A DNA stretch of 64,000 nucleotides, taken from contig JAOLBK010000006.1 of assembly GCA_028339155.1 (NCBI GenBank), positions 62,001 through 126,000 on the forward strand, in the 5' to 3' direction. Shown here piece by piece: positions 1-64,000 of this stretch (its first letter is position 1; each line of letters starts with the position of its first letter). The position numbers and the translations under genes were made by a program. Under the pieces are notes generated by a model. It did not search any database and was not told the origin of the DNA. It was given only the letters and a program-made list of their open reading frames with translations. The DNA comes from Litorivicinus sp. (lineage in GTDB: Bacteria; Pseudomonadota; Gammaproteobacteria; Pseudomonadales; Litorivicinaceae).

Positions 1-491
1 TAATTCTTCAATGTGAGGGCTGCCACGCTGGTGGCGGATTGAAGGCTGATCCACTAGCGCCCAACATTCGAGGCCAGCATTTTTTTTATTTATATACACA
101 ACTCAAGGACTACAAAGCCGAGCGTCGAAGCCACTCAGTGATGACCTCAATTGCAGCAGAACTCTCTAAGAAGGAAATGAAAGCGTTGGCCAATCACTAT
201 TCTGAACAGGCTTGGGTAAAGGTTGAATCTAATGTGGATGGGCGAGATGATGCGCGAGCCTCAGAAATCCTTGCTTCTGGAGGGCGTAACGCATGTTTGA
301 AATGTCATGCGAATTTTATCGGTTTAAATGGGACGCCGCGATTAGCGGGCCAAAAGAGCTCTTACTTGCGAGAAACGATGCAAGGATTTAAACGAAAAAC
401 CCGGTTAAATGCAGCAACAAAAAATACTCTCTTTAAAGAAATATCAGACTCAGATATTAGTGCGTTAGCTAATTATATTGGTGATCAATAA
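1..491 (+). CDS. Di-heme cytochrome c, c4-like (5' end outside window)
   Basis: Periplasmic electron carrier, partial at the left edge. The open frame is already running at position 3 and encodes a first haem-binding CEGCH at about 12-26, before any start codon. A second CLKCH lies near 292-306, followed by the 'G..PRLAGQ..SYL' stretch typical of cytochrome c4/c553 domains. It therefore has two class I cytochrome domains, most of the first domain lying inside the window. The true start is upstream. Beside PQQ-associated genes it is a plausible electron acceptor for a quinoprotein dehydrogenase lying to the left; that role is inferred from context only. Confidence 0.85.
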   Translation, partial: ILQCEGCHAGGGLKADPLAPNIRGQHFFYLYTQLKDYKAERRSHSVMTSIAAELSKKEMKALANHYSEQAWVKVESNVDGRDDARASEILASGGRNACLKCHANFIGLNGTPRLAGQKSSYLRETMQGFKRKTRLNAATKNTLFKEISDSDISALANYIGDQ

Positions 492-571
492 CTTCTTAAA
501 TGGATGCCTCCCAATTGACTCTATCGATTTAATTCACCGTTTAGATTGGACAGTAGTGCCTTTAAGAAGTT
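490..571. repeat. 11-bp perfect inverted repeat between convergent genes
   Basis: AACTTCTTAAA at 490-500 is exactly mirrored by TTTAAGAAGTT at 561-571, with 60 bases between. It overlaps the stop codon of the cytochrome gene and ends before the stop of the minus-strand ankyrin gene. There is no GC-rich stem or T-run, so it is not a classical intrinsic terminator. Function unknown. Confidence 0.5.
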
Positions 572-597
572 CCGCTACAGAGTTCCTTGTTCATTTG

Positions 598-1512
598 TTA
601 TTGATTCTTTATTAGCTGCGCTATCTCTACGTGATTTGTTTGATTCGCATAGTCAAGCGCGGTCAAGTCCCGATTATCAGCATTTAAAGTTGTCGCGCCC
701 GCCTGCAATAAGATCTGAACGGTTTTCAACGCGTCGTCTGGCGGAGTGTCCGCGGTGTGGCCGGCAGCCCACATGAGAGGAGTTGTCTCATTTATAAAAA
801 TTTCATTTGGGTCAACACCTGCGTCGAGCAACAGGCTGACGATATTGTGAAAGCCCTTTGCAGCTGAATAAATTAGTGCTGATTTACCAGTATTATCTCG
901 CTTCGCTGGATCTGCGCCGGCTTTAAGAAGTTGTTTAACAAATTGAATATTTCCATCGAATGCTGCAAGAGAAAGCGGGGTTTCATTGTCTAAAGTTATA
1001 ACATTGACTTCTACATTTTGACTTAAAAGCCATTTGATTGTTTTTTTGCGGTTATTTTTCACAGCTTTTAGCAATGCTGTTGCGCCTCTCAGATTAGGCT
1101 GGTCCAGCCGTCCTCCATGAGAAGTTAAATATTTGAGGGCTTCTAATTGACCGGCTTGCGCAGCACGAATGGTTGGCGTATTGGCTAGTCGATCTTTGAC
1201 GTTGATCAGAGCACCTAACTCGATAAGCCGGGTGACCTCAATTAGGCAACCTTTCTCGCTGGCTTCCAATAGGAGCATAGAATACTCTCGCACCAATGCT
1301 TTATCTCCAAGCGCAATACGCTTGTCTCTGACTAGATCGCAGACCAGCTTATTTTCGCCGGCTTTGTTATGGCCGCCAGCCTCGACTTGAGTCGTTGTCC
1401 CCAGGATAATGGAAGTGAAAAAAATTGTGAGGCCGTAAGAAATGCGTTTGAATAAATACACGTTATGGATCTCTAAAATAAAGTTTATCGTTCTATTTAG
1501 TTTAGTCAGCAT
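598..1512 (-). CDS. Exported ankyrin-repeat protein
   Basis: Secreted or periplasmic scaffold-type protein of up to 304 residues. A hydrophobic leader (about residues 25-45, ending TTQVEA) is followed by a short linker with an isolated Cys pair and then about six ankyrin repeats. Typical repeat signatures include 'TPLSLAAFDGN', 'KSALIYSAAKG', 'LLLDAGVDPNE', 'TPLMWAAG' and 'ILLQAGA'. Ankyrin repeats bind proteins; the partner is not visible. The start is uncertain: ATG at 1512 gives a long N-terminus and overlaps the divergent hydrolase gene by about 70 bases, while a GTG at about 1461 would give a more compact signal peptide but still overlap. Confidence 0.75.
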   Translation of the reverse strand: MLTKLNRTINFILEIHNVYLFKRISYGLTIFFTSIILGTTTQVEAGGHNKAGENKLVCDLVRDKRIALGDKALVREYSMLLLEASEKGCLIEVTRLIELGALINVKDRLANTPTIRAAQAGQLEALKYLTSHGGRLDQPNLRGATALLKAVKNNRKKTIKWLLSQNVEVNVITLDNETPLSLAAFDGNIQFVKQLLKAGADPAKRDNTGKSALIYSAAKGFHNIVSLLLDAGVDPNEIFINETTPLMWAAGHTADTPPDDALKTVQILLQAGATTLNADNRDLTALDYANQTNHVEIAQLIKNQ

Positions 1513-2410
1513 ATTCCAGGCAGTTGAAGCTGCGCCGGATATATCCTATCGCCACGGAGAGATGGTCTCGGTCGGCCTCCTTGACTATCACGTATTTTGC
1601 ACTGGTTCTGGCCAGTCAACAATCATTCTTGAGTCAGGATTAGGTGGAAATTATTTAGATTGGTCTCTTTTACAGCCAATATTGTCAAAAAATGTGGTAG
1701 TGGTCTGCAGTTATGATCGCGCTGGATATGGTTGGTCGTCGATGGGAGAGAAGCCTCGGTTGGCAACTCGGGCCGCGAGTGAGTTCAATGATTTGGCTGC
1801 CCAACTGAAGTTACCTCGACCAATCACATTTGTTGGACACTCATATGGTGGACTGATTGGAGTAGCGATATCGAACTTAACGCCCAGATCAGTCGATGGG
1901 CTGGTTTTTCTTGACTCGATGCATCCGAATCAATTTGAAAGACTAAAAAATGAAGCAAATGTCGACTTACCAGCGAAGCCATCTAGGGCAATTATTTTTT
2001 CTAGTCCAGAAGTTATTGGTTATGGATTGCCAGAATCATTAGCCCGAACAGCGTATCAGATTTCACGTAAGCCAAAAGTACGTTCAACACTCTATAACGA
2101 GCTACGTAATGTGAAGAAAACGATGTTGTTGGTTGATCATTTGAAATGGGATCAAGTGCCGGCAATGGTTCTTGCGCATGGACGAAGAGATTGGGACAGT
2201 CATTCTACAGATGGATTAATGGAAGACGTCTGGATGCGTCTTCAACAAGATATAGCGGCGAGATCAAGTGGGCAGTTGTTTGTTGTTGACGGCGGGCACC
2301 AATTGCAGCTCGATAACCCAGAGGATTGTGCCGAATATATTTTGCGTTTTCATTTGGCTCGAGTTCAGGCGTTTGAAAGCCAAGAGGTCATTGAACCGAG
2401 ATATGAGTAA
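1442..2410 (+). CDS. Exported alpha/beta-hydrolase
   Basis: Alpha/beta-hydrolase fold enzyme of 322 residues with an N-terminal signal peptide ending near QAVEA-AP. The catalytic triad can be read directly: nucleophile Ser134 in GHSYGG, acid Asp250 in HGRRDW, and His286 in GGHQL. The oxyanion region ESGLGG and the YDRAGYGWSS strand-turn are also typical of this superfamily. Substrate unknown. The 5' end overlaps the divergent ankyrin gene and the 3' end overlaps the convergent cupredoxin-like gene by 23 bases. Periplasmic location fits the surrounding set of exported proteins. Confidence 0.85.
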   Translation: MRLNKYTLWISKIKFIVLFSLVSIFQAVEAAPDISYRHGEMVSVGLLDYHVFCTGSGQSTIILESGLGGNYLDWSLLQPILSKNVVVVCSYDRAGYGWSSMGEKPRLATRAASEFNDLAAQLKLPRPITFVGHSYGGLIGVAISNLTPRSVDGLVFLDSMHPNQFERLKNEANVDLPAKPSRAIIFSSPEVIGYGLPESLARTAYQISRKPKVRSTLYNELRNVKKTMLLVDHLKWDQVPAMVLAHGRRDWDSHSTDGLMEDVWMRLQQDIAARSSGQLFVVDGGHQLQLDNPEDCAEYILRFHLARVQAFESQEVIEPRYE

Positions 2411-2807
2411 TAAATCCGTCTGGTGTTAATCCTTGAATGCCGATTGAATATTTGCCAACTCGCATTGGAACGAAAAATACCTCGATTGATCCGTCATCGT
2501 CATACTCAAGCCCCCAGATAGAAGTGGTTTTAATTTCAAGATCATTAACGACAACCTCGTTCACGAAGATAGATTGAAAAAAGCCGTTGGAGGAAGTGAC
2601 TAAATACTCGTCTTTACCATCACTCGTCATTTTTAATCTATAAAAATTCCCAGCAACTAAGGTAAGTTCTCTGACACTGAATCCGCTGACACCATCAATT
2701 TGGATCTCAGGAAGTCTCTCTGCTCGTTTGAGGATATTTGACGCTCTCGTTTCCGTAGTCGATAGTACAAATAGAAAAGCCATGAAAAGTGGATATAAAC
2801 GTTTCAT
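2388..2807 (-). CDS. Small exported cupredoxin-like protein without copper ligands
   Basis: 139-residue exported protein beginning at ATG 2807, ten bases after the stop of the upstream binding-protein gene, so probably its third operon partner. A longer reading to 2924 is possible but would run into that gene and lacks a signal peptide at its front. Residues 1-22 form a signal peptide. The mature part ('LTLVAGNFYRLKMTSDG', 'EVVVNDLEIKT', 'IEVFFVPMRVGKYSIGI') resembles the cupredoxin-like domains that accompany PQQ dehydrogenase clusters. The Cys-His-Met copper loop is absent: there is no cysteine at all after the leader. A metal-free structural or relay role is an inference. Confidence 0.6.
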   Translation of the reverse strand: MKRLYPLFMAFLFVLSTTETRASNILKRAERLPEIQIDGVSGFSVRELTLVAGNFYRLKMTSDGKDEYLVTSSNGFFQSIFVNEVVVNDLEIKTTSIWGLEYDDDGSIEVFFVPMRVGKYSIGIQGLTPDGFITHISVQ

Positions 2808-2817
2808 TTTTATCGTC

Positions 2818-4038
2818 CTATTTATTGAATGAGCATGCTGTTTCTGGCTTATCCACACCCAACGTATCGTTGTAATTGATGCGGTGCAAAAAACCTTCAA
2901 GTGGTGCAATGTGAATGACTGCATTGTGGGTCGTTATAAACATTGGCTGTCTTAATTGATGATCCCATGATCTAAATGATCCCACCGAGCCCTTGTAGAG
3001 ATCTACTGATGCTGATTTGTTTGTATTGAAAATTTCGTAGGCGTTTATATTTTGGCTAATGTCTGCTTTTTTTGGCAAGTTCGTGGCTAAGAATTTAATT
3101 GCAGCCCATGTGGCAAAATCCTCATCAGACATGTGGCGTGGGTATTCATCATTTGATGCCAGTTTTAATACAGACGGTCTATTGAAGCGTTGGTTGAGTT
3201 GCGGAGCTCCGAAACGCTCAGCTGCGTGGTGCCAAGCACGTACTGTCAGACCGATATCACCCACAACTGGTCTTGGCAAATGTGTTTGAAATGGAATAAA
3301 CCGAGAGAAGTCAGCATTTGAGTCGAACACTACAACCGCGTCATATCGAGCATCCCTAGTTAAGAAGCTAATTTTGTTTTTCTCGCGCTCTGCTGGATTT
3401 TTTGATGTTGAAAAGTCTCGGACTGATTTGATGTTTAGATTCATTCGGCGAGCACTTAATTCAAACGTCTCTCGCAAGAGCTCATTTTCTGCCCCGGGTC
3501 CAGTTAAGACTAATAGTTCATCCCAGCGTCGAAACTTAAGCCATTGGACAAGGGCGTCGGCATACATCCGGTTAGATGGTATGGTGTGGAACATATTTGG
3601 TTGGCATAGAACGCCTCTCAGTTCATCATTGCGATGTCTTGCGTTAATCACCGTCACTTGTTTCTTGGCAAGAATTTTTATGGCATCTAAAAAAGAATCA
3701 TAAGGCAGGTCAAGAATGACAAGTTCCTGGTCTAGATCAAAGGCATTAAGCTCGTCGTTTATCGCATCTAGATCTTTAACTTCCAGTGCCTTGAATGACA
3801 ACTTGATTCCTGACGCCCGCGCCCTGGTTTTTGCTTCTGTCAGTGCGGACAGAATGGCTCTCTTGGGACGTTTTTGGTCTTTAAGAATGTAGCTAGTGTA
3901 GCTCTCTAACTGCTCATAAAATGGATCGTTTTTTGTGTGAATCCATGCGACGGAGATTGTTGCCGCTTGAGCCTGTTCCAGAATAAATAGGCCAGAACAG
4001 AAAAAACAAATTATTCTAATTGATAACCAAGATCCCAT
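2818..4038 (-). CDS. PQQ-ABC periplasmic substrate-binding protein, copy 1
   Basis: Periplasmic binding protein of the family associated with PQQ-dependent alcohol dehydrogenase systems (TIGR03863-like). The start is ATG 4038, preceded by AGGTGAAG; an upstream GTG at 4050 has a poorer ribosome site. The leader ends at EQAQA. Diagnostic stretches shared with the second copy (7521-8711) include 'RPVVGD.GLT', 'W..A.ERFGAPQLN.R', 'VDLYKG' and 'NDTLGVD.PE..C'. A cysteine in 'VLCQPNMF' and one near the C-terminus are conserved in both copies and may form a disulfide. It overlaps the upstream propeller gene by 23 bases, so the two are co-translated. Ligand unproven; lanthanide- or PQQ-related uptake is inferred from related clusters. 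Confidence 0.8.
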   Translation of the reverse strand: MGSWLSIRIICFFCSGLFILEQAQAATISVAWIHTKNDPFYEQLESYTSYILKDQKRPKRAILSALTEAKTRARASGIKLSFKALEVKDLDAINDELNAFDLDQELVILDLPYDSFLDAIKILAKKQVTVINARHRNDELRGVLCQPNMFHTIPSNRMYADALVQWLKFRRWDELLVLTGPGAENELLRETFELSARRMNLNIKSVRDFSTSKNPAEREKNKISFLTRDARYDAVVVFDSNADFSRFIPFQTHLPRPVVGDIGLTVRAWHHAAERFGAPQLNQRFNRPSVLKLASNDEYPRHMSDEDFATWAAIKFLATNLPKKADISQNINAYEIFNTNKSASVDLYKGSVGSFRSWDHQLRQPMFITTHNAVIHIAPLEGFLHRINYNDTLGVDKPETACSFNK

Positions 4039-5002
4039 AGGGCACTTCACCTGTTTTCACTGATCGAATTGCTTTCCGTTTCTTCGTGTCAATTATTGTC
4101 ATATCGTCAGATAAGCCGTTAGCGACGTATAGTTTGCTCTCATCCTTACTCAAAGCAAGACCCCACGCACGACTGCCCACCAAAATATAGTCCGAAATTT
4201 CTCGAGTTTTAACATCAATCATTGCAATATGGTTAGCTCTTCCCAGGGCGACAAATGCGGTATCTCCTTTCTGATTAATTAGCACATCAACGGGGGTTAC
4301 TTGTTCTTTTCGAAATCCTGGGGGATCAAAAATTATTGTATCTATAACTTCGAGCATTTTTAAGTTAATAACATTGATAACGCTTGATAACTCCGCTGAA
4401 ACCCAGAGCTCGGTCTCAGTAGCATTGAGTGCGAAGCGTCTGGGTCGTGTATCGACAATTATATCCTTAACGACCTGTTTGGACTTCGTGTCGATGACAT
4501 GAACCAAATTAGCTACTTCAGAGGCAACAAATACATATCGGCCATCCCGAGTGAACTGCACTCCTTCTGGTTCCTCGCCCGTTTCATAAGTTGCGATTAT
4601 TTCGCCTGTTTCGATATCGAGAACACTTGCGACCGCATCTTCTTCGTTTGAGATATAAAGTGAGGCTCCATCAGGACTAAGATCAAACGTTTCAGGGGCC
4701 CATATATTCGTAAAGCGCGTTAATACTTTAAAGGTGTCTAGCTCGTACTCGAGAATGAGATCATCGTCGGCACAGCCCACGTAGAAAGACCGTCGGGTTG
4801 ATGATAGATGCATTCCCCGGGGCCTTCCGCACGTTTCTACGGAACGAATAAAGTCACCGGAATGGGTAAGGATTGTCAGTTCGTTTGAGCGTTCGTTGCT
4901 GATGATTAGATAATTTTTCTCACTAGCATTCACGGGAACGAAGCCCAGTACGACGACCACGAAAAAAATAATTTTTTTGGCAAATTTTGTTAAGTCGATC
5001 AA
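4016..5002 (-). CDS. PQQ-associated YVTN beta-propeller protein, copy 1
   Basis: Exported seven-bladed propeller-type protein of 328 residues (TIGR03866-like: PQQ-dependent catabolism-associated beta-propeller). A signal peptide at about residues 1-26 is followed by repeated blades carrying 'SPDG', 'YVANGLSDDMTIIDTKK' and similar motifs. Two cysteines ('ETCGRPRG' and 'VGCADDD') are conserved in the paralogue at 8708-9760. It is the first gene of a minus-strand operon with the binding protein and the cupredoxin-like protein, transcribed divergently from the NitT-type ABC operon. Its exact role is unknown; in lut/ped-type clusters such propellers accompany lanthanide transport genes. Confidence 0.82.
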   Translation of the reverse strand: MIDLTKFAKKIIFFVVVVLGFVPVNASEKNYLIISNERSNELTILTHSGDFIRSVETCGRPRGMHLSSTRRSFYVGCADDDLILEYELDTFKVLTRFTNIWAPETFDLSPDGASLYISNEEDAVASVLDIETGEIIATYETGEEPEGVQFTRDGRYVFVASEVANLVHVIDTKSKQVVKDIIVDTRPRRFALNATETELWVSAELSSVINVINLKMLEVIDTIIFDPPGFRKEQVTPVDVLINQKGDTAFVALGRANHIAMIDVKTREISDYILVGSRAWGLALSKDESKLYVANGLSDDMTIIDTKKRKAIRSVKTGEVPYGILVIN

Positions 5003-5144
5003 GCACTCACTCCAGGCAAGAGAATTATAAATTAATCGGAGTAAAAAATAAGAGCTGCTCTATTTCAGTTCACAAACGCAAAGCGAGCCCTTAGCACCTT
5101 TCATTTTCCCGCGTTAAGTTTCAGCCTCATAACTTCATGCCTTT

Positions 5145-5177
5145 TTGCCCGAAAACAATCCGAGATCCTGCTATGAT
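5145..5177 (+). promoter_or_regulatory. Candidate extended -10 promoter for the NitT-type ABC operon
   Basis: TGCTATGAT at 5169-5177 matches an extended -10 element (TG-n-TATGAT) about 40 bases before the start codon at 5218. The nearest TTG-type -35 (TTGCCC, 5145-5150) is 21 bases away, too far for a standard spacer, so the promoter would depend on the extended -10. Weak, sequence-only evidence. Confidence 0.3.
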
Positions 5178-5217
5178 AACGAGATTAATGATAAGAAAGA
5201 AACAGGAGATCACATTG

Positions 5218-6198
5218 ATGTTTCGCTTGCCCAAAACATTACTTATGCTCACCCTCGCTTGCGGGCTGATCCTTACTTCATTCAGCCAAACTGTAGAGGC
5301 GACCTCCCTTAAATTGGCTGCCTTGAAATTTGGGACAGTGAAATGGGAATTGCAGACCATAAAAGACCTTGGTTTGGACCGAAAAAATGGGTTTGAATTG
5401 GAGGTAATAGATGTTGCCGGAAAGCAAGGATCGTCGTTGTCGATTCAAAATGATGCGGTTGATGTAATTGTTACTGACTGGCTATGGGTTGCAAATCAGC
5501 GCAGTAAAGGTCAGCAGTATCAATTCTTTCCATATTCAAAAGCCGTTGGTGGCATGTTGGTCGCAAACAAGTCGCCAATAAACTCGCTGGAAGACCTCAA
5601 AGGCAAGCGTATTGGTATCGCCGGTGGTCCGTTAGATAAGAGTTGGATCATCATTCAGGCGATAGGAAAAAAACGGCATGGCCTCGACCTTGCCAAATCC
5701 AATGAGCTAGTTTTCGGTGCGCCTCCTCTTTTATTCAAGCAGGCAATGAATGGTGAAATAGATGCTGTTATTAATTTTTGGCACTATCTTGCCAAGCTGG
5801 AAGCGAAAGGATTCAGGAAGGTGATTGACGTCCAAGAAGCCGCAGGTGAACTGGGATTGTCCGCTGATACCCCGTTACTCGGCTACGTTTTTAAAGAGGC
5901 TTGGGCTAAAGCCAATCCACAAGCTGTGGCGGGGCTTTATGCAGCGTCCCGAGAAGCCAAATCAATTCTGGCGACAGATGACCTCGCCTGGGAAAAATTA
6001 AAAACACTGATGAAACCAAAGAGTCAGGAGGAATTTATTGCCCTTCGCGATGCATGGAGGACAGGAGTTCCTGGTCAAGCGATTGATTACAGTTCCGCTG
6101 AATCAATGTTTGCGTTCATGAAGCAATATGGTGAAGGGAAATTGATCAAGAAGGATTCATCTCTCGATGCCGGTGCATTTTTTGCGATTAAGAAATAG
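5218..6198 (+). CDS. NitT/TauT-family ABC transporter substrate-binding protein
   Basis: Periplasmic solute-binding protein (SsuA/NMT1-like) of 326 residues. The start is ATG 5218, with AGGAG about ten bases before it; the frame is open further upstream but without a leader. The signal peptide ends near TVEA-TS. Family traits: 'LKFGTVKWELQTIKDLGLD' opening strand and helix, 'VDVIVTDWLWVANQR', 'SLEDLKGKRIGIAGG', and 'LFKQAMNGEIDAVINFWHY'. The first gene of an operon with its permease and ATPase. Substrate cannot be told from sequence; its position between two PQQ-ABC gene sets suggests a link to quinoprotein-dependent metabolism. Confidence 0.85.
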   Translation: MFRLPKTLLMLTLACGLILTSFSQTVEATSLKLAALKFGTVKWELQTIKDLGLDRKNGFELEVIDVAGKQGSSLSIQNDAVDVIVTDWLWVANQRSKGQQYQFFPYSKAVGGMLVANKSPINSLEDLKGKRIGIAGGPLDKSWIIIQAIGKKRHGLDLAKSNELVFGAPPLLFKQAMNGEIDAVINFWHYLAKLEAKGFRKVIDVQEAAGELGLSADTPLLGYVFKEAWAKANPQAVAGLYAASREAKSILATDDLAWEKLKTLMKPKSQEEFIALRDAWRTGVPGQAIDYSSAESMFAFMKQYGEGKLIKKDSSLDAGAFFAIKK

Positions 6199-6223
6199 CC
6201 AAGTGCTGATTCTCGTTATTTGA

Positions 6224-6988
6224 ATGCGGATTGTTGAAGCATGTCTGTCCTTGCTTGGCCTGCTGCTTTTGTGGTGGGGAGTATCCGCTATTTCAGATCC
6301 GCTCGTTTTGCCTCCTCCAGATGCCGTATTTTACGCATTAGTGACCGAAATCGGGACAGGAGAGCTTTGGACACATCTTGGTGCAACCCTTTTTCGAGTA
6401 GTCATGGCATTTGGTTTGGCGTGGATGGTTGGTGTAGTCATCGGTGTTTCTCTTGGTCGCATAAAGCTTCTTGATCGCTGGTTTTGGTCATGGGTCACTA
6501 CATTTTTAAACTTGCCCGCATTGGTCGTTATTGTTGTCTGTTACCTTGCGCTTGGGATGACCGAAACTGCGGCTATTTTGGCGGTGACAATTAATAAGGC
6601 ACCATTAATTGCTGTCAATGTTCGTGATGGGGTGAGGCAATTTGATCCAAAATATGATGAATTTGCATCTAACTATGGGTTGAGCTTTAGCCAAAAGGTG
6701 AGAAGCATTTGGATACCTCAGCTCGAGCCTTTTTTATTCACGGCGTTGAGAACGGGATTATCGCTGACATGGAAAGTGATTCTTGTGGTGGAGCTTATCG
6801 GGCGGTCCTCGGGTGTCGGTTTTCAAATTCACTTATATTTTCAGTTATTTGAGGTTGATGTGATTTTGGCTTATGCATTGAGCTTTATTGTAGTGATGCA
6901 ATTAATAGAGTGGCTGTGCGTAAGACCTTTGGAGAAATATGTTCAAAGATGGCGTAGTGACGGTCAGCTGGCCCAATTGCAAGTTTGA
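6224..6988 (+). CDS. NitT/TauT-family ABC transporter permease
   Basis: Inner-membrane permease of 254 residues, related to SsuC/TauC, with about six hydrophobic segments. The EAA-type cytoplasmic loop that docks the ATPase is visible as 'EFASNYGLSFSQKVRSIWI' followed by 'PQLEPFLFTALRTGLSLTW'. It begins 25 bases after the binding-protein stop and overlaps the ATPase gene by 50 bases, implying translational coupling. No strong ribosome site precedes the ATG. Confidence 0.85.
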   Translation: MRIVEACLSLLGLLLLWWGVSAISDPLVLPPPDAVFYALVTEIGTGELWTHLGATLFRVVMAFGLAWMVGVVIGVSLGRIKLLDRWFWSWVTTFLNLPALVVIVVCYLALGMTETAAILAVTINKAPLIAVNVRDGVRQFDPKYDEFASNYGLSFSQKVRSIWIPQLEPFLFTALRTGLSLTWKVILVVELIGRSSGVGFQIHLYFQLFEVDVILAYALSFIVVMQLIEWLCVRPLEKYVQRWRSDGQLAQLQV

Positions 6989-7517
6989 CGGTAAAGAAGT
7001 GCTTCAGTCAGGGCAGTTGGCACTTCATCCTGGCTGCTCGGTAGTGTCTGGTGACTCGGGTATTGGCAAAACAACCATGCTTCGGGCGATCGCGCAAAAT
7101 AATTCAAAGATTCGATCTGTTTTGGTTTTCCAGGAACCTACGCTGCTACCTTGGTTGACTTTAGAAGAGAATTTAGCGCTTGTTTCAAAAGAACATGAAG
7201 TGGCTATCAAATGGCTAGATTCTTTTGGTCTTTACAATTGCCTTGGTTTGAGACCAGGTCAAATGTCTCTAGGAATGCAGCGAAGGGCCGCAATTGTTCG
7301 CGGATTAATCGCTAAGCCTGATGTTTTGCTTCTGGATGAACCGTCAGCGTCTCTCGATCAGCTTAATATTGATCGCTTATTAGATTGTTTGGTTGAAATC
7401 ATTCATTCACGAAGCATCCCGATTCTTCTAGTATCACATCAGATTGATCACTTTGAACGCCTGAAAGCCAAGCAGTTTTATCTAGGTGGTTCTCCGGCGT
7501 TTATCAGAGTGGTATAG
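6939..7517 (+). CDS. NitT/TauT-type ABC transporter ATPase, compact and atypical
   Basis: ATP-binding subunit of only 192 residues, compared with about 240-260 for SsuB/TauB relatives. Walker A is GDSGIGKTT, the Q-loop 'VFQEPTLLPWLT' is typical of the NitT group, Walker B is 'VLLLDEPSASLD' and the H-loop 'LLVSHQ'. The signature motif is degenerate: 'SLGMQRRAAIVRGL' instead of LSGGxxQR. The C-terminal extension is missing. Walker A, Walker B and the switch His are intact, so ATP binding and hydrolysis are plausible. It ends three bases before the stop of the convergent binding-protein gene. Confidence 0.8.
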   Translation: MFKDGVVTVSWPNCKFDGKEVLQSGQLALHPGCSVVSGDSGIGKTTMLRAIAQNNSKIRSVLVFQEPTLLPWLTLEENLALVSKEHEVAIKWLDSFGLYNCLGLRPGQMSLGMQRRAAIVRGLIAKPDVLLLDEPSASLDQLNIDRLLDCLVEIIHSRSIPILLVSHQIDHFERLKAKQFYLGGSPAFIRVV

Positions 7518-7520
7518 GGA

Positions 7521-8711
7521 TCATTTTTTAGACAATTGACAGCTGGATTCAGGCTCATCCAGACCCAGCGTGTCGACGTAGTGTTTTGGGTGTAAAAACT
7601 TCGGCATGGGAGCCACGGCCACAACAGTGTCTGGTGTTGCCAATAGAATAGGTTGTCGTATTTGATGATTCCACAGGCGAACTGAACCTCGCGTTCCTTT
7701 GTATAGATCGACCTGTGATTGTGGATTTTTGAGTAAGTTTAAGAGATCAAAGTTTGTTCCGATTTTTTTATTTGCACTCAGACTATTGGTAACGAGCTTA
7801 ACAGCACTCCAGGCCGCGAATTCTTTATCTGTCATACTGACTTGGGAGCTGAGAGGGTCACCTTTTTTGAAGTGTCTGTAACGCTCATTCAATTGGGGTG
7901 CCCCATATCTCTCTAGAGCGAAGTGCCAGCTTTTCGGAGTCAAGCCAACATCTCCAACGACGGGCCTTGCTTTTCGAGTGCTGTACTGAAGATAGCGGCC
8001 ATAATCTTTTTCTGAATCAATAACAGCGACGACGTCATAAGAAGCCCCACCAGTCAAAAATTCGGGATTATTTTTGTCTCGATCGTCTGGGTGATGGGAC
8101 AGTGAGAACTGCCGGTTATCTACAATACTTGCGCCGAACTTCTTCAGACTAACTATCAGTGTCTCCGCTCGGGCATCATCTTTTTTGGATGGCCCGCGCA
8201 CGACTAGAACTTTCCGCCACCCACGGTATATAAGAAACTGACTTAGGGCGTCAAAATACATATGGTCGGATGGGATTGCATGAAATAAGTAGTCCATGCA
8301 GAGTGAATTTCTTAGAGTTGGTTCGCTGTGCCTTACGTTAAAAGAGACCAGCTTAAGCTCATTCAGAATAGGCGCAACTTTGAGCATTGTTTTGAGTGGA
8401 ATATCTAGGATAACAAGACTGGATGGCGAGATGGCGAGAAGTTGTTCGCGTAGATCCCGATCTGGCTTGATGTCCAACGTATTAAGAGCATCATGGAATC
8501 CAAGTCGCTGAAGAAGGGTTTTTGATTCAAAGAGCGCAAGTTCAACAGCCCGCAAAACAGGTCGATCTGGTTCAACCGTAATGCCAGCAAAACTTTGTCC
8601 CTGATTCATTCTTTCTTCAGCTTCAGCAGAAATGATGGTGACTTCCAAGGCGCCGGCGATTGAAGCACTGGAAAAGAAGATGCTGGTAATGAATAAAATA
8701 TTTTTTATCAT
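7521..8711 (-). CDS. PQQ-ABC periplasmic substrate-binding protein, copy 2
   Basis: Second TIGR03863-like periplasmic binding protein, 396 residues, with a clear signal peptide (residues 1-21, ending SIAGA-LE). It shares with copy 1 the stretches 'RPVVGDVGLT', 'RYGAPQLNERY', 'QVDLYKGTRGSVRLWNHQ' and 'YVDTLGLDEPES.C', plus the internal cysteine in 'SLCMDYLFHAIPSD'. Its ATG overlaps the stop of the preceding propeller gene by four bases (ATGA). It is the last gene of the minus-strand operon ATPase-permease-propeller-binding protein, so this copy is most likely the one serving the linked ABC-2 transporter. Confidence 0.83.
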   Translation of the reverse strand: MIKNILFITSIFFSSASIAGALEVTIISAEAEERMNQGQSFAGITVEPDRPVLRAVELALFESKTLLQRLGFHDALNTLDIKPDRDLREQLLAISPSSLVILDIPLKTMLKVAPILNELKLVSFNVRHSEPTLRNSLCMDYLFHAIPSDHMYFDALSQFLIYRGWRKVLVVRGPSKKDDARAETLIVSLKKFGASIVDNRQFSLSHHPDDRDKNNPEFLTGGASYDVVAVIDSEKDYGRYLQYSTRKARPVVGDVGLTPKSWHFALERYGAPQLNERYRHFKKGDPLSSQVSMTDKEFAAWSAVKLVTNSLSANKKIGTNFDLLNLLKNPQSQVDLYKGTRGSVRLWNHQIRQPILLATPDTVVAVAPMPKFLHPKHYVDTLGLDEPESSCQLSKK

Positions 8712-9760
8712 CTATCGAAAACCTCTACAGAATGTGGAGCTAGACCTGTGCGAGCGGTTTTGATGGGCCGTCTAGTTTTGAGATCTATAATAGTGGCATC
8801 GTCAGAGAGACCATTGAGAACGAAGAGGCGTGCATCGTCTGGTGTGATCCCCAATCCCCAAGCTCGCCGACCGACCAAAATATACTTTTCGATTGACCGA
8901 GTTTCCGCATCAATAATGGCAACATGATTGGCGGCTCCGAGCGCAACAAAAGATAGTTTTTTTGTACTGTCAAAGAGGATGTCCACAGGTGTCATTTGTT
9001 CACTTCTAAATCCCTTGGGGGCGAAGATGATTTCATCTATTTTCAAAAGCGTATTTAAATCAAAGATTTCTACTCTGCTACCCATTTCTGATGATATCCA
9101 GAGCTCGGTATTTCGAATTGCCATACGCCTTGGGCGAAGGCTTGTAATAATAGATTGAATTGCGCTGTATGTGTTGCCGTCGAAGACGTGAATTAGTCCT
9201 GCATTTTCGGAGGCTACAAAAATTCGACTTCCATCATCTGAAACGATTACTCCGTCTGGCTCAAACCCTGTCTGAAGAGTGCTCAATAAATTCCCGGTAT
9301 CGATATCTAAAACAGTCGCTTTTGACGCTCCCTCATTGGTAATAAATAGTCGCCTGGATTTCGTATTTAATGTGACGGCCATAGCCCCGGGAATTCCCAG
9401 GAACTCTCTAATGATCTTTTTCGTCTGGAGATTGAATTCGAGTACTTTATTGTCGTCTGAACATGCAATGTAAAGTAATTTCTTTGGTCGATCTTGGACC
9501 ATTCCGCGGGGGCGGTTGCATAGTTTGATAATGTCTAAAGAATTCCCCGACTCATCAAGAAAAACAAGGTCGCCAGAACGTTCGTTGCTAATAACGGCCT
9601 CAAAGCCAACGGCAAGCCGTGAAGACGCGAGTATTAAAATCAACGTTAGCACATGGATTAACCAGACTGGCCTGCGTTGAGGGTTCAGTCGGTGCCGCAT
9701 TAATGCCATGAAGCTGAGAATTAGAGAGGAGGATATTTTATTGTTTAAAATTGAGGGCAC
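8708..9760 (-). CDS. PQQ-associated YVTN beta-propeller protein, copy 2
   Basis: Exported propeller protein (TIGR03866-like), 350 residues from GTG 9760, which is preceded by AGGAAGTGA. Internal ATGs at 9709 and 9700 would give a shorter and more conventional signal peptide ('RRPVWLIHVLTLILILASS'), so the start is not settled. Conserved with copy 1: 'ISNERSG', 'CNRPRGM', 'ACSDDN', 'EQMTPVDIL', 'YILVGRRAWGL' and 'NGLSDDATIIDLK'. It begins eight bases after the permease stop and overlaps the binding protein gene. Confidence 0.8.
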   Translation of the reverse strand: MPSILNNKISSSLILSFMALMRHRLNPQRRPVWLIHVLTLILILASSRLAVGFEAVISNERSGDLVFLDESGNSLDIIKLCNRPRGMVQDRPKKLLYIACSDDNKVLEFNLQTKKIIREFLGIPGAMAVTLNTKSRRLFITNEGASKATVLDIDTGNLLSTLQTGFEPDGVIVSDDGSRIFVASENAGLIHVFDGNTYSAIQSIITSLRPRRMAIRNTELWISSEMGSRVEIFDLNTLLKIDEIIFAPKGFRSEQMTPVDILFDSTKKLSFVALGAANHVAIIDAETRSIEKYILVGRRAWGLGITPDDARLFVLNGLSDDATIIDLKTRRPIKTARTGLAPHSVEVFDR

Positions 9761-9768
9761 TTCACTTC

Positions 9769-10539
9769 CTAAGAGTCTGGTTTAAACAGTAAATGAATGA
9801 AACTTGTGGTGAATAAGGCTATAGCTACGATTATAAGAGTATTGGTGGAAAAGGGCTCCCCGTGCAAGCCGAAGCGGATAAGCTCTATCAGATGCGTAAA
9901 CGGATTCATTTCACTAATCCAGTAAATAGATTCGCTTGATTCACGAAGCTGCCAGAGGGGGTAGAGAGCACTTGAGAGAAAAAAACTTGGGAAAATGACA
10001 AAATTCATGACGCCTGCAAAGTTTTCAAGTCCATGGACATGACTTGCAAGAATTAATCCGATTAGAGAGAGCACGTAAGCACTAATAATAATTGCTGGCA
10101 ATGCCTGGATTAGACCCAAAACTGGTAAATCGACACCAAAACCGATGGCAATCAACAAAAAGAGATATGACTGAATGACAGAGACTAATGTAGATCCAAT
10201 TAGTTTGTAGGCAAGGACGAGTCTGCGGCTCAGTGGGGCGGTCATCAGAACCTTCATCGCTCCGGCCTCTCTGTCGTAAACCATGGCTAATGAAGATTGC
10301 ATTCCGTTGAATAGGCAGACCATTCCTACTAGGCCTGGAATGACATATAGATCGTAGGTTACGTAGGTCGCGTAAGGCGGTTGAATGGCGATTCCAAGCG
10401 TGCTTTTGAAGCCTGCTGCAAATACGATAAGCCAGAATAGTGGGCGAACCATTGCAGAGATCAATCGAGTTCTTTGAGATATAAACCGCGCAAATTCCCG
10501 TTCTATGATCACAACGAGAGGCCTGATTAGCTTATCCAT
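9769..10539 (-). CDS. ABC-2 type transporter permease, PQQ-dehydrogenase associated (PedC-like)
   Basis: Integral membrane permease of about 256 residues with six hydrophobic segments and the ABC-2 pattern 'MVYDREAGAMKVLMTAPLSRR' before the third segment. Matches the PedC-like permeases (TIGR03861) of PQQ alcohol dehydrogenase clusters. ATG 10539 was chosen over TTG 10548; it overlaps the last codons of the ATPase gene by eight bases. Related systems (ped in Pseudomonas putida, lut in Methylobacterium) have been linked to lanthanide supply; although ABC-2 permeases are often exporters, direction here cannot be read from sequence. Confidence 0.82.
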   Translation of the reverse strand: MDKLIRPLVVIIEREFARFISQRTRLISAMVRPLFWLIVFAAGFKSTLGIAIQPPYATYVTYDLYVIPGLVGMVCLFNGMQSSLAMVYDREAGAMKVLMTAPLSRRLVLAYKLIGSTLVSVIQSYLFLLIAIGFGVDLPVLGLIQALPAIIISAYVLSLIGLILASHVHGLENFAGVMNFVIFPSFFLSSALYPLWQLRESSESIYWISEMNPFTHLIELIRFGLHGEPFSTNTLIIVAIALFTTSFIHLLFKPDS

Positions 10540-11239
10540 GTTTATCAACCATTTGGTTATATGTGCGAATCATTTCGTCTTGAGAGCCGCAAGATCCAGA
10601 GTATCGATTCTCACCATTGATTAAGATGACTAGCGCATCTTGTGGGCACAGTTCATCAGTAACGTGAGTACACCAGAGTATTCCGAGACCCTTGTTGCTT
10701 GCTAACGAATGTAGATCTAAAGAAAGTTTTGCTCTCGAATTGATATCAAGCCCCGCAGATGGTTCGTCTAAAAGAAGCCATTTCGGCTTATGGATTAGTG
10801 CCCGAGCGATTTCGATTCGTCTACGCTCCCCCCCGCTAAGTGTTCGAATATCTCTGTGAACATAGGAGCTGCAATTCATTAGTGATGTAGTTTCTTCGAT
10901 GCGCTGCTTCGTCTTTGGCCTGTCCAGCCCATGTAACCCTGCAGCGTACTTAAGGTTGGCTAATCCTGAGCGCATCGAGTCGAGAGCAGGTTCTTGAAAT
11001 ACGAAACCAAACTTTTGAAAAATTCTAGGTGAGTGGGAGGTCCAGGATTCTCCATCTAACGAAAAGTCACCACTTTGCCGGCGAATTAAGCCTGAAATTA
11101 GTTTGAACAGGGTCGATTTTCCAGCGCCGTTGGGTCCTAACAATGCAGTTACGGCGCCTGGCTCAAAGCAAGATGAAAAGTTTTTCAAGGCGACAGCTTT
11201 CCCATAAGAATAGCTTGCATCTTGAATAGATAGCGCCAT
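10532..11239 (-). CDS. ABC transporter ATPase, PQQ-dehydrogenase associated
   Basis: ATP-binding subunit of 235 residues (TIGR03864-like) pairing with the permease encoded next. Walker A GPNGAGKST, Q-loop 'FVFQEPALD', complete signature LSGGERRR, Walker B 'WLLLDEPSAGLD' and H-loop 'LWCTHVTDE' are all present. First gene of the four-gene minus-strand operon. AGGA lies about six bases before the ATG at 11239. Unlike the NitT-type ATPase nearby it has a canonical signature motif. Confidence 0.88.
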   Translation of the reverse strand: MALSIQDASYSYGKAVALKNFSSCFEPGAVTALLGPNGAGKSTLFKLISGLIRRQSGDFSLDGESWTSHSPRIFQKFGFVFQEPALDSMRSGLANLKYAAGLHGLDRPKTKQRIEETTSLMNCSSYVHRDIRTLSGGERRRIEIARALIHKPKWLLLDEPSAGLDINSRAKLSLDLHSLASNKGLGILWCTHVTDELCPQDALVILINGENRYSGSCGSQDEMIRTYNQMVDKHG

Positions 11240-11497
11240 GGTGTCCTGCTCTTAATTGCTCATAATTATCCAAATTATTGGGATAAGCTATGTTTTGTAA
11301 AGACAATATAAGCTTTTTAAGCAGGTGAGGCAGTTGCTGACTGGTCAATGCCATAAATTTTTTTGTGAGAATAGTGATTGCGCCGTGCTTTTTGCTTTGC
11401 TCGTATTGAAATTTCTGAGTGTAATTTATGATCGCTCAAGGTATCCGGAAATCAAGATTCCTGATGCCGCTAGGCGCAATTTTCTTTTTTATGAATG

Positions 11498-11683
11498 CTA
11501 TGGTTTTAGGCGCCTGCGCCCTTTGGCTAATGAGGGTCCAAGCATTTTTGCGGTGAATTGAAATTCTTCACAGAGCTCTTTGACCATTTTGAGCGCAGCA
11601 GTTCTTTCCGATTTTTTCACTTCAGAAAGTTGATCCTCGATTTCTTTTTTTTGCGCTAAAAGTTCGGAATAAATTTTATTCAT
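11498..11683 (-). CDS. H-NS-like N-terminal domain protein (no DNA-binding domain)
   Basis: 61-residue protein from ATG 11683, preceded by GGGAA. Heptad-rich 'LLAQKKEIEDQLSEVKKSER' followed by 'ALKMVKELCEEFQFTAKML' resembles the oligomerisation half of H-NS-family nucleoid proteins (pattern 'AI..V..L..EYGLT..DL'). It stops right after a basic 'KGRRRLKP' tail; the usual C-terminal 'YRDP..G..W.GRG..P.W' DNA-binding module is not found in frame or clearly in the other frames downstream. It could be a truncated H-NS paralogue or a dominant-negative-type modulator. Family call is by eye only. Confidence 0.45.
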   Translation of the reverse strand: MNKIYSELLAQKKEIEDQLSEVKKSERTAALKMVKELCEEFQFTAKMLGPSLAKGRRRLKP

Positions 11684-12230
11684 TGGAGATTCCCGGTGTT
11701 GAAGAAGCAAATTTTTTTACATGCTATTTGTTGAAGGTTCGCTTTTTACGATTGCGATAAATCGCTGAAGTAACAGTTAGAAAATACTAAAGTAGAGCAT
11801 ACTAAAGTAGAAAATACTAAAGTAGAGCATGTTAGATAATCTACTTTCTTAGATCCACACATAAGATAAGAATTTTTCTGGCTCCATTTTATAAAAGTCT
11901 GGACTGCATTAAGTGGACTTCACATCTGTTCATAAATTAATTCACGTCTCCGTACGATCATTGTACGTACAAGTAGCAAAATTGAGACATGGAGGGCAAA
12001 ATTTTTTGAAAAGGCTTTCCAAATTTTTCTAACGCGAATTTCATCGAATTTATAGGTTGCGACTAAAGTCCCATTTATTAGGCTTGATTGGAGCTCACTA
12101 GACATATATAACTAACTCATGAAATTTGTGAAAAACTATATTTTTCGCATCTTTTGAAGATGTAAGCGTTGAGCTCGAAGATAGCCAATGTAAATAGTAA
12201 ATTTTGAGAATAAGAAATAGGGATTTAAGC
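11684..12230. other. AT-rich 547-base gap between divergent genes
   Basis: No convincing gene. It separates the minus-strand H-NS-like gene from the plus-strand sugar dehydrogenase. Contents: the 15-bp tandem repeats at 11784-11828 with a partly complementary downstream arm, and a small dyad GTAC-n7-GTAC around 11953-11967. A 61-codon minus-strand frame at 11920-12105 has no ribosome site or recognisable family and is left out. Confidence 0.5.
11784..11828. repeat. Three 15-bp tandem repeats (ATACTAAAGTAGARM)
   Basis: ATACTAAAGTAGAGC at 11784-11798, ATACTAAAGTAGAAA at 11799-11813 and ATACTAAAGTAGAGC at 11814-11828. Units 1 and 3 are identical; unit 2 differs at two bases. Each unit contains the near-dyad CTA-AAG-TAG. 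Just downstream, TCTACTTT can pair with AAAGTAGA of the last unit. The array lies upstream of two divergent genes and could be a multi-site operator; no regulator is identified. Confidence 0.7.
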
Positions 12231-13466
12231 ATGGTGAAAATGAAGAAGCTTGCTGCTTGCGTTGCAGGTTTAGCAATGTCCGCGACAGCATTCGCAAACG
12301 TTGGAGTCTTCGCGACTTCTGGCAAAACAATGAATGATCACACTTATATTGAGCAAGGAGGCGCCAAGGCAGAAAACCTGAAAAAGGTTTTAGAAAACGT
12401 AACGCTTCCAGCTGGATTTAAAATTGATCTGTATGCCATTGTTCCAGATGCGAGAGACATGACGATGGCGCCTCAGGGAACAGTTTTGTTTGTTGGAACG
12501 CGTAAGGATAAAGTTTGGGTCGTATCGGATCGTGATCGTGACGGAGTTGCCGATGAGGTTAAGGATTTCGCCCCATCGCTGGACTTTGATGTGCCAAATG
12601 GTGTGCAGTTTACAAAGGATGGATTCCTTTACATTGCTGAACGTAACCATGTGCGCTTATTTCCTGCTGCAGAGTTCTTTTATGAAGGACCGGACGTCGT
12701 TGCGGTTGACATAGTGCCCAAGGGTGAGCTGATTCCGGTGGATGAGGAAAGCTACAACCACACGGCGCGCGTTATAGATATTGGCCCGGACAATAAGGTT
12801 TATATTTCTCTCGGTCAGCCATGGAATGTTACTCCAGAAGATAAAGTAGACTTATATAGAGAGCTCGGGATTGGTGGCATCATCCGTATGGATCGTGATG
12901 GCAAGAATCGTGAAGTCTTCACATATGGTGTGCGTAACTCAGTTGGGCAAGATTTCCATCCGGTTACAGGGGAACTTTGGTGGACTGATAACCAAGTTGA
13001 CGGAATGGGGGATGATATCCCACCAGGTGAGTTAAATCGTCAAACGAAGGCTGGTCAGCACTTTGGACATCCTTGGTTTGGTGGCGGCAAGACGCGTACG
13101 AATGAATACAAAGGCAAGAAAGTACCTTTTGATATAGTGCATCCAGCCGTAGAAACGACTGCTCATTGTGCTGATCTTGGTATGGCATTTTATTCAGGAA
13201 AGCAATTTCCAGCGAAGTATAAGAACGGTATTTTCTCTGCTCAGCACGGATCTTGGAATCGTACAACACCATGCGGTGCGCGGATAATGTTCACATCCAT
13301 TGATAAGGATGGTAAGGCAACCATGACCCCATTTGCCGAGGGCTGGTTAAACGAAAATATGGAATACGATGGACGCCCTATGTCGATCGTTCAGATGAAG
13401 GATGGATCAATCTTAGTGTCTGATGATTATGCGGGTGCGATTTACCGTATTTCATACCAAGGCTAA
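12231..13466 (+). CDS. PQQ-dependent glucose/sorbosone-type dehydrogenase (GSDH family)
   Basis: Periplasmic soluble quinoprotein of the glucose/sorbosone dehydrogenase beta-propeller family, 411 residues, that would oxidise an aldose or aldehyde and pass electrons to a cytochrome. ATG 12231 follows AATAGGG; the leader 'KKLAACVAGLAMSATAFA' is a standard signal peptide. Motifs: 'LFVGTRKDKVWVV', 'NGVQFTKDGFLYIAERN', 'SLGQPWN', 'GGIIRMDRDGKNREVFTYG', 'RNSVGQDFHP', 'LWWTDNQVDGMGDD', 'HFGHPWFGGG' and 'QHGSWNRT'. A 12-bp terminator follows the stop by 14 bases, and a cytochrome c gene starts just beyond it. Substrate cannot be deduced. Confidence 0.85.
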   Translation: MVKMKKLAACVAGLAMSATAFANVGVFATSGKTMNDHTYIEQGGAKAENLKKVLENVTLPAGFKIDLYAIVPDARDMTMAPQGTVLFVGTRKDKVWVVSDRDRDGVADEVKDFAPSLDFDVPNGVQFTKDGFLYIAERNHVRLFPAAEFFYEGPDVVAVDIVPKGELIPVDEESYNHTARVIDIGPDNKVYISLGQPWNVTPEDKVDLYRELGIGGIIRMDRDGKNREVFTYGVRNSVGQDFHPVTGELWWTDNQVDGMGDDIPPGELNRQTKAGQHFGHPWFGGGKTRTNEYKGKKVPFDIVHPAVETTAHCADLGMAFYSGKQFPAKYKNGIFSAQHGSWNRTTPCGARIMFTSIDKDGKATMTPFAEGWLNENMEYDGRPMSIVQMKDGSILVSDDYAGAIYRISYQG

Positions 13467-13480
13467 TACTAAAAACGAGG

Positions 13481-13512
13481 AAGCCCTAACCATATTGGTT
13501 AGGGCTTTTTTT
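13481..13512 (+). terminator. Intrinsic terminator after the GSDH gene
   Basis: Perfect 12-bp stem AAGCCCTAACCA (13481-13492) / TGGTTAGGGCTT (13496-13507), three-base loop, seven consecutive T at 13506-13512. The cytochrome c gene starts 15 bases further on with no room for a separate promoter, so readthrough must supply its transcript. Confidence 0.92.
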
Positions 13513-13526
13513 ATGGGGAATTTAGA

Positions 13527-13847
13527 GTGAATAAAATAATTCTTGGTGTCAGCATTTTTTTTATGAGTATGCCCGCTATTAGTGCTGACTTGGCAGTCGG
13601 TAAATCGTTGTCAAAACAGTGTGCTGTTTGTCACGGGAAGGATGGTATTTCGAGACATCCTGAGACCCCTAATCTGGCTGGATTAAGTGCTTTGTATATT
13701 GAGAAAGCATTGGTCGATTATAAGAAAGGTTCGAGACATGATCGCCGTATGAGCTTGATCGCGCAGTCGATGTCTAAGGATGACATGAAGAATTTAGGTG
13801 CCTGGTATGCTGCATTTAAATTAACTGTTGAAGTGCCACAAATTTGA
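13527..13847 (+). CDS. Mono-heme class I cytochrome c
   Basis: 106-residue exported cytochrome. The signal peptide ends at PAISA; the haem site is Cys32-Ala-Val-Cys35-His36 followed by 'GKDGISRHPETPNLAGL', typical of c4/c553-type single domains; the axial Met is probably in 'RRMSLIAQSMS'. Start is GTG 13527 with GGGGAA seven bases upstream. Placed after the PQQ-type dehydrogenase, it is the likely electron acceptor (inference). Its stop overlaps the next gene's TTG start (TTGA). Confidence 0.88.
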   Translation: MNKIILGVSIFFMSMPAISADLAVGKSLSKQCAVCHGKDGISRHPETPNLAGLSALYIEKALVDYKKGSRHDRRMSLIAQSMSKDDMKNLGAWYAAFKLTVEVPQI

Positions 13848-14203
13848 GGGCGGTTATTTTCTTGCTTGGAATCTTCCCCAGTTTTTTGTCCTTTGGGGCT
13901 GGCGGAATAATAACTGTTAAAGATTTTCTTCTTGAGTGTGCGGTCGAGCACGATAGTTGTATCGCATTTGTTATGGGCGTCACCGAGGGCGCCAGGCATC
14001 AAACCCGCGAGCGTTTAAAGGCTCAGCCCTACTCATTTCAGCTGCACGGGAGGCCAGTATGTCTCCCGGATTCATGGACTAGCCAACAACTTACGCAGAT
14101 CGTGATCAGCGTTCTTACAAAAGAGTCCAAATTTTCAGAATATTCAGCCGTCTCCGGGGTGCTCTACGCATTGTCGAGTCGGTCTAACTGTGAGCAGACC
14201 TGA
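13844..14203 (+). CDS. Rap1a/Tai-like small exported protein
   Basis: 119 residues from a TTG start that overlaps the cytochrome stop by four bases. A signal peptide (about 1-20) is followed by 'FLLECAVEHDSCIAFVMGVTEGA', '.VCLPDSWTSQQLTQIVISVL' and a final Cys, the cysteine pattern of the Rap1a/Tai immunity-protein fold (PF18602-like). No secreted toxin or type VI gene is nearby, so an immunity role is not supported; the position suggests a periplasmic accessory of the dehydrogenase-cytochrome pair. Family assignment by motif reading only. Confidence 0.6.
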   Translation: MRAVIFLLGIFPSFLSFGAGGIITVKDFLLECAVEHDSCIAFVMGVTEGARHQTRERLKAQPYSFQLHGRPVCLPDSWTSQQLTQIVISVLTKESKFSEYSAVSGVLYALSSRSNCEQT

Positions 14204-14385
14204 AAAGTTTCTTTTTCGAATAAATCAGCCTGATCCATACCTTTTATTTCTGGCAGGGCAGGGCAGGGCCGCCCTCAAGCTGTGCTCTTCCGGTAGGCTT
14301 TTTCTTAATCTTGAGAGTGATATTTTAAGTTTGTTGGTGAGTAGTCTTGGCTCGGGTACAGTCAATGCTCGGAAAAAGGATATTC

Positions 14386-15036
14386 ATGCAGATCGTTCCC
14401 GTATTTGGCGCGCCTAAAACGCCGCCAGTACTTTACTGGATTACCGGCTTAATGCTCGGTCTTGAGGCTCTATTGCAGCTCGCGGACAACGGTTTGTTTG
14501 GTCCTGTGGATTTGCGCGGCTTGGTAATTTCTTATGGTGCATTTTGGGATTTTTTGTTCCCGCCGGGTTCTGTTGATCGCGCACTGTTTCCCGGCCAGTC
14601 GTATACCATGTTGTTTACTCACGCTTTTTTACACGCCGGCACTTTGCATGTTCTGATGAACTCCGTGATCTTTTTGGCGCTTTCAAAAACCCTATCCTTA
14701 GCGTTTGGCACTAAGCAGGTACTGCTTGGGATGCTTGTTGGTGCAGTCTCAAGCGCCCTTATTTTTGGCGTATTGGGTGACACATCTAGCCCAATGATTG
14801 GAGCATCTGGTGTTGTCTTTTGTTTGATAGGATTGTGGCTTTACAGCTCTAGAGTAGAGGCGATTTCCTATGGGAGGCCCGCGCGTTCGGTGATTTCAGT
14901 CCTGGTTGGCTTGATTGTGATTCATGTCATTTTACATGTATTTATGAGTGGGACGATCGCATGGCAGGCTCATTTGGGTGGATTTATCTCCGGATATTTC
15001 ATCCTGCCTTGGTTCATACAGAGGCCAATCAAATAG
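14386..15036 (+). CDS. Rhomboid-family intramembrane serine protease
   Basis: Six-segment inner-membrane rhomboid, 216 residues from ATG 14386, which has AAAGGA before it; TTG 14347 and ATG 14365 are alternatives with poorer ribosome sites. Catalytic Ser141 lies in GASG ('MIGASGVVFCLIG') and His196 in 'WQAHLGGFISGY'; the oxyanion/first-helix motif 'HAFLHAGTLHVLMNSV' is present with its His and Asn. It should cleave transmembrane segments of unknown clients. The preceding 180 bases (14204-14385) carry a GGGCA short-unit repeat and no credible gene. Confidence 0.88.
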   Translation: MQIVPVFGAPKTPPVLYWITGLMLGLEALLQLADNGLFGPVDLRGLVISYGAFWDFLFPPGSVDRALFPGQSYTMLFTHAFLHAGTLHVLMNSVIFLALSKTLSLAFGTKQVLLGMLVGAVSSALIFGVLGDTSSPMIGASGVVFCLIGLWLYSSRVEAISYGRPARSVISVLVGLIVIHVILHVFMSGTIAWQAHLGGFISGYFILPWFIQRPIK

Positions 15037-15110
15037 ACTGAACTCTGTAAATATATCTCAGTTTCATGTTGGACTAATAGAAATTGGTCTGGCTGTGGCA
15101 GACTGTGAAG

Positions 15111-15365
15111 ATGAAAAAAGTCGACTCAAAAATAAATCCTTTTTTACGCCTCCGGTTCATAGAATTCTTTGCAGTACAGATTCTTGTGATGGCATTTTTT
15201 CCGGTGTCACTTCTGGTGTGTTGGCTCGTCTTTGGTGGGGAAATTACTCGGTTTTTAATCGACGCTTTACTGAAGGATTGGATTCAGACAACTTTGATTA
15301 CTCTTTTTTTGCTGGGCTTTGTGGTGTCAGGAGTAATTTGGATGGTGGTTTCGTGGATCGGGTAA
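15111..15365 (+). CDS. Small two-helix membrane protein, unknown function
   Basis: 84 residues from ATG 15111. After a basic start ('MKKVDSKINPFLRLRF') come two hydrophobic segments at about residues 20-42 and 56-80. No family recognised. It ends five bases before the DUF423 gene, so both probably share a transcript with the rhomboid gene upstream. A TTG at 15084 would add nine residues; ATG preferred because of its basic, TM-leading N-terminus. Confidence 0.5.
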   Translation: MKKVDSKINPFLRLRFIEFFAVQILVMAFFPVSLLVCWLVFGGEITRFLIDALLKDWIQTTLITLFLLGFVVSGVIWMVVSWIG

Positions 15366-15370
15366 ATTGG

Positions 15371-15721
15371 ATGCGGTTTGCGCTGATATCAATGGCTTTT
15401 GTGATAGTAGCGGGTGCTTTTGGCGCGCATGGTTTGGCATCCATTGTTAGCGCAGAAAATTTGGTCACTTGGGGTGTCGCCGTTCGTTATCAGGCATGGG
15501 TGAGTCTAATAGTATTCGGACTATCTGCGGCACCAATTATCTGTTCGGTATGGGTTTTTAGGCTGCTGGCTTTGGGTATGTGTATTTTTTCTGGGAGTTT
15601 ATACGCACTCGTTTTGATGGATTGGTCTTTGCTGGGTGCAATTACTCCTATTGGCGGTGTACTTATTATCGGGGGATTAGTGTTCGCTTCTGCTTCTTTG
15701 ACTCGGGAGAGCGTACGTTAA
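15371..15721 (+). CDS. DUF423 family inner-membrane protein (YgdD/YwdK-like)
   Basis: 116 residues, four hydrophobic segments. The opening 'FVIVAGAFGAHGL' and the 'GVAVRYQAWVSLIVFGL', 'FSGSLYAL' and 'ITPIGGVLIIGGL' stretches are diagnostic of DUF423. Biochemical function unknown in the family. The ATG at 15371 is the only sensible start; the frame is open upstream but overlaps the preceding two genes. Confidence 0.8.
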   Translation: MRFALISMAFVIVAGAFGAHGLASIVSAENLVTWGVAVRYQAWVSLIVFGLSAAPIICSVWVFRLLALGMCIFSGSLYALVLMDWSLLGAITPIGGVLIIGGLVFASASLTRESVR

Positions 15722-15900
15722 TCTGCTGCAGGGCTTTGTGGAAGACAAGTTTTCAGGAATTAATCCGGTGGAGGTGGGAGCACGAGTCGCGCCATTTTAA
15801 GGGATTTAAGATCGTGTGTATAACACCGAGTTTTGTAGAAATCGTTTAAATCCGTCAAGTGCGGGTGTAAGCTTGCGATGAATTTTTTCTTAGGATTTCT

Positions 15901-16446
15901 GTGCATTTATCGTGGCTAAAAGTTGTCTTTGTTTTCGTTTTGTATGCTGGAATATCCGGATGTCAGTTTGATCCAGTAAAAACTGCTTATACACCTAATT
16001 CGGCCAAGATCTTGGAGGCAGCAAAGATCTCGTTAGACGGCTCTATTCTGGTATTTCGAACAAGTGGCTATAAGATTTGGGCCAAAGAGGATGCTGAATT
16101 TGTTGTAAACGATCAGCCAGCAGCTTTGTTCAAGGCTGGTGGAACGGCCTATTTACCGTTAATGGCAGGCACTAATACTGTTCAGGTTCGTGAGCCCGGT
16201 AGTTTTATAACGTGCGGGCTTGAATTTGAATTTGAGCCTGGGGCTGGGCAGTTTGTCGAAATTTATGAGCGTCTGGAGCCGGGTGCACTGCTGCTCAGTT
16301 TTATTCTTGCGGATATGGCGAGTCGAATGCTTTTTGATCCGCATCCTGAAGGTAATTGTAATGGAGTGTTTGGTCTTTCAATGGGGCAAGTGGATAAATC
16401 GGTCCGTTCTGATTCAGCAAGTGTTTACGGTTTCCAGGTGAAGTAA
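15901..16446 (+). CDS. Putative lipoprotein, unknown function
   Basis: 181-residue exported protein with a lipobox (GISGC, Cys21) after a hydrophobic leader; the residue after Cys is Gln, favouring outer-membrane sorting. GTG start at 15901 with AGGA before it. The mature part is rich in beta-type stretches; no family recognised. It stands alone, 180 bases after the DUF423 gene; the intervening stretch shows no other gene. Confidence 0.7.
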   Translation: MHLSWLKVVFVFVLYAGISGCQFDPVKTAYTPNSAKILEAAKISLDGSILVFRTSGYKIWAKEDAEFVVNDQPAALFKAGGTAYLPLMAGTNTVQVREPGSFITCGLEFEFEPGAGQFVEIYERLEPGALLLSFILADMASRMLFDPHPEGNCNGVFGLSMGQVDKSVRSDSASVYGFQVK

Positions 16447-16787
16447 AAGTAGGTTGATCGAACGGATTAAGGTGTTCTGAATAGAATTAACGCCTCAATT
16501 TTCGATAGTTAACTTGTCTTAATTAATTAAAATTAACTGCGTTTTATGGATTATGGATACTGAAAAACATAATTTCTTTCAAAAAGTGTGGTGGTGGATT
16601 GTTACGCTCGCCTACTTGGTCATTGATGTAGATATTGCGATTCATCGTCTTTCTGCGCGGCAAGCGTGTTTGAGAGGCCAGTGCCAACTTCGAGGAGCCG
16701 AGGAAGAGAGGTCGTAGTTTGCCTCTTTGGAAAGTAGTCACGAACTTGATTGGTTGACGAACAACGTAAGTAAGCTGCACTACCTAG
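16447..16787. other. Gap between convergent genes, with one doubtful 54-codon frame
   Basis: 341 bases between the lipoprotein and the minus-strand unknown operon. A plus-strand frame at 16553-16717 (MDTEKHNFFQKVWWWIVTLA..., ending GAEEERS) encodes a hydrophobic segment but lacks a ribosome site; it is mentioned, not called. An AT-rich AATTAATTAAAATTAA stretch lies near 16520-16535. No terminator hairpin seen. Confidence 0.4.
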
Positions 16788-17324
16788 TTATTGCTCGCTC
16801 TCGTCATCGACTGGACTATCAATATCAACGTCGCCTTGAAGCAGAAACTCCAATGGAGTGATCGGCTGAATTGCGTACTGATCAAGTCCCAGTTGATCAC
16901 CAACCTGGTTTGCAATTTCCTGCACCGCATCGATAGCGGCATCTTTATCAATCTTATCAGTTTGATAAGCCAATCCAACTGCAAATACGCTCGTTGCATG
17001 ATCCAATGGAAGATAAGCCATTGCTGGTCCGCTTGCAGTGTTGACTGTTTTAAAGCATGTGTTTACTGATGCTTTGGGTAATTCAGGGATCTTTTCTCCA
17101 GACGCAAGTGCCAACATTCTTGCTTCATCATATCCAGCCGCAGCGCTTGTACCTTCGACGAATATTTTATCGATTACTGCCCTGACTCTAACCGCTTGGC
17201 GAATGCGTAAACCACGCTTATCCCTCGAATCTCCCTCAAGTGCACATGCGCGTTCGAAAGCGGTCTTGGCTGATGTCTTCTCCTTGGCGCGCTTATCGCC
17301 ACTCAGGAAATCAAAAAGCCCCAT
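16788..17324 (-). CDS. Conserved-looking protein of unknown function (operon partner 2)
   Basis: 178-residue soluble, probably cytoplasmic protein with no leader and no family I recognise. It has a strong ribosome site (AGGAGGT) before ATG 17324 and an acidic C-terminus ('DVDIDSPVDDESEQ'). The N-terminal 'MGLFDFLSGDKRAKEK' and Ala/Arg-rich helix suggest a small alpha-helical domain. It follows the unknown gene at 17349 by 24 bases, so the two are co-transcribed. Confidence 0.7.
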   Translation of the reverse strand: MGLFDFLSGDKRAKEKTSAKTAFERACALEGDSRDKRGLRIRQAVRVRAVIDKIFVEGTSAAAGYDEARMLALASGEKIPELPKASVNTCFKTVNTASGPAMAYLPLDHATSVFAVGLAYQTDKIDKDAAIDAVQEIANQVGDQLGLDQYAIQPITPLEFLLQGDVDIDSPVDDESEQ

Positions 17325-17348
17325 TCCATACCTCCTTGAATAGAGTGA

Positions 17349-18176
17349 TCAGCCATCTTTAGACACGGCATCCATGACTGATGCCACACTGAGGTCAGGC
17401 ACATCCAGCCAGTTTGACTCAGGGCATTGTTTTTTTGCGAATGCTTTGAGCGATGGTCTTACCCCAACGAACGTGATTCCGGCGGGATCAATTCCTAAGG
17501 TGATAAAACCTTGTTTTGCAACCGCTACAGATATGGCGTCATTAACCAACAAATAATTTGGAAGGTCGTTATCTGGCAGGTTATCCAATTGAAGTTTACT
17601 AATCTTGACTGTTGGAAGTTTTAAAACTCTGATCCGCTTATCCATAAGAGACTTCGCAACCAAGTTGTTTTCTTCGGCTTGTTGTATTACTAAACATAGG
17701 TCTTTAGGTTCAATGCGCTCTTCAATCCAGTTCGCTATTTCAAGCCCGCTGCCGGGTGTAATCGGTACTTGAACGTCATTGGTTTGCAATGTTCTTGATA
17801 TGTTGCAAAAGCGAATGATTTCTGTCAGCGCAAGGGCTGTGTCGTCGTCAGTGGCCAAAAATTTGATACGCTCTGATCGGAGTTTTAATGCAAGCTGCAA
17901 GCCCTCAATTTTTTCAATGCTTTCTGGCGCCAAAGGATTGGCTGCAATCAAAAATAGTTTTCTCTGGTCTTTTGGTTCGTCCAGATCATTTAATTCTCTA
18001 AGAAACGCTCGGCATTTGGCATCGTCAGGAACGGAGGCGTTGGACAGGGGTTGGTAATGCACGTCAAGCCAATATTGGGCAGCTACTTTCTTCATTGCCC
18101 CCACAATCGCTGGATTAGTAGGATCATCTAACCATTTAGGAACTGTGAGAATCAAATTAGCAGTAGCGATAGGCAC
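17349..18176 (-). CDS. Unknown protein, likely Rossmann-type alternating alpha/beta (operon partner 1)
   Basis: 275 residues from GTG 18176, with GGAG eight bases upstream. No signal peptide. Repeated strand-like stretches ('KLFLIAANPLAP', 'IKFLATDDDTAL', 'LCLVIQQAEENN', 'ITFVGVRPSL') separated by helices suggest an alpha/beta sandwich, but no nucleotide-binding loop or catalytic motif stands out. Lies directly downstream of tRNA-Gly on the same strand. Function unknown. Confidence 0.65.
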   Translation of the reverse strand: MPIATANLILTVPKWLDDPTNPAIVGAMKKVAAQYWLDVHYQPLSNASVPDDAKCRAFLRELNDLDEPKDQRKLFLIAANPLAPESIEKIEGLQLALKLRSERIKFLATDDDTALALTEIIRFCNISRTLQTNDVQVPITPGSGLEIANWIEERIEPKDLCLVIQQAEENNLVAKSLMDKRIRVLKLPTVKISKLQLDNLPDNDLPNYLLVNDAISVAVAKQGFITLGIDPAGITFVGVRPSLKAFAKKQCPESNWLDVPDLSVASVMDAVSKDG

Positions 18177-18236
18177 AACAAATACTCCAACAAAATATTT
18201 TAGAGCCCGTGAATCCTACTTGGATACGGACTGCAA

Positions 18237-18311
18237 TGGAGCGGGTAGTGGGAATCGAACCCACATCACCAGCTTGGAAGGCTGGGGTAATAGCCTTTAT
18301 ACGATACCCGC
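18237..18311 (-). tRNA. tRNA-Gly (anticodon TCC)
   Basis: The reverse complement folds as a cloverleaf: acceptor GCGGGTA...TACCCGC, anticodon stem CCAGC/GCTGG with loop CTTCCAA (anticodon TCC at 18276-18278), T-arm GTGGG-TTCGATT-CCCAC, discriminator T and encoded CCA. Transcribed toward the unknown two-gene operon; no terminator visible between them. Confidence 0.95.
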
Positions 18312-18564
18312 GACTCTTGTTTTAATTGATTTTTTTAATTTCTTCTCTAAAAATTTTTACTTTTAAGCATACCCTGTGCATACCTTTGCGTTGGGCTACT
18401 TGATCAATTACTCCTGATTATAGCTACTGTCTTTAGGGTTTACGAGTTACATTTTGTTCGGATAAGAAATTGAACGTAAGCTTTCGCTAATGTGAGATTG
18501 CCTAATCGCTACTTGGATAGTCTAGTCGGACGGTGGCCTTGTTTGGTCTTGGGATGGAGAAGTG

Positions 18565-19362
18565 ATGCGCATTGCTTGTTTGCAATATACTGCTGAAGCC
18601 GACACTGCGCTTAGCGCGTCAAGATTGTATCCTTTGTTCAGTGAGGCATTAACGCAGCAGCCTGATCTCATAGCATTGCCTGAATGTGCACTATTTTTAT
18701 CGCGCTCTCAGGATCTTTCAAGAACAAATGCACTCTCTATCACATCACCGGAAATTCTGAGACTGCAGACTTTGGCTCGGGAAAATGCTGTTCACCTCGT
18801 GGTTGGTTCTTTGATTATGCGAATTGGAGAGACCATAAGGAATCGAACTTTAGTTATTGATCGCCTTGGGTACATCCAAGCTATTTATGACAAGATACAT
18901 TTGTTTGACGTACATCTTCCGACTGGCGAGTTCTATCAAGAAAGTGCTCTATTTACAGCGGGATCTCAGCCCGTTGTGGCCTCAGTCGATGGAGTATCTG
19001 TGGGCTTGTCTATCTGTTTTGATCTTAGGTTTCCAAAATTATATCGTTATTATGCTAAACAAGGTGTTTCAATAATGGTAGTGCCATCAGCTTTTACCCG
19101 AAGTACAGGTGAAGCGCATTGGTTTACGTTGTTACGCGCGCGTGCAATTGAAAATGGATGCTTTGTCGTAGCGACCGGTCAATGCGGCAGAACGCTGGAG
19201 GGCCGTGAAACTTTCGGGCATTCAGTTGTTTTTGATCCTTGGGGAACGGAAATGGGCTCCCTAGGAGACTCGCCGGGAGTGTTAATCGTCGATTTAGATA
19301 TAGAACAAGTAGCCCGTGTCAGAGGCCAGATACCGGTTGCTACTCAGGATCGTGATTTTTGA
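18565..19362 (+). CDS. Nit1-type carbon-nitrogen hydrolase (deaminated glutathione amidase-like)
   Basis: Nitrilase-superfamily amidase of 265 residues. The catalytic triad is readable: Glu40 (LPECAL), Lys110 (YDKIHLFD) and Cys151 (SICFDLRFP). The 'AHWFTLLRARAIENGCFVV' and 'GQCGR...FGHSVVFDPWG' stretches match the Nit1 branch, which repairs deaminated glutathione, better than omega-amidase. ATG 18565 (GGAGA upstream) is preferred over the GTG three bases before. It is monocistronic: about 250 bases without genes on the left, 230 on the right. Confidence 0.85.
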   Translation: MRIACLQYTAEADTALSASRLYPLFSEALTQQPDLIALPECALFLSRSQDLSRTNALSITSPEILRLQTLARENAVHLVVGSLIMRIGETIRNRTLVIDRLGYIQAIYDKIHLFDVHLPTGEFYQESALFTAGSQPVVASVDGVSVGLSICFDLRFPKLYRYYAKQGVSIMVVPSAFTRSTGEAHWFTLLRARAIENGCFVVATGQCGRTLEGRETFGHSVVFDPWGTEMGSLGDSPGVLIVDLDIEQVARVRGQIPVATQDRDF

Positions 19363-19594
19363 TTAGCTGAGTGGAACAAGTAAAACGATAAAAATACAAA
19401 GCCACTATTATTTATTCTCAAGGTTAGATCGCAGTGAGCAGGGCAATCCAGATCAAAATTAAACTATAATAATGCGATAGATTGATCGACTAAAGAGACT
19501 GAGCCCGCGTATTGCTCAATAACTTAAGGCGTTGGATGGATCTGATGGTAGGAATAACTTTTTAAATGCATTGGTTCAAGTGTTGGAGAAGGAA

Positions 19595-19921
19595 ATGAAT
19601 CTTAAGTCGCTGACTGTTGTTGCTTTTGCCCTGTTTTTATCGGCATGTTCGACGAAGGCTCTAGATGACATGAATTATGGATTGTCGAAAGCTATGGGAG
19701 AGCATGTGCGTTTAGTTGAGCAGGCACTTGGTAAGCCGGCTGAGGTCGCTCGTGAGGGAAACCGTACGAGGTACCACTGGTTTACTCAGTCGCACATTGA
19801 ATCTTGTGATGTTGAGGTGTGGGCAGATGCGGATGGTTTGGTTCGGAAAACGAGCTGGACTGGTTATGCTGGCGCATGCGAGAGATATGCTGAAAGCTTC
19901 CTAACGACTTTTCCTCAGTAG
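19595..19921 (+). CDS. Small lipoprotein, unknown function
   Basis: 108 residues from ATG 19595 with GGAGAAGG just upstream. Leader 'LKSLTVVAFALFLSAC' ends in a lipobox (LSAC). The mature part contains 'VEQALGKPAEVAREGNRTRYHWF', reminiscent of small outer-membrane proteins that assess 'G.P......G...W.Y', plus three further cysteines. No specific family. No operon partner. Confidence 0.7.
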   Translation: MNLKSLTVVAFALFLSACSTKALDDMNYGLSKAMGEHVRLVEQALGKPAEVAREGNRTRYHWFTQSHIESCDVEVWADADGLVRKTSWTGYAGACERYAESFLTTFPQ

Positions 19922-20235
19922 TTTTATTCTTTGTCTTCCTGGAAGGGAAGTACGTCGAATTTTTATTTAACTTTCAATCTAGTTCTTGATTCGAAGGGAG
20001 GTGAAAGCCGGATTGTGAGTGAGAGATTTAGTTGCGGCCACAAAACCGTATTTGTTCTTAATCTTGTATCTAATTTAGTGCGTATGTGAAATAAATGATG
20101 AAAATTTTGCTTTTTCCCTAGCCGTGAAGCCGCAAGGTTCCTATAATCGCAATACTCCTTTGGTATGAATTTTTCTATCAATTAGTTTAAACAGCAACTA
20201 CTTCAGTCGAATTACTTAAGGTAGGGACGGACTCG
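19922..20235. other. Gap upstream of the nqr operon
   Basis: 314 bases with no convincing gene on either strand. It must contain the nqr promoter; I see no clear -35/-10 pair or terminator for the preceding lipoprotein gene. AGGGACGG at about 20223-20230 is the nqrA ribosome site. Confidence 0.4.
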
Positions 20236-21567
20236 ATGATCGAGATCAAAATTGGGCTCGATTTACCCATTAAAGGCTCACCACGTCAGGAAGTAACTGA
20301 TACGCCAGCAATTAGCCGGGTCGCTGTCCTTGGCTCTGATTACCCGAGCATGAAGCCTACTATGCTCGTTCGAGAGGGTGAGCTTGTAAAGCTTGGCCAG
20401 CCGTTGTTTACGGACAAAAAAAATGAAGGTGTGACTTTTACGTCTCCGGGATCAGGGACTGTGACTGCGATTAATCGTGGTGAACGTCGATTATTTCAGT
20501 CTGTGGTTATTTCTCTTGATGGAAAAGATGAGGCGGTCGATTTTGGCGCTGAAGCTAATTTAGAGTTGTTGACTCGTGATGACGTTGTTCGAAAGTTGCT
20601 TGATAGTGGCTTGTGGACGGCTATTAGGAAGCGCCCATATGAAAAAATTCCGGCAATCGATGCCGAGCCTCATTCTATTTTCATTAATGCGATGGATACC
20701 AATCCACTAGCAGCTGATCAAATGCTTGCGATTGATCGCGCCCCCAGCGCGTTTTTAGATGGGATCACAGTGGTGTCACTGTTGACGCAGGGCAAGGTTT
20801 TTGTCTGCCGCGATGAGGATAGCAAGTTTGACGCTGGAACAGCGCAAGTCCAAATTTTTGGTGGACCCCATCCGGCTGGACTTGTAGGTACACACATTCA
20901 TCATCTGGACCCAATCGGAGAAGGAAAAGAAGTTTGGCATTTGAGTGCGCAGGATGTGATCGCGATCGGTAAATTATTCACTGAGGGGCATCTGTCGGTT
21001 GAACGCATAGTCGCCTTGGCAGGCCCATCTGTCGTCGATCCTCGGGTTGTCGTCACTCGGCTTGGTGCATCGCTTGATGAATTGACAGAAGGCGCCTTGG
21101 TTGAGGGAGTTCATCGTATCGTGTCGGGCTCCTTGTTAGGTGGTCGAACCGCGAGAGGGCCATTTTCGTATTTGGGCAGGTATCACCAACAGGTTTCTTG
21201 CTTAGAAGAAGGAACGACTCGTGTGCCATTAGGCTGGTTATCGCCTGGTAAAAATAAGCATTCTGTTCTTGGCATTTATCTATCAAAGTTCACACCAAAG
21301 AAATTACTGGACTTTAATACTAATACGAACGGATCTCCCCGAGCGATGGTACCCATAGGCGCATATGAAAAAGTTATGCCGCTCGATATCTTGCCAACGC
21401 AGTTGTTGAGGTCTTTGATTGTGGGAGATACGGATATGGCGATCAAGCTTGGCGCCCTTGAACTGGCAGAAGAAGATTTAGCACTTTGTACTTATGTGTG
21501 TCCTGGAAAATATGAGTATGGCCCGATTCTAAGGGATAATTTGACGATGATTGAACTGGAGAGTTGA
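20236..21567 (+). CDS. nqrA: Na+-translocating NADH:quinone reductase subunit A
   Basis: Peripheral, cytoplasmic-side subunit of the Na+-pumping NADH dehydrogenase, 443 residues, the usual length. Recognised by '[15 protein letters not shown]', '[21 protein letters not shown]', '[18 protein letters not shown]' and '[15 protein letters not shown]'-like C-terminal stretches. First gene of nqrABCDEF; the complex couples NADH oxidation to ubiquinone reduction and Na+ export. Stop overlaps the nqrB start. Confidence 0.97.
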
Positions 21568-22802
21568 TGATGTCACTGCGTGCATATCTCGACCGTATCG
21601 AACCGAATTTTGAGTCAGGCGGGAAATACGAAAAGTTTTATCCGCTATATGAGGCGGTTGATACGATTTTTTATGCGCCTGGAACAACGACCAAAGCATC
21701 AGCTCATGTGCGTGATGGAATTGATCTAAAGCGAATTATGATCACTGTGTGGTGTTGCACGTTTCCTGCAATTTTTTTCGGCGCCTATTTCCTTGGCCAA
21801 AACGCAGCTGAAGCGATTTCTTCGGGAGCCTCAGCCCCAGATGGTTTACGTGGGGCTGTTATCGAGATTCTAGTGGGTGCTGAATACTGGCTTAGTCCGA
21901 CTATCTGGTCGAATTTGGTTTATGGCTTTGCTTATTTTTTACCGATTTACTTAACAGTTTTTCTTGTTGGAGGTTTCTGGGAAGTCCTCTTCGCTTCCGT
22001 TCGGAAGCATGAAGTCAACGAGGGTTTTTTCGTCACCTCAATTCTATTTTCACTTACGTGTCCTCCAGACCTTCCCCTTTGGCAGGCAGCACTTGGTATT
22101 ACGTTTGGGGTTGTGGTTGGGAAGGAAGTCTTTGGCGGTACTGGCAAGAACTTTTTGAATCCGGCATTGACTGGACGTGCATTTTTATACTTCGCCTACC
22201 CGGCGCAGATCTCAGGTGATGCTGTTTGGGTGGCGGCTGATGGTTATACTGGTGCGACTGCACTGGGCATGCTTGCGCAGGATGGAGTGCAAGCGCTCAG
22301 TGCATCTACTCACGCGATTTCAGGATTTAGTTGGTTTGATGCATTTGTGGGGAATATTCCTGGATCAATCGGTGAGGTATCAACTTTCGCCATTCTATTG
22401 GGTGGATCAGTTCTATTGCTTCAAGGAATAGCTAATTGGCGGATTGTTTTGGGCGTATTCCTCGGTATGGTCTTGACTTCTAGCCTCTTTAACGTCCTAG
22501 GCTCAGATACTAATCCCATGTTTAGTGTGCCGTGGTATTGGCATCTGGTAGTTGGTGGGTTTGCATTCGGCATGATCTTTATGGCTACAGACCCCGTATC
22601 CGCTGCTATGACCAACAAAGGCAAATACTGGTACGGCGGACTGATAGGATTAATGACTGTATTGATTCGCGTGGTTAATCCAGCCTTTCCTGAGGGAATT
22701 ATGTTAGCAATTTTATTCGCTAACTTATTCGCGCCCTTAATGGATCATTTTGTAGTTCAGGCCAACATTAAGCGAAGGGAGTTGCGAAGTGTCGTCCAAT
22801 AA
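21567..22802 (+). CDS. nqrB: Na+-translocating NADH:quinone reductase subunit B
   Basis: Polytopic membrane subunit, about 411 residues, that carries riboflavin and a covalent FMN. The flavinylation motif DGYTGAT is intact, the acceptor Thr lying at about residue 231. ATG 21567 chosen (TGATG overlap with nqrA; GGAG five bases before); TTG 21564 and ATG 21570 are in frame. The '[13 protein letters not shown]' and '[20 protein letters not shown]' stretches are typical of the family. It overlaps nqrC by 14 bases. Confidence 0.97.
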
Positions 22803-23553
22803 TGAATCCGTAAAAAAAACGATTCTCGTAGCACTGGCCTTGTGTTTGGTTTGTTCGGTAATTGTTAGTGTGGCCGCCGTGATGTTTAGACCAGCCCAGG
22901 CTATTAATGAAAAAGCAAATATGCAGATGAATATTCTGCAGGCGGCTGGTCTTTATGATCCAACTAAATCCATTCAAGAGCAATTCCAGATTGTTACTAC
23001 TAAGTTAGTCGATTTGGAGACCGGTCTTTTTGTTCAGAATGTTGATCCTGAGAGTTACAACCAAAGGAGAGCCGCCAAAGATCCGACAGTGAATCGCGTG
23101 TTATCGAGCGGTGAAGATATTGCATCTATTAGGCGCCAGGCAAAAATTGCAAAAGTCTATCTCGTCGAAAATACTGGCAAGATCGTCAAAATTATTTTGC
23201 CGGTGCATGGTTATGGTCTGTGGTCTACGCTGTACGGGTTTATGGCACTTGAGGGCGATGGCAATACAGTGGCGGGGTTTGGTTTTTATGAGCACGCTGA
23301 AACACCTGGCCTTGGTGGTGAAGTCGATAATCCGAACTGGAAAGCACTTTGGGTGGGCAAACAAATTTATGATGGTGATACCGTAGCTGTGCGGTTGGTA
23401 AAGGGTGGTGCCGATCGTGCAGATGCCTATGGTGTAGATGCATTGGCTGGCGCCTCATTAACATCCCGTGGTGTAGATAATTTATTGAAATTCTGGCTCT
23501 CAGACTCAGGATTTAAACCATTTTTAGATAATTTGAAACTGGGACAAATCTGA
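22789..23553 (+). CDS. nqrC: Na+-translocating NADH:quinone reductase subunit C, with Ser at the FMN site
   Basis: 254-residue subunit with one N-terminal membrane helix and a periplasmic FMN-binding domain. GTG start with GGGAG eight bases upstream. '[14 protein letters not shown]', '[14 protein letters not shown]' and '[17 protein letters not shown]' identify it. In the flavinylation motif (usually ...GAT) the acceptor position is Ser223 (codon TCA at 23455-23457) rather than Thr. ApbE is encoded downstream. Confidence 0.95.
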
Positions 23554-24212
23554 TGACAAAGACGAAAGAATTGTTGTTTGACCCGGTCATCAATAACAAC
23601 CCCATTGCATTGCAAGTTCTTGGGATTTGCTCCGCTCTGGCGGTGACATCAAGCATGTCAGTCGCCTTAGTGATGTCGCTCGCAGTGATTGCGGTGACCG
23701 CATTTTCGAGCATGTTTGTAGCAATGATACGTTCGCAAATTCCGAGTTCGATTCGAATTATTGTTCAGATGACGATCATTGCTTCGTTAGTGATCGTTGT
23801 TGATCAGATTTTGAAAGCCTTTGCGTATGAAATTTCAAAGCAATTATCGGTTTTCGTGGGCCTGATTATTACGAACTGCATTGTTATGGGCCGGGCAGAA
23901 GCATTTGCCATGAAAAATGGACCTATCGATTCTTTTTTAGATGGCATTGGAAATGGCTTGGGTTATGGAGCTATTTTGATGGTTGTTGGCTTTATTCGCG
24001 AGCTCTTTGGCTCTGGATCGGTATTTGGTATCGAGGTGTTGTCAAAGGTTACTGACGGCGGTTGGTACTATACCAACGGCTTGATGCTCTTGCCTCCATC
24101 GGCATTTTTTATCATTGGTTTTTTGATCTGGGGCGTGCGGGCCTGGAAGACTGCTCAAGTAGAAAAAGATGAATTCAAGATAACAGCGAATTCAAAGTTG
24201 AAGGAGGCTTGA
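23553..24212 (+). CDS. nqrD: Na+-translocating NADH:quinone reductase subunit D
   Basis: Membrane subunit of 219 residues with six hydrophobic segments. Both cysteines proposed to help bind the intramembrane iron centre with NqrE are present ('[10 protein letters not shown]' and '[13 protein letters not shown]'). Start ATG overlaps the nqrC stop (TGATG). Homologous to NqrE and to Rnf D/E-type subunits; NQR assignment follows from the operon. Confidence 0.96.
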
Positions 24213-24213
24213 G

Positions 24214-24828
24214 ATGGAGCATTATATTAGCCTCTTTGTAAAGGCGATCTTTATTGAGAACATGGCACTCGCATTCTTCCTGGGAATGTGTACATTTTTG
24301 GCGTTATCAAAAAATATTAAAACAGCGGTTGGCCTAGGTATAGCCGTAGTGGCTGTCTTGGCGATTACGGTGCCAGTGAACAATTTGATTTTGAATAGCC
24401 TTCTTAAAGAGGGTTCATTGGCTTGGATTTCGCCGTCGCTTGGTGACGTGGATTTAAGGTTTCTTGGGCTTCTATCCTATATTGGTGTGATTGCAGCGCT
24501 CGTCCAGATTCTAGAGATGTTTCTGGACAAATATGTGCCGGCTCTCTACAACGCGCTTGGTGTTTTCTTGCCATTGATTACGGTGAATTGTGCAATCCTG
24601 GGCGCATCACTTTTTATGGTGGAACGTGATTACACTTTTAGCGAATCAGTTGTTTATGGGCTTGGAGCGGGCATTGGTTGGGCGCTCGCGATCACGGCGC
24701 TTGCTGGTGTGCGAGAAAAACTCAAGTATTCAGATGTTCCCGAAGGATTAAGAGGCCTAGGTATTACGTTTATTACAGTTGGTTTGATGTCACTTGGCTT
24801 TATGTCCTTTTCGGGCGTGTCACTTTGA
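24214..24828 (+). CDS. nqrE: Na+-translocating NADH:quinone reductase subunit E
   Basis: Membrane subunit of 204 residues, inverted-topology partner of NqrD. Cysteines of the shared iron site are in '[11 protein letters not shown]' and '[13 protein letters not shown]'. It starts one base after the nqrD stop. Typical C-terminal '[22 protein letters not shown]'. Confidence 0.96.
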
Positions 24829-24839
24829 GGGAATAGAAC

Positions 24840-26069
24840 GTGGAAAATATGACTATTATTCTTGGTGTTGGGATGTTTACGGCCATCGTCATTGGGCTAG
24901 TCGCAATTATTCTTGTCGCTCGTTCGAAACTAGTTTCATCTGGTGATGTAAGCATTAATATCAACGCAAATCCTGATCAGAGCATCAAGGTTTCTGCTGG
25001 TGGCAAGTTGATGAGTACGCTTGCAGATGCTGGAATTTACCTGCCATCAGCGTGCGGTGGCGGCGGGACCTGTCAGCAATGTCGTTGCGTTATTAAGTCC
25101 GGTGGAGGTGACATATTGCCAACCGAAGCTTCAGCATTCACCAAAGGTGAAGTAAAAGATGGTTGGCGGTTATCTTGTCAGGTGGCCGTAAAGCAAGATA
25201 TGGAAATTGAGGTAGAGCCAGAACTCTTCGGTGTTAAGCGCTGGGAATGCGAAGTGGTGTCGAATCCCAATGTTGCAACTTTTATCAAAGAGTTGACGCT
25301 GAAATTACCTGAAGGCGACGTTGTTGACTTTCGTGCTGGCGGATATGTGCAGCTCGAAGTGCCTCCACATCATATCAAATTCAAAGACTTTGATGTTGAG
25401 GACGAGTATCGGGCTGATTGGGAACGCTTTGGATTTTTCAACTTCGAATCAAAGGTGAGCGAAACGGTTATCCGAGCGTATTCAATGGCTAATTATCCTG
25501 AAGAGCGGGGAGTGGTCAAATTCAATATTCGCATAGCGACCCCTCCTCCGGGCACTAATTTGCCACCTGGTCAGATGAGTTCATATGCTTTCAACTTAAA
25601 GCAGGGGGATAAAATCTCTGTGTTTGGGCCCTTTGGTGAATTTTTCGCAAAAGATACTGCCAACGAAATGGTTTTCATTGGTGGGGGTGCTGGAATGGCG
25701 CCCATGCGGTCGCACATCTTTGATCAATTGAAGCGTTTGAATTCAAAACGAAAAATTTCTTTTTGGTATGGCGCCCGTTCATTGCGAGAAGTTTTTTATG
25801 ATGATGAATATAATCGGTTAGAAAAAGAGAATGAGAATTTTGAATGGCATTTAGCTCTTTCAGATCCTCAGCCAGAAGATAATTGGGAAGGCCATACCGG
25901 GTTTATTCACAACGTTGTGTTGGAGAATTATTTGAAAGAGCATCCTGCTCCAGAGGATTTGGAATATTACATGTGTGGACCACCAATGATGAACGCTGCT
26001 GTGATTCAGATGTTAAAGAATCTAGGTGTTGAAGATGAAAGTATTATGCTTGATGATTTTGGCGGATAA
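24840..26069 (+). CDS. nqrF: Na+-translocating NADH:quinone reductase subunit F
   Basis: NADH-oxidising subunit, 409 residues: one membrane helix (about 5-27), a 2Fe-2S domain with Cys72, Cys78, Cys81 and Cys113, then FAD- and NADH-binding domains ('RAYSMANYP', '[13 protein letters not shown]', '[13 protein letters not shown]'). GTG start with AGGGA upstream. The stop at 26069 is followed 18 bases later by an intrinsic terminator that lies inside the overlapping apbE gene. Confidence 0.97.
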
Positions 26070-27117
26070 ATTATCCTATCGCATAGAAAATGCCGCCTAT
26101 TTGGCGGCATTTTTGTGTTTGATACTCCTCTCTGGTTGTTCTTCAGGTCCTGAGGCAGATAGGTTGTCAGGCCGAACAATGGGCACCAGTTGGTCTGTTG
26201 TTATAGCTAATCGAACTTCGGACCATGACAAAGTCAGACTCCAGTCAGGTATTGAGGCAGAATTGTTAGAGGTTAATCGGCAGATGTCGACATACGATCC
26301 AGTTAGTGAAATCTCACAGTTCAATGCATCTAAAGTACTAGATACTTGGTTTCCCGTATCGAAATTATTTGCTGCCACAACGGCTAATGCACTGCGATTT
26401 GCCCATATTTCAAAGGGAGCATTCGATCCTACCGTAGCGCCCTTGGTGAATATTTGGGGCTTCGGACCTCAAGCTATAAAAGCTGACTTGCCTTCGGATG
26501 AGGAGGTGGCTGAGGCCAAAGCGATGGTCGGTTTTCAATCCATTGCTGTGCGCCCCCCAGAAGCGAATGGCGGTCCTGCTTTAAAGAAGAGCGCGTTTCG
26601 TAATCTCGATCTCTCTGCGATTGCGAAAGGTCTTGGTGTAGATCAAGTTTATAAACTGATTGATCGATTAGGTTACACCGATTTTTTAGTCGAAATTGGT
26701 GGGGAGATTCGAGTAAAGGGCGATAAAAATGGGCTGGGCTGGAAGATTGCAGTGGAGCAGCCAAATAAGATAGATAGCCAAGTACAAACGACTCTCTATT
26801 TGTCTGATGTGGCGCTCGCTACTTCAGGCGATTACCGAAATTACCGCGAAATTGATGGCATAGCATATAGCCATACAATTGATCCATCCAGCGGCTACCC
26901 AGTCACACACGATCTGGCTTCAGTAACTGTGGTAGGCGAAGAATGCGTTTTGGCAGATGCTTGGGCGACTACGCTCCTTGTTCTTGGTTTGACGGAAGGG
27001 TATGCAATGGCTGTGCGCCAAGGTTTATCTGCTATGTTTATTACGAGAACCACTGAAGGATTTTTAGTGCGGTACACGCCGCGTTTTGAGCGTCTTTTGA
27101 CTGGAATGACAAAGTGA
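26035..27117 (+). CDS. apbE: FAD:protein FMN transferase (flavinylates NqrB/NqrC)
   Basis: Periplasmic Mg-dependent flavin transferase, 360 residues, anchored as a lipoprotein (ILLSGC). Motifs: 'MGTSWSVV', 'ISQFNAS', '[15 protein letters not shown]', '[12 protein letters not shown]' and '[12 protein letters not shown]'. It attaches FMN to Thr/Ser of NqrB and NqrC. ATG 26035 lies inside nqrF; ATG 26053 is an alternative; both give a long n-region before the hydrophobic core. The hairpin at 26087-26114 is part of its signal-peptide codons. GTG of nqrM overlaps its stop. Confidence 0.92.
26087..26114 (+). terminator. Intrinsic terminator after nqrF, embedded in apbE coding sequence
   Basis: Perfect 11-bp stem AAAATGCCGCC (26087-26097) / GGCGGCATTTT (26103-26113), five-base loop TATTT, T-run 26110-26114. 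It lies 18-45 bases after the nqrF stop yet encodes residues N-A-A-Y-L-A-A-F of the ApbE leader. It should reduce apbE-nqrM transcription relative to nqrA-F. Confidence 0.85.
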
Positions 27118-27356
27118 ATTTGGAATTATTTTTTATAGTTTTTGGAGTATTCGGTTTTTTAGTTGCGATTATGGCGATTGGTGTAATTATGGGAAGAAGG
27201 CCGATTAGCGGGAGTTGTGGCGGCATTGGCCGAGCCAATGGTGAAGACAGTGAATGTGCAATTTGTGGTGGTGATACTTTGAAGTGTGAAGAGGCTATCA
27301 ATGTCAAAAGTGTTGTGGGGTCTACGTCTTATAGTGTTACTAAGCAAATCGAGTAG
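27114..27356 (+). CDS. nqrM: NQR maturation protein NqrM (DUF539)
   Basis: 80-residue protein: one N-terminal membrane helix (about 5-25) then a cysteine-rich tail with 'SGSCGGIG' and 'CAICGGD' plus a later Cys. This is the NqrM pattern; the protein is needed to build the NqrD/NqrE iron site. GTG start overlaps the apbE stop (GTGA). The next 177 bases are non-coding. Confidence 0.92.
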   Translation: MNLELFFIVFGVFGFLVAIMAIGVIMGRRPISGSCGGIGRANGEDSECAICGGDTLKCEEAINVKSVVGSTSYSVTKQIE

Positions 27357-27533
27357 GGCCACTTCTGAGGGCTTAGTCATTTTCTGTTGTAATTTTGCGT
27401 GAATTTTCTCGCGAAAATTGGATAATTTTGTCAGTTGACCTAGTCAGTCTCTGGTTTTTCAAAAAGCTGGATTAAAACATCTCGATCCATTTTTTTGGCT
27501 GTGTATGTTGACTAATTCACGTATTATTTCGAA

Positions 27534-27851
27534 ATGCTTGAATCGATTCTAAAGAACGCGCTCGAAGAAGCGTTAACACCTGAGATTCTCGAAATTGAAA
27601 ACGAGAGTCATGGCCATAATGTCCCCAAAAATTCGGAGACACATTTCCGGTTGATTGTTGTTTCGGAGGCCTTTTCTGGTCAGTCTCGCGTTAAGCGGCA
27701 TCGATTGGTTTATAAGGCAGCTGAGGTGGCTCTCGAACGTGGAATACATGCGCTGGCGTTTCAATGCTTCACCCCGGAGGAATGGCGTACCGATCCATTG
27801 CGTGCTATTTCTCCAGACTGCCATGGTGGTATGAAGAAGGAATCGACATGA
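27534..27851 (+). CDS. bolA: BolA family protein
   Basis: 105-residue BolA-type protein; such proteins bind monothiol glutaredoxin with a 2Fe-2S cluster and influence envelope and morphology genes. Family stretch '[21 protein letters not shown]' then '[18 protein letters not shown]' with the conserved His residues. The stop overlaps the trhO start (ATGA), so both are translated together. Confidence 0.9.
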
Positions 27852-28858
27852 ATCCTTTGGTAGTAGCTGCCTTGTATAAATTTGTTGAATTACCCGATTT
27901 TCGCGAACTGAGAGTGCCTTTATTGGGTTGTTGTAGGGACAATGGACTAACGGGCACCTTGTTGCTCGCCCCAGAAGGGGTTAACGGGACGGTAGCAGGT
28001 CCGCGTGCAGGTATCGATGCTATGAACGCTTGGTTCTTGGCTGAGGGTAGATTTTCAGGAATGGAATATAAGGAATCTACTATGGTTCCTGAGGGAGTTC
28101 CTTTCTATCGAATGAAGGTAAAGCTAAAAAAAGAGATTGTTACTTTGGGTGTGCCAGGAATTAGCCCAAAAATGAAAGTGGGTCGTTATGTTTTGCCTGA
28201 AGATTGGAATGATCTCGTTACAGATCCAGACACTGTTACTATTGATACTCGAAACGACTACGAATATGCGGCTGGAACGTTCAGTGGCGCAATAAATCCG
28301 GAGACCAAAAGTTTCCGAGAATTTCCAGAATGGGCAGCGAATAATTTGGACCCAAAAAAACATAAAAAAGTAGCTATGTTTTGCACTGGTGGTATTCGTT
28401 GCGAAAAGTCCACAAGCTTTTTATTGGATCAGGGTTTTGAGGAGGTCTACCATTTAAAGGGTGGGGTTTTGAATTATTTCGAACGAGTGCCTCATACCGA
28501 ATCGGCCTGGGAAGGTGAGTGCTTTGTGTTTGATAACCGGGTGACGGTTAACCATAAGCTGGAGGCTGGTTCATATGATCAGTGCCATGCCTGTCGCCGT
28601 CCAATTACTGATGATGATAAGGGCCGGTCTGAATATATTTTGGGTATCCAGTGTCATTTTTGTTGTGATGAACAAACCCCTGCTCAGAAAGAGCGTTTCG
28701 CTATGCGTCAGCGGCAGATTGAGCTGGCCGGAGCGCGCGGAGAACGACATATTGGACTAAAGCAGGAAGCACTTCAAAACCGTCAAAAATTTGTGAGGGA
28801 AGAGCGGGAGCTCCGCAAAGAAGCACAGCGTAGTTGCGATGCTCGCGAAGCACTATAA
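27848..28858 (+). CDS. trhO: tRNA uridine(34) hydroxylase, rhodanese-type
   Basis: Cytoplasmic tRNA modification enzyme (YceA family), 336 residues, making 5-hydroxyuridine at wobble position 34 using oxygen. N-terminal acylphosphatase-like part ('[19 protein letters not shown]'), central rhodanese domain ('[14 protein letters not shown]') with catalytic Cys179 in '[11 protein letters not shown]', then a Cys-rich zinc-type tail ('CHACRRPI', 'CHFCCDEQ'). ATGA overlap with bolA. It ends convergently with mtnN with a six-base overlap. Confidence 0.93.
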
Positions 28859-29431
28859 ATGGCAGTCATTATTGGATAGTGGTCTAAGTATTCTATTTGC
28901 AAAAGCGCTGGCTCCTTTGTCTACATTTTCTGCCCAATGATCACTAGCGTTTTTATCAGCGTTGTCTGAAATATATTTCCAACAGTAGAATTTTGTCCTG
29001 AATTGGCTCGCTACCTTGGCGAGCGCATAAGCTTCCATATCGACAATATCAGTTATTAATTCGGGTGGAGCTGTCACGAACTGATCGCCAGTTCCAAGAG
29101 AGAGGCCTTCGCCGCCAAGATCAATATGACTGATGTTATCAAAAGGAGTATGGCCGAGATTAAAGCCAAGTGGTCTTACATCCATATCACGCTGTACAAT
29201 TTTATTGACTCGGTGTAGACCAGTGATGTTTGGATTGAGGGAGCCTGCTGTACCGTAGTTAATAAGATGGGTAGGCTGAGTAGCGATTATAGATTGCGTG
29301 GCTGCGATAGAGGCGTTGATTTTTCCAACCCCCGTATAAATCACATTCCAACCCTCTAATAGATTGCGAGGTAGCTCGTGCTCTAGAGCAACTGCGATTA
29401 GGGTATTTTTTGGTTCGATATTAGGCATCAT
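28853..29431 (-). CDS. mtnN: 5'-methylthioadenosine/S-adenosylhomocysteine nucleosidase family
   Basis: Purine nucleosidase of about 192 residues, somewhat shorter than the 232-residue E. coli enzyme. Family signs: 'VALEHEL', 'YTGVGKINA', 'INYGTAGSL', the substrate-binding '[11 protein letters not shown]' and catalytic Asp in 'ISDNAD'. It releases adenine from MTA or SAH. The gene overlaps the 3' end of apt by eight to eleven bases (two adjacent ATGs at 29431 and 29428); Apt would recycle the adenine to AMP, so the pair forms a salvage unit. Confidence 0.83.
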
Positions 29432-29942
29432 AGGTCTGCAAACTTCGTACAGGTGCACTCAGCCGTTCTCGTCCACCGAGTGATTCAAGCTCGATCAAAA
29501 CCATAATGCCCATAACTTTAGCGCCTAGGTTGCAAATCAGAGATTCTGTGGCGTTCAGGGTTCCTCCTGTCGCCAATAAATCATCAATTAAGACAACTCG
29601 TTTGCCTCTGAGATTTCGTTCGAACTGGACAGCAAGCGTTGCTTCACCATATTCCAGTCCATAAGATATTTCTTGTACCTTCCCGGGTAATTTCCCTTTT
29701 TTTCTGACCATCACTACTCCAAGCCCCATCTGTATGGCAACGGGGGTGGCAAATAAGAATCCCCGTGAGTCTATGCCAATTAGAATTTCAGGCTTCCAAT
29801 CGCTGATGGTTTCAGCAATGAGTTTGCAAGTTGCCGTTAGGCGGTCAGGCTGCTCGATAATGGGAGCGATGTCATAGAATAAGATGCCGGGCTTGGGAAA
29901 GTCGGGGTAAGTTTCAATCCAATCATGAAGATTATTCGGCAT
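29421..29942 (-). CDS. apt: Adenine phosphoribosyltransferase
   Basis: 173-residue cytoplasmic enzyme converting adenine and PRPP to AMP. Opening 'IETYPDFPKPGILFYDI' and PRPP-binding 'VVLIDDLLATGGTLNA' (about 116-131) are diagnostic; 'GIDSRGFLFATPVA' is the adenine-side loop. Lies between slyX (eight-base gap) and mtnN (overlap) on the minus strand. Confidence 0.96.
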   Translation of the reverse strand: MPNNLHDWIETYPDFPKPGILFYDIAPIIEQPDRLTATCKLIAETISDWKPEILIGIDSRGFLFATPVAIQMGLGVVMVRKKGKLPGKVQEISYGLEYGEATLAVQFERNLRGKRVVLIDDLLATGGTLNATESLICNLGAKVMGIMVLIELESLGGRERLSAPVRSLQTYDA

Positions 29943-29950
29943 GAGATTCC

Positions 29951-30166
29951 TTAATAGTGTGGTGGCGGACCCTGATCCTCGGTTGTGCCGATCTGTGAAA
30001 TCTGCATCATCATCGGTTTAACTAAATTCGCTAGTGCATGCATTTCTTTTCGTAATATGTCATTTTGATTGGATAGCCTCAGGGCCTCGTTACTTAGAGC
30101 GTCTAGCTGATCTTCTAAAAAAGCGAAGCGGGTTTCAATATCGGTAATGTTGAGATCTTGGGTCAT
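29951..30166 (-). CDS. slyX: SlyX family protein
   Basis: 71-residue coiled-coil protein. 'IETRFAFLEDQLDALSNEALR' heptads and the hallmark C-terminal 'PPPHY' identify SlyX; its molecular function is not established. ATG 30166 chosen because the family begins near here; an upstream GTG-type start would run into the divergent gene's leader. 57 bases separate it from the divergent cold-shock gene. Confidence 0.85.
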   Translation of the reverse strand: MTQDLNITDIETRFAFLEDQLDALSNEALRLSNQNDILRKEMHALANLVKPMMMQISQIGTTEDQGPPPHY

Positions 30167-30222
30167 TGTCTTGTAAATTGGCTCCCTTGGCCTCATTGAT
30201 CAAATCTTTAATGGAGTTTCTC

Positions 30223-30681
30223 ATGCGAAAACCACTACGCCAACTATTCTTATCAATCGTTCTATCTGCCTTAGGAACATTTTTGCTCTTATTTTTACGC
30301 TCTTTTCTTGGATTGGAGCTTATGCAAGGGATGGTAGTTGAATCAACCATACTAATCGGCGTTCTATTTCTAGTGTTGTTCACGTTGCAAACCATATTGC
30401 AGCCAATTATTGGTCGCGATTTTTCTTTTCCTCGAGTTTTTTCGAGTGGTCCCCGAGAAGAGGGAACAGTGAAGTGGTTTAACGCCACAAAGGGTTTCGG
30501 ATTTATCACTCCAGAAGATGGTGATGATGTATTTGTTCATTATAGATCGATTCGTGGAAATAATCGCTACATGTTACGTGAGGGCATGGAGGTCAGCTAC
30601 GTTCTTGGTTCATCAGGCAAGGGGCCTCAAGCCGAGGATGTTGATCTACTGGAGGATTCAGAGTACGAGGACGACGATTAA
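30223..30681 (+). CDS. Membrane-anchored cold-shock-domain protein
   Basis: 152 residues: two N-terminal hydrophobic segments (about 8-27 and 38-60), then a complete cold-shock domain 'GTVKWFNATKGFGFITPEDG' with RNP1 (KGFGFI) and RNP2 (DVFVHY), and an acidic tail ('EDVDLLEDSEYEDDD'). ATG 30223 follows GGAG at seven bases. The nucleic-acid-binding domain would be displayed at the membrane, presumably on the cytoplasmic face. It ends convergently with dapE with a four-base overlap. Confidence 0.85.
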   Translation: MRKPLRQLFLSIVLSALGTFLLLFLRSFLGLELMQGMVVESTILIGVLFLVLFTLQTILQPIIGRDFSFPRVFSSGPREEGTVKWFNATKGFGFITPEDGDDVFVHYRSIRGNNRYMLREGMEVSYVLGSSGKGPQAEDVDLLEDSEYEDDD

Positions 30682-31829
30682 GTTAATAATTTTTCTAGAA
30701 GGCCCTGGTAAAGGGCCTTGAGTACAGGTAAATCTGATAAAAGCACTTCTTCATCAATTTTATGGATGCTCCTGTTAACTGGTCCAAGTTCGATCAGTTG
30801 ACAACCTAATTTTGCAATAAATCGCCCATCAGAAGTTCCTCCTCCCGTAGACAACTCAGCATTAATTGCGGTTTCTTCTTTTATTACTTCTATGGTGGCT
30901 TTCGTTAACCTTCCTTGTTCGGTTAGAAACGGTTGCCCGGACAGAGTCCATTCGATAGACGCTGTAAATCCCAGAATGTTCAATAAGTGCTCTGTTGTTT
31001 TTTGAATTTTTTGAGCATCTGTGGACGTTGAAAATCGCCAATTACAAAGAAAACTAGTAGTGCCTGGCACCACATTGGTAGCACCTGACCCACCTTTTAC
31101 GTTTGAGACTTGGAAGCTAGTGGGTGGGAAAATACTATTCGGTGACTCATCCCATGTCATTTCGACTAACTTGGTAATTAGCGTACTCATTCGATGGATC
31201 GGGTTCTCTACTAATTCAGGATAAGCGACGTGTCCTTGGGTTCCGTGCACGGTAATTTCTGCATTCAATGAGCCTCTGCGACCAATCCGAACTACGTCCC
31301 CTAATTGATTTTTAGAACTTGGCTCGCCTACGATACAATAATCGATTTCTGGGTGCTGTTGCCGTGTCTGGCGGCGCTTTAGTTCTTCAACCACTGCTAC
31401 CGTTCCGTCAGTAGCGGGACCTTCTTCGTCACTGGTAAGTAAGAATGCAATACGCCCATTGGGTTTCTGGTGCGACTCTATAAAATCCTCAACAGCAACC
31501 ACCATTGCCGCCAGAGACGATTTCATGTCGGCTGCACCTCTGCCTCTTAAGTATCCGGAATTTGTTACTGTGGGTTCAAATGGATGTGAACTCCATGCCC
31601 CTGGGTCACCGACGGGAACGACGTCAGTGTGTCCTGCAAAACAGAATGTAGGACCTTTTTCCCCGAGTGTGGCCCACAAATTCGTGACCCCATTCTGATC
31701 CATACGTTCAAGTTGAAAGCCTTGAGCTTCTAAGCGATCGCCAATCAATGTGATGCAGCCTTTATCTTCGGGGGTCACTGACTCGCGTCTAATTAATTCT
31801 TCGGCAAGTTTTCGGACAGGACAATCCAT
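30678..31829 (-). CDS. dapE: Succinyl-diaminopimelate desuccinylase
   Basis: Zn-dependent M20 hydrolase, 383 residues, cleaving N-succinyl-L,L-diaminopimelate in the lysine and peptidoglycan-precursor pathway. Metal-site stretches 'FAGHTDVVPVGD', 'GRGAADMKSSLAAMV' and 'TSDEEGPATDGT' are intact. ATG 31829 gives 'MDCPVRKLAEELIRRESVTP', aligned with the usual 'M.CPV..LTQ.LIRR' start; ATG 31850 is an alternative overlapping dapD. Last gene of the dap operon. Confidence 0.94.
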   Translation of the reverse strand: MDCPVRKLAEELIRRESVTPEDKGCITLIGDRLEAQGFQLERMDQNGVTNLWATLGEKGPTFCFAGHTDVVPVGDPGAWSSHPFEPTVTNSGYLRGRGAADMKSSLAAMVVAVEDFIESHQKPNGRIAFLLTSDEEGPATDGTVAVVEELKRRQTRQQHPEIDYCIVGEPSSKNQLGDVVRIGRRGSLNAEITVHGTQGHVAYPELVENPIHRMSTLITKLVEMTWDESPNSIFPPTSFQVSNVKGGSGATNVVPGTTSFLCNWRFSTSTDAQKIQKTTEHLLNILGFTASIEWTLSGQPFLTEQGRLTKATIEVIKEETAINAELSTGGGTSDGRFIAKLGCQLIELGPVNRSIHKIDEEVLLSDLPVLKALYQGLLEKLLT

Positions 31830-31836
31830 ATGCGAT

Positions 31837-32877
31837 TCAGTTATTGGCATGTAGTTCATCATTAAGTGCAACTGCTGATTTATTGGCCAAACATTCGATT
31901 TCACCAGTGAGAGAATTACGTCGGAACAGTAAGTCGTTCTGGCCGGCTAAATCACGCGCCTTAACCGTGGCTACTGTTTGCCCGTCTTGATCAAGTAGCC
32001 TTACTTTAACACCTGCCGTCAGATACAGCCCTGATTCAACGGTGCAGCGATCCCCGATTGGAATGCCGAGGCCTGCGTTTGCTCCTAAAAGGCACTGTTC
32101 ACCCACTGAGATAATAATGTTACCCCCTCCAGACAGCGTTCCCATAGTTGATGAGCCTCCTCCGAGATCTGATCCATCGCCTACGACAACGCCTGCAGAG
32201 ATTCGACCTTCGACCATAGACACGCCGAGAGTTCCTGCGTTGAAGTTGATGAAACCTTCATGCATGACTGTTGTGCCTTCGCCAAGATGCGCACCCAAGC
32301 GAATCCGAGATGCATCTCCAATACGCACACCACGCGGCACCACATAATCTGCCATGCGAGGGAATTTGTCGACTGAGTGGACTGTCAAAACCTCACCATG
32401 TGCTCGAGCTCGTGTTTGCGCATGTGGTAATTCTTTAATGTCGATCGGTCCCTGGCTTGTCCAGGCTACATTTGGCAAGAGTCCAAACATTCCGTCAAGA
32501 TTCGCTCCATGGGGCTGAATTTTGCGCATTGAAATTAAAGATAGTTTGAGGTAGACCTCAGGGACTGATTCGGGTTTTCTGTCTTCGGACAATATAGTTA
32601 TAACCAAAGCCTCTTCAGTCCCAGCCAGCGGGGCTAACGCCTTTAAAAGACTTTCCGCATCGCCATCGTTACTAACTTCTAAGGCTCCTAAGAGGTCGTC
32701 TAAATCATCGGTGGTGATGGCCCGAATTAAGTTGTCACCATTCCAATGAAAGATTTCTTTAATTAGATCAACTAATGCGGGATCGGGTCTGCAGAAAGCT
32801 TTCGGATAGTAAACATCTAGCCAATTTTTTTTAGAGTTTTGATGACCAATACCTAGTCCGAAGGCAAAGCATTCCAT
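31837..32877 (-). CDS. dapD: Tetrahydrodipicolinate N-succinyltransferase (long type)
   Basis: 346-residue left-handed beta-helix acyltransferase of the Pseudomonas-like long DapD form (E. coli-type is about 274). N-terminal 'FAFGLGIGHQNSKKNWLDVYYP', hexapeptide coil 'IRLGAHLGEGTTVMHEGFIN', 'GGGSSTMGTLSGGGN' and 'CLLGANAGLGIPIGD'. It succinylates tetrahydrodipicolinate. Ten bases after the YffB-like gene, eight before dapE. Confidence 0.95.
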   Translation of the reverse strand: MECFAFGLGIGHQNSKKNWLDVYYPKAFCRPDPALVDLIKEIFHWNGDNLIRAITTDDLDDLLGALEVSNDGDAESLLKALAPLAGTEEALVITILSEDRKPESVPEVYLKLSLISMRKIQPHGANLDGMFGLLPNVAWTSQGPIDIKELPHAQTRARAHGEVLTVHSVDKFPRMADYVVPRGVRIGDASRIRLGAHLGEGTTVMHEGFINFNAGTLGVSMVEGRISAGVVVGDGSDLGGGSSTMGTLSGGGNIIISVGEQCLLGANAGLGIPIGDRCTVESGLYLTAGVKVRLLDQDGQTVATVKARDLAGQNDLLFRRNSLTGEIECLANKSAVALNDELHANN

Positions 32878-32886
32878 GATGATTCC

Positions 32887-33243
32887 TTAATTAGTTAATA
32901 GATTTGGGATTTTTATCCATGCATTTGGGTCGAAGCCAACGGTCATTACTGGGCCATTGACTAATAGTGGTCGCTTAATAAGTGAGGGCTGATTTACTAT
33001 GGCAGCTAAGCGTACTGGGCCTGCAAAATCCATCTTTATTGCATCAGGCAATTGGCGGTATGTGCGACTTCGATTGTTCACCAAATTATCTCCAGCGCCC
33101 GAAAGCCAAGTGGAAATTTGATCCGCAGTCGGAGGAGTTTGTTTGAAATCGATAAATGTAAACATAATCCCTGCGTTGTTAAGCCATTGAAAAGCTTTTT
33201 TCATCGAGTCGCAGTTTTTGATACCGTAAACAATCAATCCCAT
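32887..33243 (-). CDS. ArsC/Spx-family thioredoxin-fold protein, YffB-like
   Basis: 118 residues, opening 'VYGIKNCDSMKKAFQWL' with the single redox Cys11 of the YffB branch of the ArsC family, and the 'SRTYRQL' and 'PLLV.G' loops. Often found beside dapE/dapC genes; a glutathione-dependent thiol reductase role has been proposed for the family but substrate is unknown. Overlaps the end of dapC by ten bases. Confidence 0.88.
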   Translation of the reverse strand: MGLIVYGIKNCDSMKKAFQWLNNAGIMFTFIDFKQTPPTADQISTWLSGAGDNLVNNRSRTYRQLPDAIKMDFAGPVRLAAIVNQPSLIKRPLLVNGPVMTVGFDPNAWIKIPNLLTN

Positions 33244-34430
33244 GGGCGACTCATTACAAATACTCGGATACGCTCTAGAGCTTCTCGGAATATTTTAGGT
33301 TCGGCTACTAAAGCTATTCGTACAAAGCCGGCACCTGGGTTTAGGCCGTTTATTTCTCGCCCCAGATATTGGCCTGGTAGAACAGTTACTCCGGTTTTTT
33401 CATACAGATCTCGACTAAAGATATCACAGGCGGTTGGCGTTTTTATCCAAAGATAGAAGCCTGCCCCAGGATCACGAACGTCTAGTATGTCTCCCAAAAC
33501 AACGTTCGCCTCTTTAAATTTTTCTGCGTAAAGTACTCGGTTAGCACAAACGTGCTCTTCATCGCGCCAGGCTAGCTGAGAGGCTGCTTGCACAGCCATT
33601 GACATAGAGCAACCATGATATGTACGGAATTTCAAAAAATCTGATATGAAGCTGGCATCGCCGGCAACGAATCCTGAGCGAAGGCCCGGTAGATTGGAGC
33701 GTTTACTGAGGCTATGGAACACTATGCATTGTTTGTAGTCGGTCTGGCCAGAGGCAATGGCAGCTTGTAACAGGCCGCAAGGTGGTTCATCCCGATAAAT
33801 TTCAGAATAACATTCGTCTGAAGCCAACCAGAAGTTGAATTCATTTGCCTTCTTAATCAACTCAATCAAGATGTCTTGATTAAGCGTGGTCCCTGTCGGA
33901 TTTCCCGGTGTACAGATAAAACAAAATTGACAATTGGCCCAATCCGAATCGGATACTCCTCGATAATCGGGCTGACCGTTTGAATCAATGGGCAAGTAAT
34001 GTGGCTCGAGCCCTGCCATCAAGGCGGCGCCCTCGTAAATTTGGTAAAAAGGGTTGGGCATAATGACCGTGCCACCCTTGCTTCGATCACACGTGGCCTG
34101 AACCGCCGCAAAAATAGCCTCGCGAGTCCCGTTTACCGGCAGTAAATTGGTTTCTGAGTCCAGTGGATGGCATTCCAAAGCAAAGCGTGTTGTCGCCCAA
34201 GCCGCCGCCGCCGCTCGAAGCTCAGATGTGCCCTTGGTTGTTGGATACTTAGCGATTAAATTCAGGTGTTTTTTTAGGGCGCTCAATACAAATTCCGGAG
34301 GAGGATGCTGCGGCTCGCCGATAGACAGTGGTATAGCCCTGAGATCTTTAGGAGGCCTGGCATCTGCAAGCAATGCTGCGAGTTGTTCGAAAGGATAGGG
34401 TTTTAAACGGTTTAAATCAGGATTCCGCAT
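33234..34430 (-). CDS. dapC: N-succinyl-diaminopimelate aminotransferase
   Basis: 398-residue class I PLP aminotransferase. PLP Lys in 'FHSLSKRSNLPGLRSGF', 'CTPGNPTGTTLNQDIL' and 'NPFYQIYEGAALMAG' match the DapC branch, and the location among dapD/dapE supports the call over other class I enzymes. Overlaps the end of glnD by 14 bases. Confidence 0.92.
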   Translation of the reverse strand: MRNPDLNRLKPYPFEQLAALLADARPPKDLRAIPLSIGEPQHPPPEFVLSALKKHLNLIAKYPTTKGTSELRAAAAAWATTRFALECHPLDSETNLLPVNGTREAIFAAVQATCDRSKGGTVIMPNPFYQIYEGAALMAGLEPHYLPIDSNGQPDYRGVSDSDWANCQFCFICTPGNPTGTTLNQDILIELIKKANEFNFWLASDECYSEIYRDEPPCGLLQAAIASGQTDYKQCIVFHSLSKRSNLPGLRSGFVAGDASFISDFLKFRTYHGCSMSMAVQAASQLAWRDEEHVCANRVLYAEKFKEANVVLGDILDVRDPGAGFYLWIKTPTACDIFSRDLYEKTGVTVLPGQYLGREINGLNPGAGFVRIALVAEPKIFREALERIRVFVMSRPWD

Positions 34431-37080
34431 TAGTTTTCGCTCCGCTTAAGATATTGATCTCGCATTCTAAGCGGCCCTTTAATGAATCAATGAACGCATC
34501 ATCGTATAAGTTGTTACCAGAATTATCGGTGATATAAAATACATCTTCCACTCGTTCACCTAATGTCGCTACTTTGGCTGTTGCCAGATCTAAGCCGAAT
34601 TCAGCAAAGACACGTCCAACGACGGTCAGGAGGCCGGTGCGGTCTGGCGCGACCAGTTCCACAAGCGTGCGTCTCCCTTCTAGGTCGGAGCTGATCCGCA
34701 CATTAGCTGGTAAATTGAAATATTTTCGAGTTCTCGGTGTGCGTCTTTCGCCAGCACTTTCCAGATACTCTCCTCGTGCGGCTTGCTCTAGTGCTTGGAG
34801 CAATCGCTCTTGTTCTAGCGGATCGGTTACTGGTGTGCCAGTAGTGTCGTACTGAACCATAAATATATCTATCGAACGTCCATTTTTACTGGAGTATAAT
34901 TTAGCGTCTAAGACCGACAAACCGAGGTCTGCAAAACAAGCAGTAAGATCAGTGAAAAGATTTTTCCGATTTGGTGTTGCTATTAAAACCTGCGTAGACC
35001 CTTTGTCTGGATTGGCGGCTTCCGGTGAAAGAGCCAATACGTTGTCATCGTCAGGTGTGTCCAAGAGCGTTTCTAAGTGCCAAGCCAGTTCATCTGAGGA
35101 GTGGCTCACAAAATACTCTTGTGACCAGTGAGCCCAAAATGCTGTGGCTTTGGAGCGCATGCTCGGTCTAATCAGTGCTACGGCATCATTTTTGATTTCT
35201 TCGATATATGCTACGCGCCCGGGTAACTGATCCAAACCCCGTTTTAAAACATCTCTCGTTTCAAAGTACAGTTGGCGTAAAAGGGCGGCTCGCCAGCTGG
35301 ACCAGAGTTCTGGATTAGTGGCCGTGATATCCGCTACGGTTAAGCACAAAAGATAATTTAGGCGGCGCTCGTCCCCCATTATTTCGGCAAATGCCTTGAT
35401 CTCATCGGGATCTGAAATATCTTTTCGTTGGGCTGTCATTGACATTAAAAGATGGTTGTTCACGAGCCAGCTTACTAGGCGAGAATCATATTCCGATAGC
35501 CTATGGTGCTTGCAGAAATTGTAGGCATCGATGGCACCGAGTTCTGAGTGGTCTCCGCCGCGGCCTTTGGCAATGTCGTGAAATAGAGCAGCGAGATACA
35601 ATAATTCTATTTTTGGTAATTGATGGGTCAGTCGTGTTGCTAAGGGATAATCGTGCTCCACTACTCCAACATAAAATCTGGTGATATTCCTTATTAGCTG
35701 CAAGGTATGTGCATCGACTGTATAAATGTGAAATAGATCATGCTGCATCAGCCCCATGATATTTCCGAATTCTGGAATGTAACGACTTAGGATGCCGTAA
35801 TAACGCATTCTTCTTAAAATTTCCGGCAGTTTTTCTGGATATCGCAATAGCTCCATAAAGTAACTAATATTCACAATATCATTCCGGAACGCGTCATCAA
35901 TTAGGTGGCGCTGGGTATACATCTGGCGGGTGGTTGATGCTCGCAATCCTTTGAGCGTGGAATTTTGTGCAAGCAGTACAAAAGCCTCTAAAAGTGCCGA
36001 AGGATGTCGCTCGAAACCATTTTCATGAATTAATTCCAGATGTTGTCCCTTAATCTGCCAGCGAGAATTTAGGGGCGTCACAGCAGTATTTTCTGGATCT
36101 TCTATTACGGTCTCTTCAAAGTTTTGTAAAAGCATGTCATTGAATTCCCCGAGACGAAGAGTCATTCGATACAAGCGTTTCATGAAGAACTCTATGCGTT
36201 CTTTTTTGTCATCAGAATCAAAGCCCATGCTTTTAGCGACGATGGCTTGGGTGTCGAATAATAGGCGATTTTGCGCTCGTTCCGTTGTAATGTGCAGTGC
36301 AAACCTGACTCGCTTTAAAAACTGTTCTGCTTCATCCAAAAGCTTGAATTCACAGCGAGTGAGGAGCCCCTCGTCTACCAATGTAATCAACCGCGCTGTT
36401 CTAAAGTGCCGTCTTGTCACCCAAATAATAGTATGCAAGTCTCTTAGGCCTCCTGGTGCATGTTTAATATCGGGCTCTAGCCGGTTATCTGAATCATCAT
36501 GCTTTGCATGCCTCTCATTTTGCTCAGCCACTTTGGCTTTGTAAAATGACTCCGAGGTCCAAATATTATTATCAAACGCAACCGCCTCAAGGCGGCTGAA
36601 CATGAAGTCAGTAGCATCGATTGGACGACATTCAATAAGGCTGGTTGCTATAGTTATATCGCCTCTAGCCGATTGCTCGCAGTCTTCAAACGAACGAACC
36701 GAGTGCCCAATTTCCAGATTGAGATCCCATAATCGGGTAGTGAATTGAGTAAGTTCTCCAGTGGCGGTCTTGATGTTATCGTCTTCTCCTAGTATCAGGA
36801 TGTCGATATCTGAAAAAGGATGTAATTCCCCACGTCCATATCCACCAACGGCAAATAATCCGATGGAATGGTTTTTAAGGCCAGCCTCACTCCACATAGC
36901 TTGCAGGAGGCGATCAATGATTAGCGCACGAGCACCAAGTAGGTGATCCACGGCCACACCATTTTCGAATGCTTCAGCTAATATTTGATGCTGATCACTT
37001 AGGTATGTACGAATGCCAGTCGGTGATAAATCACAAGGGCAGTCCAAGTCGGCGGACAACGGGCCGGCCATTATCTCCAT
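34417..37080 (-). CDS. glnD: Bifunctional PII uridylyltransferase / uridylyl-removing enzyme
   Basis: 887-residue nitrogen sensor that adds or removes UMP on PII. Nucleotidyltransferase motif 'GGYGRGELHPFSDID' (about 79-93), HD-hydrolase domain 'ALFHDIAKGRGGDHSELG', and two C-terminal ACT domains ('FTDLTACFADLGLSVLDAK', 'DRTGLLTVVGRVFAEFGLD'). The ATG overlaps the map stop by one base (TAATG). ATG 37071, with GGAG before it, is a possible alternative. No glnB or glnK lies in the window. Confidence 0.95.
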   Translation of the reverse strand: MEIMAGPLSADLDCPCDLSPTGIRTYLSDQHQILAEAFENGVAVDHLLGARALIIDRLLQAMWSEAGLKNHSIGLFAVGGYGRGELHPFSDIDILILGEDDNIKTATGELTQFTTRLWDLNLEIGHSVRSFEDCEQSARGDITIATSLIECRPIDATDFMFSRLEAVAFDNNIWTSESFYKAKVAEQNERHAKHDDSDNRLEPDIKHAPGGLRDLHTIIWVTRRHFRTARLITLVDEGLLTRCEFKLLDEAEQFLKRVRFALHITTERAQNRLLFDTQAIVAKSMGFDSDDKKERIEFFMKRLYRMTLRLGEFNDMLLQNFEETVIEDPENTAVTPLNSRWQIKGQHLELIHENGFERHPSALLEAFVLLAQNSTLKGLRASTTRQMYTQRHLIDDAFRNDIVNISYFMELLRYPEKLPEILRRMRYYGILSRYIPEFGNIMGLMQHDLFHIYTVDAHTLQLIRNITRFYVGVVEHDYPLATRLTHQLPKIELLYLAALFHDIAKGRGGDHSELGAIDAYNFCKHHRLSEYDSRLVSWLVNNHLLMSMTAQRKDISDPDEIKAFAEIMGDERRLNYLLCLTVADITATNPELWSSWRAALLRQLYFETRDVLKRGLDQLPGRVAYIEEIKNDAVALIRPSMRSKATAFWAHWSQEYFVSHSSDELAWHLETLLDTPDDDNVLALSPEAANPDKGSTQVLIATPNRKNLFTDLTACFADLGLSVLDAKLYSSKNGRSIDIFMVQYDTTGTPVTDPLEQERLLQALEQAARGEYLESAGERRTPRTRKYFNLPANVRISSDLEGRRTLVELVAPDRTGLLTVVGRVFAEFGLDLATAKVATLGERVEDVFYITDNSGNNLYDDAFIDSLKGRLECEINILSGAKTNAES

Positions 37081-37865
37081 TAGCTGATCCTCGGGAAGCT
37101 CTCATCCTCCGGCCGATACGTGAGTATCTCATAGCCACTAGAAGTTACTAAAATAGTGTGCTCCCATTGTGCTGATAATTTTCTGTCCTTGGTGACCGCG
37201 GTCCAGCCATCTGATAAAATCCGAGTATGCCGACGGCCTTGATTAATCATGGGCTCAATAGTAAAGGTCATGCCTTCTGTAAGCTGAACTCCAGTAGCTG
37301 GGCGTCCGTAGTGGAGGACTTGAGGATCCTCATGAAATACTTTTCCAATACCATGACCGCAGAACTCTTCGACTACGGAATAATAATTATTTTCTGCGTG
37401 AGCCTGAATGGCGTGGCCGATATCGCCCAGTTGTGTTCCGGGTTTTACTAACTCAATTCCGCGATACATACATTCTTGTGTAATTCGGATCAATCGTTCA
37501 GCAAAGGGTTTGACGTCTCCAACGGAGAACATTTTGCTCGTGTCCCCGTGATATCGGTTTTTAATCACGGTTATATCAATATTTATGATATCTCCGCGCT
37601 TTAATTCTTTATTCTCATTGGGAATGCCGTGGCAAACTACGTGGTTGATGCTCGTGCAGATTGATTTAGGAAAACCGCGATAATTTAACGGGGCTGGTAT
37701 TGCATCTTGAATATTGACAATAAAGTTGTGGCAAATCCGATCCAGTTCAGCGGTTGTGATTCCTGGCTTGATGTGTTCGCCTACCATAACTAGGCAATCT
37801 GCTGCTAATCGGCCTGCGATACGCATGCCTTCAATGTCTTCCGGGGTTTGGATGCTGTGGGTCAC
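37080..37865 (-). CDS. map: Methionine aminopeptidase, type I
   Basis: 261-residue metallopeptidase removing N-terminal Met. 'INHVVCHGIPN', 'GDIINIDITVI' (Asp ligands), 'FCGHGIGKVFHEDPQ' (His ligand) and 'FTIEPMI' (Glu ligand) are all present. First gene of the map-glnD-dapC-yffB-like-dapD-dapE minus-strand operon, divergent from rpsB as in many Gammaproteobacteria. Confidence 0.97.
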   Translation of the reverse strand: MTHSIQTPEDIEGMRIAGRLAADCLVMVGEHIKPGITTAELDRICHNFIVNIQDAIPAPLNYRGFPKSICTSINHVVCHGIPNENKELKRGDIINIDITVIKNRYHGDTSKMFSVGDVKPFAERLIRITQECMYRGIELVKPGTQLGDIGHAIQAHAENNYYSVVEEFCGHGIGKVFHEDPQVLHYGRPATGVQLTEGMTFTIEPMINQGRRHTRILSDGWTAVTKDRKLSAQWEHTILVTSSGYEILTYRPEDESFPRIS

Positions 37866-38043
37866 GACGACTCCTTGGTGTACGCTCCATAGTATGCCAG
37901 ATCTGGCATTCTATCTGAAAGATGTTAAACTTCGCCCGCTAAAAAAATCGCGGCATTGTCGTTAATTCGTTGTGGGGTGCCTTTCTATGAGGTCATGACG
38001 GGGGCGGTGTCGTTTTGTATCAACCCCTGACAAGGAATTATTT
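37866..38043. promoter_or_regulatory. map/rpsB divergent control region with a 16-bp palindrome
   Basis: Contains the perfect palindrome ATGCCAGATCTGGCAT at 37894-37909, 29-44 bases upstream of the map start. Toward rpsB the leader carries a GGGGG...CCCC pairing possibility (about 37999-38028) and ribosome site AAGGA at 38033-38037. Proteobacterial rpsB transcripts often carry an S2-binding leader; I cannot confirm its fold by eye. Confidence 0.45.
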
Positions 38044-38931
38044 ATGGCTAATGTTAGCATGCGCGACCTACTAAAGGCGGGCGCACACTTCGGTCACCAG
38101 ACTCGTTATTGGAATCCAAAAATGGCGCCTTATATTTTTGGTGCTAGAAATAAAATTCATATTATCGACTTAGAATTGACAGTACCAGCTTTGGCAAAGG
38201 CTGTTGCTATTGTTCAAGGAATGGCTCGAAGTAAAAATAAAGTACTCTTTGTGGGCACAAAAAGAGCCGCTTCTAAAGTAGTTCAAGAGCAGGCTGATCG
38301 GGCCGGGCAGCCATATGTCAATCATCGTTGGCTTGGCGGAATGCTCACGAATTGGAAGACTATTCGTGTATCTATTAAGCGCCTTAAAGAGCTTCAGGAG
38401 CGAATGGGTGACGGCACGCTCGACAAGATCACAAAAAAAGAAGCTCTCGATATGTCCAGGCAGCTCGAAAAGCTTGAGCGCTCAATTGGCGGCATCAAGG
38501 AAATGGGTGGGTTACCGGATGCGATTTTTGTTGTCGATGTGAACCATGAGAAGATTGCTATTCAAGAGGCTAATAAGCTCGGGATTCCAGTAATTGGTAT
38601 CGTTGATACTAACTCTGATCCAGATGGAGTGGATATTGTTATTCCAGGGAATGACGACGCCATCCGTGCGATTGAGTTGTATTCTCAAGCCATAGCGGAT
38701 GCATGTATTGAGGGCTCAGCAGAGGGCTTAGGTAAAAGTGATTACGTAGAAATCGCTGAGGAAGCTAAGGCCGATTCGGCCGTAGATTTAGTCGTAAAAT
38801 CTCCTTCGGAAGTGAGTGACGAAGTACAGCCGGCAGCGGTAGTTGTTGCTGAGGCAGTCGCTGTCGCGGAAGAGGTTTTGATTGTCGATGCCCCAGCCGC
38901 ATTGGCAGATGACACACCTAAAGACGTTTAA
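38044..38931 (+). CDS. rpsB: 30S ribosomal protein S2
   Basis: 295 residues. Core '[28 protein letters not shown]', 'FVGTKRAA', '[11 protein letters not shown]' and '[14 protein letters not shown]' is canonical. The C-terminus runs about 55 residues beyond the E. coli length (241) as an acidic, Ala/Val-rich tail ('[20 protein letters not shown]'). Followed by tsf and an intrinsic terminator. Confidence 0.98.
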
Positions 38932-38956
38932 CGAAAACAGTAACAGAGGACTCAGC

Positions 38957-39814
38957 ATGGCATCGATTTCAGCTGGAATGGTTAAGGAGCTTCGGGAGCG
39001 TACTGCCCTTGGTATGATGGAGTGCAAGAAGGCGTTGGTCGAGGCCGACGGTGATATGGAGCTCGCAATTGAAAACCTTCGTAAGTCATCCGGCATGAAA
39101 GCGGCTAAAAAAGCGAGTCGTGTGGCCGCTGACGGTGTCGTACGAGTTGTTGTTTCGAACGGAGTGGGGACCTTATTGGAGGTCAATTCTGAAACAGATT
39201 TTGTTGCTCGGGATGATAGCTTTTTAGATTTTACTGACGAGGTGATTGCCGCTGCCGCTGCAACAGAGTCGTCAGATATTGATGCTTTGATGGTCGGTGG
39301 GCTAGAAGAGCGCCGGTCTGCTTTGGTGCAAAAGATTGGCGAAAATATCACAGTGCGTCGCATGGCAAAAGTCAACGCACCGGTTGTGGGTTCTTATGTT
39401 CATTCGAATAAAAGAATTGGTGTTTTGATTGGATTAGAGGGTGGTAATGCAGAGCTTGCAAAAGATGTTGCGATGCACGTCGCTGCAGTTAATCCATTAG
39501 TTATAAATCCTGATGATGTAGACCCTCAAGTAATTGAGAAGGAGAAAGAAATTTTTGTTGCTCAGGCCGAAAATTCTGGTAAGTCTGTTGAGATTATTGA
39601 AAAAATGATCGGTGGAAGAATTCGCAAGTTTCTTGCTGAAATAAGCCTTATGGAACAGCCTTTCGTTAAGAATCCTGACCAGACGGTTGGTCAGCTCGTG
39701 AAACTCTCCGATGCGTCCATTGTTGGCATGGTACGATTCGAAGTAGGCGAGGGAATTGAAAAGATAGAAGTGGATTTTGCAGAAGAAGTGATGGCGCAAG
39801 CCAGAGGCAACTGA
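38957..39814 (+). CDS. tsf: Elongation factor Ts
   Basis: 285-residue nucleotide exchange factor for EF-Tu. '[20 protein letters not shown]', '[13 protein letters not shown]' and 'HVAAVNPL' are hallmark stretches. ATG 38957 with GAGGA upstream; the frame is open further upstream inside rpsB. Co-transcribed with rpsB; the transcript should mostly end at 39826-39854. Confidence 0.98.
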
Positions 39815-39825
39815 TACGACGATCT

Positions 39826-39854
39826 AAAAAGGCCGCTTAAGCGGCCTTTTTTTT
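39826..39854 (+). terminator. Intrinsic terminator after tsf
   Basis: Perfect 11-bp stem AAAAAGGCCGC (39826-39836) / GCGGCCTTTTT (39841-39851), loop TTAA, T-run of eight (39847-39854). The pyrH ribosome site GGGAGG begins immediately after the T-run, so readthrough may supply pyrH. Confidence 0.95.
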
Positions 39855-39864
39855 GGGAGGAAAT

Positions 39865-40605
39865 ATGGTGAAAGGTGAGCGTTCTAGCCGTTACAAGCGG
39901 ATTTTACTCAAACTCTCAGGAGAGGCACTTGCGGGTTCTGATGGTTTTGGGATCAGCCCCCAGATTCTAGATCAGATGGCTCTAGAGATTGGCCAGTTGG
40001 TGGGCATTGGGGTGCAAGTTGGGTTGGTTATTGGTGGCGGCAACTTGTTCCGTGGAGCGGCCCTCCATCAAGCGGGTTTGGATCGAGTGACTGGTGATCA
40101 TATGGGAATGCTGGCGACTTTGATGAACGCGCTGGCGATGTGTGACGCATTGGAGCGTTCCTCGATAGCCTCGCATGTGATGAGTGCAATTCCGATGAGT
40201 GGAATGGTGGAGCATTATGATCGACGGCGGGCCATGCGTTATTTGGATCAAAATGACGTAGTGATTTTTGCCGCTGGGACAGGCAACCCTTTTTTTACTA
40301 CAGACTCGGCAGCATGCCTTCGAGCAATAGAAGTTGATTGCGATTTAGTTTTAAAAGCGACCAAAGTGGATGGCGTTTATGATTCGGACCCTGTGACCAA
40401 TCCGAATGCGGTAAAATATGATTTCTTGGATTACGACACGGTGTTAGCGAAACAGCTTGGTGTAATGGATCTCACAGCTATTTGCCTGGTGCGCGACCAC
40501 AATATGCCTGTTCGTGTGTTTAATATGAAAAAAAGAGGTGCATTAGTGTCGATAATACGTGGAGAAAACGAAGGTACTCTGATCGAAAAAGGAGCTCATT
40601 TATGA
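39865..40605 (+). CDS. pyrH: UMP kinase
   Basis: 246-residue bacterial UMP kinase. '[13 protein letters not shown]', '[13 protein letters not shown]', '[15 protein letters not shown]', '[15 protein letters not shown]' and '[14 protein letters not shown]' are diagnostic. ATG 39865 chosen, with GGGAGG at 39855-39860. It overlaps frr by four bases (ATGA). Confidence 0.98.
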
Positions 40606-41159
40606 TTGATGAAATTAAATCAGATGCTGCAGCCCGTATGGAAAAGTCGCTCGAATCGTTAGGTCATGCATTTGCTAAGATTCGGACTGGCCGAGCCCAT
40701 CCGTCAATTTTAGATTCTGTGACGCTTGATTATTATGGGTCGGAACTGCCTTTGTCGCAAATGGCGAATATCAGTGTCGAAGATGCACGAACGCTAACTA
40801 TTACACCTTGGGAAAAGCCGATGGTGGGTGAAATTGAGAAGGCGATTATGAAGTCAGACTTGGGGTTAAATCCATCGACCTCTGGAGGCGTCATTCGTGT
40901 GCCAATGCCAGCTTTAACCGAAGAAACTCGACGTGGATTTACGAAACAGGCAAGAGCTGAGGCTGAGCAAGCAAAAGTAGCGATACGTAACATTCGTCGC
41001 GATGCAATGGCCGATTTCAAAGAGTTATTAAAGAAAAAAGAAATTACTGAAGATGAGGAGCGTCGCGCCACCGAGGATATCCAGAAATTGACTGATCGTA
41101 TCGTCAAACGTGTTGGTGAGGCTCTTGCGGATAAAGAAATTGATTTAATGGAAGTCTGA
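40602..41159 (+). CDS. frr: Ribosome recycling factor
   Basis: 185 residues, the standard length. '[13 protein letters not shown]', '[18 protein letters not shown]' and '[19 protein letters not shown]' are family hallmarks; C-terminal helix rich in Glu/Arg. Overlaps pyrH and is followed after five bases by uppS. Confidence 0.98.
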
Positions 41160-41164
41160 AGTTA

Positions 41165-41893
41165 GTGAGGGAGCCAGCTACGCCGCAACACGTTGCTATT
41201 ATCATGGATGGTAACAATCGGTGGGGAGTGGGAAAAAAAAGACTTGCAGGGCATAAAGCTGGTGCGGATGCACTGAAGCATGTCATTCGGAGATGTATAC
41301 AGAGGAGAGTTTCGATCCTCTCTGTATTTGCATTTTCAAGCGAAAACTGGAGTCGGCCTAAGTTTGAGGTTGATGGTTTAATGCGATTACTTGAGAAATC
41401 GCTGATTAACGAGGTGCCAGAGTTAATAGAAAATCGCATTGCCGTTGAGGTCATTGGCGATCGCTCTAGATTTTCGAGATCCTTGCAAGAGGCTATGGAC
41501 TATGCGGAAGTCGCGACTAAGGCTGGAGAACGCCTGAAACTTAATGTTTTAGCTAATTACGGTGGGCGCTGGGATATCGCAGATACAGCTAGGCGTATGG
41601 CTAAAGCCTGTCTTTCTGGAGCATTATCCTTGGATTCGTTCGATGAACATAGCTTTGATCAGTACCAGAATCTCGCTGGTCAACCGCCTGTGGATTTGGT
41701 GATCCGCACGGGTGGAGAAAAGCGTATTTCAAATTTCTTGTTGTGGCAGTCTGCTTACGCGGAACTTGTATTCAGCGACTTGCTTTGGCCAAATTTTGAT
41801 GGGGAAGCTTTTGATGCTTGTCTAGATGAATACGCACGCAGGGACCGTCGCTTTGGGCTAACGTCTGACCAAATACGGGACGAGATATGTTGA
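41165..41893 (+). CDS. uppS: Undecaprenyl diphosphate synthase (cis-prenyltransferase)
   Basis: 242-residue enzyme making the C55 lipid carrier for cell wall and LPS. Catalytic Asp in 'IIMDGNNRWG', 'FAFSSENWSRP', 'NYGGRWDIADTARRMA' and 'RTGGEKRISNFLLWQSAYAEL' are present. GTG start at 41165. It overlaps cdsA by seven bases. Confidence 0.97.
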   Translation: MREPATPQHVAIIMDGNNRWGVGKKRLAGHKAGADALKHVIRRCIQRRVSILSVFAFSSENWSRPKFEVDGLMRLLEKSLINEVPELIENRIAVEVIGDRSRFSRSLQEAMDYAEVATKAGERLKLNVLANYGGRWDIADTARRMAKACLSGALSLDSFDEHSFDQYQNLAGQPPVDLVIRTGGEKRISNFLLWQSAYAELVFSDLLWPNFDGEAFDACLDEYARRDRRFGLTSDQIRDEIC

Positions 41894-42720
41894 AAGCTAG
41901 GGTATTGACTTCTTTTTGCCTAGTGCCTTTGGCTCTACTGATTTTCTTTTTTATTCCTTTGGATGCTTTTGCCCTAAGTTTGGGGCTTGTTCTTGTGGTT
42001 GCGGGATGGGAATGGATAAGGTTGACAGGTTTGATTTTGAAAGGATTCAACTGGATTATTTTATTGTTTTTCATGGGTTTTATTTTCTGTTCGTATCACT
42101 TGAAAGTAATTTATGTCCCTGTATTTCTGGCGATTGGTTGTGGGTTCTGGCTTGGGGCCCTTTGGTTAGTTCTTAATTATCCAAAGAGTAAAGAGCAGCT
42201 CGGTGATCGATGGATGAAAATTGGATTTGGCTTATTTGTTTTGATTCCTGCCTATTTGGCTTTGTTGGATTTGAGACGTGATGAATCGCATTTATTGTTG
42301 CTCTCATTACTAATGACCATTATCTGGGCTGCCGATGTAGGCGCTTATTTTGTCGGCAAACGATATGGTCGGTCGAGGCTGGCGCCAAGTGTAAGCCCTG
42401 GTAAAAGCTGGGCTGGTCTTTTTGGCGGGTTGATTGCTGCCCTTGCGATTGGATTATCAATTGCTTTTATTGGTGAGCCTGAAGAATCCAAATATACCCC
42501 AACTTCATGGGCTTTGTTTGTCGTTATTGTTACGGTCACCGTACTGTTTTCAGTTCTTGGTGATTTGTTTGAGAGTTTGATGAAGCGTGAACGTGGCGTA
42601 AAAGATTCGTCTGCTTTGCTGCCGGGACATGGTGGAATACTTGACCGCATTGATTCCCTGACTGCGGCTGCCCCCGTGTTTGTGTTACTGGTTCACTGGA
42701 CTGGATGGCCATCTATATGA
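41887..42720 (+). CDS. cdsA: Phosphatidate cytidylyltransferase (CDP-DAG synthase)
   Basis: 277-residue polytopic membrane enzyme making CDP-diacylglycerol for phospholipids. The C-terminal signature 'SALLPGHGGILDRIDSLTAA' is complete, preceded by 'SPGKSWAGLFGG' and 'LGDLFESLMKRERGVKD'. Its stop overlaps the dxr start (ATGA). Confidence 0.96.
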   Translation: MLKARVLTSFCLVPLALLIFFFIPLDAFALSLGLVLVVAGWEWIRLTGLILKGFNWIILLFFMGFIFCSYHLKVIYVPVFLAIGCGFWLGALWLVLNYPKSKEQLGDRWMKIGFGLFVLIPAYLALLDLRRDESHLLLLSLLMTIIWAADVGAYFVGKRYGRSRLAPSVSPGKSWAGLFGGLIAALAIGLSIAFIGEPEESKYTPTSWALFVVIVTVTVLFSVLGDLFESLMKRERGVKDSSALLPGHGGILDRIDSLTAAAPVFVLLVHWTGWPSI

Positions 42721-43895
42721 GTCTAGGAGTCGCTTTATTTGGTGCTACAGGTTCTATTGGTGAATCTACTTTATCTGTGATTAAGGCGCATCCTCAACGC
42801 TTTCATTTGGCAGTGGTCAGCGCGCATAGCTCTGTCGATCGATTGGTCAGCATTATCGAAGATTTTGATCCGAAACATGTCATTTTAACCAACGCGGCCT
42901 ATGCGGAGCAATTGCTTGGGCGGTTGCCTCCTGATTTCAAAGGGTCTGTAGCGTTTGGGGAAGCATCTTTGATAGAAGCTGCTGGTTCAAGTGAAGTGGA
43001 TGTGGTTATGGCTGCTATTGTGGGCGGAGCAGGATTGATTTCAACGTATGCTGCGGTCTGCGCCGGTAAGAAAGTGTGTATTGCGAATAAAGAGTCCTTG
43101 GTCATGGCTGGTGGCTTGATGATGACGCGGGCTAAAGACCAGGGGGCAGTGATTTTACCGATCGATTCGGAGCATAACGCAATGTTTCAATGTTTGCCGG
43201 AAAGCTATGTTATTGGAGAGCAGATTTCTGGATTGAAGCAATTAACTTTGACCTGTTCGGGCGGTCCATTTAGGACTTGGGATGTTGAGCGAATGGAGCA
43301 AGCAACGCCATTAGAGGCTATTGCGCATCCTAATTGGTCTATGGGCCCCAAAGTTTCGGTTGATTCTGCGACGCTAATGAATAAGGGCCTTGAGCTGATT
43401 GAGGCAACTCATCTATTTTCGGTATCGGATCAGCAGATTGAGGTAGTAGTTCATCCAGAGTCGGTGATCCATTCTTTAGTCGAGTTTGTCGACGGCTCAG
43501 TTTTGTCTCAGATGGGCAGTCCGGATATGCGGATTCCGATAGCACAGGCGCTTGGTTTTCCTGAGCGATTAGAGCTTGATATCGAGCGGCTATCCTTGAC
43601 TGCTATTGGGAAATTCCATTTTGAGCCGGTCGATCACAAGCGTTTCCCGGCCTTACATTTGGCGCGTGAAGCTATTTCAGAGGGTGGAGATCGGCCGGTT
43701 GTCTTAAATGCCGCCAACGAATTGGCCGTAGATGCCTTTTTGCAGGGGCACCTTAAATTTACCCAAATAACGTCTTTGGTATCGGATTGCTTGAATCACA
43801 TTAAATCGCAGCCAATGTCAAGCATTGAGGACGTGTTGGAAATTGATAAAATGTGCCGGCGACAGGCTTTTGAGTGGGTAAGGGAGCGAGCATGA
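42717..43895 (+). CDS. dxr: 1-deoxy-D-xylulose 5-phosphate reductoisomerase
   Basis: 392-residue MEP-pathway enzyme. NADPH-binding 'LFGATGSIGESTLSVI', 'ANKESLVMAGGLMM', metal-site 'LPIDSEHNAMFQCL', and 'TLTCSGGPFR' are typical. ATG 42717 (ATGA overlap with cdsA). ispD and ispF of the same pathway are encoded at 61.3-62.5 kb. Confidence 0.97.
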   Translation: MSLGVALFGATGSIGESTLSVIKAHPQRFHLAVVSAHSSVDRLVSIIEDFDPKHVILTNAAYAEQLLGRLPPDFKGSVAFGEASLIEAAGSSEVDVVMAAIVGGAGLISTYAAVCAGKKVCIANKESLVMAGGLMMTRAKDQGAVILPIDSEHNAMFQCLPESYVIGEQISGLKQLTLTCSGGPFRTWDVERMEQATPLEAIAHPNWSMGPKVSVDSATLMNKGLELIEATHLFSVSDQQIEVVVHPESVIHSLVEFVDGSVLSQMGSPDMRIPIAQALGFPERLELDIERLSLTAIGKFHFEPVDHKRFPALHLAREAISEGGDRPVVLNAANELAVDAFLQGHLKFTQITSLVSDCLNHIKSQPMSSIEDVLEIDKMCRRQAFEWVRERA

Positions 43896-45223
43896 TTACG
43901 AGTATTTTTGCCACTATTTTTGCTTTGGGTTTGTTGGTCACGATTCATGAATTTGGGCATTACTGGGTTGCTAAACGTTGTGGTGTTCGGGTGTTGAGGT
44001 TTTCGGTGGGCTTTGGTAAGCCGCTATACACTTGGATAGATAAAAGTGGTACTGAGTTCTGTATTGGCGCAATTCCATTGGGCGGATATGTCAAGATGTT
44101 GGACAGCCGTCTGGATGGTTTTTCGTCACAACCATGCGTGGATGCATTTGATCACAAGCCGGTTGGTCAGCGATTTGCTATTGTGGCCGCAGGCCCCGCT
44201 ATTAACTTTCTATTTGCGGCCGTTTTATATGCCCTCATTAGCATAATTGGCACTCAGGTTGCAGTGCCTATCGTAGGAAGTCTACCCGGGTCCGCGAAAT
44301 TGAATGCAATATTGCCAGCAGAATTAGTGAGATTCGATGGTCGTTCGATGGAGTCTTGGGAGCGGATTGCGATTGCAATGGTTGATAAAATCGGCGATGA
44401 CAAAACTGTTCAAATTGCCTTGAAATCGATGGATTCAGGGGTTGTTAGTAATATTAGAATCCCCGTTCCCGTGGATCTTGTTAGGGATGAAAGCCCAGTT
44501 TCTGCATATGGGATTCGTCCGTGGGCGCCTCCTATTGATGCGGTCATTGATCGTGTGGTTCCGGGTGGCGTTGCTGAAGCTGCTGGACTCATCCGTAATG
44601 ATCTCATTCGAGCAATTAATGGTGAGGTAGTTCAGGATTGGGCTGCCTTCGTCGAGCAGGTCCAAGCTTCTCCTAATGAGCTCCTGAGGATGACTGTGGC
44701 GCGTGGTGGTGCGCTTATTGAGATTTCGGTAACTCCTGAACGGCGTGATGGGCCGAATGGTCAATTTGGATTTGTTGGTCTGGCGCCTCTAGTGAAGCCT
44801 TTGTCTCCAGAATTGGTGCGCGTTGTGCAAACAGGTCCTTTGAGGGCTGTTTGGGTGGGTGTCGAAAGGACTCTTGAAATGAGTTGGCTCACAATTGAGT
44901 CGATTGGCAAAATGCTTACAGGTCGTTTATCCCCTGAGAACTTGAGTGGCCCGCTGACCATTGCTAGAGTGGCAGGAGATACAGCAAGCTCTGGATGGTA
45001 TGCCTACTTAAGTTTTATAGCGTATCTAAGTGTGAGTCTTGGCGTGCTCAACCTATTGCCTATTCCAGTTTTGGATGGTGGACATTTGGTGTTCTTTGGA
45101 TTTGAGTGGCTCCTCGGTCGACCTGTTCCTGAAGCGGTCCAGATGATGAGTGTTAAGATTGGAATGGGGCTCCTGATGAGTCTCATGTTTTTTGCTTTTT
45201 ATAATGATTTGATGCGGCTCTGA
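43892..45223 (+). CDS. rseP: Site-2 protease RseP
   Basis: 443-residue intramembrane metalloprotease that acts in the sigma-E envelope stress response. Zinc motif His19-Glu-Phe-Gly-His23 in the first membrane helix, second active-site motif 'NLLPIPVLDGGHL', and two PDZ domains between. ATGA overlap with dxr. Placed just before bamA, as in other Gammaproteobacteria. Confidence 0.97.
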   Translation: MITSIFATIFALGLLVTIHEFGHYWVAKRCGVRVLRFSVGFGKPLYTWIDKSGTEFCIGAIPLGGYVKMLDSRLDGFSSQPCVDAFDHKPVGQRFAIVAAGPAINFLFAAVLYALISIIGTQVAVPIVGSLPGSAKLNAILPAELVRFDGRSMESWERIAIAMVDKIGDDKTVQIALKSMDSGVVSNIRIPVPVDLVRDESPVSAYGIRPWAPPIDAVIDRVVPGGVAEAAGLIRNDLIRAINGEVVQDWAAFVEQVQASPNELLRMTVARGGALIEISVTPERRDGPNGQFGFVGLAPLVKPLSPELVRVVQTGPLRAVWVGVERTLEMSWLTIESIGKMLTGRLSPENLSGPLTIARVAGDTASSGWYAYLSFIAYLSVSLGVLNLLPIPVLDGGHLVFFGFEWLLGRPVPEAVQMMSVKIGMGLLMSLMFFAFYNDLMRL

Positions 45224-45250
45224 GCCGCACGGAACCAGGAAGTTCAAACT

Positions 45251-47566
45251 ATGCGTTGTTCTCTTTTGCTCAGCGCGCTCGCATTTGCGACTGCGGTCTC
45301 TGCTCAAGCCGCCACTCCATTTAAGGCGGCGGATATCAGAATAGATGGACTGAAACGGGTTTCTCCCGCCTCAGTTTTTGATGTCTTGAGTCTCAAGGCT
45401 GGGGATCGCGTTACAGACGTTGATATCTCAATGGCGACAAAACAATTATTTGATACTGGATTTTTTGATCAAGTTGAAGTCCGGTCCGAAGGCGAAGTGC
45501 TGGTGATCGAAGTTAGCGAACGTCCTGCCGTGTCGCGTATTGAAATAGATGGCAATCACGTTATCGAATCCGAAGATATTTTTGATAGCTTGCGCCGGGC
45601 TGGAATTACCGAAGGAAATGTTTTAAAGCCAGCGATGCTCGATAAAATTGAGCAAGCGATCCAACGCCAGTACACCCAAGCTGGACGGTATGATGCCACT
45701 GTCGAAAGTCAGATTCTTGCACAAGATCGGAATAGGGTTGGATTAAAAATTTCGATTTTTGAGGGCTCGGTTGCGACTATTCAACAGATTTCAATTATTG
45801 GTAATGAGGCGTTCGATGATGATGCTTTACTAGGTGAGATGTCTCTAAAAGAGCGGGGTTTATTCAGTTGGCTTTCACGTTCAGGTGATTACGATGCAGG
45901 GGCGCTCAGGGCAGATGCTGAGGCTATTCGATCTTATTATTTAGATCGTGGCTATTTTAACGTGGAGATTGCCGAGCCGGTAGTCGAGTTATCCGAAAAT
46001 TTCGAGTCAGTCTATCTGACCATTGCGGTGATTGAAGGGCCTCAACTTCGCATTGGTTCGGTCAATGTAGGTGGTGATCAGCCTATCGATTTATCTGACC
46101 TGGTGAACAAGATGAGACTGCAGTCGGGCAACATCTTCAATAGGCGACTCGTAAACGAAGCGATTAACAGTATCAGTAATCGTCTTGGGGATTTTGGTTA
46201 CGCGCGAGCTCAGGTGAGGGCCGCAACCGAAATCAATAATGCGGCAAATAGTGTCGATGTTACTTTGGTCATTACGCCGGGCCCTTTAACATATGTGCGT
46301 CGCATTGAATTTCGTGGCAATACAACTACTTCCGATGTTGTACTTCGCCGCGAAATTCCCCAGTTTGAAGCATCAACTAGCTCATCGACTGATATTGAGT
46401 TGGGTAAGATCAATCTGCAACGCCTAGGATTTTTTAGTCAGGTTGGAGTAACAACCCGTCCAGTGCCGGGTCAGGACGATCAGATGGATATCATTTATGA
46501 GGTTCGGGAACAGTCCTCAGGATCGCTATCGGCGAGTCTTGGTTTTAGCCAGGGCCAAGGAGTTTTGCTTGGCGCGGGGATCAGCCAGAAAAACTTTCTA
46601 GGATCGGGAAATGCTTTAGCTTTGTCATTACAAAAATCAAGTTCTACAAGAGAGGCGCGATTTTCATTCACTGATCCTTACTACACAGTGGACGGCGTTA
46701 GTCGTGGGATTGATCTTTTTTTTACGGAAACAGATTTTGATGAGGATTTAGATGCAGCATACATAACTACCAAAAAGGGGTTGGGGCTCAGTTTTGGTTA
46801 TCCAGTTGGTGAGTTTGAGCGCATTAGTTCGCGTTTTACGCTGCAAACTTTGGACTTAAAAACAGATCAAAGAGATTCCGCGAATTTTCCGTCAAATGTT
46901 GAAGCTTTTTTGGGTCAAGTAAGTACAGATAGTAGCGGTACTGACTTCGATTTTTTGGAATTTAAAATGGGGGTGAGTTACAGTTCCAATAGTCTCAATA
47001 AAGGCTTTTTACCGACAGGCGGAACTCGTCAACAGGTATCTTTCGATATTTCGATTCCTGGTTCGGATTTGGAGTATTACACGGCATCCTATCTGGGTGA
47101 GACGTATATTCCTGTGAACAAAGCAGACGAGTTGAGTGTTCATTTTAAAACATTTTTGGGCTACGGCGAAGGCTATGGCGATTTGTCTGGACTCCCATTC
47201 CTTAAGAATTTCTTTGCTGGTGGCATCCGATCAGTTCGTGGTTTCAAGTACGGTAGTTTGGGACCCATTGATTCGTCGAGTGGTGAGCAAACAGGAGGTA
47301 ACCTTCTAGTTACTGGATCTGCCTCATTTCAATTTCCGATGCCTGGTGTTGAGGAGGTCGAGCAGGCTAGATTGGCCTTATTTACTGATGTGGGCCAGGT
47401 TTATGATGATTCATTTGAAATGGAAGAATTGCGCTATTCAACCGGACTGGGGCTTATTTGGATGACACCCATTGGACCATTGTCCTTCGTCTATTCAGCA
47501 GCCCTAAATGCAAAATCGGAGGACGAAACTGAGAGCTTTCAGTTTTCAATCGGCTCTTCATTCTAA
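45251..47566 (+). CDS. bamA: Outer-membrane protein assembly factor BamA
   Basis: 771 residues: signal peptide (about 1-20), five POTRA domains (starting 'FKAADIRIDGLKRVSPASVF'), then a 16-strand barrel with 'FFAGGIRSVRGFKYGSLGP' (conserved RGF loop) and C-terminal aromatic 'FSIGSSF'. Core of the BAM machine. The last base of its stop is the first of the lpxD ATG (TAATG); no skp gene lies between. Confidence 0.97.
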   Translation: MRCSLLLSALAFATAVSAQAATPFKAADIRIDGLKRVSPASVFDVLSLKAGDRVTDVDISMATKQLFDTGFFDQVEVRSEGEVLVIEVSERPAVSRIEIDGNHVIESEDIFDSLRRAGITEGNVLKPAMLDKIEQAIQRQYTQAGRYDATVESQILAQDRNRVGLKISIFEGSVATIQQISIIGNEAFDDDALLGEMSLKERGLFSWLSRSGDYDAGALRADAEAIRSYYLDRGYFNVEIAEPVVELSENFESVYLTIAVIEGPQLRIGSVNVGGDQPIDLSDLVNKMRLQSGNIFNRRLVNEAINSISNRLGDFGYARAQVRAATEINNAANSVDVTLVITPGPLTYVRRIEFRGNTTTSDVVLRREIPQFEASTSSSTDIELGKINLQRLGFFSQVGVTTRPVPGQDDQMDIIYEVREQSSGSLSASLGFSQGQGVLLGAGISQKNFLGSGNALALSLQKSSSTREARFSFTDPYYTVDGVSRGIDLFFTETDFDEDLDAAYITTKKGLGLSFGYPVGEFERISSRFTLQTLDLKTDQRDSANFPSNVEAFLGQVSTDSSGTDFDFLEFKMGVSYSSNSLNKGFLPTGGTRQQVSFDISIPGSDLEYYTASYLGETYIPVNKADELSVHFKTFLGYGEGYGDLSGLPFLKNFFAGGIRSVRGFKYGSLGPIDSSSGEQTGGNLLVTGSASFQFPMPGVEEVEQARLALFTDVGQVYDDSFEMEELRYSTGLGLIWMTPIGPLSFVYSAALNAKSEDETESFQFSIGSSF

Positions 47567-48537
47567 TGCACTATACGTTAGCTGAGCTTGCCCAATTAAC
47601 TGCGACCCAATTGGTAGGGGCGGGTGATTGTCAGCTATCTGAGCTAGCTTCTTTACGAAATGCCACTAAGTCGAGTGTATCTTTTGTATCCAGCACGACA
47701 GCTCTAGTCGAGCTTCAAACCACTTCCGCCGGTGCGATAGTAGTAGTTCCTGAGTTGATCTATGAAATTAAAAATGGATTGTTGTCAGAGGATCCCTATA
47801 AAACTTATGCAGAGTTGTCGGTATTGTTTGATATAAGAGGGATTCCATTTGCAGGCGAGATTCACCCATCGGCCGTGATCGCAAAGACTGCGATTTTGGC
47901 TGCCAATGTATCGGTCGGACCTAACGCTGTAATTGGTGAAGATGCGATTGTTGGCATGGGTTCTATTATTGGCCCCAACGTTACTATTTACCCTGAGACC
48001 CGAATTGGCGTGGATTGTTTAATTGGCGGGAACTCTGTGATTGGTTCGGATGGCTTTGGTTTTGCGAAGTCTGCAGATGGTTGGATTAAGATTCGGCAGT
48101 TGGGTGGGGTTTTGATAGGGAATAACGTAGAAATAGGAGCTTGTTGCAGTATTGATCGTGGCGCTCTTGACGATACGATTATCGAGGATGGCGTTAAACT
48201 TGATAATCAAGTTCATATCGCTCATGGCTGTAGGGTCGGCGCGCGAACGGCTATGGCAGGTTGTGTGGCATTGGCGGGCAGTACAGTTATTGGCGCAGAT
48301 GTAACCGTGGGAGGAATGACGGGTTTCACCGGACATCTTTCGGTCTGTGATAAAGTTCACATTGGTGCGAACGCATTGGTGACTCAATCAATTTCGGTTC
48401 CTGGCACTTATATGGGGGGGGCTGGAGGCGTTATGAAAGCAACTGACTGGCGAAGGAACGCAGTGTGGTTTCGGCAACTAGATTCGCTAGCCCGCCGTTT
48501 GAAGCTGTTGGAAAAACGACTGCCTGAAATAGGGTAA
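47566..48537 (+). CDS. lpxD: UDP-3-O-acyl-glucosamine N-acyltransferase
   Basis: 323-residue left-handed beta-helix acyltransferase of lipid A synthesis. Uridine-binding N-terminal domain, then hexapeptide repeats; catalytic region '[20 protein letters not shown]' contains the active His. C-terminal helix '[19 protein letters not shown]'. Starts directly on the bamA stop. Confidence 0.97.
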
Positions 48538-48545
48538 GGAAAAAT

Positions 48546-48986
48546 ATGCTTTTGGACATTAAGGAAATCCGTGAATACTTGCCGCATCGCCATCCATTTT
48601 TATTGGTTGATCGGGTTTTGGAACTTGATCTAAACAAGCGAATTAAAGCGACAAAAAATGTCACCTGTAACGAAGATTTTTTCAATGGTCATTTTCCCGA
48701 TCATCCCGTGATGCCTGGTGTTTTGATTATTGAAGCTTTGGCGCAAGCAGCCGGCGTGCTTGGTTTCAAAACCATGGATAAAAAGCCGGACGAGGGTTCT
48801 ATTTATTTATTTGTCGGAGCTGATAATGTTCGTTTCAAACGGCAAGTGGTTCCAGGTGATCAACTGGTTCTTGAGGCTGAAGTTCTGCGGATTCGTTCTG
48901 GTGTTTGGAAATTCGGTTGTCGAGCAAGTGTAGATGCTGAGACAGTTTGCACAGCAACGATTTTGTGTGCGGATAGGGCGATTTGA
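48546..48986 (+). CDS. fabZ: 3-hydroxyacyl-[ACP] dehydratase
   Basis: 146-residue hot-dog dehydratase. '[14 protein letters not shown]', catalytic His in '[21 protein letters not shown]' and '[12 protein letters not shown]' are hallmark. Supplies fatty acid elongation and competes with LpxA for hydroxyacyl-ACP. Its stop overlaps the lpxA TTG (TTGA). Confidence 0.98.
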
Positions 48987-49759
48987 CGCAGATTCATTCC
49001 AAAGCCATCGTAGATCCTAAAGCGGAGCTTGCCGATGACGTTGTAGTGGGTCCATTTTCTGTAATTGGGCCTGGGGTAACGATTGATCACGGTACAGTGG
49101 TCGGGCCACATGTCATCATGAAAGGTCCAACCCGAATAGGAAAACGGAATCGTATTTTTCAATTTGCTTCTGTCGGTGAGGACTGCCAAGACAAAAAGTA
49201 TCGAGGAGAGAAAACCGAACTCCAAATTGGAGATGATAATGTCATTCGTGAGGGCGTTACTTTGCACCGAGGCACAGTTCAAGATCGTGGGATTACAAGG
49301 ATTGGTTCGGGTAACTTGTTTATGTGCTACGTGCATGTGGCTCATGATTGTTCAATTGGTAACCAGATCGTAATGGCGAACAACACGGCTATTGCAGGAC
49401 ATGTGCATGTTGGTGACGGTGTGATTTTGGGAGGCGGCACACTTGTCCATCAGTTTTGCCGTATTGGAGCGTATGCGATGACAGCTGCTGGAACCGTCCT
49501 TTTGCAGGATATACCAGCTTTTGTAACGTGCTCGGGTAACCGTGCAGAAGCGCACGGTATGAATGTGGAGGGAATGCGTCGTCGTGGAGTGGATGCCAAC
49601 GTCATTAATCAATTGCGGGAAGCGTATAAAACGGTTTATCGCCGCGGATTGACAATCGATCAAGCGATTTCAGAGCTGGGTCAGGATTCGGCCGATTGTC
49701 TTGAATTAACTACCTTCCTTGAAAGCCTCAAATCTAGTCAGCGAGGTATTGTGCGCTGA
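48983..49759 (+). CDS. lpxA: UDP-GlcNAc O-acyltransferase
   Basis: 258-residue first enzyme of lipid A synthesis. Hexapeptide beta-helix; '[21 protein letters not shown]' holds the catalytic His, '[19 protein letters not shown]' is the family loop, and '[21 protein letters not shown]' the C-terminal start. Initiates at TTG 48983, overlapping fabZ, a weak start that may set its low output. Confidence 0.96.
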
Positions 49760-50877
49760 TGCAAATCTGTGTTTCGGCTGGTGAAGTGTCCGGCGATCAG
49801 ATTCTTGCGCCTATATTGTCCGGATTATCCAAATATCATGAGCTTACTTTTGCTGGGATTGCTGGTACGGAAATGGAAATTGCTGGAGTTTACCCACTAT
49901 TCTCGGCAGAACGCTTATCGGTTATGGGTGTGATAGAAGTCTTGCCCAGATTATCTGAGTTGGTGTCTATTAGGAGGCAGATGATTCATTATCTTGAGGT
50001 TGCTAGGCCTCGTGCGTTAATTACGTGTGATTCACCCGATTTTAACCTTCCATTACAGCAAAAAGCTAAATCGTTGGGTATTCCGGCAATCCACATAGTA
50101 AGCCCTTCCGTATGGGCATGGCGGCAGAATCGAATTCCTAAGATTGCGGCGAGTTTGGATGCACTCTTGTGCTTGTTCCCATTTGAGCCGGCTTTGTATG
50201 CGCAGACAGGACTGAATATTAGATTTATTGGCCATCCATTGGCAACCCAAGTTGAGTTCAATCCAGATTCTAGGCAGGCGAGAATGAGATTGGGACTACC
50301 TACGGAAGGGAAGCTTTTGGCAATGCTTCCGGGATCTCGCAGGGGTGAAGTGGAACGGTTATTACCCGTATTTCTTGACGCGTTTGATCGATTGGCATTG
50401 GAGATTCCTGATTTATTTGCAGTTATCCCAGCAGCGACAGATCTTCTGTCAGATCTGATTTTAGAGTGCATTGGTTCTCGTAGAGTTTTTTTGGTGCGTG
50501 GGAAATCTCAACAGGTATTGGCAGCCGCCAACACTGTGCTCTTGGCTTCGGGTACCGCTGCTTTAGAAGCAACTTTGACTGGCCGTCCTTCAGTGGCTGC
50601 GTATCGACTAAATCCCTGGACTTATCGGATGGTGAAGAGCCGATTGAAATCTAGATTTGTAACACTTCCAAATTTTTTAGCGAACCAAGCTTTGATTCCA
50701 GAATTGATTCAAAACGAAGTCACAGTCGAGAATTTAGTCAGTCACTTACGTGAGCCTTTAGAGAATGGGGCCTCGTCGAAATTTATTTCTGAAGCAAAGC
50801 GCATTCACGAGAGCCTGTGCGGTCCTGTGACAGAGCGGGCTGTGGACTTTATTTCTGAGGTCATTGGATGCGCATGA
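49759..50877 (+). CDS. lpxB: Lipid A disaccharide synthase
   Basis: 372-residue GT19 glycosyltransferase condensing UDP-diacylglucosamine with lipid X. 'SAGEVSGDQILAPIL', 'ITCDSPDFNLPL', 'VSPSVWAWRQNRI', 'PGSRRGEVERLLPVF' and 'ASGTAALEATLTGRP' are diagnostic. TGATG overlap with lpxA; its end overlaps rnhB. Confidence 0.97.
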   Translation: MQICVSAGEVSGDQILAPILSGLSKYHELTFAGIAGTEMEIAGVYPLFSAERLSVMGVIEVLPRLSELVSIRRQMIHYLEVARPRALITCDSPDFNLPLQQKAKSLGIPAIHIVSPSVWAWRQNRIPKIAASLDALLCLFPFEPALYAQTGLNIRFIGHPLATQVEFNPDSRQARMRLGLPTEGKLLAMLPGSRRGEVERLLPVFLDAFDRLALEIPDLFAVIPAATDLLSDLILECIGSRRVFLVRGKSQQVLAAANTVLLASGTAALEATLTGRPSVAAYRLNPWTYRMVKSRLKSRFVTLPNFLANQALIPELIQNEVTVENLVSHLREPLENGASSKFISEAKRIHESLCGPVTERAVDFISEVIGCA

Positions 50878-51440
50878 TCTGCGGAGTTGATGAAGTGGGT
50901 CGTGGTCCTTTGGCCGGCCCTGTTGTGGCTTGTGCTGTTCTGTGGGCAGATGATTGTCTGATATTTGGGCTTGATGACTCGAAAAAACTATCCCCAAAAA
51001 AACGAAGGGTATTGGCTCCGAAAATTCGAGAGATGGCTTTGGGTATTAGTTTCGGTCGTGCCGACGTGGAGGAGATTGATGAGATAAATATTCTTCAAGC
51101 AACTATGCGGGCCATGGAACGAGCCATCGAAGGCCTTGGAGTGTTTGAGGCAGAAATACTAATTGATGGAAATATGGTACCCAAGATAATTAAAGGAAGA
51201 GCAACTGCTGTTGTTGGTGGAGACAGTTTGGTTCCAGCAATCTCTGCAGCGTCAATACTAGCGAAAGTAGCTCGTGATGCTGAAATGACAGCGCTGAGTG
51301 AGAATTATCCAGGCTATGGGTTCGAGTCAAATGCAGGCTATCCAACTAAGTCGCATTTTGAAGCTCTCAGAATTTTGGGTGTAACACCAATTCACCGCCG
51401 ATCATTTCGGCCGGTTCGAGAGATTTTGGAGCAGTCGTGA
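50868..51440 (+). CDS. rnhB: Ribonuclease HII
   Basis: 190-residue endonuclease for RNA in DNA-RNA hybrids. 'ICGVDEVGRGPLAGPVVACAV' (Asp, Glu), 'LIDGNMVPK' (Asp) and 'AISAASILAKVARDAEM' are conserved. ATG 50868 fits the AGGTC spacing; ATG 50874 (ATGA with lpxB) is possible. GTGA overlap with dnaE. Confidence 0.97.
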   Translation: MRMICGVDEVGRGPLAGPVVACAVLWADDCLIFGLDDSKKLSPKKRRVLAPKIREMALGISFGRADVEEIDEINILQATMRAMERAIEGLGVFEAEILIDGNMVPKIIKGRATAVVGGDSLVPAISAASILAKVARDAEMTALSENYPGYGFESNAGYPTKSHFEALRILGVTPIHRRSFRPVREILEQS

Positions 51441-54400
51441 GCCGGTTTATTCATCTGCGCACGCATTCTGAATATTCGTTAGTGGATGGATTGTTTCGGG
51501 TAAAAGATTTAGTGGCACAGGTAAAGGCTATGGAAATGCCGGCGGTAGCTTTAACAGATGAGTCCAATCTATTTGCTTTGATTAAGTTTTACCGCGCCGC
51601 ACTTGCTCAAGGCATTCAGCCTATCATCGGTGTCGATGCTTGGATCCGTGCAGATCATGGTATCGGTCGTGTCACGCTTTTGGCGCTGAATGATTGCGGT
51701 TATAAAAATTTGTTGGAGCTCTTATCACTTGGTTGGCTTAAAGGTCAGAGTGGTGATAATGCATTATTATCCTGGGACTGGGTGGAAACTTATGCAGAGG
51801 GATTGATTTGTCTTACAGGGGCTACCGAAGGCGAAATTGGTCGTCTTGTGGCAACTAATCAGTTAGTTAAAGCAGATCAGGTACTTAAGCGCTACCATAA
51901 TTTATTTCAAGATAAGTTGTATCTGGAACTTACGCGGGTGGGTTTAGAGGGTGAGTATTCACTCTGTGAGTATGCTGTATCGAAGAGTGAGGAATTAGGC
52001 ATACCTTTGGTCGCCACCAATATTGCCTGTTTTCCCAATGCAGAAAACTTTGAGGTGCACGAGGCTCGAGTGTGCATTCATGACAGCGTGACATTAGATG
52101 ACCCCCGTCGAGTGCATCGGCACACTCCAGAGCAATGGCTGAAATCTGAATCCGAGATGATCGACTTGTTTTCCGATTTGCCGGATGCCATCGAAAATAC
52201 GGTGCAGATTGCGAAGCGTTGTGGCGTCATGCTTACTCTTGATAAGTACTTTCTTCCAGAGTATCCCGTACCGGATGACGTCACATTAGACACTTTTTTT
52301 AAAAAATTGAGTCATGACGGATTAACTGCTCGTATTGCATCTGCGGCGGCACTTGATAGCTTTATTGAAGAGGGGCCATACCGAGAGCGGCTTGACTTCG
52401 AGATTAGTATTATTCTGCAGATGGGCTTTCCTGGATACTTTTTGATCGTTGCCGATTTCATCCAGTGGGCTAAAGACCACGATATCCCAGTAGGCCCTGG
52501 TCGAGGTTCGGGGGCAGGATCAATTGTCGCTTGGGCGCTCAAAATTACTGATCTCGACCCGATCTTGCACGACCTCCTGTTTGAGCGGTTCCTCAATCCT
52601 GAACGAGTTTCTATGCCGGATTTTGACGTAGATTTTTGCATGGAAGGCCGCGATCGAGTGATTGACTATGTGGCTGAGCGGTATGGTCGTCAGGCTGTAA
52701 GTCAAATCGTAACTTTCGGCTCAATGGGCGCCAAGGCCGTAGTGAGGGACGTAACGCGGGTTCAAGGAAAGCCCTATGGATTAGGAGATAGGCTTGCGAA
52801 GTTGATTCCTTTTGAAGTGGGTATGACGCTTGATAAAGCATTCGAAGTAGAGCCCCAAATCCGGGATTTGATTCGCGAAGATCAGGATGTTCGCGAGGTG
52901 TGGGAGATGGCCCTGAAGTTAGAGGGGCTGTCGCGGAATAGAGGAAAACATGCTGGTGGTGTGGTAATCGCCCCAGGCAAACTAACTAATTTCACAGCAC
53001 TTTTATCCGAAGAGGACGGAACAGGGCTCTTAACCCAGCTCGACAAGGATGATGTTGAGGCGGCAGGGCTTGTTAAGTTTGACTTCCTTGGGCTTCGTAC
53101 ACTGACGATTATTGACTGGGCATTGAAACTGATTAATGAGTCTCACGGTGATGCGCCTGTTATCGAACGAATTCCTATGCAGGATACTGAAGTATTTCGG
53201 TTACTTTGTCGGGGCGATACAACTGCAGTATTTCAGCTGGAATCTCGGGGGATGAAGGAGCTGATTCGCCGCCTGAAACCAAATTCTTTTGAGGATATCG
53301 TGGCCTTGGTAGCGCTTTTTCGACCCGGACCGCTGCAATCAGGCATGGTTGACGATTTCATTAATCGTAAGCATGGTCGTGCAAACGTCGAATATCTGCA
53401 TCCAGATCTTGCACCCATTCTAGAAAATACCTACGGCGTTATCTTGTACCAAGAGCAGGTCATGAAGATCGCGCAGGTTTTGGCTAACTATTCGCTTGGT
53501 AGCGCCGATTTACTGCGTCGCGCAATGGGTAAGAAAAAACCAGAAGAAATGGAAAAGCAGCGAGCCATTTTTTTAAGTGGGACTGAAAGTCGTGGGATAA
53601 ATTTGCAGGTTGCGAGTTCTATTTTTGATTTAATGGAGAAGTTTGCAGGCTATGGATTCAATAAGTCCCATTCAGCCGCTTATGCCTTAATTTCTTATCA
53701 GACTGCTTATCTAAAGACTCATTATCCCGCTGAATTTATGGCCGCGGTATTATCTTCGGACATGGATAACACGGACAAAGTTGTGCCCCTGATAGAAGAG
53801 TGTCGGCGGATGGAATTGACGTTGCGCCCACCGGACGTCAATGCGGGCAACTTTAAATTCTCTGTATCAGAGGGTGAGGTCATCTATGGTTTAGGCGCGA
53901 TTAAAGGGCTGGGAGAAGGCCCAGTTAATATGTTGGTGGAAACGAGGCAAACAGGCGGGAATTTTATTGACTTGTTTGATTTTTGTTCGCGAGTTGGTAC
54001 AGGGCGAGTTAACAAGCGAGCAATCGAGGCTCTGGTCAGAGCCGGCGCTTTTGATTCTCTAGGAGTGCCCCGTTGGATTCTAATTCCCTCAATTGAGGAT
54101 GCCGTTGGTCAGGCCGATCAGAAGGCTCGGAACCAAGCGGCAGGTATTGGTGATTTATTTGGATTAGGAGAAGTAAAGATTGTTGAAAAATCGAGTCCTT
54201 ATGAGCGTTATCTTAATGTGTCACGCTGGTCTGATTACACGCTGTTGAAGGGTGAAAAAGAAACCCTTGGTCTATATTTAACAGGGCATCCTATTGACTG
54301 GTATGCGGACGACCTCAAAGGGTTGGGAGCGACTTCAATTAATGATTTAGTTCGAACCAAGGATGTTGTGCGCGTCGCCGGGTTGGTTGTTGATCTGAGA

Positions 54401-54886
54401 AGAATCCGCACCAAACGAGGTGATACCCTGACTATCGCAACCCTAGATGATCGAACCGGGCGAATAGACGTGACAGTGTTTTCCGATTTGTATGCGGAGA
54501 GTGGTAAACATCTAGCCGGCGATACGCTCGTAGTGATCGAAGGAGAAGTGAGTTTTGATGAGTTCACCAAGGGCTTAAAAATGCGGGCAAGTTGGATAGA
54601 TGGCCTGGAAAATGCTCGAAAACAGGCGGCTTCAGGCATCAAGCTTTTGTTGGATGTTGCCGATGGATCATTTGTCGAAATACTTAAGACCTGCATAAAG
54701 CCTTATTTGGGTGGTGAGTGTCCGATAGTAATCGCGTACACTAGTTGGTGTGCTACGGGGGACGTGGTGTTGGGGGAGGCTTATCATGTATACCCAAATG
54801 ACGCGTTGCTATTGGATTTACATGAACTGCTTGGGACCGAACTAGTCCAGCTTCAATTTGCCACAAGGACATTACAGCGGGCATGA
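51437..54886 (+). CDS. dnaE: DNA polymerase III alpha subunit
   Basis: 1149-residue replicative polymerase (E. coli 1160). PHP domain at the N-terminus ('[19 protein letters not shown]'), catalytic acidic pair in '[15 protein letters not shown]', '[16 protein letters not shown]', third Asp in '[11 protein letters not shown]', tandem HhH, and an OB fold ('[19 protein letters not shown]'). GTG start overlapping rnhB; ATGA overlap with accA. Confidence 0.98.
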
Positions 54887-55839
54887 GCCGGGACTATTTA
54901 GATTTTGAACAGCCGATTGCGGACCTCGATTTAAAAATCGAAGAGTTAAAGCATCTTTCGACCGAGTCTGGGATTAACATCGCTGAAGAGGTCGCACGAC
55001 TTCAGTCCAAGTCAAAAATACTCACAAAAAAAATATTTTCAGATTTGACTATTTGGCAGAAAGCACAAATGGCTCGCCACCCAAGGCGGCCCTACACCTC
55101 TGACTATGTGAGATATTTAATCGATGGATTTGATGAGCTTCATGGTGATCGTTTATTCGGTGATGATCAGGCATTAGTTGGTGGGATCGGAGAATTTCGA
55201 GGTCGTCCAGTGATGTTGGTCGGACACGAAAAAGGGCGTACAGTGAAAGAGAAGGTGTTACGAAATTTTGGCATGCCTCGTCCAGAGGGTTATCGCAAAG
55301 GTCAACGGCTAATGCAAACAGCTGAGCGCTTTAAGATACCGGTTCTGACCTTTATCGACACGCCTGGAGCTTATCCGGGAATTGATGCCGAAGAACGTGG
55401 GCAGAGCGAAGCTATTGCGCGTAGTTTGATGATAATGGCTCGTTTAAAAACTCCGATTATTACTTCGGTAATTGGGGAAGGTGGTTCAGGGGGTGCTCTG
55501 GCAATAGGAGTTTGTGATCGGCTACTGATGCTTGAATTTTCCACTTATTCAGTAATCTCTCCAGAGGGCTGCGCATCGATACTTTGGAAAAGCGCCGCAT
55601 ATTCTGCAGAGGCCGCAGAGGCTATGGGCATCACCGCTGACCGATTATTTTCATTAGGGCTCGTGGATCAGATAGTGCGAGAACCTTTGGGGGGTGGACA
55701 CCGGCAACCAGAAGAAGTTGCCAAGAGTTTAGGTGATGCGATTGAGAGTCAGCTTGAAGAAGTTGTAGGGCTGGATGAAAATACATTGCTCGCCAATCGT
55801 TATAAAAAGTTAATGGCGATCGGTGTCGGCCCTAACTAA
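54883..55839 (+). CDS. accA: Acetyl-CoA carboxylase carboxyltransferase alpha subunit
   Basis: 318-residue subunit forming malonyl-CoA with AccD. '[18 protein letters not shown]', '[19 protein letters not shown]', '[19 protein letters not shown]' and '[16 protein letters not shown]' are canonical. The following tilS gene starts 17 bases before its end. Confidence 0.98.
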
Positions 55840-57136
55840 GGAGCTGCTCAGCCCTTATTGGCCGAAGCGCGGCGGTCGTTTGCATCTCATGGTTAGCGGA
55901 GGTGCCGATTCAATGGCTCTTTTGAGTCTTGCGTGCGAATTCAATCGCACTTTACAAACAAATATTCTGGTTCATCACTGTAATCATGGTGTGGCTAAAG
56001 ATGCTGTTCTTTGGGCCAACTTTGTTGAGAAAGGGGCTTTTGGGCAACATGTGCAGTATCAACTTCACGAACTTGATCTAGAAAAAGGTCCTTGTTTTGA
56101 AGAGCGGGCCCGCAATGCTCGCTATGGGGCAGTCCAGAACTACGTTGAAAGCGGTGATGTGGTTATGACGGCACATCATCTTGATGATCAGCTTGAAACG
56201 CTTCTTATTCGACTTTCCCAAGGCTCGGGCTTGGTTGGGCTCTCTGGGATAACGGAGACCCGTACCTTCGGGCTCGGTGTCCTTGTGAGGCCCTTGCTGG
56301 CAATACCGAGGAAGCGCCTGTTGTCATTTTTGGTGGATCGTAATATTGAGTTTGTGACAGATCCGTCAAATGCAGATATAAAATACTTGCGTAATCACAT
56401 TCGCTTAAAGTTGCTTCCTGCCCTATTAAAAGTCGATCCTAATATCTCGTCCTCGCTAATGGCTTTGTCTGCCTGTGCTAAAGATCATGTTCTTAAGGCA
56501 TTGAAGTCACTAGGAGAAAGATGTCCATCCAGGGGTGTTATTTCTATTTCGATGGCTAAGACCGAGCAATTGATTGGCTGGCAGGTGCGTTTTTTTTGTC
56601 AGGCTAATGGCTTTTTCGCGCCTTCAGGAAAACAGGTCATAGAGTTTTCTCGGCAATGTATTGAGGCTAGTGGAGATCGTATGCCGGAGGTATCAATCGA
56701 GGCTTCATTCTTCAGTATCAGACGTTGGGATGATCGACTGTATTGGATAGATAATCAGTTGGCTAAGTTAGAGATTCCGAAAGAATTTAAGATTTCGGAG
56801 AAACTTGTCGCTCACGATCGCCGAGAGCTAGTCTTGCCAATGGGGATTCTTGTGCTGCAAGCGGGGGCGTGTTCAGAGGAAGTGTCAGTATTTTTTGGCG
56901 ATTGCCAGCAAAATTTTCGGCTGGGTCCTAAGCGAACATCTAAGAACTTAAAAAAAATAGCCCAGATCTTAAGAATACCGCCTTGGCTCCGAAGAACAAC
57001 GCCATTTTTAGCGGTGAATGATTGTTTGATTGGATGGGGCGGGCGTGATTTGCGCGATCAAAGACTAATTAATGATTCTTTGCAGTGGCAATGGGAGGCC
57101 TTCCCTAGGCAGGGCAATCAATCCTCTGTATCCTAA
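55823..57136 (+). CDS. tilS: tRNA(Ile)-lysidine synthetase
   Basis: 437-residue enzyme making lysidine at C34 of tRNA-Ile2. N-type ATP-pyrophosphatase P-loop '[12 protein letters not shown]', 'HHCNHGV', 'ARNARYG', '[21 protein letters not shown]' and '[10 protein letters not shown]'. C-terminal TilS-type region includes '[23 protein letters not shown]'. GTG start inside the accA 3' end. 66 non-coding bases follow before pyrG. Confidence 0.95.
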
Positions 57137-61275
<4,139 letters not shown>

Positions 61276-61279
<4 letters not shown>

Positions 61280-62013
61280 TTGAGAGGTTTTGGGCGGTTA
61301 TCCCTGGCGGTGGACATGGGCGTCGGTTTGAAAGTCCCATCCCTAAGCAGTATTCGAACTTGGCGGGTAGTGCCGTGCTAGATCATGTGCTGGAGTGTTT
61401 TTTGAAAATGAATGAGTTTGAAGCGGTGGTAGTCGCGATTCATAAAGAAGACCAGCGATTTACGGGGTTGCATCATGCTCATGATTCTAGAGTGTTTGCT
61501 GTTACTGGCGGTTTAGAACGGGCAGATAGTGTTTTGGCGGGGTTGCAATGGTTGAATGCAAATGGTGCTGATCACAATGATTGGGTATTTGTACATGATG
61601 CGGCTCGGCCTTTAGTCATCGAATCTGAGCTCTCGGCGCTCATGAGTGCATTGGAGCAACCCGAGTGCCCTGGTGTTGTTTTGGCTGTGCCTGTCGCTGA
61701 TACCCTGAAACTCGTCAATAAGGTTGATGCGCGTGAGGAAATACCCATAACCTGTGTTGGGGAGACCTTGGATCGATCACAATTGTGGCATGCGATGACG
61801 CCTCAGGTATTTCGTCTGGGCGCGTTACGAAGTGCCTTGACAGTTGCTTCAGATCGGGGATTTGCAGTAACAGATGATTCCCAAGCGATGGAGTTAGTAG
61901 GTGTGTTTCCTTGGCTAGTTCGAGGGCGTCGGTCCAACATTAAGCTTACTTATTCGGAAGATAGTGAGCTGATCGAGGGAATACTCTTGGCTAGAAGAAC
62001 GGCAGTTGTATGA
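61276..62013 (+). CDS. ispD: 2-C-methyl-D-erythritol 4-phosphate cytidylyltransferase
   Basis: 245-residue MEP-pathway enzyme. 'FWAVIPGGGHGRRFESPIPKQY' is the nucleotide-binding opening (with GGG where AAG is more usual), 'VFVHDAARPL' and 'TDDSQAMELVG' follow. Starts at TTG 61276 overlapping the ftsB stop; ATGA overlap with ispF. Confidence 0.95.
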
Positions 62014-62486
62014 TTCGAATTGGACAAGGGTTTGATATTCACAGACTTGAGGGCGGTGACGGGATCACCCTTGGTGGTCTATGGATTCCATGTGGTCATC
62101 GAGTCTTGGCCCATTCGGATGGTGATGTGGTCTTACATGCGTTAATGGATGCGATGCTGGGAAGCCTCGCTCTGGGAGATATCGGACACTTTTTTCCTGA
62201 CACAGATCCCCAGTATAAAGGGGCTGACTCGGCCGATTTAATCCGATATGTTGTGAAAAAGTGCCTCAATCAGGGATATAGTCTGTCTAATCTTGATCTC
62301 ACTATTTTATGTGAACGCCCGAAGATTGGGCCAGTGCGTGAGGCAATGCGTCGGTGTGTTGCTGATGTGTTGGAATTACCCTTGGATCGAGTATCCATAA
62401 AGGCTTCAACGATGGAGAAAATTGGTTCGATTGGACGGGAAGACAGCATAGCTGTGATGGCCTCATGCTTGATGCGGGCACATTGA
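62010..62486 (+). CDS. ispF: 2-C-methyl-D-erythritol 2,4-cyclodiphosphate synthase
   Basis: 158-residue trimeric MEP-pathway enzyme. Metal ligands in 'GQGFDIHRL' (Asp, His) and 'LAHSDGDVVLHALMDA' (His); 'DIGHFFPDTDPQYKGADS' is the cytidine-side loop. Coupled to ispD by ATGA. Six bases before truD. Confidence 0.97.
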   Translation: MIRIGQGFDIHRLEGGDGITLGGLWIPCGHRVLAHSDGDVVLHALMDAMLGSLALGDIGHFFPDTDPQYKGADSADLIRYVVKKCLNQGYSLSNLDLTILCERPKIGPVREAMRRCVADVLELPLDRVSIKASTMEKIGSIGREDSIAVMASCLMRAH

Positions 62487-62491
62487 GAGGC

Positions 62492-63547
62492 ATGGTATTC
62501 GGTGACTGCTCGATTGCCTTGAATGATCTGCCATCGTGGCATGGCGTCTCCTGTTTTTCTGGCACATATCGGGAAGGTTTAGAGGCCTTTCAGGTGTTTG
62601 AGGATTTAGGTTACATGCCTGACGGCACGGGTACGCACACTTGGGTTTTAATTGAGAAGCGAGGTATCTCGACTGATCAGGCTGCGGAAAGGCTTGCTGC
62701 GTGTGCCGCAGTTGCTCAGAAAGATGTTGGCTATGCCGGAAAAAAGGATACTGTGGCTGTTGTTAGGCAATGGATGAGTGTCTTAACTAAATCCATGTTG
62801 TCTGTAGGCACCATTGATAAGTGCTGCTCGATTGTCAGCGTGACGCGCAACTCGCGAAAACTAAAAGTTGGTCAGTTAGCGGGTAACCGTTTTCGTCTGA
62901 GGCTATCAGGACAGGCATCAGATATTTTTGAAGTACGTATGGCCTGCATTGCTGAGCAAGGGTTTCCTAATTACTTTGGTCTCCAACGCTTTGGACGCAA
63001 AGGGCAGAATTTAGATGCTGCTAAGCGTTTAGCTGTGCGTGATCCAAGAGGGAAGCGAAGATTGCATCCAAAAGACGCTATGGCGGCGTCTGCGGCTCGT
63101 TCGGCGGGCTTTAATGCAATCGTGGCTGATCGCATTGTGCGCGGTACTCTATTGGATGCGGGAGTGGATGATGCAGTCATTCTGACTGGGCGAGGCAGCC
63201 ATTTCCAGATTCGTGCTGATGAACTAGCCTCAGTAACGACTCGGATTGGTGTTGGTGAGTTAAGCCCAACAGCGCCATTAATGGGGTCTTGCTCAAAAAC
63301 TGGGGAACGACAAGCGGAGATAGAGAGTCGGGTATTGGAACAGGATCCTCTTTTGTATCGCTGGCTGAGTGGGATCTTTCGAGAGGAGGAAAGGCGTAGT
63401 GTGCGCGTGGTTCCAAAAGAGTTGGAGTGGTCTCGATCCGGTACTAGACTTGAATTGAGCTTTTGGTTGCCGCGAGGCAGTTTTGCGACAGCTTTGTTAC
63501 ATGAAATTGGTCAATTGACGGAGTCTAATGAGCGGACTATTGCATGA
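62492..63547 (+). CDS. truD: tRNA pseudouridine(13) synthase
   Basis: 351-residue synthase modifying U13 of tRNA-Glu. Catalytic Asp in 'GYAGKKDTVAVVRQWMSV'; 'FPNYFGLQRFGRKGQNL' and 'LPRGSFATALLHEI' are family marks. ATG 62492 has GAGAGG close by. The frame is open upstream into ispF. pcm begins inside its last 20 bases; no surE between. Confidence 0.95.
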   Translation: MVFGDCSIALNDLPSWHGVSCFSGTYREGLEAFQVFEDLGYMPDGTGTHTWVLIEKRGISTDQAAERLAACAAVAQKDVGYAGKKDTVAVVRQWMSVLTKSMLSVGTIDKCCSIVSVTRNSRKLKVGQLAGNRFRLRLSGQASDIFEVRMACIAEQGFPNYFGLQRFGRKGQNLDAAKRLAVRDPRGKRRLHPKDAMAASAARSAGFNAIVADRIVRGTLLDAGVDDAVILTGRGSHFQIRADELASVTTRIGVGELSPTAPLMGSCSKTGERQAEIESRVLEQDPLLYRWLSGIFREEERRSVRVVPKELEWSRSGTRLELSFWLPRGSFATALLHEIGQLTESNERTIA

Positions 63548-64000
63548 GCGTGGTCAGAGTCGACTGGTTGAAACGCTAGGCGATTTGGGAATCAACGACG
63601 TATTTGTTCTCGATGCTTTCCGGAGGGTCCCGCGGCATTTTTTCGTTGATCCCGCAGTCGCTGACTCTGCGTATGCCGATGTGACTTTGCCGCTCGGATT
63701 CCAGCAAACTCTCTCTCAGCCATCAGTTGTTGCACGGATGCTTGAGTTAGTGCGTGGCAGTCATGATCTTGGTCGAGTACTTGAAATAGGCGCCGGCTCT
63801 GGATTTCAAACTGCGCTACTGGCGCACTTGGCGCTGCAGGTATTTGCAATTGAGCGGATTGCATCTTTAGCGACTCAAGCACGAAAACGTTTGGATCGGC
63901 TCGGTCTTGAAAATGCTTTGATTCATCATGGCGATGGGTTGTTGGGTTGGCCTGAGTTTGCTCCCTTCGATGCCATTATCATGGCAGCGTGTCCGGAAAC
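63528..64000 (+). CDS. pcm: Protein-L-isoaspartate O-methyltransferase (3' end outside window)
   Basis: Repair enzyme methylating isoaspartyl residues; 157 residues visible, running off the right edge. Begins ATG 63528 (MSGLLHERGQSRLVETLG), inside the truD 3' end. Family signs: 'FRRVPRHFFVDP', 'LPLGFQQTLSQPSVVARMLE', SAM motif 'VLEIGAGSGFQTALLAHLA', 'AIERI..LA..ARKRL' and 'HHGDGLLGWPEFAPFDAII'. Confidence 0.93.
   Translation, partial: MSGLLHERGQSRLVETLGDLGINDVFVLDAFRRVPRHFFVDPAVADSAYADVTLPLGFQQTLSQPSVVARMLELVRGSHDLGRVLEIGAGSGFQTALLAHLALQVFAIERIASLATQARKRLDRLGLENALIHHGDGLLGWPEFAPFDAIIMAACPE

Follow-up and report, generated by a model that had tools for sequence, protein, structure and literature searches.

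To our knowledge, the delivery of lanthanides and PQQ to quinoproteins, and the frequent pairing of a YVTN propeller with a binding protein, is still an open question. The locus described here is a natural experiment, with two diverged receptor pairs, different quinoprotein partners, one transporter core and a PqqT-like importer. We analyzed a stretch of 64,000 nucleotides of Litorivicinus sp. (assembly GCA_028339155.1, contig JAOLBK010000006.1, positions 62,001-126,000, forward strand), which is called the window throughout. An initial annotation, made from the letters alone, had suggested a two-cargo uptake island serving one quinoprotein. Our data point to an island that supplies two periplasmic quinoproteins through dedicated receptor pairs, one Ped/Lut-type core and PqqT-like recapture of PQQ, a reading to which we give slightly more credence than doubt. 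Gene content, homologies, the D-x-D motif, the trees of both pairs, the patterns of occurrence and linkage and the single permease above cut-off were computed directly. The ORFs of both pairs and of the importer between them were open at the coordinates and on the strands of Table 1. Riboswitches and other known RNA elements were rejected as constituents of the locus since the only match above the gathering scores in the window was a tRNA (18240-18311).

Table 1. Features of the Litorivicinus sp. locus (window coordinates) and the evidence for each assignment
Feature	Position	Strand	Evidence and remarks
Cytochrome c, two CxxCH motifs	3..491	+	Only the end lies inside the window; second of two cytochromes after the PQQ alcohol dehydrogenase
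Small exported protein, 'cupredoxin-like'	2388..2822	-	No Pfam/NCBIfam model; relatives beside Ped-type loci
SBP1, PedA1/LutA-type binding protein, copy 1	2818..4038	-	TIGR03863 307.2 bits, below cut-off; tree
prop1, PedA2/LutB-type YVTN propeller, copy 1	4016..5002	-	TIGR03866 289.9 bits, above cut-off
PqqT-like binding protein, NitT/TauT-type importer	5137..6198	+	PF09084; PDB matches, linkage; start 5137 provisional, 5176 used in searches
NitT/TauT-type ABC permease, operon of the PqqT-like protein	6224..6988	+	PF00528; relatives with the same gene order
NitT/TauT-type ABC ATPase, operon of the PqqT-like protein	6939..7517	+	PF00005
SBP2, PedA1/LutA-type binding protein, copy 2, GSDH-linked clade	7521..8711	-	TIGR03863 302.5 bits, below cut-off; tree
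prop2, PedA2/LutB-type propeller, copy 2, GSDH-linked clade	8708..9760	-	TIGR03866 235.9 bits, below cut-off; tree
PedC/LutF-type ABC-2 permease	9769..10548	-	TIGR03861 332.2 bits, above cut-off
PedB/LutE-type ATPase	10532..11239	-	TIGR03864 234.4 bits, best of 191 families, below cut-off
GSDH-type (glucose/sorbosone dehydrogenase family) putative quinoprotein	12234..13466	+	PF07995; oriented away from the copy 2 operon
Small cytochrome c, next after the GSDH-type gene	13527..13847	+	PF00034 27.4 bits

The ORF coordinates and NCBIfam matches bear out the basic layout proposed in the initial annotation, namely a propeller/binding-protein pair that occurs twice, copy 2 together with an ATPase and a permease and copy 1 together with a small cupredoxin-like protein. 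Each of the six PQQ-ABC proteins matched a PQQ-ABC model at E <=1.1e-69, which argues against chance, and its own PQQ-ABC model was the best match in every case. For SBP1 (E 1.3e-91) and SBP2 (E 3.5e-90), TIGR03863 was the only NCBIfam family matched. However, only the permease (TIGR03861, curated NCBIfam cut-off 241.35 bits) and prop1 (TIGR03866, 287.3 bits) exceeded the thresholds. The remaining four proteins, that is, both binding proteins (TIGR03863, 413.6 bits), prop2 and the ATPase (TIGR03864, 302.25 bits), stayed below and therefore, their ligand specificity may have changed. The best family matches support a PQQ-ABC (Ped/Lut-type) identity of these proteins.

When the two copies were compared in pairwise alignments, SBP1 and SBP2 shared 36% identity over 396 columns and prop1 and prop2 45% over 296 columns, and the motifs C.RPRG, RPVVGD.GLT and VDLYKG noticed before were found in both. 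In the phylogenetic trees, from which repeats of one genome place, matches below 100 bits, ORFs shorter than 250 aa and some alternative starts were omitted, copy 1 was the sister of the copy 2 clade for binding proteins and propellers alike. This clade spans two families and the split between the copies predates it. Judged from the trees, copy 1 and copy 2 are distinct old lineages. A recent duplication of the pair was rejected, since identity is only 36-45% and copy 1 is more distant from copy 2 than the rest of the copy 2 clade is. SBP2 grouped with Granulosicoccaceae sequences (96/93), but prop2 joined L112 and the Litoricola group (98/90), so the two halves of the pair give different answers on a recent transfer of copy 2.

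The DNA to the left of position 1 had been recommended for inspection, and here we found a PQQ alcohol dehydrogenase just outside the window (G000:C31:58900-60570), followed by a fasciclin protein and two cytochromes c (in the coordinates of locus L003, 14900-16570, 16648-17271, 17306-17872 and 17898-18491 from the dehydrogenase to the second cytochrome). Its WDLD aligned to WDFD of 6zcv/6zcw and to WDFS of 1flg, which corresponds to a lanthanide-type D-x-D, and the organism may use lanthanides. The Cys-Cys is present and the PF01011 score (281 bits) was above the cut-off; TIGR03075 yielded 465.3 bits, below its curated cut-off of 480.05. Thus, a quinoprotein does exist in this genome. At 23-26 kb to the left of the window, pqqE, pqqC and pqqB were identified with scores above their cut-offs; for pqqA and pqqD, candidates were picked by eye. 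The dehydrogenase is unique to this genome among the 25 of its family (G294 comes next with 32% over residues 83-378), and the same is true for the second binding protein (copy 1). The tie between the two comes from one other locus only (L101), which groups a partial alcohol dehydrogenase (67% over 201 aa, truncated where the contig ends) with a binding protein (38%), a cupredoxin-like protein (36%) and a propeller (56%), and where a permease and an ATPase are also near; the nearest tree row of prop1 by path was from this locus. More generally, D-x-D was present in 10 of the 12 readable PQQ alcohol dehydrogenases that share a locus with a PQQ-ABC binding protein (this genome's excluded); the remaining two carried DFS and two further loci were unreadable. 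Copy 1 and its small companion would serve the D-x-D alcohol dehydrogenase.

The label 'cupredoxin-like' for this companion comes from the initial annotation and describes a resemblance. No Pfam or NCBIfam model matched the protein at E 0.01, and its relatives, several of which adjoin Ped-type loci, were 29-35% identical. Since no His, Cys or Met was invariant among 11 aligned sequences of this family, a type-1 copper site is not expected and a copper function was rejected.

The second quinoprotein-family gene codes for the GSDH-type protein, which scored 50.1 bits with PF07995 (gathering score 25) and has only remote relatives among the solved members (best PDB E 7.8e-4). Full-length relatives with 71-85% identity occur in Litoricola and Granulosicoccaceae genomes. 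H176, R234 and N235 were invariant in 17 aligned sequences, with only R234-N235 inside the PDB alignment. A His and an Arg-Asn belong to the PQQ site of sGDH; these residues may be their counterparts, and the protein may bind PQQ. The gene (at least 78% identity) was detected in 10 of the 25 family genomes, and SBP2-type proteins were found in nine of these ten and in none of the 15 others; the tenth, G300, has its GSDH-type gene truncated by a contig end. Among 14 relatives, the copy 2-clade pair was located within 2 kb of a GSDH-type gene in 11, beside a small cytochrome c of the 13527-13847 type in 10 and within 3 kb of a permease in three, although some loci are short or end with the contig and the last count thus partly reflects reach. 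SBP2-type and GSDH-type genes were on separate contigs in G308 and G309 (GSDH-type identity 73% and 71%) and in G268, where the GSDH-type gene is near a contig end. No match to the lanthanide-type alcohol dehydrogenase was present in nine family genomes that carry the GSDH-type gene, eight of which also have pair 2. Copy 2 would serve the GSDH-type protein. With two quinoprotein-family genes, and pairs that go with different ones, the notion of one quinoprotein is not supported. Lanthanide use by the GSDH-type enzyme is without support, since the GSDH-type glucose dehydrogenase is described as a calcium enzyme in PMC12542740.

The permease at 9769-10548 was the sole TIGR03861 match above cut-off in this genome, all others reaching at most 37.3 bits, although a further permease or quinoprotein could be absent from the 87.8%-complete assembly. 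This genome and five others (G305-G309) have two to three binding proteins each, yet one TIGR03861 permease above cut-off. In five of six Granulosicoccaceae genomes an above-cut-off binding protein occurs together with an SBP2-type one, and G143 and G287 have permease and ATPase and no match to the binding or GSDH-type proteins. The locus suggests that each receptor pair goes with a particular enzyme, with the transporter in common. Both pairs would dock on a single PedBC/LutEF-type core (9769-11239) for import of a metal into the cytoplasm, with a lanthanide, as such or as a complex, being the most likely cargo.

Alternatively, the receptor pairs might be periplasmic maturation factors rather than transport receptors, each loading metal and/or PQQ into its own quinoprotein, and the ABC core might have another purpose or work with one pair. 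Such loading has been proposed for binding-protein folds of the XoxJ/MxaJ type. Such a role would fit the more frequent adjacency of the pairs to a quinoprotein gene (11/14) than to a permease (3/14), the two to three binding proteins per permease in the six genomes and, in M. silvestris, the LutB, LutA and LutH homologues that adjoin xoxF1 according to PMC9291206. However, ATPase and permease share the strand of the pair not only here but also in G117 and nine Ped-type loci (L015-L023), and the mutants of P. putida and M. extorquens are reported to behave as uptake mutants: without PedA1A2BC, about 100-fold more La is needed for PedH-dependent growth (PMC6839425), and La stays in the periplasm of mutants in lutA, lutE or lutF (PMC7391723). 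We consider this alternative rather unlikely.

The complete NitT/TauT-type ABC operon (5137-7517) does lie between the pairs, as the initial annotation had described, but its characterization as unrelated did not hold: it is unrelated to PQQ-ABC in sequence and related in genomic context. Its binding protein matched PDB entries 9b1u, 9b1v and 9ooz (E 3.6e-54 and 9.8e-54), the better match spanning residues 44-329; 9b1v is PqqT, and the other two sequences are near-identical to it. The Lys of a DK.W motif is common to both proteins and invariant in 13 aligned relatives. PqqT binds PQQ with a Kd of 50 nM (PMC12124388). In a set of 369 gammaproteobacterial genomes, a PqqT-like gene was present in 17 of the 19 with a PQQ-ABC binding protein (E <1e-30) and in 2 of the 350 without (Fisher 3.4e-25), the latter including 16 genomes with best binding-protein matches of 4.1e-9 to 2.3e-4. 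This co-occurrence spans 17 family codes, and it suggests that metal and cofactor share a pathway in many lineages. When weak binding-protein matches were left out, 25 of 36 PqqT-like relatives were located within 12 kb of a PQQ-ABC binding protein or permease, and in four compared loci the importer was collinear with the Ped/Lut-type system. Of 61 genomes chosen for having a PQQ-ABC binding protein or permease, 25 lacked the gene at E 1e-15, including G089 and G117, two relatives with nearly complete assemblies; given this selection, co-occurrence was tested in the 369-genome set only. In the window's own order, where the link is weaker, 13 of the 26 PQQ-ABC genomes have it and 13 lack it. 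Because of these absences, the gene is a frequent but not a required companion. Nothing in the available parts of the open-access PMC literature connected a PqqT- or NitT-type importer with a Ped/Lut system. In the supply island that we favor, the PqqT-like importer would recapture PQQ lost from the periplasm, and PQQ synthesis genes are also present in the genome. Two cargos, metal via the Ped/Lut-type and PQQ via the PqqT-like importer, are thus plausible as proposed before, but not for one quinoprotein. Both cargos are inferred from homology.

A bolder version would unite the Ped/Lut-type and PqqT-type importers in one system for joint import or recycling of metal and cofactor, with the pairs as exchangeable quinoprotein-specific adaptors on a shared core and the GSDH-type protein as a lanthanide-dependent or specially metallated quinoprotein of undescribed kind. 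We rate this as a minority possibility, since two relatives with nearly complete genomes, and half of the PQQ-ABC genomes of the order, lack the PqqT-like gene.

The constant neighborhood of pair 2 and the GSDH-type gene would also be compatible with an enzyme that supplies uptake, producing a metal-chelating sugar lactone that pair 2 and the shared core import as metal-chelate. For TMED127 bacteria, which co-transcribe the gene of a PQQ glucose dehydrogenase with xoxF5, gluconolactone from this enzyme has been proposed, unconfirmed, as lanthanide chelator (PMC12542740). This was the nearest case in the accessible portions of the open-access PMC literature, where no GSDH-type enzyme with a Lut pair was found. 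However, the nine family genomes that have the GSDH-type gene and no lanthanide-type alcohol dehydrogenase match show no obvious user of the chelate, which leaves this explanation improbable.

A model in which one quinoprotein receives two substrates or two metals through separate uptake systems, and copy 1 simply duplicates copy 2, agrees with the clustering of two receptor pairs and two ABC importers and with the sister position of copy 1, but two quinoprotein-family genes and a split older than a clade spanning two families make it very improbable. The least credible reading is an accidentally placed importer of an ordinary nutrient (sulfonate, thiamine precursor): the generic NMT1/THI5-like Pfam assignment and the absence of the operon from 25 of the 61 genomes would allow it, but the best solved relatives are PqqT entries, the gene co-occurs in 17 family codes and is linked, and a sulfonate/taurine importer was rejected with SsuA-family and taurine models (NCBIfam) at 31.4 and 25.6 bits, far below cut-off.

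Among known systems, the lanthanide ABC transporter PedA1A2BC of Pseudomonas putida KT2440 (described in PMC6839425) has the same four components, i.e. binding protein, YVTN propeller, ATPase and ABC-2 permease, and here, too, a D-x-D PQQ alcohol dehydrogenase is in the region. The gene order differs (ATPase-permease-propeller-binding protein here, binding protein-propeller-ATPase-permease in the compared Ped-type loci), and the second receptor pair, the embedded PqqT-like importer and the four of six proteins under curated cut-offs set our locus apart. The Lut system of Methylorubrum extorquens AM1 (LutA, LutB, LutE, LutF; reported in PMC7391723) likewise combines binding protein and propeller, the latter being LutB according to PMC9291206, with ATPase and permease, but there are two pairs for one core here; by eye, no LutH-type TonB receptor or lanmodulin was noticed among the ORFs beside our locus. 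The GSDH family of soluble PQQ sugar dehydrogenases (PF07995) includes the window protein by score and by an Arg-Asn aligned with a solved member, but this protein is distant from solved members and frequently has a receptor pair and a cytochrome as neighbors. PqqT of M. extorquens AM1, a periplasmic PQQ-binding protein (PDB 9b1v, according to PMC12828617), belongs to the same binding-protein family as its counterpart in the window, but unlike PqqT, the putative PQQ importer of Litorivicinus sp. adjoins a Ped/Lut-type system.

The contig that carries the window (138,442 bases, of which bases 62001-126000 form the window) belongs to a genome of 1.88 Mb with a completeness of 87.8%, and two of the compared genomes (G089, G301) were assigned to the same genus. 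The predicted genes match the coordinates and strands of the initial annotation, so that its gene layout was borne out.

Features of the locus and its surroundings (window positions unless prefixed; C31, the window's contig; L003 and L004, fetched loci)
Feature	Position	Strand	Remark
Propeller 1, SBP1, small exported protein	5002-2388	-	overlapping end to end
ATPase, permease, propeller 2, SBP2	11239-7521	-	second tightly packed set
NitT/TauT-type binding protein (nitSBP), permease, ATPase	5137-7517	+	between both minus-strand sets
GSDH-type gene, small cytochrome c	12234-13847		right of copy 2 operon, past 1 kb gap
PQQ-ADH, fasciclin protein, two cytochromes c	left of window (L003)		second cytochrome extends into window
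pqqE, pqqC, pqqB	C31:36178-39248		23-26 kb left of window; above their cut-offs
Rhodopsin-like/carotenoid-synthesis-like region	L003:2629-3495, L003:112-2528, L004:16378-20000		named by eye
Alpha/beta hydrolase	1442-2410		adjoins copy 1
Tandem repeat	11784-11830		15-base unit, 3.1 copies; between copy 2 operon and GSDH-type gene

Candidates for pqqA and pqqD were recognized by eye with the other pqq genes. Between these and the PQQ alcohol dehydrogenase (PQQ-ADH), we observed a gene for a rhodopsin-like protein, by eye a proteorhodopsin, together with genes resembling those of carotenoid synthesis. Relatives of the hydrolase (32-33% identical) occur near the Ped-type loci L040 and L042.

A D-x-D-type PQQ dehydrogenase, which the initial annotation had suggested seeking left of position 1, was found there. 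This PQQ-ADH scored 465.3 bits against TIGR03075, slightly below the cut-off (480.05), and was the sole match to this model in the genome at E 0.001. Its active-site motif WDLD aligns with WDFD of the solved ethanol dehydrogenase 6zcv/6zcw, which we take to be PedH, and with WDFS of 1flg, presumably a calcium enzyme. The second Asp of the D-x-D motif is a mark of lanthanide enzymes. When the window's own genome was excluded, D-x-D was present in 10 of the 12 readable PQQ-ADHs sharing a fetched locus with a PQQ-ABC binding protein (SBP, TIGR03863) and DFS in two; two further loci were unreadable. Among the 25 family genomes a full-length PQQ-ADH match was confined to the window genome, and the next-best match, a 782-aa frame of G294, reached 32% identity across residues 83-378.

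In phylogenetic trees, copy 2 falls inside a GSDH-linked clade that covers two families (support 100/99 for SBP2, 100/100 for propeller 2). Copy 1 is the sister of this clade (100/99 and 100/98 in the SBP and propeller trees) and therefore the split between the two copies predates it. Locus L101 branches beside both and its propeller is the nearest row to propeller 1 (identity 54% in the alignment used for the tree and 56% in tblastn). It carries a partial PQQ-ADH (67% identical to that of the window genome), SBP, cupredoxin-like protein, propeller, permease and ATPase. Within pair 2 (7521-9760), SBP2 clusters with Granulosicoccaceae sequences and propeller 2 with the Litoricola group; each placement is well supported, and recombination or transfer inside this pair is possible. 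In the class sample (L070-L080), another group of short SBP-like genes (frames of about 275-335 aa) matches parts of SBP1 and mostly adjoins TIGR03866-like propellers, nine of which, used in the propeller tree, form one clade (100/100).

A TIGR03863 SBP was detected in 9 of the 25 family genomes, with two copies only in the window genome. The TIGR03861 permease exceeded its cut-off in 11, including G143 and G287; genome searches of these two yielded neither an SBP nor a GSDH-type match. Both retain permease and ATPase (G143:C48, L043; G287:C41, L044), and those of G287 still adjoin a PqqT-like operon. Of 14 fetched relatives, 11 have the pair within 2 kb of a GSDH-type gene and three have it within 3 kb of a permease, both counts being lowered by some loci of short length or cut off by a contig end. 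Five of six Granulosicoccaceae genomes (G305-G309) carry an above-cut-off SBP plus an SBP2-type SBP, and these five, like the window genome, have one permease each above the cut-off. Most simply, these patterns would mean that each pair is dedicated to one quinoprotein while both use one common transport core. The weak point of this reading is the tie between copy 1 and PQQ-ADH, for which L101 is the sole second case. Alternatively, the receptor pairs may be maturation factors.

The GSDH-type protein (50.1 bits against PF07995, cut-off 25) is remote from solved members of this family (best E 7.8e-4). Its full-length copies are 82-85% identical in the family and 71-84% in Granulosicoccaceae; the receptor pair matches its own relatives less closely (54-67%). 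A GSDH-type gene of at least 78% identity was present in 10 of the 25 family genomes, namely the nine SBP-bearing ones and G300, where it is cut by a contig end. His176, Arg234 and Asn235, whose role we presume from soluble glucose dehydrogenase, are invariant in 17 aligned sequences, and the protein may bind PQQ. Some match was found in 147 of 369 sampled genomes, but the best full-length one outside the window genome (G416, 57%) lies away from its SBP; the link to pair 2 was therefore assessed in two families only. A less likely alternative, based on PMC12542740, is that this enzyme makes a chelator for uptake.

The nitSBP matches the PDB sequences 9b1u/9b1v (E 3.6e-54) and 9ooz (9.8e-54). 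In the available excerpts, 9B1V is PqqT with PQQ and Gd (PMC12828617), and a Kd of 50 nM for PQQ is given for the PqqT of M. extorquens AM1, which aids retention and capture of this cofactor (PMC12124388). In the tool-drawn sample of 369 gammaproteobacterial genomes, a strong PQQ-ABC SBP and a nitSBP relative were each found in 19; both occurred together in 17 genomes of 17 different family codes, as compared with nitSBP relatives in 2 of the 350 genomes without a strong SBP (Fisher 3.4e-25). Among 36 nitSBP relatives, all from genomes selected for a PQQ-ABC SBP or permease, 25 had such a gene no more than 12 kb away, three were farther off on the same contig and eight on other contigs. L103, L105, L106 and L108 show the one-strand order nitSBP, nitPermease, nitATPase, ATPase, propeller, SBP, permease (nitATPase of L103 being recognized through the other ATPase query). 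At E 1e-15, a nitSBP relative was absent from 25 of 61 selected genomes: from eight of the 12 members of the window's own family, from 13 of the other 26 genomes of the order (family code f20, 6 of 7; f37, 6 of 8), from two of the six Granulosicoccaceae and from two of the 17 remaining genomes of the class. Of the eight in the window's family, three (G268, G293, G301) have contig ends that bear fragments of nitPermease or nitATPase, and G089 and G117 (98-99% complete) lack such fragments. Set against the linkage counts, these absences indicate that the importer often accompanies the Ped/Lut-type system but is dispensable to it.

Taken together, we propose that a Ped/Lut-type core with two receptor pairs would form a metal arm and the PqqT-like importer a PQQ arm, which may supply two periplasmic quinoproteins with cytochromes beside each. 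The cargo of each transporter and the common use of one core are inferred, as is PQQ in the GSDH-type protein. The proposal follows the literature on lanthanide import, since the excerpts available support the import of lanthanides by a four-gene Ped/Lut system (PMC6839425, PMC7391723, PMC12997753, PMC9291206, PMC10848612, PMC8969499), in which LutB is the propeller and LutA the binding protein (PMC9291206).
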